In this document: in pieces, positions 1 through 38,103 of the stretch | Layout: each line of letters begins with the position of its first letter | Numbering within the stretch: the first letter of the stretch is position 1 | Virus record (IMG/VR): IMGVR_UViG_3300042465_001906 | Location: 1 to 38,103 of that record | Reading direction: 5' to 3' (one strand) | Length of the DNA: 38,103 nt | DNA from: a virus | The notes under the pieces: generated by a model | The model's database searches: none | Told to the model about the DNA's origin: nothing | The model's input: only the letters and a program-made list of their open reading frames with translations | Translations under genes and position numbers: made by a program

Positions 1-127
1 TAGCAACGAGAGTCAGCGAGTTAGCTTCACCATTGACGGAGAAGATAGATGCGATTGCGTTGTTGAACGTAGTTTCGTTAGGCTGGGCAGTAAGGATACT
101 GTCAGTAGGCGTACGATAGGCAGCAGG
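1..127. repeat. Left copy of the 127-bp identical contig ends
   Basis: Bases 1-127 are identical to 37977-38103 in the same orientation. The repeat lies inside the major capsid gene, and joining the copies restores one open frame. An exact overlap of 127 equals a common maximal k-mer of de Bruijn assemblers, so it most likely marks a circular assembly graph (a permuted or terminally redundant genome) rather than a real 127-bp terminal repeat. Confidence 0.95.
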
Positions 128-637
128 CACGTCATTAGGGCCAGTCGAACTCAACCATGCGCCAAGGCCACGGAGAGTGTATGGAGTACCAGCACCGTCT
201 TCGACGGTACGATCACTGCTTGAGCAGATACGAGCCTCAACGTCACGCTTCAATTCGCGCATCGACTTAGCTTCAGCTTGAGCAACATTGGCAGGGCCAA
301 CGGAGGTCACAGCTTCTTGCAGATTCGACACGAGGAAGTCTCTACGGAAGATTTGGACGTAGTTACCAAGACGAGCGCGGTCAGCAAACTTGTCAGAGAA
401 CGAGTTAACATCGGAACCTTCGGAAATACCCGTGGTCACAGGAGCGGCGAGCTTATCAGCAGTCCATTCCGAGAACGTGGATTTAGCCGTGCCCTTGCCG
501 CAGAGCGACAGGAGTGGGGTTTCTTCTGGTGCGAGGAGGGTCAACTCGTTGGAGAGGTCTTCGCGGTTGCCAATTGCGGAACCAGTCGTCGAGCGACCAG
601 TAGGAGCATTGGGTGCATATGTGGTTGAGATAGCCAT
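1..637 (-). CDS. Major capsid protein, N-terminal part (gene continues at 38103)
   Basis: HK97-fold major capsid protein of the SU10/DUF5309 type that forms the head shell. Translation from ATG at 635-637 gives MAISTTYAPNAPTG, then the family hallmark REDLSNELTLLAPEETPLLS and a FSEWTADKLA stretch. About 212 codons lie here; after circular joining the gene continues at 37976 down to 37627, giving 328 residues without a stop. The leader TTAACAACACAATAACATAATAAT has no Shine-Dalgarno box. The gene follows the scaffold gene by 25 bases, the usual scaffold-capsid order. The family call rests on recognising the N-terminal pattern by eye. Confidence 0.85.
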   Translation of the reverse strand, partial: MAISTTYAPNAPTGRSTTGSAIGNREDLSNELTLLAPEETPLLSLCGKGTAKSTFSEWTADKLAAPVTTGISEGSDVNSFSDKFADRARLGNYVQIFRRDFLVSNLQEAVTSVGPANVAQAEAKSMRELKRDVEARICSSSDRTVEDGAGTPYTLRGLGAWLSSTGPNDVPAAYRTPTDSILTAQPNETTFNNAIASIFSVNGEANSLTLVA

Positions 638-662
638 ATTATTATGTTATTGTGTTGTTAAA

Positions 663-1691
663 TTATTTGTACTTAGCGATTCTTGCTGAGATCCAATCAT
701 CTACTGAGTGAGATTTTTCAAACTTGTTGTATGCCTCTGCTGCTCTCTTTGGCTTGTCGGATCTAGGACTAACTGCGGCAGAACCTGTTGGTGATGAGGA
801 TGGATTTATCTTCAACTTACTTCCAACTGCTGCTGCGTTAATTCTGGACTTTCCTTTACCAAAGATCGAGTTTGCGGCATGAGCTAGAAGGTATTCTAAC
901 TGCGCACCAAGCTCTGGAATCTGACTTCTTACCTGTTGAACGATAGGGTCTTGCATCATTGCAGTGAAGCGTGATCCAACTTCAGACTCGGTATCGAGAA
1001 TGTCAGGAACTTCCTTCTTTGCGGCAGCCGTGTAATGCTCTTCCATTTGAGACAGTTGCTGAATTTTAGCAATCTGCTTCTCTTGGGCGGGAATATATTT
1101 TGTGATAGACTCTCGTGCATTACGATTTGCCTTTCTGATCTCCCTCTTGGTGAACTCACGGTCTCCGACAGTAATAATGTCATCAGGCCCGTAGTCTTCA
1201 TGCTCCTCAAGGATAGCGTCAGTATCTTCCAAGACCTGTTCAAGTTCGCCATACTTAGCAAGCAACTCCTTCGGGTCAGAGATCTCCTTGAATGGATTTT
1301 CATTCTGGGGGATGTCCTTCGTAGGTTTTGCAGGCACTTGTTGCTGAAGTTTTTCCTCCAGCAGCCTCTTCTGTGCAGTTAATTCACCAACACGTTGGAG
1401 CAAGCGACTCTTGCCTTTCTTAGCTAATTCTTGAATCTGCTCGGTAGATAACGAAAGCAAATCTAATTCAGCTTCTTCGGAACTCGCCTCTTCTTCCTCA
1501 TCAATATACTCAGTAGTATCTTCAGTCTCAGCTTCCTGATCCTCTGATTCCACTTCAGTATCCGATTCGGATTCCTCGGCTTGTTCGTCCTGTTGTGATG
1601 CAATACCAGTCCTGCGAGCGATATACTCTTCAACTGATACGTTTGACACTGGTTCTGTGACCCCAGCGATGGCCGTAGATTCTTTACTCAT
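663..1691 (-). CDS. Scaffolding-like protein
   Basis: A 342-residue acidic, mostly helical protein. Residues 30-80 are a long Glu/Asp/Ser run. Residues 80-120 and 190-215 look like coiled coil, for example AQKRLLEEKLQQQ. The C-terminal 50 residues are basic and polar, typical of the capsid-binding end of scaffolds. It sits between portal and major capsid genes, where podovirus and siphovirus scaffolds usually lie. No protease motif is seen, so this is a scaffold rather than a protease-scaffold fusion. Start ATG at 1689-1691 follows an AT-rich leader without an SD. Its function is inferred from composition and position. Confidence 0.7.
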   Translation of the reverse strand: MSKESTAIAGVTEPVSNVSVEEYIARRTGIASQQDEQAEESESDTEVESEDQEAETEDTTEYIDEEEEASSEEAELDLLSLSTEQIQELAKKGKSRLLQRVGELTAQKRLLEEKLQQQVPAKPTKDIPQNENPFKEISDPKELLAKYGELEQVLEDTDAILEEHEDYGPDDIITVGDREFTKREIRKANRNARESITKYIPAQEKQIAKIQQLSQMEEHYTAAAKKEVPDILDTESEVGSRFTAMMQDPIVQQVRSQIPELGAQLEYLLAHAANSIFGKGKSRINAAAVGSKLKINPSSSPTGSAAVSPRSDKPKRAAEAYNKFEKSHSVDDWISARIAKYK

Positions 1692-1743
1692 ATATTAAAA
1701 CGCCAATTACGCTAGGCGGTAGCGATAGAACACAACTGCATAG

Positions 1744-1761
1744 ATAATTTTAGCTTGTCAA
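1744..1761 (-). promoter_or_regulatory. Possible late promoter upstream of scaffold and capsid genes
   Basis: On the minus strand TTGACA (1756-1761) is followed after two bases by CTAAAATTAT (1744-1753). A similar TTGACA...CTAATTTATTC arrangement lies upstream of the first late gene at 19041-19061. The spacing does not fit a textbook sigma70 promoter, so it would be a host- or phage-specific element. The terminator-like hairpin just upstream supports a separate start of transcription for scaffold and capsid. Confidence 0.3.
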
Positions 1762-1784
1762 CCCTTCTTGGTGATTTTTCACAC

Positions 1785-1823
1785 AAAGCAAAACGCCCTA
1801 GCAGCATTTAACTACTAGGACGC
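1785..1823 (-). terminator. Terminator-like hairpin between portal-side genes and scaffold
   Basis: On the minus strand 1812-1823 pairs with 1793-1804 as a 12-bp stem with three G-U pairs and a 7-base loop. It is followed by TTTTGCTTT. It lies in the 169-bp gap between the 68-codon gene and the scaffold gene, and may be a partial terminator that resets expression of the portal side against the very abundant capsid. Confidence 0.5.
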
Positions 1824-1860
1824 ATTATTATGACAAAGAACCCAAAATAAACGTTCGTCG

Positions 1861-2067
1861 TTACTTGGAGGAACTCATACTAACGAATTGCAGAATCTCG
1901 TCAAGTGTTGAGATGGAACCCGCTAGTTTCATCACTTCGTTTGGGTTCTCTGCCTGTCTGAGGTTGGCAATAAACACTTCTCTCTCGTCCTCTAGGAAGC
2001 CAAGGAAAACCTTGAATTCTTCGATGTTTGCTAGAATTGCTACTGCTTCTGGTAGTGTTGGTATCAT
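1861..2067 (-). CDS. Small protein between portal and scaffold
   Basis: A 68-residue predicted helical protein starting MIPTLPEAVAILANIEEFK. It begins one base after the portal stop, so it is translationally linked to the portal. Short helical proteins at this position are common in short-tailed phages, where their role is unknown. There is no membrane segment or metal motif. The compact overlapping arrangement makes it very likely a real gene; no function can be assigned. Confidence 0.7.
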   Translation of the reverse strand: MIPTLPEAVAILANIEEFKVFLGFLEDEREVFIANLRQAENPNEVMKLAGSISTLDEILQFVSMSSSK

Positions 2068-2068
2068 A

Positions 2069-4144
2069 TTATTGCTGATTCATGCCCTGAGTCTGGATTC
2101 CACCCATCTCCGCAGGTGCTGTACCGATACGCCCGATCTGAGCGTTCTGTGCTTGCTGCATCTGAAATTGATATTGGGAGGCGTACTTGGAAAGTCTCTC
2201 TCCAAATGCTTCGTCCTGCTGCGCTCTCTGTGCAACATCTGGCTGCTGTGCGTATGCCTGAAGCATCTGCATTGCAATCTGTGCGCCGTTAGGCTGGGCA
2301 GGCATCTCGATACCAGCATAGATCTTCGCCAAGTCGTCTGTTACTTGTTTCTGAACCTTTGCGGTAGCTTCCTCAGCAGGTTGGAGAACATAGTCACCAA
2401 ACACTGGGTCAATGCTCATGGCTGCAAACTCAAGGAATTTGTCCATGTCAATGCGTCCATTACGGTCGAACTGAACAAGGCTTCCGATCTGCTTCATGCG
2501 TGACTCTGCGTTCTCTGGATCTGCACTGAGCGAATCGAATGAAACACTGAACGAGTAGTTCTCGTCTGGTGATCCCTTGGTCATCGTCTGTGGATTTGGA
2601 TTACCCGTTACTTGGAAAAAGATCTCATCTGGCCCCATGCGCTGGAATAACTTCCATGCAAGGCCAAGGACATCCTTGACGTGATCCAAGTACTTGTTGA
2701 CGAAGAACTGCTGGCGCACTGCTGAGATAGGACTACTCATGTCCAATCCGACTGCTCTATCTGCCTGAGCGTTCATGGACAATTCGATCTCCATAGATCC
2801 ATTATCAGCAGGTGGCACTGGGCCAAATGCAATCTCACCCAAACGTCTATATGGTACTCTACGGCCCGGCCCCCAATCAGATGGAGGTCTGCCAGCAGGG
2901 TGCATAAGTGGAGGCAGTGTAGCTAAACTTGCTCTATCGATTCGACTATCTCTCTCAGTTTTAATCTGTAGTTGTGCGCCCCGAAGGATGTCGGGGAACG
3001 TCTGAACCTCATACATTCGCTTTTGGTTATTGCTGAGTCTGGTGACGATGAACGGATAATCATCATAGCCATTGAGCAATTCGTTCTTGGCATAGCCATC
3101 GACGTTTGGATTGAATACCGTGCAGTAGATACCTTCCGCTCCATCCTCGTCAATTAGGCGTTGATAGGCATAGACCACCATCACAAGATCGGTATCATTG
3201 GAGATTGGCAAGTTGGTGAATCGCTTCGCCTTTTGCCCGTCAAGATAATAGGAATCCTTGCCCCTGAGATTGTCGATTGCATCGTCAACCCATTCCTCGT
3301 CCCATCCTTCTGATGCTACCTTCTTCTCAAGCTCTTGAGCGGTCATGAACGTTCTCCAGAAGACGTAGGGTGCTGCCTGTGGGTCAATGACGTAAGGGGG
3401 GAACAGAACCTCTCCATCAGGCGCACAGGAGTGAACAAATGGACAATCCACCGACATACGAGGGACAGGGATACTTGCCTTGCCAGTCTTACGAATCTCC
3501 TTGAGGAACTTACGCACCCGCTTTGGAGTCATGTGTGGGAACGCCTGAATGACCATGTCAATAAGCATCGCATCGTCCGTAGCGTTAATAATCATCTCTG
3601 CCATGTCTGGAGACGCCTGTGCTAGTTGATCTAACGAAACATCTTGCAGGAACGTACGCTTCTCGCGCTTCCATCCGACATAGCTGACCATGATGCCCTT
3701 CTCAAGCAGGTAGTTAGCACCAAGCTCCATCTGGTTCTTAAAGTCAGGGATATAACTAGACTTCATCCACTTGAGGAATGAGGAGACCAGCGCAGCCCGT
3801 GGAATAGACGTTGTGCTTGTTGGAAACGCCTTAATGTGACTTCTGGTCAATGCCTGATCCAAGATGGAAACAAATGCATCGATGCGTTCACCAATGACAT
3901 TGACCTCCATGTCGGAAGCACCGTCCCATGGGAAGGCGTTTGACCCGTTCTTGCGAAGGTCTGTAGTCTTGCCGTCCCAGATATTACGTCTGTCGTCGTA
4001 GCTACGATTGCAGATTTCAAAGTATTCGTCGAGTTGCAGAAGACAGTTGTCGTAGGCACTCCTGAGAGATTGCACGTCTGGTTCTGTAGATGCGTAGATG
4101 AGTGACTCACCCTCCATGTTTTCTTCTTCTTCTGATGATTTCAT
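2069..4144 (-). CDS. Portal protein
   Basis: A 691-residue portal protein, the dodecameric ring at the head vertex through which DNA enters and leaves. The length fits podovirus portals of about 600-730 residues. An N-terminal helical region with FPWDGASD is followed by the domain around residues 220-300 (VPRMSVDCPFVH, FWRTFMTAQELEKK). The C-terminal 120 residues are Gln/Ala rich (AQQPDVAQRAQQDEAFGERL), like a portal barrel or core-contact tail. It sits two genes after large terminase and before scaffold and capsid. It overlaps the upstream 125-codon gene by 4 bases. Confidence 0.88.
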   Translation of the reverse strand: MKSSEEEENMEGESLIYASTEPDVQSLRSAYDNCLLQLDEYFEICNRSYDDRRNIWDGKTTDLRKNGSNAFPWDGASDMEVNVIGERIDAFVSILDQALTRSHIKAFPTSTTSIPRAALVSSFLKWMKSSYIPDFKNQMELGANYLLEKGIMVSYVGWKREKRTFLQDVSLDQLAQASPDMAEMIINATDDAMLIDMVIQAFPHMTPKRVRKFLKEIRKTGKASIPVPRMSVDCPFVHSCAPDGEVLFPPYVIDPQAAPYVFWRTFMTAQELEKKVASEGWDEEWVDDAIDNLRGKDSYYLDGQKAKRFTNLPISNDTDLVMVVYAYQRLIDEDGAEGIYCTVFNPNVDGYAKNELLNGYDDYPFIVTRLSNNQKRMYEVQTFPDILRGAQLQIKTERDSRIDRASLATLPPLMHPAGRPPSDWGPGRRVPYRRLGEIAFGPVPPADNGSMEIELSMNAQADRAVGLDMSSPISAVRQQFFVNKYLDHVKDVLGLAWKLFQRMGPDEIFFQVTGNPNPQTMTKGSPDENYSFSVSFDSLSADPENAESRMKQIGSLVQFDRNGRIDMDKFLEFAAMSIDPVFGDYVLQPAEEATAKVQKQVTDDLAKIYAGIEMPAQPNGAQIAMQMLQAYAQQPDVAQRAQQDEAFGERLSKYASQYQFQMQQAQNAQIGRIGTAPAEMGGIQTQGMNQQ

Positions 4145-4518
4145 AGGTTGTAGCTGTAGTAAAATTCTCCGTTTTCTTCTCTAATTGAAACAGTGACGGT
4201 CTTATTGATGATCTTCTGAGCATCCTTCTGTAGGCACTCAATCGCAATTCTATTACCTCCTAGATCGCCATAGACAAACCTTGGGTTCTTAGCAGGAGCG
4301 GTAACGAATACTTCGACCTCGGTCTTGTTGGATACAGGGGTGGCCAAGTGCTTCTTAAACATCCATAGTGCATGGTCAGTCCAATAAATAGTTGCCCCAG
4401 TCTTATCCCAGTGAACGCCCTTGATTAGGAACTCATCACGAAATGCTTTTGCCTCGGCTGGCTTTACTTCCAACTTCTCGACAATGTCTCCCTGTTTCCA
4501 GCAGTTAATATCCACCAT
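4141..4518 (-). CDS. Protein of unknown function between terminase and portal
   Basis: A 125-residue protein beginning MVDINCWKQGDIVEKLEVKP. It overlaps the large terminase end by 14 bases and the portal start by 4, so it is part of the packaging-head translation chain. It has mixed alpha/beta composition and no recognisable catalytic motif or membrane segment. The N-terminal KLEVKPAEAKAFRDEFL could be a small helical DNA- or protein-binding domain, but this is speculative. Confidence 0.7.
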   Translation of the reverse strand: MVDINCWKQGDIVEKLEVKPAEAKAFRDEFLIKGVHWDKTGATIYWTDHALWMFKKHLATPVSNKTEVEVFVTAPAKNPRFVYGDLGGNRIAIECLQKDAQKIINKTVTVSIREENGEFYYSYNL

Positions 4519-6106
4519 TTCCTTGTATTGTTATTTGTGATTTCTTAGCATCAACGTGATCCAGATCAGCAATAGCAGCATATCGCAGAACGTCAACAGG
4601 ATCTTTCCATGCTTCTTTAAGTCCTTGATCTCCAGTATATTCCGCCAATGCTCTGATGATGTTCTCGCAGTCTTGTGATATGTAGAAGTGAGGTCTGTTG
4701 ACAGAATCCAGAGGTTTACTGGTGTCGTAGCTCATCTTGCTGATCAATGCCTGAAGACCCTCTTCAATATCAAGACCAGATGCAGGATTACAGATGATTT
4801 CCATCTCAGCTAAGTCTTCAATAATTGAGGAAGCACCGTCAGACGCTTGATACCTAGCAGCACCTAGCCTAGAGTCGATCAGTCTGTCAAATATCTCTTC
4901 GTCCTCTTCGTAGTTCTGGATCAGTTCTACATAGTCGCGGATGCCGTAACCAAGACCTTTTGCTGCCTCACCAGCAACCCACTTGCCACTCTTCCACTCA
5001 GCCCAGTCTCCAACATCCACGCTAGGCCATTCACGATAGACGTAGTACGTCCCAGTCTCATCAACCGCAATCCAACACATGAACCAGTTCTTTGCACCAG
5101 CAGGGTCGATAATCTGATACCGTGTGATGTTCTCTGTAGGAATCTTGTCGTTCGGGATGACGTTAACAGCAGTGTTAAACTTAGGGAATTTGGTCGCCTG
5201 AGACTTCACAGGGACACCGTAAGCCCGAATGAGGATCTCCTCCCGTGTGCGGCCTTCAAGGGCTTCCTTGATACGCTCATAGCCTCCAAATGGGTTGTCC
5301 TGAGAGTGGAAGTAGTGGATGCTGGCGTTTCTCTTCTTTGATCTCTGGATGTAAGGGACAAGTTCGCCCTTGAGCAATTCCGCAGGTCTGGATTCCACCA
5401 TGGATGCTCCATCAAGATACTCCTTAACAACCTCAGTCCAGCCATCAATTGGAGTAAATGTCAGCAGTAGCTTTGCATTGCGGGTAGCAAGACGAAAGCG
5501 CAGGGTGTTAATCAATTCTGGCCCCAGCAAGTACTCGTCCAAGTAAACACCAATATTGTGCCATTTCGGATCACGGCTTCCAAGTTCAGCGCCTTCTAAA
5601 ATAGTTGGATTATTCTGATACTGAGAATACGTCTTGAAAATAATCTGCGATCCATTAGGAAGGATTAGACTCCCATCGGTAAACCCATTCTTTTTACTGT
5701 ATGAAATGTACGCACTGGCAGATGTTTGCTTGGTCTTCAGCTCTATTGGTAGCCAGTCATAGATCGCGCTTTGCTGTTGACGAATAGAAACCTCTGACGT
5801 TTGAGCGAAACAAAAGATTTCTGATTTTGGATTTTCCACAGCAGCTCTGACTACACAGTATGAACCCCATGCGGTTTTCCCTGACCTGTTACCTCCAAGT
5901 GCCACAATCTCAGTGACTTGTGACAACGCTTCTTCAGCTTTTCCCCAGTGTGGCAGATGGAATCCATAGCGAAACGGATCTTTTTCTGCGTTCTCAATTG
6001 CCTCGTGGTAAATACCATGCAGGCTAACTATTTCATCAGGATCCATGACGGCAACTTCTTCATCAGTAGGAGCCTTCAGGATAGCGTGTTTTCTCCAAGT
6101 TAGCAT
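4505..6106 (-). CDS. Terminase large subunit
   Basis: A 533-residue DNA-packaging motor: N-terminal ATPase and C-terminal RNase H-like nuclease. Walker A GGNRSGKT lies at residues 71-78, Walker B IGVYLDE at 185-191 (D190, E191), and the coupling motif LLTFTPI at 214-220. The nuclease domain starts at IIDPAGAKN with D334 as the first catalytic acid; DSRLGAARYQ follows. The TFTP coupling motif and length resemble T7-like and related podovirus terminases. The start ATG overlaps the preceding HNH gene by 7 bases, so that gene has inserted very tightly. Confidence 0.93.
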   Translation of the reverse strand: MLTWRKHAILKAPTDEEVAVMDPDEIVSLHGIYHEAIENAEKDPFRYGFHLPHWGKAEEALSQVTEIVALGGNRSGKTAWGSYCVVRAAVENPKSEIFCFAQTSEVSIRQQQSAIYDWLPIELKTKQTSASAYISYSKKNGFTDGSLILPNGSQIIFKTYSQYQNNPTILEGAELGSRDPKWHNIGVYLDEYLLGPELINTLRFRLATRNAKLLLTFTPIDGWTEVVKEYLDGASMVESRPAELLKGELVPYIQRSKKRNASIHYFHSQDNPFGGYERIKEALEGRTREEILIRAYGVPVKSQATKFPKFNTAVNVIPNDKIPTENITRYQIIDPAGAKNWFMCWIAVDETGTYYVYREWPSVDVGDWAEWKSGKWVAGEAAKGLGYGIRDYVELIQNYEEDEEIFDRLIDSRLGAARYQASDGASSIIEDLAEMEIICNPASGLDIEEGLQALISKMSYDTSKPLDSVNRPHFYISQDCENIIRALAEYTGDQGLKEAWKDPVDVLRYAAIADLDHVDAKKSQITIQGNGGY

Positions 6107-6627
6107 TTGGCAAACTCCCCTCTCAATTCTTTGGCTTTTTCAAAATAAGCTACTGACGCTTCCTCGATGGATTTGAATCTACCGATTGTCATTGATTTTC
6201 TATTTATCATCATTTGAGCGCGCCACATTCCAGTGCCTTTGCAAAATGTAACGCCTTTCATCCCAGATGTATTGTTTTTGTTTTTCCCACGATTGAACAT
6301 ATTTTCAGACCGGCTAGCGTGACGCAAATTGCAGATTCTGTTGTCAGACTTGTTTCCGTTGATGTGATCAATATCAAGTAAAGGCCATTCATTATTAGAC
6401 ATTGCCCATGCTAGTCTATGAGCAGAGAACCGCAAACCATCGAACCGGATTGATACGTAGCCACGCTTATTAGCATTGCCAGCAATCTCTCCAACAAGCC
6501 TGCTTCTAGTAGGATTCATTAACCAAGTGAACTCCCCTGTATTTGGGTTGTAACTCAAGTAATCAAATAATTGTTTGACATCCAGAAATTGTTCTGGTTT
6601 TATTTTTTCAGCACGTTTCATATTCAT
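6100..6627 (-). CDS. HNH homing-type endonuclease with AP2-like C-terminus
   Basis: A 175-residue free-standing endonuclease. The HNH core is at residues 68-110: H70 in SAHRLAW, LDIDHINGNKSDN at 84-96, then NLRHASRSENMFNR. Residues 115-170 (SGMKGVTFCKGTGMWRAQM, IGRFKSIEEASVAYFEKAKE) match the AP2/ERF-like DNA-binding repeat often joined to phage HNH domains. It lies between the small and large terminase genes, a frequent landing site of mobile HNH genes, and splits an otherwise standard pair. A stem-loop lies just upstream. It is probably a selfish mobile gene rather than a packaging component, although HNH proteins next to terminases assist cutting in some phages. Confidence 0.9.
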   Translation of the reverse strand: MNMKRAEKIKPEQFLDVKQLFDYLSYNPNTGEFTWLMNPTRSRLVGEIAGNANKRGYVSIRFDGLRFSAHRLAWAMSNNEWPLLDIDHINGNKSDNRICNLRHASRSENMFNRGKNKNNTSGMKGVTFCKGTGMWRAQMMINRKSMTIGRFKSIEEASVAYFEKAKELRGEFAKC

Positions 6628-6642
6628 GTATGTTTTGTGTTA

Positions 6643-6675
6643 GGGTGTCTCTAGACGCACATCTAGGTGACACCC
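6643..6675 (-). promoter_or_regulatory. Stem-loop upstream of the HNH gene
   Basis: On the minus strand GGGTGTC (6669-6675) pairs with GACACCC (6643-6649), enclosing a second stem CTAGA/TCTAG with a 6-base loop. It ends 16 bases before the HNH start. There is no U run on the leftward side, so it is not a simple leftward terminator. Hairpins that limit translation of homing endonucleases from late read-through mRNA are known in T-even phages; that role here is inferred. Confidence 0.55.
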
Positions 6676-6709
6676 GCTTTTTACTACTCTGCAAAAAGAT
6701 GTCAATTTT

Positions 6710-7258
6710 TTATTCAATTATTTCGGCTTCAATCGCCTGATCCTTGATTTTATTGGCAATACGGGCCTTTGCCTGCGCGATCATGATGGCTGCGTCTTCA
6801 ATGGATGCCCCCTTACGATGCTCGATCACTACACCCGCCATGCCTGCAAGCTGAGTAGCCTTATCGGTCATAATGCCAACCGTGAGCGCCAACCTATCAG
6901 GAGAAATGTTCTTGAGTTGCTCTGGATCATCAGCAAGTTGTTCTGCCTTTTGGAACAGCAAGTCAGTATATTCCTCCGCAGCAATTGCGTATTTGCGACT
7001 GAAGTCCTTGCGCTTAGTTTCCAGCGTGTCCTCATGCCTCCATTCAAGCTCCCTGACGGTCTTCCTGTCGATCCCACTGTCTCGTGCTATAGCAGAGTAG
7101 CTCTTGCCTTGTGCAAGCCCCCAGAGGGCCTTTGCGGCCCCTTGTGGGTTCCAGTACTCAACTCTTTTGCGGTCACCATGAGCCTTGGCTCTTTCAAGTA
7201 CTTCTTGGAACCATTCTGCTGGTTGTGACTCGACCTCTTTTGCGATTATATTACTCAT
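6710..7258 (-). CDS. Terminase small subunit
   Basis: A 182-residue protein (from ATG at 7256-7258; an in-frame TTG three codons earlier is less likely). A helix-turn-helix lies at about residues 53-72 (SYSAIARDSGIDRKTVRELE), followed by a long helical region with TGATP-like oligomerisation features replaced by LAGMAGVVIEHRKGAS. This plan, N-terminal DNA-binding HTH plus helical oligomerisation domain and a short acidic C-terminus, is that of small terminases which select DNA for packaging. Its place one gene before large terminase supports the call. Confidence 0.8.
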   Translation of the reverse strand: MSNIIAKEVESQPAEWFQEVLERAKAHGDRKRVEYWNPQGAAKALWGLAQGKSYSAIARDSGIDRKTVRELEWRHEDTLETKRKDFSRKYAIAAEEYTDLLFQKAEQLADDPEQLKNISPDRLALTVGIMTDKATQLAGMAGVVIEHRKGASIEDAAIMIAQAKARIANKIKDQAIEAEIIE

Positions 7259-7304
7259 TAGAGACAAGTTAAATTGACTATTTCATCTTGGCAATACCAA
7301 AGAT

Positions 7305-10300
7305 TCACTTCTCGGGAAAATATCCAAACTCGTCAGGAGAGTCACCCGGCCATGTAATATCTTTTGATTTGACCGATTTTGAGATTATTTTTGATTCTTG
7401 CCTGTTGCCTTTTTCATCCAAACCTAGAAAGTTACTATTATTCATTTCTGTTGCTGCTTCCTTGGATAAGGTAATCCAGTCTCCGTGATTTATTGAACTC
7501 GCTGATTTTGGAACTACTCTATAAATTGTTACAGAAGCATTAGGCTTTCCTCTTAATGATTCAAACAATGCAAATGTTTTGGCATCTCTTTTATTTCCAG
7601 ATCCATAATATCTTGCGGCATTTTTAGAGTAAATATCTTCTGGGAAATTGTCCGTGAGATTGAATAATCTTGAATCAGATGAACTTGGTTGGTGACTTAT
7701 TCTATAGTCTTCAGGTATCTTCCTGATCTGCTCGGGCATATAACGAACATCCTTAGACTTCAAGTCGAAACGCTTACTGAGTGGTATAACTTTACCTTTT
7801 GATTTGATAATAGGGTCTGCACTCTTAATGTCAGATGGATTGTAAACAATCCAATCATCATCAAGTTTTGTTGTATCAAAGTCTTTTGTGATTTGACCCT
7901 CTCCTAGTTTGTCATATTCGTTCCAACCAGCAACTTTTCCAGGTCTAATATAGACCTCCATAATATTTTTTGTTCCTTGTGCTCCAGACTCTCCAGCTTC
8001 GATCTTCGCGCGATTTTCTGAAAACCAAATAGCCTTGCCAAACTGTGGCTTGAAAACACGGAATTTACTGTTTGTACCGTGATATGCTTTGACTGTATAT
8101 CCAGCTACCTTTGCAGCTTCATCAACCATTCTTTGCTGTGCTTCCACATCACCAGACTCAACAGCCTTCCTGTATTCGGAATCGATAGCTTCAGGCATCT
8201 TCCTGATCTGCTCAGGCATTGGGGTTTGCACGGAAGCAGTTCTAAACCTCTCACCGTTTGGTAAATGATTCTCAAAGAAGTCCTTCATGGCGGGATTCTC
8301 AATGATATTACCAGCTCGATCCACGATTGGTGCTTCTGGCATCAGGTTTACCTTGAGCGAATAGTAGTTATTCGGGTCAAAGCTCAGGTTGACACTTGAA
8401 TTTGTTCTGGTGGCACTCTTGATATCATCCAGCGAGAATGTGCGATAAACGTGATCGGGTCTTCCCATACCAACCTCAGAAAGCAGTGGGTTGTAATCAC
8501 GTTGCTTGGCAGTCATTTCTCCGTAAGTAGAAGCCACAAGGCTCTTTCTTTTTAACGACTGAGCTTTACCGTATTTCTGCTCAAAATAAACATCTGGAGA
8601 AGTGTTCTTGATGTGATACTTACTAGCCTCGTAAGAATCAGCCCTAATTTGCTTCTCGGTATATCCAAGATCCTTTGCTGGCTTGCTGTTGGCTACCTTT
8701 TTGATGTTTTGATCCCAAAGATTCACATCCAAGGCTGTAATCAATACGTTGCCTTTTTTGTTCGTCCTAACACCAACAGGCTTGATATGATGGAATGTTT
8801 CACCTACTGCTGACTGTGTAGTTCTGCCTTGTTCTGCTGGGCGGTAATGGAATAGGAATGTTGACGTTGAGCTTGGATTCATCTCACCAACAAGCATTGG
8901 GAACGTGCCAAGGTGGTCTGGGTGAATAGCTCCACTGTCAATGATAGCCTTGGTCTGCAATGTGGTAGGGACACCGTCACGACCTCTTACGGTAGATGGG
9001 TCAAGCGCACCCTCTGGAACTTCCAATCCAGCCGCACGAGCTTCTCTGTTTACCCTTTCAACGGCAGAAGTGCCATTATTGACCCCTTCACGAGTTGATC
9101 TGGTAGCTTTGGGTTGACGCATTGCTGCTCCTTCTTGAGCCACACTGACAACAGGCTTAGACACTCCAGCAGTTTCACGATACAACTTGCGAACCATTGC
9201 TTGAACATCTTTGGATTGGGTGAATCCTTCATTTAGCAGTCCGCCTCCTTGAACAAGCCTCCCAGATGAATCAATAGCACCTCCAGTTTTAATGTGGATA
9301 TTCTTAATGATCGGAACTTGATTTACAAGGCTAGAAAAGTGAGCCTTCACAGTGCGACTTAATTGGCTTTCTTGCGCTCTCTTGGCGAACTCTCCAGACT
9401 TGATGTCTGACTTTAGAACCTCAGCAGCCTTGTCAGTATAAAACTCAATAGCCATGTCCTGCACTCCAAGTTCTGGCTGACCAATTGCCTTGAGTCGCTT
9501 GTTATACTCGCCTGCGAATTGCGTGAACTCAGGATCAAGAGATCCGTCTTTGGTGAATATCTCACCACCGCGAGTTTTATTGCCAACCATATGAGCCAAA
9601 ATAGCTTCATTTAGTTGATATTCGTTTTGTAGAACGTGCGTCAATTCATGCAAGGCGATCACCCCAGCGTGTTCTCTTGGGGCATTCACATTGAAAGTCG
9701 CAGTATTTCCCGCCTGATAGCTTGGCCCCTCTGTGACGAACTTGATCTGAGCATTGGGATACGCTCCAGAAAATGATGAAACCAAGTCTTTAGTTGCTGG
9801 ATCAACCTTGGAATTGTAGATGTCGTACTGCTCTGGGTCAGCATTTTTCAGCTTCTCATTGAAATTAGCCCTGTCTGCTGCTTTTACAGCATTGAAATCA
9901 CGAGCACCGCCAACCGTTGCTGCCTTGAAGACCCCATGAGTACCACCAAATACTAGCGCATCAGTAGCCGCTTGCTTGAACACGTTAGAATCCAATCCTT
10001 GAAGATTGATAGCCTCATACACAAGACTTGGTGCAGCAGCCCCAGCAATTCCTTTAGCTATTGTGCCAACTCCTCTGGTTACTGGGGGGACAAAGTTATC
10101 AAGCTGAGTAGCAAATGTTTTACCCCAAGGAGTGGCCATGTCCTCAGCGACCCTGCGGAAAAACGGAACAGTCCCTTGATTCACCAGCATATTCTCTCCA
10201 ACTGAATTCAGAAGCCTGCCAGCACCATTCCATAGCTTGTGAGATGCGACCACGCCTTCTGCAATACTAATTGGATTGATGTTGCCAGTAAACACTGAGG

Positions 10301-11861
10301 CCGCTCTAGCAAGTCCCCGCCACTGATTAACTCCAAACGCCTCAAGGAATGCTGATGCACCACGATCTACTGATGCCAATGTATCTCCAAACTTTTGTGC
10401 TGCAAACCCAACGGCCTTAAGTGGAAGAGCTACTGGTAATTTTCCAGCGTTAACGATTTTGCCACCAAATGTTGGAGGAAGCGTATTCTCAAGCCCGTTA
10501 GCCGTCTCACGAAGGGTCTGTGCCATTACGGAACTGCGCTCTGCTTGAGTCGAAACCTCGGCGGCTTGTCTCGTCCATGACAACTCATTGACTGAATGTG
10601 CGATTGCTTGTTCCGTATCTCCCGCTGTAGTTGCTAGCCTCCTTAGCTCATTAGCCCTTGCAGCCTCCCCACTGAACAATTGAACCTTGGAAGCAGCCTC
10701 AGCCGCTCTTGCCTCATACGCAGATGATTCCGCAGTCATTGCCGCAGCTTGTTCAACCTGCTTGATATGTTTAGCATTCAAAACCGACCCAAGTAATTTA
10801 GATCCAGATCCAATAGCCAACCCGCCTATCTGCATTATTGGGCCAAGCTCGATATTGGTAATGTCCCCAGCCAAGGCTCCGACTTGTGCGCCACCTTTTT
10901 GGATTTCTTCTGACTTAGCCTTCCCTAGTATTTGATCCGCGACTACTAGTTGATTTGCTGCATCATCAATACCAACAGCGGACGAGAGAGCGGCCACAGT
11001 CTTGGTCTTGTCAAAGAAATCCTTGAACGATGCAGCCTTGTATTCATTGAATGTATTCTGAGCGTCTGCTTGCTCCTTAGTTAATACCCCAGTCTTTTCA
11101 AGTAGTGCATTAACACCCTTGTTGATCCAAGCACTTTGGTTCATGAATGATTGTGTAGCAGTCTCTACAAATCCCTCTTCAAATCCAGCAATTCTCGTCT
11201 TTGCTTTTAGTTCTTCTTCTGGACTCTGGAATCCAACCGCAAGTTTGCTAGTAGCTTGTAACAACTTACCAGCATTTGATGCCATCTCCCCAAGTGCCTT
11301 CGTCTTCTCCCACGCAGTATCCCAAAATGGCTTCTCCTTAGCAGTGTCTGCTTCCTCATCAAACAACCCAATATCTTTAGCTGCTTTCCATTTCAGCATT
11401 CTCTCGTAATTCTCTGGATTATTCTCCAGATATGACGAGTAAGTTGATTGAGCCTCAGCATTGTCAGGTGTGAAAAAATCACTCGGTTTTGTTAACAGTA
11501 ACTTACTGCTATCGTTCAGAGTAAAGTCCTTGTTAAGTATCCCTCTTTTAATCAGTGCTACTGCACCTTCTCCTTTTGATGTTGGTTTTAGAGAGCTATC
11601 TAGGAATCCACGAGAAATCAAATCTTCTCTACTAGTGATCGGAGATGAAAATGACTCGATGTCGTCACCAACAACAGATTGAACTGCTTTTGAGATGCCA
11701 CGATTTTGTTCTCCAGATAACTTTGAGAAGTCAACTGGGTCTATTGTCAATCCGCTTTTTTGCTCCGCTTCTATCAGCATGAGCTTCTGCTTTTGATCTG
11801 GATCTAACGTAAGTTGTGACGATGGCATAGATCCACCTTGAGGAGGGAGTTGGTTATCCAT
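7305..11861 (-). CDS. Giant polyvalent virion protein (zincin peptidase plus ADP-ribosyltransferase-like domains)
   Basis: A 1518-residue multidomain protein, probably packaged and ejected into the host. Residues 1-600 are helical and Ala-rich, resembling internal core proteins. A zincin motif HELTH is at 738-742 with a possible third ligand E806 in MAIEFYTDKA. Two ADP-ribosyltransferase-like modules follow near the C-terminus: AYHGTNSKF with H1261 and IWFSENRAKIEAG, then SVTIYRVVPKSA with R1448 and GDWITLSKEAATE. A linker RxMPEQIRK(M/I)PE occurs twice. This combination matches the 'polyvalent proteins' of phages and conjugative elements, thought to disarm the host on entry. It is made just before terminase and overlaps the previous gene by one base. 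Confidence 0.8.
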   Translation of the reverse strand: MDNQLPPQGGSMPSSQLTLDPDQKQKLMLIEAEQKSGLTIDPVDFSKLSGEQNRGISKAVQSVVGDDIESFSSPITSREDLISRGFLDSSLKPTSKGEGAVALIKRGILNKDFTLNDSSKLLLTKPSDFFTPDNAEAQSTYSSYLENNPENYERMLKWKAAKDIGLFDEEADTAKEKPFWDTAWEKTKALGEMASNAGKLLQATSKLAVGFQSPEEELKAKTRIAGFEEGFVETATQSFMNQSAWINKGVNALLEKTGVLTKEQADAQNTFNEYKAASFKDFFDKTKTVAALSSAVGIDDAANQLVVADQILGKAKSEEIQKGGAQVGALAGDITNIELGPIMQIGGLAIGSGSKLLGSVLNAKHIKQVEQAAAMTAESSAYEARAAEAASKVQLFSGEAARANELRRLATTAGDTEQAIAHSVNELSWTRQAAEVSTQAERSSVMAQTLRETANGLENTLPPTFGGKIVNAGKLPVALPLKAVGFAAQKFGDTLASVDRGASAFLEAFGVNQWRGLARAASVFTGNINPISIAEGVVASHKLWNGAGRLLNSVGENMLVNQGTVPFFRRVAEDMATPWGKTFATQLDNFVPPVTRGVGTIAKGIAGAAAPSLVYEAINLQGLDSNVFKQAATDALVFGGTHGVFKAATVGGARDFNAVKAADRANFNEKLKNADPEQYDIYNSKVDPATKDLVSSFSGAYPNAQIKFVTEGPSYQAGNTATFNVNAPREHAGVIALHELTHVLQNEYQLNEAILAHMVGNKTRGGEIFTKDGSLDPEFTQFAGEYNKRLKAIGQPELGVQDMAIEFYTDKAAEVLKSDIKSGEFAKRAQESQLSRTVKAHFSSLVNQVPIIKNIHIKTGGAIDSSGRLVQGGGLLNEGFTQSKDVQAMVRKLYRETAGVSKPVVSVAQEGAAMRQPKATRSTREGVNNGTSAVERVNREARAAGLEVPEGALDPSTVRGRDGVPTTLQTKAIIDSGAIHPDHLGTFPMLVGEMNPSSTSTFLFHYRPAEQGRTTQSAVGETFHHIKPVGVRTNKKGNVLITALDVNLWDQNIKKVANSKPAKDLGYTEKQIRADSYEASKYHIKNTSPDVYFEQKYGKAQSLKRKSLVASTYGEMTAKQRDYNPLLSEVGMGRPDHVYRTFSLDDIKSATRTNSSVNLSFDPNNYYSLKVNLMPEAPIVDRAGNIIENPAMKDFFENHLPNGERFRTASVQTPMPEQIRKMPEAIDSEYRKAVESGDVEAQQRMVDEAAKVAGYTVKAYHGTNSKFRVFKPQFGKAIWFSENRAKIEAGESGAQGTKNIMEVYIRPGKVAGWNEYDKLGEGQITKDFDTTKLDDDWIVYNPSDIKSADPIIKSKGKVIPLSKRFDLKSKDVRYMPEQIRKIPEDYRISHQPSSSDSRLFNLTDNFPEDIYSKNAARYYGSGNKRDAKTFALFESLRGKPNASVTIYRVVPKSASSINHGDWITLSKEAATEMNNSNFLGLDEKGNRQESKIISKSVKSKDITWPGDSPDEFGYFPEK

Positions 11862-12844
11862 TATGGTTGAGTTAGAGTCGAAGGAATCCCCATCATGTAT
11901 GCCGCAGCACTTTGAGTAGGATCTACTTTCGCAGGTGGTGGAGTTTCAGTCTTAACGTCTTCAGTGATACTTCGTCCAGTAGCCTGTTTATACAGTTTCT
12001 TAACGGACTCTGCCATTTTCTGAAGTTCCTTGTTTGCAGTATCGTAATTTAGACTTGATGGATCTGAAAGCAAACTGGCTGCACTTGATAGTCTTGAACC
12101 TTCTTTATCACTTAAAGCACCAAATGTTGCACCAGCAGCCTTGGAGCTAATAATTGACTGAATCCACTCTTGGTTAGCCAACCTGTTGACTTTTGCGCTT
12201 GCTACTGATGCTTCAGTTCCAGCGATTAGTCGAGAAGGCGATGTTGAAAAATCAATCGGCATTCCAAATGCGCTTTTGATTCTGGGATCATTCTTAGCAT
12301 CAACAATATCTTGATACTTCGTTTTCAACTGTTCAGTTAAAGCGTACTTCTCGTCTTCAAGTTTCTTTTGGGCTAAAGATCTTTCAGATACTTCTTTGTC
12401 TGTTGGAGGCATTGCTGTCTGCTTGAATACTTCTTGAGCAGTCTTGCCGATATTTTCTTGTAACGCTTTCAGTGCCGCTGGATTTCTTGAAGCCTTTGCT
12501 TGATCAATCGCCTTAATTGTCTCTTCACTAACATTTCCTCCGCTAGATCGGATCAGGCCAATTGATGCGTCAATACCAGACGTGATATTTTGCACTGATC
12601 CTTCAGCTTGAGACATCGCCTCTACCCTCGGCATCAATCCAGATACCGCTTTTCTTGTAGCATCAAACCCAGAGAAGTCTTTCCATCCGCTTTTTCTAGC
12701 AAGTGAAATAGATGACTCAAGATCCTTTTGGTATTGCTCTGCCTCTGGCAATCCTGCTGCTTTTGCGGCATTGATAACGTCAAGTGCCTGCTTTGTCTGA
12801 ACGTAACCTTCAGAACCTTCTTTGAAATAGTCGCTTGGGTTCAT
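11861..12844 (-). CDS. Internal virion / ejection protein
   Basis: A 327-residue predicted all-helical protein. ATG at 12842-12844 (MNPSDYFKEGSEGYVQTKQA) is preferred over an upstream GTG whose extension would overlap the preceding gene. It is rich in Ala, Ser, Lys and Gln with heptad-like stretches (KKLEDEKYALTEQLKTKYQD) and a Pro-rich tail. No enzymatic motif is seen. Its location between a small Gln/Gly-rich protein and the giant polyvalent protein, after the tail genes, parallels the internal core or ejection proteins of short-tailed phages. Function is inferred from position and composition. Confidence 0.65.
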   Translation of the reverse strand: MNPSDYFKEGSEGYVQTKQALDVINAAKAAGLPEAEQYQKDLESSISLARKSGWKDFSGFDATRKAVSGLMPRVEAMSQAEGSVQNITSGIDASIGLIRSSGGNVSEETIKAIDQAKASRNPAALKALQENIGKTAQEVFKQTAMPPTDKEVSERSLAQKKLEDEKYALTEQLKTKYQDIVDAKNDPRIKSAFGMPIDFSTSPSRLIAGTEASVASAKVNRLANQEWIQSIISSKAAGATFGALSDKEGSRLSSAASLLSDPSSLNYDTANKELQKMAESVKKLYKQATGRSITEDVKTETPPPAKVDPTQSAAAYMMGIPSTLTQP

Positions 12845-12857
12845 TGTGTGTTGTTGA

Positions 12858-13286
12858 TTATAACCCGCCTCTGTTTTGGCTTGGTGATGCACCACCTTGT
12901 TGCAGGTTTTGTTTCATCATGTCTAGTTGAGCTTGTTGCATCTGCATCTTTCCAACCATATCAAATTGATTTTGATACTGGCCCATTGCAGCGGCTTGCT
13001 GAATAGCGTTGGAGTTAGGATCAAACACAGTAGACTTGGCCTGATTGAACATTTCAGCCTTATCTGGGAATGCCTTAGCCATGTAGTCCATACTCTTGCC
13101 AAACGCTTCCTGCTGGCCTTTGAATTGTTTGATTTGATTGTATGCTCCAGCACCTGCCTGAATTGCACCTCCAATATCCTTTCCCATTTGAGCATATGAC
13201 TGCCCTTGAATTGCTCCTGCGTTTGCGAATCCACTGTAGTCGTTAAAAAATAGTGACGGGTCGATTGATGATCCTAATAGTGCCAT
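12858..13286 (-). CDS. Small internal virion protein
   Basis: A 142-residue Gln/Ala/Gly/Met-rich protein. The N-terminus has a Gly/Ala helix (GGAIQAGAGAYNQIKQFKG) and the C-terminus is Gln/Met rich (MVGKMQMQQAQLDMMKQNLQ). This composition is typical of small ejection proteins such as T7 gp14 analogues, which insert into the outer membrane during DNA entry; no direct homology can be claimed. It lies 4 bases after the PAPS-reductase-like gene and 13 bases before the next ejection-like gene. Confidence 0.6.
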   Translation of the reverse strand: MALLGSSIDPSLFFNDYSGFANAGAIQGQSYAQMGKDIGGAIQAGAGAYNQIKQFKGQQEAFGKSMDYMAKAFPDKAEMFNQAKSTVFDPNSNAIQQAAAMGQYQNQFDMVGKMQMQQAQLDMMKQNLQQGGASPSQNRGGL

Positions 13287-13290
13287 AGTG

Positions 13291-14094
13291 TTAGTCTTTC
13301 ATGTAGGTTAGTTTTTCTTGCGATGCCCACGGAACCATTGATGAGATGTTTTCAACGGTCATGTCAAGTTTGGGGCAGTGAGTGAATTTTGGAGCTGTTG
13401 ATCTGCAATCAATGCAGTTTGTACAGGCATGGACATAATCCATGTTGTGTCGTTTGTTTTTCTTCTCTCCCCACTTGCCGTCAACCTTCTCATAACGGTC
13501 TGAGTCGTAAGGGACATTGTTGGACTCAATATAATCCCACACATCATCGTGAGACCAGTCTCGAAGTGGAAACATCATGTTTGCCATGTCAGGGAGGATT
13601 CTTGATTCGATTCTAGTTCCAGCATCGCCACCCAAGATTGGGTCTGAGTCGCACCCCTTATGACCGATCCACACACAGTCAAACGCACTTGTCTGCAAAT
13701 GTGATTGCTTAGGACGCTCAAGAATGTCAAGAGCGCAAACCCAAGGTAGATCTTTTTCAGGCTCAACAATACCTGTGGGACAAGTCATTACTGTCGAATT
13801 GATCTGGTAGAAGTTCTGCACTTCAAACTCATCCTTAGTCTGCTGAAACTGACTTGTGTGTGGATGCCACGAATAGACTAGAAGCCCCCAGTCTTGGATC
13901 AGTTTGTCATGGAACTTATACTTCCACGCTTGCCACGGTTCACGAAAAAACACAAGTGGATATGAAATACCCATCTCCTTCATAATGTGAAGAAGCACCA
14001 TGCTATCCTTGCCTCCAGACCAGGCAATCACTCCCTTAGGGAATGCCGCAACGCCACGAAGGATCAGATTCCTTGTATGTTCAAGCTTTGTCAT
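13291..14094 (-). CDS. PAPS reductase-like PP-loop protein
   Basis: A 267-residue protein of the adenine nucleotide alpha-hydrolase superfamily. The PP-loop SGGKDS is at residues 26-31, followed by MVLLHIMKEMG. Other family features are WIGHKGCDSD, a MFPLRDWSHDDVWDYI segment typical of PAPS/APS reductases and related CysH-like enzymes, and a Cys cluster CTNCIDC. Cellular relatives reduce PAPS or adenylate or thiolate substrates; the substrate of phage versions is unknown. It overlaps the upstream virion gene by one base (TAATG) and sits inside the ejection-protein cluster, so it is co-expressed late, which is odd for a metabolic gene. Confidence 0.85.
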   Translation of the reverse strand: MTKLEHTRNLILRGVAAFPKGVIAWSGGKDSMVLLHIMKEMGISYPLVFFREPWQAWKYKFHDKLIQDWGLLVYSWHPHTSQFQQTKDEFEVQNFYQINSTVMTCPTGIVEPEKDLPWVCALDILERPKQSHLQTSAFDCVWIGHKGCDSDPILGGDAGTRIESRILPDMANMMFPLRDWSHDDVWDYIESNNVPYDSDRYEKVDGKWGEKKNKRHNMDYVHACTNCIDCRSTAPKFTHCPKLDMTVENISSMVPWASQEKLTYMKD

Positions 14095-14957
14095 TAAATA
14101 AGTGCTGCGCCAGCAGCGGTAGATCCCATAGCGCCAAGACCACCTGCAATACCCCCAACTGCTGCTCCAAGTCCACCCATCATACCAGCACTTCTAGCTG
14201 CATTTGCTTGTGCCTGTGCCGCTTGCGCTCCAAGGACATCTTTACGATATGCCGCCTGAAGGTTTAGGCCCATGTCTGGGTTAAACATCTGCGGAGTCGA
14301 TTGGCCTAGCATACCCATCCCTGCATTTACAAATTGCTGACCAGCACCGTATGACGTTGGAGTACCACCAAGAAGGCTTAGAGCTGGCGAGTAGAACTGT
14401 TGTGATGTTCCGTATGCCTGACCGATTCTTCCTGCTGCCTCTTGTCGCTTCTGGCTGAGGATGTTCTCCCTGCCCATAGCTTCACCAACAATGCCAAGAT
14501 TACCACCAAGTCGTCCAGCGGCCCCATATGACTCTCTAGCACCCTGCTCCGCAGTTCTACGTTCCTGAGGGGATAAACCCTGAGACGATGCGTACGCCTG
14601 CTCTGCTTGCAGGTTCTGAAGCTCCATCATCCGCTGGGACTCTGGACTGATCGCACCAAGCAGACCTCTGACCTGCCCAGCCTGACCTGCCATGCCAGCG
14701 AACTCAGCACCTCTAGCAGCCCCCAGTTGCTCCTGAGCGGTTTGTGTAGCACCACCTTGCAGTGCTTGAAGCCCTTGTTGATACTGACCAATGTCAGCAA
14801 GATTCAACTCACCAAACTGTGGTCGACCTAGTCTTTCAAGCTCAATAATACTGGGTAGTGCTTGGCGGTATCCACCAGCGCCCATGGAAATATCTTTTCC
14901 GATGCTTTCTTGCGTGATTGGTGCTGGTGTTGGTACTTTTACTGACTTGCTGCCCAT
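14094..14957 (-). CDS. Internal virion / ejection protein, Gly-rich C-terminus
   Basis: A 287-residue Gln/Ala/Gly-rich protein beginning MGSKSVKVPTPAPITQESIG. The middle is helical and Gln-rich. The last 30 residues form a hydrophobic Gly/Ala segment (GGLGAAVGGIAGGLGAMG), like membrane-active ends of ejection proteins. The basic Pro-containing N-terminus and length resemble gp14-type internal proteins. Leader CTAAAATAAAACC has no SD. It follows the tail nozzle-fibre group, as expected for a podovirus order. Specific function is inferred. Confidence 0.65.
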   Translation of the reverse strand: MGSKSVKVPTPAPITQESIGKDISMGAGGYRQALPSIIELERLGRPQFGELNLADIGQYQQGLQALQGGATQTAQEQLGAARGAEFAGMAGQAGQVRGLLGAISPESQRMMELQNLQAEQAYASSQGLSPQERRTAEQGARESYGAAGRLGGNLGIVGEAMGRENILSQKRQEAAGRIGQAYGTSQQFYSPALSLLGGTPTSYGAGQQFVNAGMGMLGQSTPQMFNPDMGLNLQAAYRKDVLGAQAAQAQANAARSAGMMGGLGAAVGGIAGGLGAMGSTAAGAALI

Positions 14958-14961
14958 GGTT

Positions 14962-15294
14962 TTATTTTAGTTTTTTGTGAAATTGAGAGTAGGAGTAGAA
15001 TCTGGTGTGATTCGAGTTCTTAAACTGTCTCTTAAATGCGATAAAGTCAAATCGGTCTTGGAATACTTCCATTGCGTGCTTCATATCACCTGCTAACATC
15101 GAGATAAAGATGCAATTCGCATTGTCAATCGGAACAGGAACTTCTGGGTTGCCAGAATCGCATGGAATAGCAAACATGAACGTCTTGTCGTCAGAGAACA
15201 CTATTCCATTTAGCAAGTGACATTCCAGTTCGTAATTGAAATCAATTGAGTTTTCTTTGTAGATTCTAGCTATTTCGACAACTGGATTATTCAT
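14962..15294 (-). CDS. Unknown protein downstream of the fibre gene
   Basis: A 110-residue protein from ATG at 15292-15294 (MNNPVVEIARIYKENSIDFN). The start overlaps the end of the fibre gene through ATGAATAA, so translation is coupled. It has mixed composition, an Asp/Phe-rich middle and a basic C-terminus (FKNSNHTRFYSYSQFHKKLK), and no known motif. Position after a fibre gene would suit a fibre chaperone or adaptor, but nothing in the sequence shows this. A longer frame starting at 15393 is rejected because it overlaps the fibre gene deeply. Confidence 0.6.
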   Translation of the reverse strand: MNNPVVEIARIYKENSIDFNYELECHLLNGIVFSDDKTFMFAIPCDSGNPEVPVPIDNANCIFISMLAGDMKHAMEVFQDRFDFIAFKRQFKNSNHTRFYSYSQFHKKLK

Positions 15295-16066
15295 ACATAA
15301 TGTTAATTGATCCAGCGTCAAATATGTCAGTACCGTTGGCGGTAGTGATGCGGATGCGATCAAAAGTTCCAGATAATGAAACTGATCCTCCACCGCTTGT
15401 AGTAAAAATTGTTGATGGGTTTGAAAAACCTCCAGAGTGAGATGAAACCCAACTGTTTGCGGAAATATTTGTTATTGTCATGTGGCCGTGTTCGACATCC
15501 CCCGCATTTCCATGCCACCACCCAAACCCATTTGTCACACTAGACACATCCTGATTATTCATCGAGCTGATGTATCCGCAAAAACTAATGTATCCGCTAG
15601 TCGTGAAGCCAGATGATGTCCCAAGCTGAACGGCAATTTGTGTAATTCCATTTGTGCTTATACCATTGAACATCACCGTAACTCGTTTTACCCAAGACGG
15701 AATGCCTGTAAAATCGATGCTAGTTCCGCTAGTGCTGTTTTTTGCGGTCGCAACAGTTAATGGTTGAGATAACTTAGCTGGTGTTACATTTAAATCAGCA
15801 ATTTTTGTTGTAGTTACGTTTAAATCAGCAATTTTTGTTGTAGTTACGTTTGAATCAGCAATTTTTGTTGTGGTTACAGCATCTGCCGCAAGTTCATTTG
15901 AAGTAATACCTTGAGAACGAATTTTTAGCTTGCCATCAGCAACCTCAAGCGTGGTTCCCAAAATAGCGTCACCCGTCATTGTTGTTTGATCGATGATATT
16001 ATTCATCTTGCTACTTGTGATCGTGTCAGTAGCCGTAAATGTGTAAGTCGTATTAACTGCGCCCAT
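15287..16066 (-). CDS. Tail fibre-like protein with decapeptide repeats
   Basis: A 259-residue Thr/Ser/Asn/Gly-rich protein. Residues 65-98 carry the repeat VTTTKIAD(S/L)N in tandem, a trimeric fibre-shaft pattern common in phage tail proteins (TKIAD repeats). Before it lies a short virion-attachment head, and after it a beta-rich C-terminal domain (residues 110-259, ending FDAGSINIMYE) likely to bind the receptor or close the tip. It is directly downstream of the tail nozzle. It is short for a fibre, so it may be an adaptor or a mini-fibre. Confidence 0.75.
   Translation of the reverse strand: MGAVNTTYTFTATDTITSSKMNNIIDQTTMTGDAILGTTLEVADGKLKIRSQGITSNELAADAVTTTKIADSNVTTTKIADLNVTTTKIADLNVTPAKLSQPLTVATAKNSTSGTSIDFTGIPSWVKRVTVMFNGISTNGITQIAVQLGTSSGFTTSGYISFCGYISSMNNQDVSSVTNGFGWWHGNAGDVEHGHMTITNISANSWVSSHSGGFSNPSTIFTTSGGGSVSLSGTFDRIRITTANGTDIFDAGSINIMYE
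15783..15872 (-). repeat. Three tandem 30-bp repeats in the fibre gene
   Basis: Units start at 15783, 15813 and 15843 and share the core AATCAGCAATTTTTGTTGT, with one or two changes each. They encode the VTTTKIADLN shaft repeats. The near identity at DNA level implies recent expansion and makes shaft length prone to change by slippage or recombination. Confidence 0.9.
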
Positions 16067-16070
16067 ATTT

Positions 16071-18761
16071 TTATTTCTGCGATAAAATCTGTCTGTTTGT
16101 CACTGCCCCAGCGACCTTGATTGAGTTGATCTTTGGCGATCCCTGAGTTCTTGTCAAGACAAGAGTTCCAGTATACCCTCTAATCCCTGCAAGTCTGCAT
16201 CTAATACTGGCGGTTTCTGCTTCATTAGGGGAACTTGGAGCAAGTATTGTACCACCAAGGAATTGAGTAGTTGTTCCAATTAGTGATGCGTTGTCTGGGT
16301 CTTCTGCCGCAAATGAAATAGAATACTCACCCGTATCACCAGCCAGATTCTGCATATTGATCTGAGCATCCGTAAACCGCTTGCGCTCCATTGTCTTTAA
16401 ATCGTATCCACGAGTTGTCAGTGAGGCATTGATTGTTGGAGTAACAAGACCCTCACCTACGTTTGACACGTTAAGGCGGTCTGCTGAGCTTTCAGAAGCA
16501 TCAATCTGGTGCAGTCCACCATTACCAGTAACTGCATACAGATCGTTTCTCACTCCAGCACCACCAACCACTAGATTCTTAATTAGAAAACGAGAGTCTC
16601 CATAGGTATCCAGTGATTCCCACCCTTGGTTTTTAAAATTATAGACCAGAACCGAATTATTCCCGCGAGCATCATTAGCCCCAGCAACAGAATCAAGGGC
16701 TACGGCAAGGTAGTATCTGTTATCAAACAAGATTCCAACCGCATCTTCGGCAAAGTTTTTGTTGATTCGGTCAATGTATGGCTGGATATTCTTTGAGATT
16801 GGCTCCTCAGCCCCACGAAGGTTATAATCATTAAGGAACTCAAGAGAATAAACCCCATCGTCCGACAAGAACATCATCGTATTCCCTTTCATGACCACAG
16901 ACTTTCTGGCAAGGCATCCAATTTCTGACGTTAGTTCCTTAACAGTGCAATCAAGTAGACTGCCTAGTGTTCCTTTTACAAGATGAAGACTATTTCTGTT
17001 GAGTACAACAAGTGCATCGTCATAGAATCCATGCATTCCAACGACATAGTCTGCCGTGCCACCACTAACTCTGAATTGATTCTCAATCTGGTCAAATGTG
17101 GTAGTATCAAGAATGTCTGATACTGCAATCTCGTCAGAAATCTTTCTACTGGTGTATGTCACGTCATCAAATGTCCCTGATTGATCGTAGTAATAAGGAA
17201 CCCAAAGTCTTCTCTGGAAGTGAACACCCCAAGGAGCCGCTGGTTGATGCATGAACCCGCCACCAACGCTGAACCGCCCACCAAATTCAAATATGTCAGT
17301 GCTTGAAGTGCTATAATCACCAACTGGGGCATACCATTCAATTGTCGTGGTAGTTGCTGATACTACCTGATACTCTTTTCCAACCATTTCCGCAAAATCA
17401 ACAGTAGCTGCTTGGCGTATAACAATAATATCCCCAGTTTTAATGGTGACATTGCCAATTACTGTTGCTGTTACTAATCCATTTGAAATCTCAACATCTT
17501 TAGCTTCAATATTAAACGTCTGAGGCTGAGTGTAAGCCCCCGCAGGTGACAGCGTGAACCCGTCAGTAGCAGTCGCAACGCTAGTGCCAAAAGTAACAGT
17601 TTGACTAGTGGTAAACACATACCTGAACGTGTCTTGATCCACTACGAATGTAACTGCGAATGTGCCATTGGCGGGTGTTCCACCAGTAAGCCCAGCGATT
17701 GTTACCATCGTTCCAGCCAGCAATCCGTGATCTCTCACTGACATGGTGACGGTAGTTGTCCCAGCTTGTGACGCAGAAAGAATTGGTCTGCCATTGGGGA
17801 ACCACTCAAGTGCCTGCTGCCCATCTCTGAATAGCATAACCTTGTCGAACAACTGGATCATCTCACTGTCAGAACCAAGTGCCTGACCTGCTGGATATGG
17901 AATGTCTGTGACCGCCAGTGTAGCTAGATCAATCTTCTTAGCCACCGTATCCATGGCGACGATGACAAACTCTTTATTGTTCGTGTTCGGATCGCTGAAT
18001 AGGCAGGAAGCTCTAACATTAGCGTTAGCCACATCATTGATGACCATCTGGGACAGTGTGCCCACCTTGTCGGTAGGGGCTGTGGTGACCCCGGCAATAG
18101 TATAGTCTAGCGTATTGGCATCGAAATAAGTCAGCTTATAACTGCCATTGAACGAGGCATCCAGTCCAGCAATTGTGGCCCACCCAGAACTTGCAGCCTC
18201 AAACCCGTGGGCCGTGACAGTAATACGCACAGTCCCAGTGACAGGAACCGTCACATCAGAAATGGTCTTGGAAGTTGATGTTATCACCTCGGAAATTGGC
18301 GAGACAGCAGAAACCGTGTATGGCCCGACACCACCAACCAGTGGATAGGTAATGCTCGATCCGCTTGCAGTAGTGGCTGTAAAAACTCCATTTGGATCAG
18401 TTCCAGCCGTGTATCCAATTCCAGCAATGTTCAACGTAGAACCATTGGTTAACCCGTGAGCTGATGCAGTAGTAAGTGTCACAACACCTGAAGTAACAGA
18501 GGCAGCAGTAATCAGTACGCTTGACCCAACCAAATAAAATGGCAACTGCAATGGAACCTGTCCAGTAGTCAGGGCCGAGGTCTTCTCCACCACACCCTTG
18601 CGGGGCTTCCAATAGCCCTCCATGCGACCATTCAAAGACTCACGAACCTCACCCTCTTGGAGCTGATTCAATTGAAGCCTCTGATTAACGGCAAAGAATC
18701 CACGGTCAACGTCTTCGCTGATCGGATCGTCTAGGCCACCTACTGACCGAAATTGGGACAT
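16071..18761 (-). CDS. Tail nozzle / tail tubular protein B-like
   Basis: An 896-residue protein of the short-tail nozzle type (T7 gp12 / P22 gp10-like beta-propeller), forming the tube end. Propeller-type motifs are VHFQRRLWVPYYYD, LVVLNRNSLHLVKG, MMFLSDDGVYSLEF and NNSVLVYNFKNQGWESL. Residues 80-400 contain three copies of a small beta module with pattern V.VT...HGL..G..V.IAG....NG.F (TTASAHGLTNGSTLNIAG; SVRDHGLLAGTMVTIAG), resembling FCCH-like domains inserted in phage tails. It lies one base after an 87-codon gene and 4 bases before the fibre gene. Confidence 0.83.
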   Translation of the reverse strand: MSQFRSVGGLDDPISEDVDRGFFAVNQRLQLNQLQEGEVRESLNGRMEGYWKPRKGVVEKTSALTTGQVPLQLPFYLVGSSVLITAASVTSGVVTLTTASAHGLTNGSTLNIAGIGYTAGTDPNGVFTATTASGSSITYPLVGGVGPYTVSAVSPISEVITSTSKTISDVTVPVTGTVRITVTAHGFEAASSGWATIAGLDASFNGSYKLTYFDANTLDYTIAGVTTAPTDKVGTLSQMVINDVANANVRASCLFSDPNTNNKEFVIVAMDTVAKKIDLATLAVTDIPYPAGQALGSDSEMIQLFDKVMLFRDGQQALEWFPNGRPILSASQAGTTTVTMSVRDHGLLAGTMVTIAGLTGGTPANGTFAVTFVVDQDTFRYVFTTSQTVTFGTSVATATDGFTLSPAGAYTQPQTFNIEAKDVEISNGLVTATVIGNVTIKTGDIIVIRQAATVDFAEMVGKEYQVVSATTTTIEWYAPVGDYSTSSTDIFEFGGRFSVGGGFMHQPAAPWGVHFQRRLWVPYYYDQSGTFDDVTYTSRKISDEIAVSDILDTTTFDQIENQFRVSGGTADYVVGMHGFYDDALVVLNRNSLHLVKGTLGSLLDCTVKELTSEIGCLARKSVVMKGNTMMFLSDDGVYSLEFLNDYNLRGAEEPISKNIQPYIDRINKNFAEDAVGILFDNRYYLAVALDSVAGANDARGNNSVLVYNFKNQGWESLDTYGDSRFLIKNLVVGGAGVRNDLYAVTGNGGLHQIDASESSADRLNVSNVGEGLVTPTINASLTTRGYDLKTMERKRFTDAQINMQNLAGDTGEYSISFAAEDPDNASLIGTTTQFLGGTILAPSSPNEAETASIRCRLAGIRGYTGTLVLTRTQGSPKINSIKVAGAVTNRQILSQK

Positions 18762-19024
18762 TACAGGGAGTAAGCCAAGATAGTGCCAGAAGTGATCGTG
18801 ATGCTCGTGATGATACCACCAAAGCCAAAACCAGCAGGCAACGTAATGCCAGCAAGTGAGACGTTTGGATTAGCACCCGAAACACCAAGAACATTCCCAG
18901 TCATGCTCGTGATCACGGCATCAGCCGCAACAAGCACCCATCGAAAGTTACCAGTAATAGTCTGCGAACCAGAAGCAGTGATAGCACCCATCTGACCCTG
19001 TAGTTGATATGAATCTCCACGCAT
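18761..19024 (-). CDS. Small virion-associated protein, first gene of the late block
   Basis: An 87-residue protein from ATG at 19022-19024 (MRGDSYQLQGQMGAITASGS); an in-frame GTG at 19036 would add four residues. It is Gly/Thr/Ile/Ser rich with alternating beta pattern (VSLAGITLPAGFGFGGIITS), as in small beta-barrel decoration or tail-adaptor proteins. It overlaps the nozzle start by one base. The RGD near the N-terminus is probably chance. Structural role is inferred from context only. Confidence 0.6.
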   Translation of the reverse strand: MRGDSYQLQGQMGAITASGSQTITGNFRWVLVAADAVITSMTGNVLGVSGANPNVSLAGITLPAGFGFGGIITSITITSGTILAYSL

Positions 19025-19040
19025 AGGAACATTCACTGCG

Positions 19041-19061
19041 GAATAAATTAGAACGTGTCAA
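19041..19061 (-). promoter_or_regulatory. Possible main late promoter
   Basis: On the minus strand TTGACA (19056-19061) followed after four bases by CTAATTTATTC (19041-19051) lies just ahead of the first late gene. A related pair lies ahead of the scaffold gene at 1744-1761. The gap is too short for normal sigma70 spacing, and no matching -10 is present at 17 bp. The site is suggested by position and by the second copy. Confidence 0.3.
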
Positions 19062-19648
19062 GCTGTATTGAACAGGATGCCTCTAAACGCTCTCAGGATC
19101 GACGCAGAGACGCTTGAACTGGGATTGGGTGTGCGGGGCAGGGAAATGGGATAGGGGCTGGCAAATGGCCGATTGCAATAATTTTTAAAGGGGTAGTGAA
19201 CCGCTCAGGCTTTTCCCGCTCGCCCAAATTTCGACCCCCTCCCCCCCTACACTTGTTACAATATACATAATGCTTTGTCCTGTTCCACAAGCAGCATCGC
19301 AATATCAATGAGTTATGACTGGCATCGTGAGGAACATCCTGCATGACCTGTGGAACATTCGATTAGGACAAATATCTACATGGCTGGATGGCATTTGCGG
19401 AACAGGACAAGGCTCAAGCGCGGTGTAAATTTTGTTTCGGAAAGCTCAAGCGATTCCCTGTGATGTTTCTTCCCTGATTCCCCACACTATTTCCCTCCAT
19501 ACTTCCTGTTCCATTCTTCCTCAGTCCCTCTCATTGCTCTCAGGATGCCCCACAAAGCCATTGCACCACTACTCCCTAGCCCATACCTCACTCATACCCT
19601 GCAAGCTCCCACAATCGATCCTCATGCCTTTTAGCAGGAATCATGTCC
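19062..19648. other. Non-coding gap between early and late blocks
   Basis: About 590 bases hold no convincing gene; the two 70-80 codon frames here look compositional. A 12-base inverted repeat, TTGTCCTGTTCC and its complement GGAACAGGACAA, flanks about 110 bases (near 19276 and 19398), and TCCTGTTCC recurs near 19505. From 19440 to 19640 the plus strand is C/T/A-rich with very few Gs. On the minus strand a chain of tiny frames, such as MALWGILRAMRGTEEEWN near 19560, may be a decayed gene. Possible roles include late promoter control, packaging site or Rho loading on rightward RNA. Confidence 0.6.
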
Positions 19649-19681
19649 AATAAAGAACCCCAGAAGGTTTCCCCTCTGAGG
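19649..19681 (-). terminator. Rho-independent terminator of the early block
   Basis: On the minus strand CCTCAGA (19675-19681) pairs with TCTGGGG (19658-19664) across a 10-base loop and is followed by TTCTTTATT. It lies just after the last early gene, which itself ends with two stop codons in a row (TAG TAA) inside a triple TTAGTAA repeat. Confidence 0.6.
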
Positions 19682-19709
19682 TTTAATCATTACTAACTTA
19701 CTAAGGTTA

Positions 19710-19985
19710 CTAATCTTCTGGTGCTGCCTGCCATCTCTCCAGTCTATCTGCCAATGCTCTTAGCTGAATGATTGTTTCGTTAGCTTCGTCTACATGACAA
19801 GCGCATGAATCAGTGGCACACTTGAATAGCTTGCTCCAAGGTATGACAAGATGCTCCTCATCATATTTAAAGAAGTGGCCATCAACATACAGCATTGGCT
19901 TGATTCCATCCTTGTCGAAAAACAGCGGAGTGTCATCGCAGAATGACAGGTCTACTTCTTTTGTCTTTTTGATTTTCATTTTCAT
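19710..19985 (-). CDS. Unknown early protein, last gene of the early block
   Basis: A 91-residue protein starting MKMKIKKTKEVDLSFCDDTP. It has a basic start, a Phe/Asp-rich middle (GHFFKYDEEHLVIPWSKLFK) and a C-terminal helix (ANETIIQLRALADRLERWQ). Cysteines in FKCATDSCACH could hold a metal, but the spacing matches no family known to me. The leader is A/C rich. No function assigned. Confidence 0.65.
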   Translation of the reverse strand: MKMKIKKTKEVDLSFCDDTPLFFDKDGIKPMLYVDGHFFKYDEEHLVIPWSKLFKCATDSCACHVDEANETIIQLRALADRLERWQAAPED

Positions 19986-20007
19986 ATTGTTGGTGGGTTG
20001 GTTAAGA

Positions 20008-20259
20008 TTACTTGCTCAGGTACGAGTACCATCTACCACCGTCATACTGCACTGGCTGTAGTCCCAGCATCTCTCTAGCCTTATCGATCCGTGACTGAGC
20101 CATAGAAGCTCTTGCTGCCTCGTATGGCCTAGGCTGGGTTACCCAGTATGCTGAGTAGTTGTTTTCCCATACACTGTACGCCCATTGTCCTCCGATTGAG
20201 TAGAGTGCTCCGACTCGTGACATGGCTGAGTGGATTGCTTGTGCTTGTGTTACTTTCAT
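20008..20259 (-). CDS. Unknown small early protein
   Basis: An 83-residue protein (MKVTQAQAIHSAMSRVGALY) rich in Tyr, Trp, Ala and Ser, with a helical C-terminal part (ARASMAQSRIDKAREMLGLQ). Its leader is the repeated element at 20275-20314 followed by CCAACCAACACAACAAA, without an SD. It may be a host-takeover accessory protein; nothing more specific can be read from the sequence. Confidence 0.65.
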   Translation of the reverse strand: MKVTQAQAIHSAMSRVGALYSIGGQWAYSVWENNYSAYWVTQPRPYEAARASMAQSRIDKAREMLGLQPVQYDGGRWYSYLSK

Positions 20260-20274
20260 TTTGTTGTGTTGGTT

Positions 20275-20314
20275 GGGCAGTTTTGTGTCGTGCCTAGGAC
20301 GTTGAGTGGATCAG
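20275..20314 (-). repeat. Intergenic repeat, copy 1 (CCTAGGCA element)
   Basis: On the minus strand, straight after the stop of the 46-codon gene, the element AACGTCCTAGGCACGACACA continues to AACTGCCCA. A second copy lies at 21006-21044 in the same place relative to a gene end. GGCA and TGCC can pair around the conserved (C/T)GACAC(A/G)AAAC loop. Both copies directly precede an A/C-rich leader and ATG, so a role in translation, processing or transcription start of the next gene is likely. Confidence 0.7.
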
Positions 20315-20451
20315 ATTCCTTTGTTGAACGACTTGGCTTCTTGGTATCCCAGATCCCATTCAGTTACCCACTCAGGTTTTGTGTAGGGATTTTCGTCTTG
20401 GTTGTTTTCAAAATAAGCTGTCCATCCTTGTTCGTATTGTTTGGTTGTCAT
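20311..20451 (-). CDS. RMF/CrpP-like small protein
   Basis: A 46-residue protein from ATG at 20449-20451. The pattern EQGWTAYF....ENPYTKPEWVTEWDLGYQEA matches the ribosome modulation factor / CrpP-type plan of a Gly-aromatic helix, an NPY turn, W..GY and an EAK end. Ribosome modulation factor dimerises ribosomes in starved cells; many phages carry RMF/CrpP-like peptides of unknown action. The ATG is preferred over a frame starting at 20511 because the intervening DNA is a leader with a conserved hairpin and CCAACC repeats. Similarity is by eye only. Confidence 0.6.
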   Translation of the reverse strand: MTTKQYEQGWTAYFENNQDENPYTKPEWVTEWDLGYQEAKSFNKGI

Positions 20452-20478
20452 AGTGGTAGTAGTTGGTTGGTTGGTTGT

Positions 20479-20494
20479 GTCAGCAGCGGCTAAC
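20479..20494 (-). promoter_or_regulatory. Leader hairpin A
   Basis: On the minus strand GTTAGC-CGCT-GCTGAC folds as a 6-bp stem (one G-U) with a CGCT loop, 28 bases before the start of the RMF-like gene. It is the same element as at 21386-21401, with one base changed but pairing kept. It lies downstream of the AT-rich palindrome at 20531-20549. Confidence 0.7.
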
Positions 20495-20530
20495 TGAGAT
20501 GAAATTAGCACACCATTTCCCAGTGTCGAT

Positions 20531-20549
20531 ATTTATTTTGAAAATAAAT
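20531..20549 (-). promoter_or_regulatory. AT-rich palindrome and box ahead of leader A
   Basis: ATTTATTTT-G-AAAATAAAT is a perfect 19-bp palindrome. On the minus strand it runs into AAATATCGACAC, a box shared with leader B (21431-21448). It has the look of a promoter core with an operator for a dimeric regulator. Confidence 0.5.
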
Positions 20550-20567
20550 CATTTTGTTCTACAACCC

Positions 20568-20858
20568 TTATACCGCAATTGATTCCTTGAACGCGGAAAT
20601 GGCAGAACGTGCCTCAGAACCTCTTAGAATGGCATTGTACCAGATGCCTAAGTCCCTGCACTCATGCTCGTCTGCGATGCGCTGGTTTTCCTCCTGCTGA
20701 GTGATGGTCTTGGCAATTTTGGGTGAGCACTTGATGATCATCGAACTACTAGAAGTGACGTACTTCTCAAATCGTGCGAGGTTTCCCTCCATGCCTAGGA
20801 ATGTGCCTTGGTCTGTCAGTGCGCCGACTTGCATGGTTACTTGCGTGGTGACTTGCAT
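20568..20858 (-). CDS. Unknown early protein
   Basis: A 96-residue protein from ATG at 20856-20858 (MQVTTQVTMQVGALTDQGTF). It begins with a short Thr/Val repeat, then a mixed domain and an acidic-polar helix (TQQEENQRIADEHECRDLGI). It starts 4 bases after the stop of a 38-codon membrane peptide. No motif was recognised. A frame extending to 20888 is rejected because it overlaps the membrane peptide. Confidence 0.6.
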   Translation of the reverse strand: MQVTTQVTMQVGALTDQGTFLGMEGNLARFEKYVTSSSSMIIKCSPKIAKTITQQEENQRIADEHECRDLGIWYNAILRGSEARSAISAFKESIAV

Positions 20859-20862
20859 GGTG

Positions 20863-20979
20863 TTAGTGAATAAGGTTTTTGAGCACAATCAATGTGCCAA
20901 GATAAGCTGCGGCTCCGACGATGCAGAGGATGACTGCCAGCCATGCTGGAGGATTTGAGATGATATGTGGAATTTTCAT
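20863..20979 (-). CDS. Single-pass membrane peptide
   Basis: A 38-residue protein read directly from the bases: MKIPHIISNPP, then the hydrophobic segment AWLAVILCIVGAAAYLGTLI, then VLKNLIH. One transmembrane helix spans about residues 12-33 with a short basic tail. It follows the second copy of the CCTAGGCA element and an A/C-rich leader (CCAATCCAATCAA), and precedes the next gene by 4 bases. Small membrane peptides of early phage operons often alter host membrane processes; its target is unknown. Confidence 0.65.
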   Translation of the reverse strand: MKIPHIISNPPAWLAVILCIVGAAAYLGTLIVLKNLIH

Positions 20980-21005
20980 TTGATTGGATTGGTTTGAGAT
21001 GAGAT

Positions 21006-21044
21006 GGGCAGTTTCGTGTCATGCCTAGGACGTTAATCGATCAG
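21006..21044 (-). repeat. Intergenic repeat, copy 2 (CCTAGGCA element)
   Basis: On the minus strand AACGTCCTAGGCATGACACG continues to AAACTGCCCA, matching 20275-20314 with only a few changes. It lies right after the stop of the 104-codon gene and ahead of the membrane peptide gene. Duplication of this unit suggests shared control of the two following genes. Confidence 0.7.
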
Positions 21045-21355
21045 TTGATTTTGAAGATGCCGAACTTGCCATGATTCCATTGCTCGCAATTGAAAAGCTC
21101 AACAGCTTTGAGCCAGAGATGTTTTGCTGCTACCCTTCCAGATAATGATGACAACATTGTGTCGCCATTTGCAGCTTCCAGTTTCACTCGGAACTTCCCT
21201 TCGGTCGGAAAGATCGTTGCCTTGGTCACTTTTACTTTGCGAGTATCGACACTGCGATTGAATCCAAATTCATTACCGAGTGAGATCATGTGGAGGGAGA
21301 TGTCGAGCGGTACGAAGTCGAAGTCTGATTTGTCTGAGCGAAAGATGAGTTGCAT
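21041..21355 (-). CDS. Unknown early protein
   Basis: A 104-residue protein (MQLIFRSDKSDFDFVPLDIS) of mixed beta character with a C-terminal helix (RVAAKHLWLKAVELFNCEQW). It is the first gene after the promoter-like region B, with the leader hairpin at 21386-21401 and a G-poor leader CCAAACCAATCAATCAA. No family recognised. Confidence 0.65.
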   Translation of the reverse strand: MQLIFRSDKSDFDFVPLDISLHMISLGNEFGFNRSVDTRKVKVTKATIFPTEGKFRVKLEAANGDTMLSSLSGRVAAKHLWLKAVELFNCEQWNHGKFGIFKIN

Positions 21356-21385
21356 TTGATTGATTGGTTTGGAGTGTTTGAGATC

Positions 21386-21401
21386 GTCAGCAGCGGCTGA
21401 C
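21386..21401 (-). promoter_or_regulatory. Leader hairpin B
   Basis: On the minus strand GTCAGC-CGCT-GCTGAC is a perfect 6-bp stem with a 4-base loop. The preceding 18 bases GTAGGTTGATTCCAGTCA are shared exactly with leader C at 27888-27905. It is followed by GATCTCAAACA, which also occurs in the leader of the gene starting at 21764. Confidence 0.75.
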
Positions 21402-21430
21402 TGGAATCAACCTACGGGACAGACTCTCCT

Positions 21431-21448
21431 GTGTCGATATTTATTTTG
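21431..21448 (-). promoter_or_regulatory. Promoter-like box B
   Basis: The minus-strand sequence AAAATAAATATCGACACA is shared with region A (20523-20540), and a variant AAAAAATATCTCGACTC occurs in region C. It follows a terminator at 21525-21555 and precedes leader hairpin B, which fits a transcription start for the genes from 21355 leftwards. Confidence 0.5.
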
Positions 21449-21524
21449 CAGAAAAAAGAAGTTATTCATCGAATCCCTTATTCTATAAGGCTTGCAGAGG
21501 CAAAAATAATTTGATCAAAGCACG

Positions 21525-21555
21525 AAAAAGCCCCAGTAGATTGCTCCACTGAGGC
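21525..21555 (-). terminator. Rho-independent terminator after the helicase group
   Basis: On the minus strand GCCTCAGT (21548-21555) pairs with ACTGGGGC (21530-21537) as an 8-bp stem with one G-U and a 10-base loop, followed directly by TTTTTCG. It closes the unit ending with the 60-codon gene. Confidence 0.8.
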
Positions 21556-21581
21556 CAAATTCCTGCCTTGAAAAGTTGAAA

Positions 21582-21764
21582 TTACTGCTCGTTATTCTCA
21601 GCGAAAAGCGAACTGCTTGGGCGGTATTTCATGCGCCATTGCATCCTCTTAACTGCTCGCTGAATCATTCTTCTGAATCCCTCGTGATCGGTTCCCCGCA
21701 ACTTTGAAAGCTCGGACGGTTTGTTCTCTGTGTCTTGTTCCATGCGATTGATTTGTTCGTTCAT
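21582..21764 (-). CDS. Small basic protein after DnaB
   Basis: A 60-residue highly charged protein (MNEQINRMEQDTENKPSELS) with a basic helix around GFRRMIQRAVKRMQWRMKYR. It follows the helicase gene by 41 bases and is the last gene before a strong terminator. The basic helix could bind nucleic acid; no family is recognised. Confidence 0.6.
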   Translation of the reverse strand: MNEQINRMEQDTENKPSELSKLRGTDHEGFRRMIQRAVKRMQWRMKYRPSSSLFAENNEQ

Positions 21765-21805
21765 CTGAACTGGTTATGCGGTCATGTTTGAGATCGTCAA
21801 CAATT

Positions 21806-23047
21806 TTATTCAAAACGTTGTCTAGCTCCATTAAGCAACAGCCTCATGACCGTGTCTCGCTTGCCGTTTCTCATCTTCCCGATCTTAATCCCATCGTCGC
21901 AAATAAACAGTAGGGAGTCAGCGTCCTGCTCAATGGCTCTGGATTCTCTGGTCTGGTTTTGCTCGTTGAGCTGCGTAGCGGTCATCACAGGGCAGTTGTG
22001 GTGTTTCGCGAGCTGCTTGCAGCTACCCGAGCTGTGTGCAACCTCTTCTTCTCTCGACTTGCTGGACTTGGTGGGGGATTTGATGATCTGCAAGTAATCG
22101 ATTGCGATAAAACCAATTTGACCATCGTTCAAATCCTCGATCCTCTGACACTCAGCTTCAATTGAGGCCATTGTCTGGTTTGCTGAGGAATCAATGTAGA
22201 GTCTGGATTTTGACAGAATTTCATACGCTCGTTGGATTTTCTGAAGGTCTGACTTGGATGCTGACTTTGGAGTGGTGAGCACACCGTAGTCAACTCGTGC
22301 CATGCAGCAAATCAATCGGCTAACAACCTCATGAGTGGTCATTTCCAATGAGAAAATAATCACAACCTTACCTTGCAAGATCGCCTCCACTGTAAACTGG
22401 CACATGAGAACGGATTTGCCTCGTGATGGCTTTGCACCGACCACCCACAATTGACCACCTTTTAGTCCACCACTGATCTCGTCTAGCTCAGGTAACCCAG
22501 TTGACATTCCGACCAAACTACCTGCTGCGTGATCAGCTTGGAATATCTCAAGGAACATCCCGACAGCTTGCTTTGCATTCTGTGCTCGGCTTTTGCTCTC
22601 CACGGCCCCTGTGAGGGCTTCAATAATGTTTTTGGCAGTCTCTATAGCCTCAGCACTGTCAACGGCCTCAGAGAGGCTCCTGGAGCCAACCACGCCTATC
22701 CTACGTCCTTTCATCTCCTTCAGCTCGGCCAGCCAGAGCGTCCAGCCACTTCCTGTGACGTTTCTCGTGAAAACATCCATAATGGCTGATGGGCCTCCAG
22801 CTCGATCCAGTAAACCCATGTCGTTCAAGTGTGGAACAAAAGTTGCGAGGTCGATTTCTCCGTTCTCATCCCGTGGCCTATCCTTGATCGCTTCAAAGAT
22901 GATTTGATTCGTCGGATGCCAAAAACATTCTGCATCGATTCCGTCTGCCAGAGCCTGCTTGTACAGGTTCGGGTGGTGCATCATCGTCGAGAGGACTGAT
23001 TTCTCAACAGCCTCGTTGCTTTGCATTGCTTGGGTGTAGTTTGTCAT
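21806..23047 (-). CDS. dnaB: Replicative DnaB-like helicase
   Basis: A 413-residue hexameric 5'-3' helicase. The N-terminal helical domain starts with NEAVEKSVLSTMMHHPNLYK, typical of DnaB. The RecA-like core starts at TGLPELDEISGGLKGGQLWV, with Walker A GAKPSRGKS at 204-212, FSLEMTTHEVVSRL as H1a/H2-like segment, IGFIAIDYLQII as Walker B and the TQLNEQNQTRES motif near the C-terminus. It overlaps the initiator gene by 4 bases (ATGA), so initiator and helicase are made together. Confidence 0.92.
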   Translation of the reverse strand: MTNYTQAMQSNEAVEKSVLSTMMHHPNLYKQALADGIDAECFWHPTNQIIFEAIKDRPRDENGEIDLATFVPHLNDMGLLDRAGGPSAIMDVFTRNVTGSGWTLWLAELKEMKGRRIGVVGSRSLSEAVDSAEAIETAKNIIEALTGAVESKSRAQNAKQAVGMFLEIFQADHAAGSLVGMSTGLPELDEISGGLKGGQLWVVGAKPSRGKSVLMCQFTVEAILQGKVVIIFSLEMTTHEVVSRLICCMARVDYGVLTTPKSASKSDLQKIQRAYEILSKSRLYIDSSANQTMASIEAECQRIEDLNDGQIGFIAIDYLQIIKSPTKSSKSREEEVAHSSGSCKQLAKHHNCPVMTATQLNEQNQTRESRAIEQDADSLLFICDDGIKIGKMRNGKRDTVMRLLLNGARQRFE

Positions 23048-23796
23048 ATTCCGAAATGGCTGGAGGTTTGTGGTTTACGGTAAATCTGATTGGCAGGAAC
23101 ATTGATGGCCGTGACGTTTGATACTTCGTAGTCTTCGAGTCCACGCCAACTGTTGTCAATGCATCTAAGGATTACCTTGATGGATCTTTGTTCCCCCCAA
23201 TCCTCGATCTTTTTGAACTGCATCTTGATGGTTGAGTTGGTAAGTGGTTTCTTCATCTCATTGCGGTAGGTTAGCCACTTCTGCCAAGCCTCTCTGAACT
23301 CTTCCGATTCAAAAGGTAAATCAAGCGCAACTGCGCCTCCTTCCTTCCTTCCTTTCCTTTCCTTTCCCTTCCCTTCCCCTGAGCACGCGTCAGCACGCGT
23401 AGTTTCTCCCGTGCTTTCACCCGTGTTTACACGCGTCAAATCGGATGAAAATAAGTCAGGCTGGTGGTATGGAGGGAGCGAACTCTCTTGCTCACGATTA
23501 TTTATGACCTGATGGCGGCTGAACGATGGGACAAACCCGTACGCTTTTCCGTCAACCTCGTACTTAACGATGAACTCATTATCTGTCAGAATCTTGAGAA
23601 TCACTTCAAAATCGATCTGCTCGTAAGGAAGGATCTGTGCGCCAAGTCTCCGTGCGTCCCACTTGAAGCGTCCCTCACGGTCACTGCATGACCATAAACC
23701 CATAAGAGAGATTCTCACAGGTAGTTGCGAGTTCCGATCAAGATCAGCTAGCAGTGGGTGAGTAAAAAACTCTGGCTTGTATGTTCGTATTCTCAT
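23044..23796 (-). CDS. Replication initiator-like protein
   Basis: A 250-residue protein. The N-terminal 110 residues (RIRTYKPEFFTHPLLADLD, WSCSDREGRFKWDARRLGA, SFSRHQVINNREQESSLP) form the winged-helix type domain found in many phage replication proteins beside DnaB. A low-complexity linker (residues 115-155) with Thr/Gly/Glu and Lys/Arg/Gly runs follows, then a helical domain (EFREAWQKWLTYRNEMKKPL) likely to contact the helicase. The linker DNA holds iteron-like repeats and a purine tract, as in lambda O. It overlaps both neighbours by 4 bases. Confidence 0.8.
   Translation of the reverse strand: MRIRTYKPEFFTHPLLADLDRNSQLPVRISLMGLWSCSDREGRFKWDARRLGAQILPYEQIDFEVILKILTDNEFIVKYEVDGKAYGFVPSFSRHQVINNREQESSLPPYHQPDLFSSDLTRVNTGESTGETTRADACSGEGKGKERKGRKEGGAVALDLPFESEEFREAWQKWLTYRNEMKKPLTNSTIKMQFKKIEDWGEQRSIKVILRCIDNSWRGLEDYEVSNVTAINVPANQIYRKPQTSSHFGI
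23336..23438. other. Candidate replication origin inside the initiator gene
   Basis: Between 23382 and 23438 the motif ACGCGT occurs three times (23385, 23395, 23431). Two related CACGGG(T/A)GAAA units lie between them on the minus strand, giving about five near-tandem 10-12-base units. Directly beside them, 23336-23380 is pure pyrimidine on the plus strand apart from its last base (TTCC/TTTCC runs), a strong strand asymmetry. Lambda-type origins combine iterons and a purine-biased tract within the initiator gene; the role here is inferred. Confidence 0.5.
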
Positions 23797-23996
23797 GATT
23801 CTTGGTTTTCGGTTTGGTTTTGATCATCGTTGCACATGGCAGCACAGGTCAGGTAAAGCATCCCCTCTAGCGTCAGGTCATGCGTATAGCATAGTGTATC
23901 GATGGTATCCCAACCAGCCTGAACCATGCTGATCCTGCGACCAATGAGCTTGTCTTTTTCTCGTTTTAGCGGCCGTCCTCGTAGTTTCTTTTCCAT
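23793..23996 (-). CDS. Small basic protein upstream of the initiator
   Basis: A 67-residue protein with a basic N-terminus (MEKKLRGRPLKREKDKLIGR). The GRPLK pattern resembles AT-hook-like DNA-binding peptides. A helical C-terminal part (TIDTLCYTHDLTLEGMLYLT) could be a small ribbon-helix-helix-type fold. It overlaps the initiator start by 4 bases. Possibly a DNA-binding accessory of replication; unproven. Confidence 0.6.
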   Translation of the reverse strand: MEKKLRGRPLKREKDKLIGRRISMVQAGWDTIDTLCYTHDLTLEGMLYLTCAAMCNDDQNQTENQES

Positions 23997-24008
23997 TGTA
24001 TTATTTTG

Positions 24009-24353
24009 TTATTTGTCTTTCACAAATTGTCCATCGACCATGCGCCCAGTGCGAGCTGAAATGATCTTGACGACCGAATCCAAGCAGACCTCGATGGGAA
24101 GTCCAGTCATTTCTCCAATCAAAATCATCACGACCAGCATGTCGCCCAGCCCATCCTTGATTTCATCTAGGATTTCCCACGTTTCAGCGGTGGTTTTTGC
24201 CAGTGGTAATCGCTCCAAAGCTGAGAGGGTTTCCTGATATTCCTCCGTTAGCTTCGCCGTTTGGCGTTGGATCGTTCCTGTTCCGTACGGCCCTGTGATT
24301 CCCTTACTGATGCCCCATGCTCTCGCTGCTTCGATGTTATTTTGAATATCCAT
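24009..24353 (-). CDS. MazG-like nucleotide pyrophosphohydrolase
   Basis: A 114-residue protein from ATG at 24351-24353 (MDIQNNIEAARAWGISKGIT). The all-alpha NTP-PPase pattern is visible: KLTEEYQETLSAL with the EExxE-like acidic motif, and DEIKDGLGDMLVVMILIGEM with the ExxD-like second motif. Such enzymes hydrolyse (d)NTPs to monophosphates; phage copies shift nucleotide pools or lower alarmone stress. A longer frame to 24446 is rejected because it runs into the preceding gene; with this start the overlap is 17 bases. Confidence 0.75.
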   Translation of the reverse strand: MDIQNNIEAARAWGISKGITGPYGTGTIQRQTAKLTEEYQETLSALERLPLAKTTAETWEILDEIKDGLGDMLVVMILIGEMTGLPIEVCLDSVVKIISARTGRMVDGQFVKDK

Positions 24354-24540
24354 ATTGTTCGTGATAAATGTTTGCTGATTCTTCGATTTGCTCAAGTTTT
24401 GTGTATAGTTTGTCAATGCCAGAGAACAGATTGTCCAACTGATCATTTGTCAGGATGTGATTGCTTGCCGCAACCTCGTCCTTTAATTTATTCGTGAGGT
24501 ACTTCAGGAATCTCACTTCGTGTATTGGTTCGTTTTGCAT
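24337..24540 (-). CDS. Small acidic helical protein next to the tRNA cluster
   Basis: A 67-residue protein from ATG at 24538-24540 (MQNEPIHEVRFLKYLTNKLK). It is largely helical with a heptad-like stretch (NLFSGIDKLYTKLEQIEES). It begins 10 bases after the end of tRNA-Arg and overlaps the MazG-like gene by 17 bases. The frame remains open back to 24762 through the tRNA gene, but that extension is rejected. Unknown function. Confidence 0.6.
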   Translation of the reverse strand: MQNEPIHEVRFLKYLTNKLKDEVAASNHILTNDQLDNLFSGIDKLYTKLEQIEESANIYHEQYGYSK

Positions 24541-24549
24541 ATAAGAAAA

Positions 24550-24626
24550 TGGTGCATCTAGCGGGAGTCGAACCCACAACCCCCGAATTAGAATTTCGAT
24601 GCTCTGTCCAGTTGAGCTATAGATGC
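24550..24626 (-). tRNA. tRNA-Arg (UCU) with encoded CCA
   Basis: Minus strand. Acceptor GCATCTA/TAGATGC, D arm GCTC/GAGC, anticodon arm TCGAA-ATTCTAA-TTCGG with anticodon TCT, variable GGGTT, T arm GTGGG-TTCGACT-CCCGC. Discriminator A and CCA are encoded (24553-24550). All stems pair with one G-U per arm at most. It would read AGA codons. Confidence 0.95.
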
Positions 24627-24635
24627 TAAAAGTTT

Positions 24636-24706
24636 CCCACCATAGGGGTATTTCACGCCCACTGACTGCTGCATTGTCCGCACTAATCCTTATGCAATAT
24701 GGTGGG
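24636..24706 (-). ncRNA. tRNA-like element between two tRNA genes
   Basis: The 71 bases begin and end with a perfect 9-bp stem, CCCACCATA/TATGGTGGG. Inside are a D-arm-like stem GCAT/GTGC with loop AAGGATTA, a 3-bp stem GAC/GTC with nine-base loop AATGCAGCA (centre GCA), and GGG/CCC around CGTGAAATA in place of the T arm. It has tRNA layout but weak inner arms, so it is either a decayed tRNA or a tRNA mimic. Confidence 0.4.
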
Positions 24707-24766
24707 GTCTCTCTATCCAGAACCCTGAGATGTGGGTGAAAAACGACTACTGGACTGTCCAAGTGA

Positions 24767-24836
24767 GCCTCCTATCAGAATCGAACTGATGACTTCGTTT
24801 TATCTTTACGGTGCTTTACCACTAAGCTCAGGAGGC
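24767..24836 (-). tRNA. tRNA with degenerate anticodon arm, tentative Ile (GAU)
   Basis: Minus strand. Acceptor GCCTCCT/AGGAGGC, D arm GCTT-AGTGGTA-AAGC and T arm ATCAG-TTCGATT-CTGAT are perfect. The anticodon arm CCGTA-AAGATAA-AACGA has only three internal pairs, C-A and A-A mismatches at its ends, and A instead of U at position 33. If aligned normally the anticodon is GAT. No CCA is encoded. It may be a pseudo-tRNA or a functional variant. Confidence 0.65.
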
Positions 24837-24837
24837 A

Positions 24838-24957
24838 TAAAGTTTGCTGGTTACGATTCCAGCGCAAGCATATCGTTCTTGCCGTTCTCTGGTGGGTTGT
24901 GCCGCCAGCATCTTTTCACGTTTTCCGCTTTCCGTTTATCAATTGGTGCGCTAGAAA
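24838..24957. other. Short gap with hairpins beside the tRNA cluster
   Basis: No gene. On the minus strand GCAAG-AACGATATG-CTTGC (5-bp stem, 9-base loop) and GCTGG-AATCGTAA-CCAGC (5-bp stem, 8-base loop) lie next to each other. They recall anticodon and T arms but no acceptor or D arm completes a tRNA. Confidence 0.4.
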
Positions 24958-25398
24958 TTATTTACTGACACGATTCACAACCCTCGTCCATATTGCACGA
25001 AGCAGGCCGCGCTGGCAAGGGATCGTTGAAGTCGTCGTCTTCAGAGATTGTGATTGGTTCAGTAATTGGTGTGTGTTGCATTTGTTTTCTTGTTTGTCGT
25101 TGATATAACCAGCGATAAGGATGACATAGTTAAGTATGTCCAGCAAAGCGTCAAGAACAGATTCGTCCTTAACCGATAATTTGCCGTTTTTATCAAATGT
25201 CGCAACCCTTTGGAATTTATCCATAGCGCGGAGCATGATGCCAGTAACAGGACTGACCCCAAATATCTCGGAGGAACGAAAGTTAATGTATGGATCATCG
25301 CCGTTAGCGTAATCAGAATTTTTAACCCTAATAACCTCTTTGCATTTGGCAAACATTTCATCCTGCAAGTCGAATAGTATTTCACGTTTTGATTTCAT
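24958..25398 (-). CDS. DUF1599-like nucleotide-metabolism protein
   Basis: A 146-residue protein. Residues 15-100 carry the pattern KNSDYANGDDPYINFR, RAMDKFQRVATF and SVLDALLDILNYVILIAGY, which resembles the DUF1599 / nucleotide-modification-associated family near MazG-type folds, with conserved acidic and Arg residues. Phage members are thought to act on nucleotides. The C-terminal 40 residues (NKCNTHQLLNQSQSLKTTTS) look unlike the family and may be a tail acquired by extension into former spacer next to the tRNAs. Overlaps the HNH gene by 4 bases. Confidence 0.7.
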   Translation of the reverse strand: MKSKREILFDLQDEMFAKCKEVIRVKNSDYANGDDPYINFRSSEIFGVSPVTGIMLRAMDKFQRVATFDKNGKLSVKDESVLDALLDILNYVILIAGYINDKQENKCNTHQLLNQSQSLKTTTSTIPCQRGLLRAIWTRVVNRVSK

Positions 25399-25934
25399 TG
25401 TTTTTCAGTTTGCTTTAATGGTCTTCCAGTTATTCCTCTTGATCTAGCTATTCTTAATACTTGTTCTTCGCATATGCTGAATTGATGAGCAAGTTTTTTA
25501 GCGGTTACTCCAGATCGTTTGAGGTCGCACAACTCATTTCTTTGATCGTCGCTTAATTTTGAATTGGTATTATTTGAACCAGTAAATTTATGACGGTTTA
25601 TCCACATTCCATTCTTGGTTCCTCTTGCTTTTTTTTCTGGAGGGCAATAAGGCAACTTCATTCTTCCTTTTTTCAATGCGTCTTGCATATTATCTTTTTG
25701 GCTTCCAAGAAATAAATGGTCAGTATTACAGCAAGCTGGGTTATCGCATTTGTGCAACACAAACAGGCCATCAGGAATTTCTCCGTTTTTTATCTCCCAC
25801 GCAAGTCTATGCGCTCCCATCATTTTTCCATTTACCTTGATTAGACCATATGGATTCCTATGTCTTTGCCACTCCAAACACCCGTTGTCGTTTTGCTTTA
25901 GCTTAGATTCTAGTCTTTGTTGTGCGCTTTCCAT
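25395..25934 (-). CDS. HNH endonuclease with C-terminal HTH
   Basis: A 179-residue endonuclease. The HNH core is GAHRLAWEIKNG (40-51) and LHKCDNPACCNTDHLFLG (60-77), where the Cys residues likely hold a structural zinc and H73 is in the catalytic helix. A linker with GTKNGMWINRHKFTGSNN precedes a helix-turn-helix at about 125-168 (KLSDDQRNELCDLKRSGVT). This is the common mobile phage HNH of the NUMOD/HTH type. It sits between the RuvC-like and DUF1599-like genes and is probably a homing gene. Confidence 0.9.
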   Translation of the reverse strand: MESAQQRLESKLKQNDNGCLEWQRHRNPYGLIKVNGKMMGAHRLAWEIKNGEIPDGLFVLHKCDNPACCNTDHLFLGSQKDNMQDALKKGRMKLPYCPPEKKARGTKNGMWINRHKFTGSNNTNSKLSDDQRNELCDLKRSGVTAKKLAHQFSICEEQVLRIARSRGITGRPLKQTEKQ

Positions 25935-25938
25935 ATTT

Positions 25939-26370
25939 TTATTGTTTTAGTCCGTATGTCATAATCAGTAATGCGTCAGCATTGGAATGGGTAATCGTAA
26001 TGTCGGGGAATAATTGTTGTGCCAGACGTTTTGTCACGTTCTTGTCACCCTTCGTCATACACCCAAGTTCTTTCATCCAAACCTGTGGGCGAACCCGTGT
26101 GAATGGGATTGAAGCTGCCGTAAGTGCCATTTCAAGGTGACCAAATCCATTGCCGAAGCTGAATGCCGATACCACACCCATCTGGGGAGAGGAGGCAACT
26201 TGTTCAAGGTAGCAGTGAGGAAGCTCAAGATTACCATGAGCATCGTTTGAGATGGACTCAATCAAATCCCATAAGTCTTTGATAGTATCTGGCATTTTTT
26301 CCACACAGACTCCGTTGATGGAACTCCATGCGATTGCGCCGTTTTTACCTACGTCGATTCCAATGATCAT
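25939..26370 (-). CDS. RuvC-like Holliday junction resolvase
   Basis: A 143-residue RNase H-fold nuclease from ATG at 26368-26370 (MIIGIDVGKNGAIAWSS). Catalytic acids visible are D6 in GIDVG, E56 in CYLEQVASS and D132 in NADALLIMTYG, with VRPQVWMKELG typical of phage RuvC-like resolvases. It would trim branched DNA from recombination before packaging, alongside the ERF/exonuclease pair. Overlaps the preceding small gene by 4 bases, which supports this start over one 6 codons upstream. Confidence 0.85.
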   Translation of the reverse strand: MIIGIDVGKNGAIAWSSINGVCVEKMPDTIKDLWDLIESISNDAHGNLELPHCYLEQVASSPQMGVVSAFSFGNGFGHLEMALTAASIPFTRVRPQVWMKELGCMTKGDKNVTKRLAQQLFPDITITHSNADALLIMTYGLKQ

Positions 26371-26537
26371 TTTTTTATTTCCTTCCATCGTTCAGCTTCT
26401 GCTTTCCAGAGATCCCGCTCGCGTTCCAGTTTACGGGCAAATTCAACGCATACAGCATCGGCTGGCAAGCCGCCCATGGTGTAAAACCCAAAAAACATTT
26501 CAGCTAGTTCAGTGTCTGTTTCTGGTGTGTCACTCAT
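26367..26537 (-). CDS. Small acidic phage protein
   Basis: A 56-residue protein read directly: MSDTPETDTELAEMFFGFYT, then GGLPADAVCVEFARKLERER and DLWKAEAERWKEIKK. The opening PETD and the ARKLERERD helix recur in many small phage proteins, including this genome's 60-residue gene at 30244-30426 (MSKTPETDKIFA). It overlaps both neighbours by ATGA. Unknown function. Confidence 0.75.
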   Translation of the reverse strand: MSDTPETDTELAEMFFGFYTMGGLPADAVCVEFARKLERERDLWKAEAERWKEIKK

Positions 26538-26803
26538 TCCAGCACCTCCTGTACTGTGATTTGTTTCCAGCGATGGTCAAAAGTTGGGTGAGTTGTTACC
26601 ACTGTCTTTCCGTCATTTGTGTCAATTAGGTACACTTTGAACGTACGAGGCTCTGGCTTGATGCGGTAGTCCTGAGGGGTCGCTCCAAAGTCAATCTCAT
26701 CGTTGAGGTCGACCCATCCTGCATAGCCTTCGAGTTGTAGTGTTTTTCCGTCAGCCAATGCTTGTACGAGCGGTAAGTATTTACGTGCGTTTTGTGCGTT
26801 CAT
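26534..26803 (-). CDS. Unknown small early protein
   Basis: An 89-residue protein (MNAQNARKYLPLVQALADGK) with a helical start followed by a beta-rich part (LQLEGYAGWVDLNDEIDFGA, YRIKPEPRTFKVYLIDTND). The layout, 'ADGKTLQ....GW.D......DYRIKPE', is seen in many small phage proteins without known function. Overlaps neighbours by 4 bases on both sides. Confidence 0.75.
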   Translation of the reverse strand: MNAQNARKYLPLVQALADGKTLQLEGYAGWVDLNDEIDFGATPQDYRIKPEPRTFKVYLIDTNDGKTVVTTHPTFDHRWKQITVQEVLE

Positions 26804-26991
26804 AGCGTAATATCTTTAGTTTCGACTGAATAGAAATACTCGTAAATGTGATCAAGAACGGCTGTTGTAATCGAGTCTGTAATTTGATCGTCGGTAGGTT
26901 CGTCGGTGTGCTTGCGTGACCTTCTTAGTCCGTACTTAACACTTTCTTCAACTGCTCTTCCAAGCACTACATCTGTTTTTGGTACTAACAT
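26800..26991 (-). CDS. Unknown small early protein
   Basis: A 63-residue protein (MLVPKTDVVLGRAVEESVKY), charged and helical, with a C-terminal DHIYEYFYSVETKDITL. It lies 4 bases after the preceding gene and overlaps the next by 4. No motif recognised; the tight packing supports a real gene. Confidence 0.65.
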   Translation of the reverse strand: MLVPKTDVVLGRAVEESVKYGLRRSRKHTDEPTDDQITDSITTAVLDHIYEYFYSVETKDITL

Positions 26992-26995
26992 AATT

Positions 26996-27199
26996 TTATT
27001 CTTTCCAGCTTTTGATTTTAAGTTTGATTGCTAACTCCATACAGGCTTCTTCTTCAGTCTCAGCCTTGGCAGATACTTGTGTACCAGATCGGTAACACAT
27101 CCACCCGTCTTCTTCCTTTTTGCAAAGAATTGATTTATAAGCCATCCACTTCTTGCGAGGCGAGTAGCTTGTTACGTCTGTGAATAGTTCATCCTTCAT
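26996..27199 (-). CDS. Unknown small early protein
   Basis: A 67-residue protein (MKDELFTDVTSYSPRKKWMA). The part W.AYKS...KKEEDGWMCYRSGTQVSA followed by AKAETEEEACMELAIKLK resembles small dsRBD-like or HicB-like alpha/beta folds often found in phages, but this is a composition impression. Overlaps the upstream zinc-ribbon-like gene by 11 bases. Confidence 0.65.
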   Translation of the reverse strand: MKDELFTDVTSYSPRKKWMAYKSILCKKEEDGWMCYRSGTQVSAKAETEEEACMELAIKLKIKSWKE

Positions 27200-27395
27200 C
27201 GTATTTGCAGGTTTGTAGTGTTAGAAAATTACTTGTTCTTCTGAAGACTCTGTCACTGTATTGATCTGATGCACAAAACGCCATCTTCCTGACAGGAACT
27301 AAAGCCTTATTCGATTTCCGTTGCAGGTAGCAAACGCAACTTGGGCAGAATTCGTCCTGACTCTTGGCTTCGCATAGTTGGCATCTACCCTTCAT
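27189..27395 (-). CDS. Small zinc-finger-like protein
   Basis: A 68-residue protein with CQLCEAKSQDEFCPSC at residues 5-20, a clear CxxC...CxxC zinc knuckle, followed by a basic stretch (YLQRKSNKALVPVRKM). It overlaps the genes on both sides by 11 bases. Probably a small nucleic-acid- or protein-binding adaptor. Confidence 0.7.
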   Translation of the reverse strand: MKGRCQLCEAKSQDEFCPSCVCYLQRKSNKALVPVRKMAFCASDQYSDRVFRRTSNFLTLQTCKYDEG

Positions 27396-27549
27396 CGTCT
27401 AGTTTTTCCCATGTTGAGGTTTCATCGCAGTCGCAGTCATCGCAGATGTTGCACACATCCTTGACGGTCTTGCGAAAGATACTGTCATAGTTGTTGCCAT
27501 ACGTCTCTGCATTAACAGGTCGATATGCGTCACCCTTGCCCGCACTCAT
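27385..27549 (-). CDS. Small conserved phage protein, acidic Cys-rich end
   Basis: A 54-residue protein read from the bases: MSAGKGDAYRPVNAETYGNN, YDSIFRKTVKDVCNICDDCD, then CDETSTWEKLDDEG. The GKGDAYRPVN...YD.IF start is a pattern I recognise from many small phage proteins of unknown role. The Cys/Asp run (CNICDDCDCD) could bind metal. It overlaps upstream by ATGA and downstream by 11 bases. Confidence 0.75.
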   Translation of the reverse strand: MSAGKGDAYRPVNAETYGNNYDSIFRKTVKDVCNICDDCDCDETSTWEKLDDEG

Positions 27550-27683
27550 GACCAGACACAGATTGCTTGTTTTACTCGCTGGATCAATTCCTTTTTCCGT
27601 TGAGCCTTCTTGTTTCGTTCCCCGACCATCTTGATGATCTTCATCGTCAGGACAGGGTCGCGTCCAATGATTTCTAGTGTCAT
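27546..27683 (-). CDS. Small basic protein
   Basis: A 45-residue protein from ATG at 27681-27683: MTLEIIGRDPVLTMKIIKMV, then a strongly basic helix GERNKKAQRKKELIQRVKQA. It starts 4 bases after the preceding stop and overlaps the next gene by 4. An alternative upstream start would overlap the preceding gene. Unknown function. Confidence 0.55.
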   Translation of the reverse strand: MTLEIIGRDPVLTMKIIKMVGERNKKAQRKKELIQRVKQAICVWS

Positions 27684-27687
27684 ATGA

Positions 27688-27855
27688 TTAGGCTGGGATT
27701 GTTTGTTCGATCTCTTGATTGATTTTCCCAATCAACAATTGGAATGCTTCCATCTTAGATGCGTCACAATCGAACAGATTGAAAACGTCAAGGTTAAATC
27801 GTAGTGCAAGTAGTCCACCACGATATGTTCCAGCTTCTTCTGCGTAATTTCTCAT
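27688..27855 (-). CDS. Small protein, first gene after leader C
   Basis: A 55-residue protein from ATG at 27853-27855 (MRNYAEEAGTYRGGLLALRF), mainly helical (ASKMEAFQLLIGKINQEIEQ). An in-frame GTG at 27876 would start inside the leader hairpin, so ATG is preferred. It is the first gene of the segment served by the promoter-like region C. Unknown function. Confidence 0.6.
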   Translation of the reverse strand: MRNYAEEAGTYRGGLLALRFNLDVFNLFDCDASKMEAFQLLIGKINQEIEQTIPA

Positions 27856-27873
27856 TTTCGTATTTTGTTTTGC

Positions 27874-27950
27874 CACCCATCAGCGGGTGACTGGAATCAA
27901 CCTACACGATCAGAAATCAGAGTCGAGATATTTTTTCATAAAAATGAAAA
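27874..27950 (-). promoter_or_regulatory. Promoter-like region C with leader hairpin and palindrome
   Basis: On the minus strand an inverted repeat TTTTCAT-TTTT-ATGAAAA (27933-27950) is followed by AAATATCTCGACTC, then GTAGGTTGATTCCAGTCA (identical to leader B), then the hairpin CACCC-GCTGAT-GGGTG (27874-27889). The stem sequence differs from leaders A and B while the hairpin is kept. It lies right after the stop at 27956. Confidence 0.55.
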
Positions 27951-27955
27951 CAATT

Positions 27956-28180
27956 TTAATCTTGCTCCTCATCACTAACAACCAAGCAGTTATGTTGCTC
28001 GTTACGCTTCCTCATTTGCTTTCTCTCTGGCAATTCCTGCTGCTCACGGCGATAATGCGGGGAGTTTTTCATCAACCAGTGGTGGCAAGCCCATTTAACG
28101 TCAATGAACTCCTCAAAGGTTATTCTCGGCTCCTCCTTGCGCGTCTGGACAAACCTGACTGAGTAATGGCTACCTATCAT
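27956..28180 (-). CDS. Small basic protein
   Basis: A 74-residue protein (MIGSHYSVRFVQTRKEEPRI) with an aromatic middle (FIDVKWACHHWLMKNSPHYR) and a strongly charged helix (REQQELPERKQMRKRNEQHN). It overlaps the upstream gene by ATGA and is the last gene before region C. No family recognised. Confidence 0.6.
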   Translation of the reverse strand: MIGSHYSVRFVQTRKEEPRITFEEFIDVKWACHHWLMKNSPHYRREQQELPERKQMRKRNEQHNCLVVSDEEQD

Positions 28181-28392
28181 TTGATTTTTTCTAATGCTGC
28201 AAAACGATCCTCGTCAGATGCAAGGATAAGATCAATGTCGGAAACAAGCGGACACCCAGATTTGTTTTTAGGCATCGATGATCCAACTATTACACGCAAT
28301 GCGTTAACCCACCTGACACGCAGTTGCAAATTGTTTTTATCAAGCAGACCAACCCCTTGTTCTGCAATCTGAATGTCCGACTTATTATCCAT
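28177..28392 (-). CDS. Unknown small early protein
   Basis: A 71-residue protein from ATG at 28390-28392 (MDNKSDIQIAEQGVGLLDKN). A TTG four codons earlier would give an ATGA-like overlap with the upstream gene and is possible. Hydrophobic middle (VRWVNALRVIVGSSMP) and acidic C-terminal part (SDIDLILASDEDRFAALEKI). No function assigned. Confidence 0.55.
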   Translation of the reverse strand: MDNKSDIQIAEQGVGLLDKNNLQLRVRWVNALRVIVGSSMPKNKSGCPLVSDIDLILASDEDRFAALEKIK

Positions 28393-28400
28393 ACCACCAA

Positions 28401-28736
28401 TCAATCAAAACTTTCGCCATCCAACGTCACACTGTCAACGCAAAAATGTAAATCTAGTCGCAGCCACTTATCTCCATGACTACAACCTGCCCTAGATGTC
28501 GCTAGGAAGCCTCCTGTGGACGTTGAACCACCAGACACATCACATCTATCATCGATCATTTCAGCGGCCTGCTTGAGCAATTGTCGCGCTCCTTTTCTTA
28601 GATCATACTCCTCTGGGACGCACCCAGTTCCACTCCATGTCCAATCAAGCGACTCCATGACCTTCTGCACCTCTCCGAAATTAAACTCGTCCATAATGTC
28701 CTCGATCTGCTTCTGAATAAGTTCTTCTTTTGTCAT
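28401..28736 (-). CDS. Conserved phage protein of unknown function
   Basis: A 111-residue protein from ATG at 28734-28736 (MTKEELIQKQIEDIMDEFNF). The layout 'F.F..V.KVM..LDW.W', 'VPEEYDLRKGARQLLKQA' and 'STGGF.A' is one I recognise from many small phage proteins near recombination or SSB genes; its role is unknown. It overlaps the DnaA-like gene by ATGA, which fixes this start against the longer frame. Confidence 0.7.
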   Translation of the reverse strand: MTKEELIQKQIEDIMDEFNFGEVQKVMESLDWTWSGTGCVPEEYDLRKGARQLLKQAAEMIDDRCDVSGGSTSTGGFLATSRAGCSHGDKWLRLDLHFCVDSVTLDGESFD

Positions 28737-29071
28737 AATTTTAGTTTGTTTTCGATTGATTCTAATTTTTGTTGCACCAGTGGATTCACCTCCACCAGCA
28801 GCTTGAGCCTTGTCTTTGCCGTGCTTACGCAGGAGTGGTCTTTGCAATTTAAGATGGCAGCTACGAATTTCTGCTTCATGTCCCTAGCCAGAATATTCAT
28901 CGCAATAGTCCGTGCATACGAAATAAAAACTGTCTTTACGGAACTAGTCCCATTGACCTTTTGATTCTTGGACAGCTCGTCGATTGTAATTCCAAACTCA
29001 GCGCAAATAGCACTGGCAATCCTCTTGATATTCTCGACCTGTTCAAAGGTTGTATCTGCCCTGTAGACCAT
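28733..29071 (-). CDS. Stand-alone DnaA domain IV-like protein
   Basis: A 112-residue protein from ATG at 29069-29071. It fits the DnaA C-terminal DNA-binding domain: an N-terminal helix (FEQVENIKRIASAICAEFGI), TIDELSKNQKVN.....VKTVFISYARTIAMNILARD as the HTH helices, and KDHSCVSTAKTRLKLLVE (residues 78-95) as the signature, equivalent to RDHSTVLHA of host DnaA. No AAA+ ATPase domain is present. It could bind DnaA boxes, competing with host DnaA or marking a phage origin. Located after the SSB-like gene; a hairpin lies just upstream. Confidence 0.75.
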   Translation of the reverse strand: MVYRADTTFEQVENIKRIASAICAEFGITIDELSKNQKVNGTSSVKTVFISYARTIAMNILARDMKQKFVAAILNCKDHSCVSTAKTRLKLLVEVNPLVQQKLESIENKLKL

Positions 29072-29083
29072 GGTAGGAAGGCA

Positions 29084-29101
29084 GGGGGTATTTCTACCCC
29101 C
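29084..29101 (-). promoter_or_regulatory. GAAA-capped hairpin ahead of the DnaA-like gene
   Basis: On the minus strand GGGGGTA-GAAA-TACCCCC is a perfect 7-bp stem with a GNRA tetraloop, 12 bases before the chosen ATG. There is no U run after it, so it is not a terminator. If translation began at the upstream in-frame ATG (29104) it would be coding. It may control expression of the DnaA-like protein. Confidence 0.6.
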
Positions 29102-29116
29102 CACCAGTTAGTTTGC

Positions 29117-29395
29117 TTAGAACGGAATCTCGTCCTCGGAATCAGCGGATGCCATGAAGTGGCTCGGCTCTTTTGGAGCAAATCCAGCAGCATTCTTCCA
29201 GTTGCCAATGATTGGGCCTTTCTCTCCAGCCATACGACGATCTTTGCCGATGTCTTGGACAATAAAACCATCGTTGCCATACTGGTCAGTGCCGTCCTTG
29301 TTCTCCTTGAGGTTCAGGGTGAGATACTTACCCTTGGCTCCATTGTACAAGGCGGTCTTGTCAATCTTCTCTACGTTAATTTTCAGTGTTTGCAT
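29117..29395 (-). CDS. SSB-like protein with acidic tip
   Basis: A 92-residue protein. The body (LKINVEKIDKTALYNGAKGK, YLTLNLKENKDGTDQYGND) is beta-rich with basic and aromatic residues like a compact OB fold. The C-terminus DSEDEIPF matches the acidic tip (DDDIPF) by which single-strand binding proteins recruit partners. It lies between the exonuclease/annealase pair and the DnaA-like gene, where a phage SSB would be expected. It is shorter than typical SSBs (about 150-180). Confidence 0.65.
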   Translation of the reverse strand: MQTLKINVEKIDKTALYNGAKGKYLTLNLKENKDGTDQYGNDGFIVQDIGKDRRMAGEKGPIIGNWKNAAGFAPKEPSHFMASADSEDEIPF

Positions 29396-29419
29396 ATTGT
29401 TAGTTTCTATTTGTTGTTA

Positions 29420-30247
29420 TTACTTCTGTGGGAGAGTTATCCATGCTGGGAGGTCAATTGTTTGAAGTCCATCGACTTGCTTTGGGAAGCTATTCGTGCT
29501 GACGCACTTTTTCCAAAGTCTAATCGCATCCATGTAGCCAGAATACTTTTTGCTTCCTGATCCATGTCGTCCAAGGTTAATGAACTCTGGGCCAAGTCTG
29601 ACGAATGCTGTTTCATATGGTGCGCTAGTTTCGACAAAGATGAAGATGAACTCATCTCGTGATTCTCCGCTAGCAGCATTCCACAGGTCAAGGTACAAAG
29701 CAGCCTGCCAGTGATAGCCATAATCAAGGATCTTTCGTTGTAAGTCATTCAGTGATTCTATTTTATTGATTGTCTTCAGGTCATACAGTGCCGATCCAGT
29801 CTCAGGGACGATGTCAATCATACCCTTCACTTTCACTCCTTCGATCTCTCCGAAGACGGCGACTTCGGGATTATAAACGCGAGGGAACTCATTGCAAGCA
29901 CGAATTACATCAGAAATGTCATTTGCCTTATCCCAATCATCCTGAGAGACGATCATCTTCCCAGATTCAAGGTTTTCAGCCTTCCATTCCTGAGCCTCTT
30001 TCTTGCGATAGTCAGCGTAGGGCGAGACGATGTACTCAGAGTCCATCAACTCAGGCGTGAGCAACGCACAGTGAGCTAGCGATCCAAGGGCCATTGCCGC
30101 AGTAGACTTCTGCTGCTTAGGAGTTCGGATAAAGCGATATGGAGACTGGTAGAAGAACCAGAGCAGTGACTTGCTTACTGGTGCGTCTAGGTCTTTTGGT
30201 GTAGCGGAAATCTCGTAATAAGATTTTCCCATATGGTATTGGATCAT
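29420..30247 (-). CDS. RecE-like PD-(D/E)XK exonuclease
   Basis: A 275-residue nuclease of the DUF3799/RecE C-terminal type, which resects double-strand ends. Motifs: GSLAH with H59, E134 in VFGEIEGVKVKG, D145 in KGMIDIVPET, the D-L-K of YDLKT at 156-158, and the Q motif YHWQAALYLDLW with Q181. It is next to the ERF annealing protein, so the pair forms a recombination system like RecE/RecT or Exo/Beta. It overlaps the intervening small gene by 4 bases. Confidence 0.88.
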   Translation of the reverse strand: MIQYHMGKSYYEISATPKDLDAPVSKSLLWFFYQSPYRFIRTPKQQKSTAAMALGSLAHCALLTPELMDSEYIVSPYADYRKKEAQEWKAENLESGKMIVSQDDWDKANDISDVIRACNEFPRVYNPEVAVFGEIEGVKVKGMIDIVPETGSALYDLKTINKIESLNDLQRKILDYGYHWQAALYLDLWNAASGESRDEFIFIFVETSAPYETAFVRLGPEFINLGRHGSGSKKYSGYMDAIRLWKKCVSTNSFPKQVDGLQTIDLPAWITLPQK

Positions 30248-30426
30248 ACTGATTCTTTGGTTTCTTTTTGTTTTTTGACTTGTTTGACTCCTGCCTCAAG
30301 CAGTGCCATCTGCGCCTTCATGTCGATAATCTTCATCTCCATCCTTCGCATTTCTTCCATCAGGTAGGTTGATGAATAGTTGTGCTTGAGAGCGAAGATC
30401 TTGTCTGTTTCTGGTGTCTTACTCAT
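30244..30426 (-). CDS. Small coiled-coil protein between ERF and exonuclease
   Basis: A 60-residue protein (MSKTPETDKIFALKHNYSST) with a Met-rich coiled coil (YLMEEMRRMEMKIIDMKAQM) and basic end (KQVKKQKETKE). It overlaps both neighbours by ATGA. Its start resembles that of the 56-residue gene at 26367-26537. Possibly an adaptor of the recombination module. Confidence 0.7.
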   Translation of the reverse strand: MSKTPETDKIFALKHNYSSTYLMEEMRRMEMKIIDMKAQMALLEAGVKQVKKQKETKESV

Positions 30427-31082
30427 GCTTTTGGTTCTGGTTGTGCCATGCTCATGGCGGCTTTGTTTCTCAACTCTTCTTCTTTCCCATCAAGAAGTTC
30501 GTGCGCTCGTTGCACTTTATTTGCAGGCAGGGTGAGGAATGACTCAATCCCGAGCTTTTTCAGGAATGCTGCCTCATTGACTTGCAGGTAGGTAACGCGA
30601 TGACGAAGTTTGATCAGTTCGTCCGTAGTAGCGTAGACTGCCGCAGGAGCCTGTGTAGGAGCTGCAATAACTTTCACTGGATTAGCTTTCACTGGATTGA
30701 TTGCGGACTGACCATCATCATCTTCCTGTGCAACACCCGTGACTGCTGCGAGGGAATATCTACGAAGGTAGGTAGTTGCAGCACCCACGCCCTGAGCATC
30801 TGCCTTGGCGGGTACACATGAGGCAATTGCTGTAATGTATCCACCCTTCTCATGGCAGAGGGCAGTTGTAACGCTGACGAGCGATCCATCAAAGGATGTC
30901 TCTTGGACAATGCTTAGACCGCATTCGCTAAATACTGGACGTACAGTATTCAAGACCTCAGCAAGGTCAGCGTATCGATTCTTGAAGTGCGGATTGAGCG
31001 ATCCCTTGTGGGCGTTCTCAACTGCGTTCTGCGCTTTCGCCAAGGCGGCGAATAGTTCTGGTGTTGCGTGTTCTAGGTTCAT
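30423..31082 (-). CDS. erf: ERF family single-strand annealing protein
   Basis: A 219-residue protein from ATG at 31080-31082 (MNLEHATPELFAALAKAQNA). Family features: AVENAHKGSLNPHFKNRYAD, LAEVLNTVRPVFSECGLSIV, VTTALCHEKGGYI and GVGAATTYLRRYSLAAVTGV with a DDDGQ after it. ERF proteins anneal complementary strands and circularise phage DNA in P22. It is the first gene of the early block. The open frame extends to 31229 but the extra 49 codons cover a hairpin and palindrome of the leader, so the shorter start is chosen. Confidence 0.9.
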   Translation of the reverse strand: MNLEHATPELFAALAKAQNAVENAHKGSLNPHFKNRYADLAEVLNTVRPVFSECGLSIVQETSFDGSLVSVTTALCHEKGGYITAIASCVPAKADAQGVGAATTYLRRYSLAAVTGVAQEDDDGQSAINPVKANPVKVIAAPTQAPAAVYATTDELIKLRHRVTYLQVNEAAFLKKLGIESFLTLPANKVQRAHELLDGKEEELRNKAAMSMAQPEPKA

Positions 31083-31090
31083 GTTGTAGG

Positions 31091-31174
31091 CCGCTAATTC
31101 GCGGTAGAGTGAGTAAATCACAGGCAGGAACCGATTCAAAGCAAAATCTTTGTAAAAATGAAAATAGTTTTCAT
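31091..31174 (-). promoter_or_regulatory. Early promoter region D: palindrome and leader hairpin
   Basis: A perfect inverted repeat ATGAAAA-TAG-TTTTCAT (31158-31174) lies upstream of the ERF gene, with the same half-site as in region C. Nearer the start, CCGC-GAATTA-GCGG (minus strand, 31091-31104) forms a leader hairpin 8 bases before ATG. The set-up parallels regions A-C and probably controls entry into the early block. Confidence 0.5.
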
Positions 31175-31247
31175 CATTGATTTGCAATGAGTTGCATGAC
31201 AATTCTGGGGGGATGGAAGAAAGTTTCACTTTTTTGCACGAGATCGC

Positions 31248-31275
31248 TTGACAAAGTTCTGGAATGCCCTACTGT
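31248..31275 (+). promoter_or_regulatory. Rightward sigma70-like promoter
   Basis: TTGACA (31248-31253), a 16-base spacer and TACTGT (31270-31275) on the plus strand. The -35 is perfect and the -10 keeps T, A and the last T. It would start RNA near 31282, giving the candidate small RNA that ends in a terminator at 31371, and by read-through the only rightward gene. Confidence 0.5.
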
Positions 31276-31281
31276 TTCCCC

Positions 31282-31371
31282 AGACGCCATTCACACCAGT
31301 CTAAACCTTTGGGGTTAAACCCTCTAAAAGGCCGGTACGGAGTGAATGCCGTGGCTGGCCTTTTTCTTTTT
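31282..31371 (+). ncRNA. Candidate small RNA with intrinsic terminator
   Basis: About 90 bases between the rightward promoter and a strong terminator: GGCCGGTACGG (31330-31340) pairs with CCGTGGCTGGCC (31349-31360), followed by TTTTTCTTTTT. Upstream, AACC-TTTG-GGTT can form a small hairpin. The terminator loop holds GTGAATG (31342-31348), perfectly complementary to CATTCAC at 31288-31294 near the 5' end, so a pseudoknot or attenuation switch is possible. No open frame of useful length. Confidence 0.5.
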
Positions 31372-31375
31372 CAGT

Positions 31376-31717
31376 GGGAATTGGTCAGACATATGGATGG
31401 TGAGGAGGAACGCTAAAACGACCGCACTTCACCGAGTTGGAAAATGGTTCGTCACTTTATCGCGGGTGGCGGTAATAGTCAGTAATGACCGTTTGGTTTG
31501 ATGCTTCTTGTAGGACATTCCAAAGCTACAAACGGTTCCTCGAAAGAGGTGTATGCTCAGACTCAGTAGCTCGTCCGAAAAGAAAAGACAAGTTTATGAT
31601 TCAGATACAGTTCGTCTACATGGCGAATTGTGTCTAGATCTAGAAAGCTGAACCGAAAGAAAAGTATTGCTAAGATAATGCTTGAATACTCATCCTTGAG
31701 TAATTAAAACACCTCAT
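31376..31717 (+). other. Structured non-coding leader before the rightward gene
   Basis: No gene. A chain of helices: ACCGC+CACC (31421-31433) with GGTGGCGGT (31465-31473); GTCA-GTAA-TGAC (31478-31489); CGTTTG/CAAACG around TTGTAG/CTACAA (31490-31535); CCTC-GAAA-GAGG (31538-31549). Two loops are GNRA. Then come two purine-rich CCGAAA(A)GAAAAG stretches, the 12-bp palindrome TCTAGATCTAGA (31633-31644) and hairpin ACTCA-TCCT-TGAGT (31688-31701). It looks like a structured RNA or a control leader. Confidence 0.45.
31633..31644. promoter_or_regulatory. 12-bp palindrome, possible operator
   Basis: TCTAGATCTAGA is perfectly self-complementary and lies 74 bases ahead of the rightward start codon. 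A dimeric regulator could bind here; the candidates encoded in the genome are the product of 31718-32131 and the winged-helix protein at 32201-32446. Confidence 0.35.
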
Positions 31718-32131
31718 ATGATTGAAGTAACTAAAGAGCTTATTCTGTCTCTAAAGTCAGAGAGAGGTGGATATACTAAGGCCAGCCTTAAGAAAATCGG
31801 GGTTTCTTGGCCTTTGAAATCAGGATGGAAGCAAAGAGCAATCGGAACTCTTGTGCCTGACTTCAGAGCAAATGATAAATTGGCTTTTGTTCCAGCCATC
31901 AATGCTTCCGAGTCAGGACTGACCTTTAGGTTTGAAATGACTTCATTTGAAATTCCTAAAAAGCCTACTGCCAAAAGTGCCAAAACTGCCAAAAGTCAAA
32001 AACCAGACCATTTTCCTGCCGTCAGGAATAAGGTTGAAGCTGATCTAGACCATTTTGTTGGCGTCAGCAATATGGTCGAGGACGATCCAGAGAACCCTCC
32101 TTGGAAAACGTTACAAACTGAAACGGTTTGA
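31718..32131 (+). CDS. Orphan protein, the only rightward gene
   Basis: A 137-residue protein. Residues 1-48 form a compact basic domain (MIEVTKELILSLKSERGGYT, KKIGVSWPLKSGWKQRAIG). Residues 80-95 are an Ala-Lys linker (KPTAKSAKTAKSQK). Then a duplicated unit follows: DHFPAVRNKVEAD and DHFVGVSNMVEDD, encoded by a 39-base repeat (32006-32044 and 32048-32086). It stands alone between the early and late leftward blocks, behind a long structured leader, which is the usual place for a regulator. I do not recognise the family. No SD precedes the ATG. Confidence 0.75.
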   Translation: MIEVTKELILSLKSERGGYTKASLKKIGVSWPLKSGWKQRAIGTLVPDFRANDKLAFVPAINASESGLTFRFEMTSFEIPKKPTAKSAKTAKSQKPDHFPAVRNKVEADLDHFVGVSNMVEDDPENPPWKTLQTETV

Positions 32132-32143
32132 ATCATAACCAAC

Positions 32144-32179
32144 AAAAAACCCCTGCGTGACGTTAGTCAGAGGCAGAGG
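32144..32179 (-). terminator. Terminator between convergent units
   Basis: CCCCTGC (32150-32156) pairs with GCAGAGG (32173-32179) with one mismatch, and TGAC-GTTA-GTCA forms the tip. On the minus strand it is followed by TTTTTTG, so it would stop the leftward late unit ending at 32201; read rightwards it is followed by GGTTTT a few bases on, so it may act in both directions. Confidence 0.65.
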
Positions 32180-32200
32180 CCAAAGGTTTTAGTGATTATC

Positions 32201-32446
32201 TCAGTATGCTGAGTAAACTCTGGTATGGTGTCCAGCAAGTGGAATCAAACGAAACTTCAAGAGCTTCTTCTCAACCATTCTGCGGAGACGCTTATCAGCG
32301 GAATCATAGCTCAAAATCTGGCCATTGCCTTGGGCCTTTGTAATGAAATCATGGACTGTAAATTCATCGTCTGACTTGCCAACTGGCGCAGCTTCTTTCA
32401 AAGCAATCTCAAGACCACTCAAGGCATCTAATATGTTTGTGTTCAT
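32201..32446 (-). CDS. Small winged-helix-like protein
   Basis: An 81-residue protein from ATG at 32444-32446 (MNTNILDALSGLEIALKEAA). Residues 28-81 read as a winged helix: FTVHDFITKAQ, SYDSADKRLRRMVEKKLLKF as recognition helix and RLIPLAGHHTRVYSAY as the wing. Such small proteins are DNA-binding regulators or structural wHTH adaptors. It is the last gene of the late block, next to the control region, so a late-acting regulator of early promoters is plausible. A longer frame to 32515 overlaps the phosphoesterase gene and is rejected. Confidence 0.65.
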   Translation of the reverse strand: MNTNILDALSGLEIALKEAAPVGKSDDEFTVHDFITKAQGNGQILSYDSADKRLRRMVEKKLLKFRLIPLAGHHTRVYSAY

Positions 32447-32451
32447 ATGCG

Positions 32452-33180
32452 TCACAGTATTCCAGTTGGAGAAATGAAGCAACCATCTTCTTTGACAACA
32501 TTCCAGAAATTCCACTTTCCTGTCTTGTCGTTGATGATTCCGAACCCCCAGCCAGTTCTCCAGCCTAGACGATTTGGATACCTCTCAGCGTAGGTCATCG
32601 ACTCAATGTCTGCCATGCATCCCAAGGCAAAGGATTGTCCACCATCGATGTGTTTAGCTGTGTATGAATCTGGCGCATGGACGTGGCCGAATAAACAGGA
32701 ACCAAACCGATCAAAGTGTGCCTTGGCTGAATTCTGCCCTGCTAGGAATCCGTGAATAAATTTTGGGCCACCCTCTGGGAGTTGCAGGTACTTGTTCACG
32801 TTGTATTGCACCCAGTCGATCTTGCGATCTTTAAACTCGCTTTCAGCGCACTTAACTAACGCTTGGCATGATTCCCTCATGATACCAGTTGCAGAGCCTT
32901 GAGCGTGTTCCCAGAGCCTAACATCGTGGTTGCCAAGGGTAAGGTAGTCGAAACCAATGTCGAGAAACTCTAGGCCAGCCTTGAAGTCTTCAGAGATACC
33001 AAGTTGTTTGTCCTCGTCGGATGCACCTTTTCTGATGGACGTAAAATCCCATAGGTCTCCCAAGTGAACGGTGTAATTCGGCTTGAAATCAGCCTTGAAC
33101 GCTTTGAGCTTTTTGACAGCCTCCTTATTTACAAGGTTGCCGTGATTATCTGCACAGACTAGGAACTTTTTAAATGCCAT
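32452..33180 (-). CDS. Calcineurin-like metallophosphoesterase
   Basis: A 242-residue enzyme with the full motif set: D11 and H13 in ADNHGN, GDLWD with D42, GNHD with N84/H85, H143 in FIHGFLAG and GHVH with H166/H168. These bind two metals and cleave phosphodiesters or monoesters. Phage members may act on nucleic acids, nucleotides or second messengers; the substrate cannot be told. The start MAFKKFLVCADNHG is fixed by motif position. It lies between tRNA-Ser and the winged-helix gene at the end of the late block. Confidence 0.88.
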   Translation of the reverse strand: MAFKKFLVCADNHGNLVNKEAVKKLKAFKADFKPNYTVHLGDLWDFTSIRKGASDEDKQLGISEDFKAGLEFLDIGFDYLTLGNHDVRLWEHAQGSATGIMRESCQALVKCAESEFKDRKIDWVQYNVNKYLQLPEGGPKFIHGFLAGQNSAKAHFDRFGSCLFGHVHAPDSYTAKHIDGGQSFALGCMADIESMTYAERYPNRLGWRTGWGFGIINDKTGKWNFWNVVKEDGCFISPTGIL

Positions 33181-33197
33181 GATGTTTTAGGTTAAAG

Positions 33198-33283
33198 CGG
33201 AGGCGAAGAGATTCGAACTCTTAAGAGCTTTATAGGCTCCAGCTATTTTCAAGATAGTGTCCTCGACCAGTCGGGCCACCTCC
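33198..33283 (-). tRNA. tRNA-Ser (UGA)
   Basis: Minus strand. Acceptor GGAGGTG/CGCCTCC, anticodon arm ACTAT-CTTGAAA-ATAGC with anticodon TGA, long variable arm (about 20 bases with GGAGC/GCTC pairing) typical of Ser, T arm AAGAG-TTCGAAT-CTCTT, discriminator G. No CCA encoded. It lies between the endolysin and phosphoesterase genes in the late block. Confidence 0.9.
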
Positions 33284-33317
33284 GTTAAGCGCAATCTTTC
33301 AAGTAAAAGTAATGGTG

Positions 33318-33794
33318 TCAACCACTAAATCTCATTCTTGAGCGAATCTTTGAAATATGTCTGGTCTTCTTGTAGACTCCGTCACCCTCGCGGGAGCCAG
33401 CACCATTGGTATTACCCTCGCAAGTAAGGACATTTCCCTCCTCATCAGGAGAGTCTAGAGCGATTCCAATGTGGGAGAACGTAAAACAAATGATGTCACC
33501 ACGTTTGATGTCACTTTTGTGGGGCTTCTTGAGCTTGACCGAGTTGTCAACAGACCTGCACCAGTTCTCGAAATCCCATGCGCCTGCCGTTCTTGGCCTC
33601 TGGAAGGTCACTGAGCGTCCTTGAATTGATTTCTGAACCACCCAACAGCAAAAGGCAGCACACCACGCCCACGGGCCTACAGGGAGCCAAGTCGCAGCCT
33701 GATACGCAGCAATCTGATCACCGCCGTTTTTCTTCGTCTCACGAACCCCAATCTGGGACTCTGCGGTAGTGGCGATGGTCTCTGCGAGCGTCAT
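33318..33794 (-). CDS. Endolysin, CHAP-like amidase/peptidase
   Basis: A 158-residue single-domain cell-wall hydrolase. C45 in WAWCAAFCCWVV, H108 in FTFSHIGIAL after RGDIICF, and the acidic CEGNTN segment match the Cys-His catalytic layout of CHAP/NlpC-P60-type lysins. No signal peptide or separate wall-binding domain is present, so export would depend on a holin. It overlaps the second membrane peptide by 4 bases, forming a lysis cassette. Confidence 0.88.
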   Translation of the reverse strand: MTLAETIATTAESQIGVRETKKNGGDQIAAYQAATWLPVGPWAWCAAFCCWVVQKSIQGRSVTFQRPRTAGAWDFENWCRSVDNSVKLKKPHKSDIKRGDIICFTFSHIGIALDSPDEEGNVLTCEGNTNGAGSREGDGVYKKTRHISKIRSRMRFSG

Positions 33795-33961
33795 AGCTTC
33801 TTAATGATGCGGTACAAGGAGAACAGGCCCACGGCAATGCCGATAATTAAGGACGTAATCCTCAAGTGATATTCAAGGTCTTCTTGAAAACTTGTAACGA
33901 TGCCCAGAGATGTTGCAACAATGCCTGTAAATGAATCCATTCCCCTTGCCCCAGTTGTCAT
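33791..33961 (-). CDS. Small membrane protein of the lysis cassette
   Basis: A 56-residue protein read from the bases: MTTGARGMDSFTGIVATSLG, IVTSFQEDLEYHLRI, then the hydrophobic TSLIIGIAVGLFSLY and RIIKKL. One transmembrane helix near the C-terminus with a basic end. It overlaps the endolysin by ATGA and the preceding membrane peptide by one base. Likely a holin or spanin-like accessory; which of the two peptides is the holin cannot be told. Confidence 0.7.
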   Translation of the reverse strand: MTTGARGMDSFTGIVATSLGIVTSFQEDLEYHLRITSLIIGIAVGLFSLYRIIKKL

Positions 33962-34113
33962 TAGCGTTGATCTTGCGCTTTGATCAGGCCGATACCAGCA
34001 GAAATTGCAGGAACGATTGAGATTAGGTCGATAGACCCACCCTTGAGGAATTGAGTTGCGCCAGAGACGATTGCACCGACGATGGTAAGGATACCGAGGA
34101 TAGTAGTTTTCAT
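33961..34113 (-). CDS. Holin-like membrane peptide
   Basis: A 50-residue protein: MKTTILGILTIVGAIVSGAT, QFLKGGSIDLISIVPAISAG, IGLIKAQDQR. Two hydrophobic segments are separated by a polar turn, a plan seen in many small phage holins with ILGILTI...AG.GLIKA. It is the first membrane gene before the endolysin and overlaps the next by one base (TAATG). Confidence 0.75.
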   Translation of the reverse strand: MKTTILGILTIVGAIVSGATQFLKGGSIDLISIVPAISAGIGLIKAQDQR

Positions 34114-34114
34114 G

Positions 34115-34261
34115 TTATTTTTTAGTTTTGGAGACTTTTACTTTGCCAGTGTGTAATTCACTTTTGAGTTTCTTTTGCTGAGAGGCTGTGAGAGGACTAC
34201 CTTTTGATAGGAGATACCCGACTTGAGCGCGACTCTTGGTAGCAGTTTTCTTGGCAGGCAT
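34115..34261 (-). CDS. Small basic protein
   Basis: A 48-residue protein: MPAKKTATKSRAQVGYLLSK, GSPLTASQQKKLKSELHTGK, VKVSKTKK. It is strongly basic with a central helix (TASQQKKLKSEL), typical of small phage proteins located before lysis genes, whose role is unknown. It overlaps the upstream basic peptide by one base. Confidence 0.7.
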   Translation of the reverse strand: MPAKKTATKSRAQVGYLLSKGSPLTASQQKKLKSELHTGKVKVSKTKK

Positions 34262-34353
34262 TAGCACTTTCCTTTCTTTTTAGGCTTCATCGCAATAACG
34301 ATTGCAACCTTGACTGGCTTACCTGCAGACTTCTTGGTGGATTTCGCTTTCAT
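34261..34353 (-). CDS. Very small basic peptide
   Basis: A 30-residue peptide: MKAKSTKKSAGKPVKVAIVI, AMKPKKKGKC. More than a third Lys with a short hydrophobic centre. The stop/start overlap TAATG with the next gene argues for a translated gene. It could bind DNA in the capsid, but this is speculation. Confidence 0.55.
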   Translation of the reverse strand: MKAKSTKKSAGKPVKVAIVIAMKPKKKGKC

Positions 34354-34358
34354 AAGGA

Positions 34359-34679
34359 TTATGCCCAGAAAACGCTTGGAACGTCAGGGTTAAACTCTGG
34401 GCGGGGGATGGAAATCTCGCTACCAGCATCGTTAGCAACAATCCAAGAGGAAGACCAGAAAATGAACTGCTCGCCTTCTGGAGGTACTGGGATACCAACT
34501 AGATCACGAAAAAGAACCCAATAGTCAGCATCATTGTGCTCACCGATTTCATGCAAGGCGTACTCATGGGTGGCAAGCGTTGATACGACAGCACCATCGA
34601 CCTCTTGGGCGAAACCATTGGCAACTCCGAATTGTTCAGCGATTTCCTTTGATGGGAACTTTAAGAGGTAGTCGGTCAT
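34359..34679 (-). CDS. Unknown protein after the fibre gene
   Basis: A 106-residue protein (MTDYLLKFPSKEIAEQFGVA) of mixed fold, ending in EFNPDVPSVFWA. It overlaps the fibre gene by ATGA. Small proteins starting 'YLLKFPS...A..FG' occur in tail-gene clusters of many phages without known function. Possibly a tail adaptor or fibre chaperone; uncertain. Confidence 0.65.
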   Translation of the reverse strand: MTDYLLKFPSKEIAEQFGVANGFAQEVDGAVVSTLATHEYALHEIGEHNDADYWVLFRDLVGIPVPPEGEQFIFWSSSWIVANDAGSEISIPRPEFNPDVPSVFWA

Positions 34680-35968
34680 ACGGTAAATGCTTGGAGTTTC
34701 GCGTTCGGAAGGCGTTTGCGGAAATAGCGAATGGCGGCGATTGTTCCATTGAGGGGTACTCTTGTTAATCCACTAGAAGCATCACCAATAGTAAAGGTGG
34801 TAGGAGCGGACTGCATGGTAGCCACTGTGTCCACACCTTGCGATACGTTGTTGAGATAAATCGTAAAGTCGTTCGCCTTCATACAACCTGCAAATTTCGT
34901 CACAGCACCTGCATTCATAGCTGTTGATCCCGTGATAGCTACATCTTGAGTCCCGTTGACCGTATTGGCGTAAATCATAAACCCGTTGGTGGCGTTCCGT
35001 ACTAATCGAGTTCTGTTGAGGATTGTCGTATCGTTCACGTCAAAAACCACCTGACCTTGCGTAACAGTAGCGGGAGCATTGAATATCTGAGAAGTCGCAA
35101 ACGAACCCTCAAGTGGATTGTAAAACCCAGTAAAAGCACTTCCAGTAATCGAGCAAACATCGGCACTACGGACGACACTTGAGGCGACAGTTGGGATGTA
35201 GGAGGTGGCGAATGCTCCAACCTCGTTTTGCGCCCCCCATGCCCAGAAAGAATCAACGCTATTTCCGGGATAGTTATCATTCGTTCCAGTCACAGCGGTC
35301 ACGCGAAGCGATGTAAGCCCTGTTGCGGTGCTTGTCGCAGTAACCGAACACCTGTACCAACCATTAGCATATCGTTCAATGTATGCAGTGCCAGTTGGAG
35401 TACCCACAATAGATCCATTTCCAGTAAGATCAAAGATAGCACTTATTGGATGAGTTGCTTGACTTCCTGCAGAAATGCGAACTCTGGTGACTTGGTCTGC
35501 TTTTAAAAAGAAACTACTTGTATAAGTAACTCCAGATGTCCAAGAAGTCGTGCTATTGAAGAATCCATATGCTTGCGTAGTAGCTCCAACCGTAAATCTT
35601 TCTGCCGTTGTCGCGCCATCTGGGGCGGTGGTATTATTGGATGTGATGGTGGTAGTGTTGATTTGAATCCAAGGACTAGCATCTAATCCTTCAGACCTTA
35701 ATAGCAAATTCGTCCTCGACTCTTCAATTAGCAAGCCACGGCAAGCTAAAGTCACTGGATCGTAGTCGAAGCGCGCGGTATTAACAGCGGCACTTTGGAT
35801 CAACCCGTCGCTACCTACGAATCTCCCCGCAGACCCCCGCGTAAACGTAGGAGTCGGCCCCTTGCGTGCGGTGAGCGCCTTGTCGGCTGCGAATTGGAGA
35901 TCTAGCGAGAGCCTGTCAGGATTCAACACCGCACTTCCAACCAGAGAACTTGATAAACTGAAATCCAT
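34676..35968 (-). CDS. Tail fibre/spike with LamG-like C-terminal domain
   Basis: A 430-residue protein. Residues 30-95 (FTRGSAGRFVGSDGLIQSAA, ARFDYDPVTLACRGLLIEES, RTNLLLRSE) are a conserved phage head-spike/fibre module. Residues 100-260 form a CBM-like beta sandwich (FFLKADQVTRVRIS, RYANGWYRCSVT). The C-terminal 150 residues (FMIYANTVNGTQD, FTIYLNNVSQGVDT, LNGTIAAIRYFRKRLPNAKL) fit a concanavalin/LamG lectin fold that binds sugars. Probable receptor-binding or decoration protein. Confidence 0.82.
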   Translation of the reverse strand: MDFSLSSSLVGSAVLNPDRLSLDLQFAADKALTARKGPTPTFTRGSAGRFVGSDGLIQSAAVNTARFDYDPVTLACRGLLIEESRTNLLLRSEGLDASPWIQINTTTITSNNTTAPDGATTAERFTVGATTQAYGFFNSTTSWTSGVTYTSSFFLKADQVTRVRISAGSQATHPISAIFDLTGNGSIVGTPTGTAYIERYANGWYRCSVTATSTATGLTSLRVTAVTGTNDNYPGNSVDSFWAWGAQNEVGAFATSYIPTVASSVVRSADVCSITGSAFTGFYNPLEGSFATSQIFNAPATVTQGQVVFDVNDTTILNRTRLVRNATNGFMIYANTVNGTQDVAITGSTAMNAGAVTKFAGCMKANDFTIYLNNVSQGVDTVATMQSAPTTFTIGDASSGLTRVPLNGTIAAIRYFRKRLPNAKLQAFTV

Positions 35969-35979
35969 ATGATTATTTA

Positions 35980-36774
35980 TTATGATCCGTAACCCATGCT
36001 GCGATACTGCATACTTGAGTTGGTCGAAATTCTATTCGAAATAATAGTCTGTGTGTGCTGTTCGTCAAGTTTCATCAACTCATCCATAAGGATCTCATTG
36101 GCTTCTTGATCTGCAAGTTGTGCCTTCTCCTGCTGTCCTTCAGCACGAAGGTAGTCGGCATAGGTTCCATGTGCCAAGTATTCAAACCACTCTCTAGGAA
36201 CAGTCTGTGTGTATCCTGCACCGTTGCCGTACTTGTCTTGAAGTTGCGCCTTGTAGGTCACATGGACAGAAGATGGGATTGATGTGCCAGAAATAAGGGT
36301 AGCTCCACTCTGGTCAACAGTAAACTGATATTCACCATAAGTTGTTGATGAGTAAGGTTTTGACGAGAAAATACGGAGGAATGAATCAATGTCATTCTTT
36401 GGTGATTCTGAATACGGTACATATCCAAGATACGATCCAACGGTTCCAGTGCCTGATCCCACACCCGTTGCCACAAAAACAACTCCTACAGTATTGGACT
36501 CTGCACCAATCGACACAAAGTTGGAATCGCCAACGGTCTGAATGATGTACCTCTCTCCAGATACTATCGATGTGGATGCCGTAACCGCAACGCTGAAAAG
36601 TGATCTCTCCTCACCGATTGCAATAAACCTTGTCCAGTAATTACTTGCTCTATACGCCTTAGATGCGCGACGATTAACCAATGCCCGAATGCGAGGCTCT
36701 TCAATAGAGGCAAACGTAACACCGCAAAGTGCTTGGATCAGTTCGTAGAGTTCGTCGTAGGTTCTCGTCTGCAT
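35980..36774 (-). CDS. Head-tail adaptor (tail tubular protein A-like)
   Basis: A 264-residue protein. The N-terminal helical part (YDELYELIQALCGVTFASIE, RIRALVNRRASKAYRASNYW) and the C-terminal part (VPREWFEYLAHGTYADYLRA, EKAQLADQEANEILMDELMK) fit the T7 gp11-type adaptor that joins portal to nozzle. The middle (residues 70-115) holds an inserted beta module, GERYIIQTVGDSNFVSIGAE, followed by NTVGVVFVATG, a mobile module I recognise from many phage tail proteins. It overlaps the preceding gene by one base. Confidence 0.75.
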   Translation of the reverse strand: MQTRTYDELYELIQALCGVTFASIEEPRIRALVNRRASKAYRASNYWTRFIAIGEERSLFSVAVTASTSIVSGERYIIQTVGDSNFVSIGAESNTVGVVFVATGVGSGTGTVGSYLGYVPYSESPKNDIDSFLRIFSSKPYSSTTYGEYQFTVDQSGATLISGTSIPSSVHVTYKAQLQDKYGNGAGYTQTVPREWFEYLAHGTYADYLRAEGQQEKAQLADQEANEILMDELMKLDEQHTQTIISNRISTNSSMQYRSMGYGS

Positions 36775-37061
36775 CAGATTTTATTTGCTGCCATTGATGG
36801 CTCCATCTTTTGAAAGTCACGCACAAATCCACGGTCATTCCAGCAGTCGTTACCATACTTCTCTCTGATGAGGAAATACTCGTGACTTGGAATACTAGCA
36901 ATCATTTTGCCCAAACCAGTAATGGACTTGTGTCCTCTAGCCTCAAACGCCTCCTGAGCGCAGGCTTGTTCTCTAAGCTTTTGCTGAGTTTCCATCAGCA
37001 TTCTTCCACTGCATAGCTCTTTGATCAGAGCGTCATTCATTGCGGCTTCAGATATTTTCAT
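36774..37061 (-). CDS. Unknown structural-region protein
   Basis: A 95-residue helical protein (MKISEAAMNDALIKELCSGR) with a central GHKSITGLGKMIASIPSHEY and a C-terminal VRDFQKMEPSMAANKI. It overlaps the adaptor gene by one base and may be a head-assembly factor; many podoviruses have a similar short gene between capsid and adaptor. No motif recognised. Confidence 0.65.
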   Translation of the reverse strand: MKISEAAMNDALIKELCSGRMLMETQQKLREQACAQEAFEARGHKSITGLGKMIASIPSHEYFLIREKYGNDCWNDRGFVRDFQKMEPSMAANKI

Positions 37062-37117
37062 GTAGGCAAAAATAAGGGTGAGGACAGTGATTAAACCATC
37101 CCCACCCCGATTATGAA

Positions 37118-37594
37118 TTAGGCATTCAGGAAGCGACCAATGTCAACAATCCGGAAACCAATGACAAGCTCGCCAGTCTTCTCAGTAGCTGCGGGGACGG
37201 CACTAAGTTTCAGGAAGATTGGTACAGCGGTAGCGGACAGAGAAACTGGAAGTGATCCAGCTTTAACGGTCGTGTTACCAGCAGATTGAGCAAACAGTGA
37301 TCCAGTATTTGCAACTGGAGTGAATGCACTTGTGCCACCAATCGAGGTCGATGCAGCGATATACTCAGTAGGAGTACCAGAGGTAGTACCGACACCGCTG
37401 ATGTTGATCGTGGTTGCATCCGTAAATGCAGTTGGACGAGCAACAGCAACAAGATCAATGCCACCACTGACAGGAATCTGAGCAATCTTATAAGTACCAG
37501 CAAGCAGAGCAACACTATTGTTGATCATGTCTTGATAGCTAAGACGAACCACATCCGTGAATGGGGACTTTTCGTTGTTTGTAAGTTGAGCCAT
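37118..37594 (-). CDS. Capsid-associated protein, probable decoration protein
   Basis: A 158-residue beta-rich protein (MAQLTNNEKSPFTDVVRLSY) with much Thr, Ser, Val, Ala and a repeated small-residue pattern (TINISGVGTTSGTPTEYIAA). It is the first gene after the major capsid gene, where decoration or head-fibre proteins usually lie. The leader, ending AATAATAATAAT-ATGGCT, closely resembles that of the capsid gene (AACAACACA...AATAAT-ATGGCT), which fits high parallel expression. Confidence 0.65.
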   Translation of the reverse strand: MAQLTNNEKSPFTDVVRLSYQDMINNSVALLAGTYKIAQIPVSGGIDLVAVARPTAFTDATTINISGVGTTSGTPTEYIAASTSIGGTSAFTPVANTGSLFAQSAGNTTVKAGSLPVSLSATAVPIFLKLSAVPAATEKTGELVIGFRIVDIGRFLNA

Positions 37595-37626
37595 ATTATT
37601 ATTATTCTATGTGTTGTTTGTTAAGA

Positions 37627-38103
37627 TTAGTAAGAGATCTTACCGTGTGCTCCAGGATGCTTACACACTAGAGTACCAGTCATGTCAACAAAACCACGCT
37701 CACCACCACCTTGGTTCTCAAGGCGAGTAGCACCCATAGGGATAAGAGTGTTGAATTGAAGGAACGATGGGTTAACAAGATAGCCAAGAGCAGCAGTGCC
37801 CATGCAGTCTGGGTTACCGTTGATCATTTTCACGATGCCGAAGTCGGAATCATAAAGTTGAACGGAATGGGTAACCTTCTTGCTGTCGGAGTTTTGCGAG
37901 ACAGTATAAACTGCTTCGCTGCTAGCCGTACCACTTGAACGGGTGAAATTCGAGATAACCTTGCGGAGGGCCACGTTAGCAACGAGAGTCAGCGAGTTAG
38001 CTTCACCATTGACGGAGAAGATAGATGCGATTGCGTTGTTGAACGTAGTTTCGTTAGGCTGGGCAGTAAGGATACTGTCAGTAGGCGTACGATAGGCAGC
38101 AGG
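37627..38103 (-). CDS. Major capsid protein, C-terminal part (gene begins at 637)
   Basis: The last 158 codons plus stop of the capsid gene, in frame from the right end of the window; 38103 is the first base of a codon equal to base 127 of the left end. The sequence after the joint runs ANVALRKVISNFTRSSG, then VTHSVQLYDSDFGIVKMING, LGYLVNPSFLQFNTLIPMG and ends CKHPGAHGKISY. Phage DUF5309-type capsid proteins have such a closing 'SDFG.....N...G.......' region. No stop or frameshift at the joint. Confidence 0.85.
   Translation of the reverse strand, partial: PAAYRTPTDSILTAQPNETTFNNAIASIFSVNGEANSLTLVANVALRKVISNFTRSSGTASSEAVYTVSQNSDSKKVTHSVQLYDSDFGIVKMINGNPDCMGTAALGYLVNPSFLQFNTLIPMGATRLENQGGGERGFVDMTGTLVCKHPGAHGKISY
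37977..38103. repeat. Right copy of the 127-bp identical contig ends
   Basis: Identical to bases 1-127. Removing one copy gives a circle of 37,976 bp with an unbroken capsid gene. Confidence 0.95.

What the first reader, a model, noticed from the sequence alone, without database searches (positions are those of the whole stretch)
31421..31549. Chain of hairpins with GNRA loops in the leader of the orphan rightward gene
Four consecutive helices fit into about 130 bases with no coding frame: a 9-bp stem with a 4-base bulge, GTCA-GTAA-TGAC, a nested CGTTTG/TTGTAG stem, and CCTC-GAAA-GAGG. Two loops are GNRA tetraloops. Such density suggests a structured RNA (regulatory leader, ribozyme-like or decoy RNA) rather than plain spacer. 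I cannot match it to a known class.
Basis: partly seen in the sequence, partly recalled or inferred. Interest (0 to 1): 0.75.

Follow-up and report, generated by a model that had tools for sequence, protein, structure and literature searches.

The report
New structured RNA family in phages
The stretch is part of a roughly 280-base folded RNA gene, not previously catalogued, that about 50 viral sequences carry as an optional extra behind its own promoter and a short control-like RNA, so it points to an unexplored RNA-based function in phages.

Summary
By energy, 31421-31549 is no more stable than shuffled sequence (z 0.04). Comparison with relatives nevertheless shows a real RNA: window 31389-31665 (+) belongs to a non-coding family on about 50 viral contigs. 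Covariation is strong: score 0.590 against at most 0.135 for slid controls, 21 of 27 pairs changed on both sides. A 23-base P1 loop, GAGGAACGCUMAAACGACCGMAC, is nearly invariant. Rfam and isolated phages give no match. It is not the orphan gene's leader: that gene is missing in L007 and most relatives. The RNA sits at different genome sites, opposite to the flanking genes, and most portal-gene relatives lack it. Directly upstream is a second conserved module: promoter, hairpin, and a terminator-like hairpin whose loop complements the first hairpin's loop (mean run 9.6 nt against 6.5 permuted). In relatives the slot behind it can hold a different RNA plus an HNH-like gene, or that gene alone. 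Most likely: an accessory, standalone phage RNA gene reached by read-through of an attenuator-like leader. Its target is unknown.

The parts
31248..31275 (+). sigma-70-type promoter of the leader: TTGACA (31248-31253), 16-nt spacer, TACTGT (31270-31275)
   Evidence: position read from sequence; TTGACA aligned in clade A relatives; TTGAC and a -10-like hexamer found upstream in all 22 clade B members checked
31282..31302 (+). leader hairpin 1, AGAC...GTCT, whose loop holds CATTCAC (31288-31294)
   Evidence: fold z -2.20 for 31280-31371; loop complementary to the terminator loop in all 39 members scored
31311..31322 (+). leader hairpin 2 (GGGG-UUAAA-CCC; GGAG-UUCG-CUCC in relatives)
31326..31371 (+). 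terminator-like hairpin with U-run; its loop holds GTGAATG (31342-31348), complementary to the loop of hairpin 1
31388..31393 (+). conserved GACATA just before the large RNA (possible -10 element or 5' part of the RNA; role unknown)
31389..31665 (+). large structured non-coding RNA (type 1); ends approximate
   Evidence: model R1 hit 31397-31552 at 1.3e-31 (the window was among the sequences the model was built from)
31399..31433 (+). P1 hairpin of the large RNA; encloses the near-invariant 23-nt loop GAGGAACGCUAAAACGACCGCAC (31405-31427)
   Evidence: 4 of 5 P1 pairs with both-side changes
31451..31470 (+). P2 hairpin GTCAC/GTGGC
31489..31535 (+). P3 CCGTTTG/CAAACGG with P4 GCTT/AAGC (31503-31506/31523-31526) inside
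   Evidence: 6 of 7 P3 pairs with both-side changes
31538..31549 (+). P5 hairpin CCTC-GAAA-GAGG
31604..31634 (+). P6 hairpin GATACAGTTCG/CGAATTGTGTC
31718..32131 (+). orphan ORF, 137 aa; variable neighbour, not part of the RNA family
   Evidence: no Pfam or PHROG match; absent in L007

Best explanation
The feature is a standalone, accessory non-coding RNA gene of a tailed phage. Transcription runs rightward, against the flanking phage genes, from a sigma-70-type promoter at 31248. It first makes a leader of about 90 nt that ends in a terminator-like hairpin, and then, by read-through or from an unseen second promoter, an RNA of about 280 nt with at least six helices and a near-invariant 23-nt loop. 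Shown by comparison: the RNA fold, the strand, its independence from the downstream gene, the conserved promoter and terminator-like hairpin, and the complementarity of the two leader loops. Inferred: that loop-loop pairing tunes termination so that the leader works as an attenuator for whatever lies in the slot behind it, and that the large RNA acts in trans as a folded RNA or RNA-protein particle, its invariant loop being the binding site for a host or phage partner. The first, comparative part is about 95% likely; the attenuator-plus-trans-acting mechanism about 40%.
For: Covariation across clades A, B and C. G-U cells far outnumber A-C cells on the + strand (128 against 34; 56 against 4). 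Conserved without the orphan gene. Present at a second genome site, between the scaffold-like and portal genes, on the opposite strand. Absent from most portal relatives. Promoter in all clade B members checked. Leader structure. Loop-loop complementarity 9.6 nt against 6.5 +/- 0.24 permuted, none of 200 permutations above 7.26; across the loci scanned, every unit found lay upstream of a large RNA, with 0.05 expected by chance per 38 kb. In L197 and L192 the slot holds a different RNA-like sequence of about 300 nt plus an HNH-like gene, and in L009 an HNH-like gene alone.
Against: No expression data; read-through and a trans function are inferred. Window z-scores are weak (-1.5 to -1.6). Most family members were collected with the 23-nt motif itself, so its invariance is partly by selection; it is invariant in the six clade A sequences found through Erf, but missing from L161 found by the covariance model. 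My P2 alignment between subtypes is imperfect. Structures used for the G-U count were drawn on the + strand, which favours that result.
Confidence: 0.6

Rival explanations
1. Cis-acting leader (riboswitch-like) that controls the downstream rightward gene.
For: A promoter, a terminator-like hairpin and a structured stretch precede the orphan ORF; some other members have rightward ORFs behind the RNA (a possible DNA methyltransferase in L008, a sigma-region-4-like protein in L164 and its look-alikes).
Against: The downstream gene differs or is absent (L005, L006, L007 and most of clade B); the terminator-like hairpin lies before the large RNA, not between it and the gene.
Confidence: 0.15
2. A mobile or homing element, or a relic of one: a ribozyme-like or HEARO-like RNA that has lost its HNH gene.
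For: The same slot holds RNA plus HNH-like gene in L192/L197 and an HNH-like gene in L009; the RNA occurs at two genome sites and is accessory.
Against: No type 1 member inspected has an HNH gene behind it; no Rfam match to HEARO or group I/II introns; the type 2 sequence gave no hit with the type 1 model.
Confidence: 0.14
3. Counter-defence decoy RNA that mimics an antitoxin or guide RNA.
For: In the divergent member L161 one leader-like unit upstream is an abiF RNA motif (RF03085, 45.3 bits, cutoff 37) with no AbiF-sized ORF in the 9 kb examined; AbiF is neutralised by such an RNA in C. difficile (PMC12373285).
Against: No abiF-like match in the window or in the clade A and B loci searched; the large RNA resembles no known antitoxin RNA.
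Confidence: 0.09
4. Chance hairpins or a DNA-level site (origin, packaging site) with no RNA function.
For: z-score near zero over the stated interval.
Against: Compensatory changes in 21 of 27 pairs across clades, an excess of wobble pairs on one strand, and a conserved promoter.
Confidence: 0.02

Closest known systems
GOLLD and ROOL RNAs (large ornate RNAs of phages and prophages)
   Same: Phage-encoded, non-coding, complex folds, unknown function (PMC12286853).
   Different: No Rfam match to either; about 280 nt against more than 800 nt for many GOLLD RNAs; not next to the window's tRNAs (about 6.6 kb away); has a leader module with complementary loops.
HEARO (HNH endonuclease-associated RNA and ORF)
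   Same: The same slot in L192/L197 carries an RNA-like sequence of about 300 nt followed by an HNH-like gene.
   Different: The window's type 1 RNA has no HNH gene behind it and no Rfam match to HEARO.
abiF RNA / type III toxin-antitoxin antitoxins
   Same: Promoter, short RNA, terminator, then cargo; an abiF motif is in the upstream array of L161; RCd22 ends at a terminator with read-through into abiF (PMC12373285).
   Different: No abiF motif in the window or in the clade A and B loci searched; no AbiF-like toxin gene seen.
phi29 pRNA; phage P4 CI and P1 C4 RNAs (from general knowledge, a lead only)
   Same: Short phage RNAs whose loops pair, with loop sequences that can differ between phages while staying complementary.
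   Different: No Rfam match; pairing here is 7-12 nt between two loops of one leader; the terminase is not phi29-like; no packaging or immunity role shown.

Membership tests
Any Rfam 15 family | match at or above the family's gathering score over 31230-31717 | tested here: not met
   (best 25.7 bits, cutoff 100); relatives
GOLLD / ROOL | Rfam covariance model match | tested here: not met
GOLLD / ROOL | homo-oligomeric RNA cage | not testable with these tools
   needs cryo-EM or native gels
HEARO | Rfam match and HNH ORF directly behind the RNA | tested here: not met
   an HNH-like gene follows only the unrelated type 2 sequence
group I / group II intron | Rfam match | tested here: not met
abiF RNA | RF03085 motif | tested here: not met
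   not in window or L006/L087/L093; met only in the array upstream of L161
cis-regulatory leader / riboswitch | constant association with a downstream gene or gene class | tested here: not met
structured non-coding RNA (general kind) | covarying helices and no coding frame | tested here: met
transcription attenuator leader | promoter, terminator, and a linked or competing structure upstream of cargo | tested here: inconclusive
   promoter, terminator-like hairpin and loop-loop complementarity met; termination and read-through not measured

The most novel reading that the evidence does not exclude
A two-part RNA cassette: a leader whose two loops are phage-specific and complementary sets, by pairing within or between RNA molecules, whether transcription passes into an RNA-only cargo. 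It would be an RNA system with a specificity code (exclusion or immunity among related phages, or dosage control), whose effector is a new 280-nt RNA.
Probability: 0.13. Interest if true: 0.9.

Novelty: new variant of a known kind. Interest (0 to 1): 0.68.

Why it matters
Few large structured RNAs of phages are known and most have no assigned function. This family has clear helices, a near-invariant loop, clear genome context and alternative occupants of the same slot, so both its fold and its role can be tested directly. The complementary loops of the leader, different from phage to phage yet always paired, suggest an RNA-based switch or specificity code that I did not find described for such a locus.

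Tried and rejected
Energy z-scores as evidence: uninformative here. Rfam at gathering and permissive thresholds: nothing over the RNA. Isolated phages and bacterial genome contigs: no match; the bacterial scans used only the A-variant of the core, so the C-variant was not searched there. Nearest isolate with a related portal protein, phage C75C1: no core and no model hit. Relaxed core pattern: 18 further hits (L097-L114), none with the surrounding element; most look like coding sequence. Mutual-information ranking over clade B: confounded by two subtypes of P2/P3. A pairing of the 23-nt loop with CUUCCUC near the 3' end, proposed by RNAalifold, was dropped because UUCCUC varies in L141/L150 and is absent in clade A. 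Similarity to tmRNA or RNase P signatures was considered and dropped: neither gave an Rfam match. Literature searches found no description of this RNA.

Full report
WHAT IS THERE. The window is a 38,103-base viral contig in IMG/VR, most of whose recognisable genes lie on the minus strand: Erf recombinase, exonuclease, DnaB helicase, metallophosphoesterase, endolysin, terminase. The finding lies in the divergent gap between Erf (-) and a short rightward ORF.

THE STATED INTERVAL. Folding energy gives no support: z 0.04 for 31421-31549 and 0.15 for 31400-31570. The hairpins GTCA-GTAA-TGAC and CCTC-GAAA-GAGG are present. The wider gap folds better than shuffles (31230-31717: z -3.55 on the plus strand), but for the element proper the window reaches only -1.5 to -1.6. 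Energy alone would have left the question open.

RELATIVES. Searching viral contigs with Erf gave L004-L008, in which window 31355-31660 or so is conserved at about 74-82% DNA identity although it is non-coding. A pattern made from the best conserved block found further members, a relaxed version added 30 genuine ones, and a pattern from another part of the RNA added six more contigs, among them members without the exact block. In all about 50 contigs carry it. Three clades are visible: A (window, L004-L008), B (most), C (L096, L132/L160). A covariance model of P1-P5 found the window at 1.3e-31 (the window was part of the training set) and a more divergent member, L161, at 2.9e-11. L161 was not in the training set and keeps P2-P5 but has a short P1 loop without the 23-nt block; P6- and 3'-hairpin-like stretches can be read by eye in its sequence.

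RNA STRUCTURE. On 34 clade B sequences a 52-pair structure is formed in 94.8% of cells, covariation score 0.202 against 0.03-0.05 for slid partners. On 23 sequences from all three clades the P1-P5 structure scores 0.590 against at most 0.135, with 21 of 27 pairs changed on both sides and still paired. Clade A alone gives 10 such pairs. Examples: P3 is CCGUUUG/CAAACGG in the window, CCAGUCG/CGAUUGG in L008, CUAGAGA/UCUCUAG or CCAAUGA/UCAUUGG in clade B. Wobble pairs (128 and 56 cells) exceed A-C cells (34 and 4) on the plus strand, so the rightward transcript is the likely functional RNA; this count is somewhat favoured by having drawn the structures on that strand.

NOT THE ORPHAN'S LEADER. 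In L007 the RNA is intact and the orphan gene is missing; the next minus-strand gene follows. In clade B the RNA lies between a scaffold-like gene and the portal gene, again on the opposite strand. Downstream rightward ORFs are occasional and unrelated to each other: a possible methyltransferase in L008 (judged from its motif), a sigma-70-region-4 protein (tested for L164; similar ORFs in L092, L130 and L140 by sequence resemblance only). Only 6 of 78 portal-gene loci scanned have the RNA beside the portal gene, and none of 33 records of RNA-lacking relatives, many of them fragments, has it elsewhere; 9 of 48 records in the earlier scan had it. It is therefore accessory.

THE UPSTREAM MODULE. 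All 22 clade B members checked have TTGAC and a -10-like hexamer upstream of the 23-nt block; the window has TTGACA-16-TACTGT. Then come a hairpin, a second hairpin and a terminator-like hairpin with a U-run. The loop of the first hairpin is complementary to the loop of the terminator-like hairpin in every one of 39 members scored: CATTCAC/GTGAATG in the window, GAATGCAA/TTGCATTC in L004, CGAAGTAGGA/TCCTACTTCG in L084, AGGAAGTCAGAA/TTCTGACTTCCT in L140. The mean run is 9.6 nt; after exchanging loops among members it is 6.5 (sd 0.24, none of 200 permutations above 7.26). Some of those 39 sequences are near-duplicates, so the number of independent events is smaller. A scan of 25 loci found such units only directly upstream of a large RNA, with 0.05 expected by chance per 38 kb; that scan is strict (it misses the window's own unit and that of L009).

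OTHER OCCUPANTS OF THE SLOT. Compared with L142, L197 has the same upstream module (90% identity) and the same downstream flank (82%), but an 876-base stretch in place of the RNA: a different RNA-like sequence of 301 nt followed by an ORF with an HNH-type motif. L192 has the same pair (88% identity over 292 nt). Pfam did not match the L197 ORF, so 'HNH' rests on the motif WHIDHITPLASAKS...NLQPLWAEDN. In L009 the module is followed by an HNH-like ORF alone. In L161 three promoter-terminator units stand in tandem, one of them an abiF RNA motif above the Rfam cutoff.

HOW IT MOST LIKELY WORKS. A rightward promoter makes a short leader that usually stops at the terminator-like hairpin; read-through, perhaps set by the loop-loop pairing, makes the cargo, which in this phage is a folded RNA. 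The leader-cargo logic is like that of AbiF in C. difficile, where an RNA ends at a terminator with some read-through into the gene (PMC12373285). The cargo RNA probably acts in trans, with the 23-nt loop as its main contact. The fold, strand, accessory nature and leader complementarity are shown by comparison; termination, read-through, trans action and partner are inferred.

NOVELTY. No Rfam family, isolated phage or bacterial genome contig matched within the searches made, and no paper found describes it. The general kind, large structured RNAs of phages, is known from GOLLD and ROOL (PMC12286853). I therefore rate it a new variant of a known kind.

Noticed in passing
L161:1273-1309 (same as L165:8554-8590): abiF RNA motif (RF03085, 45.3 bits) forming a terminator-like hairpin in an array of promoter-terminator units in a phage, with no AbiF-sized ORF in the 9 kb examined; possible antitoxin decoy.
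   Followed up: partly
L197:8365-8665 and L192:8990-9278 (minus strand): A second, unrelated RNA-like sequence of about 300 nt followed by an HNH-like gene in the same slot; no plausible Rfam match at E up to 10.
   Followed up: partly
L164 (ORF behind the RNA), similar ORFs in L092, L130, L140: A 163-aa protein with a sigma-70 region 4 domain (Pfam PF04545, 3.5e-09 for the L164 copy) encoded rightward behind the RNA; a possible phage transcription factor.
   Followed up: partly
L162, L163, L166, upstream of the leader promoter: Short tandem repeats GTCGGAGAAAAT (three to four copies) between the scaffold-like gene and the promoter, resembling iterons.
   Followed up: no
L002/L003 against window 31195-32045: A contig with 93% identical Erf lacks exactly this stretch, cutting into the 5' part of the Erf ORF and the 5' part of the orphan ORF: a deletion or an assembly join.
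   Followed up: no
window 24553-24626 and 24766-24836 (minus strand): Two tRNA genes (Rfam RF00005), about 6.6 kb from the RNA.
   Followed up: no
window 31718-32131: Orphan 137-aa ORF without Pfam or PHROG match; only its C-terminal part (residues 110-131) is found in L002.
   Followed up: partly
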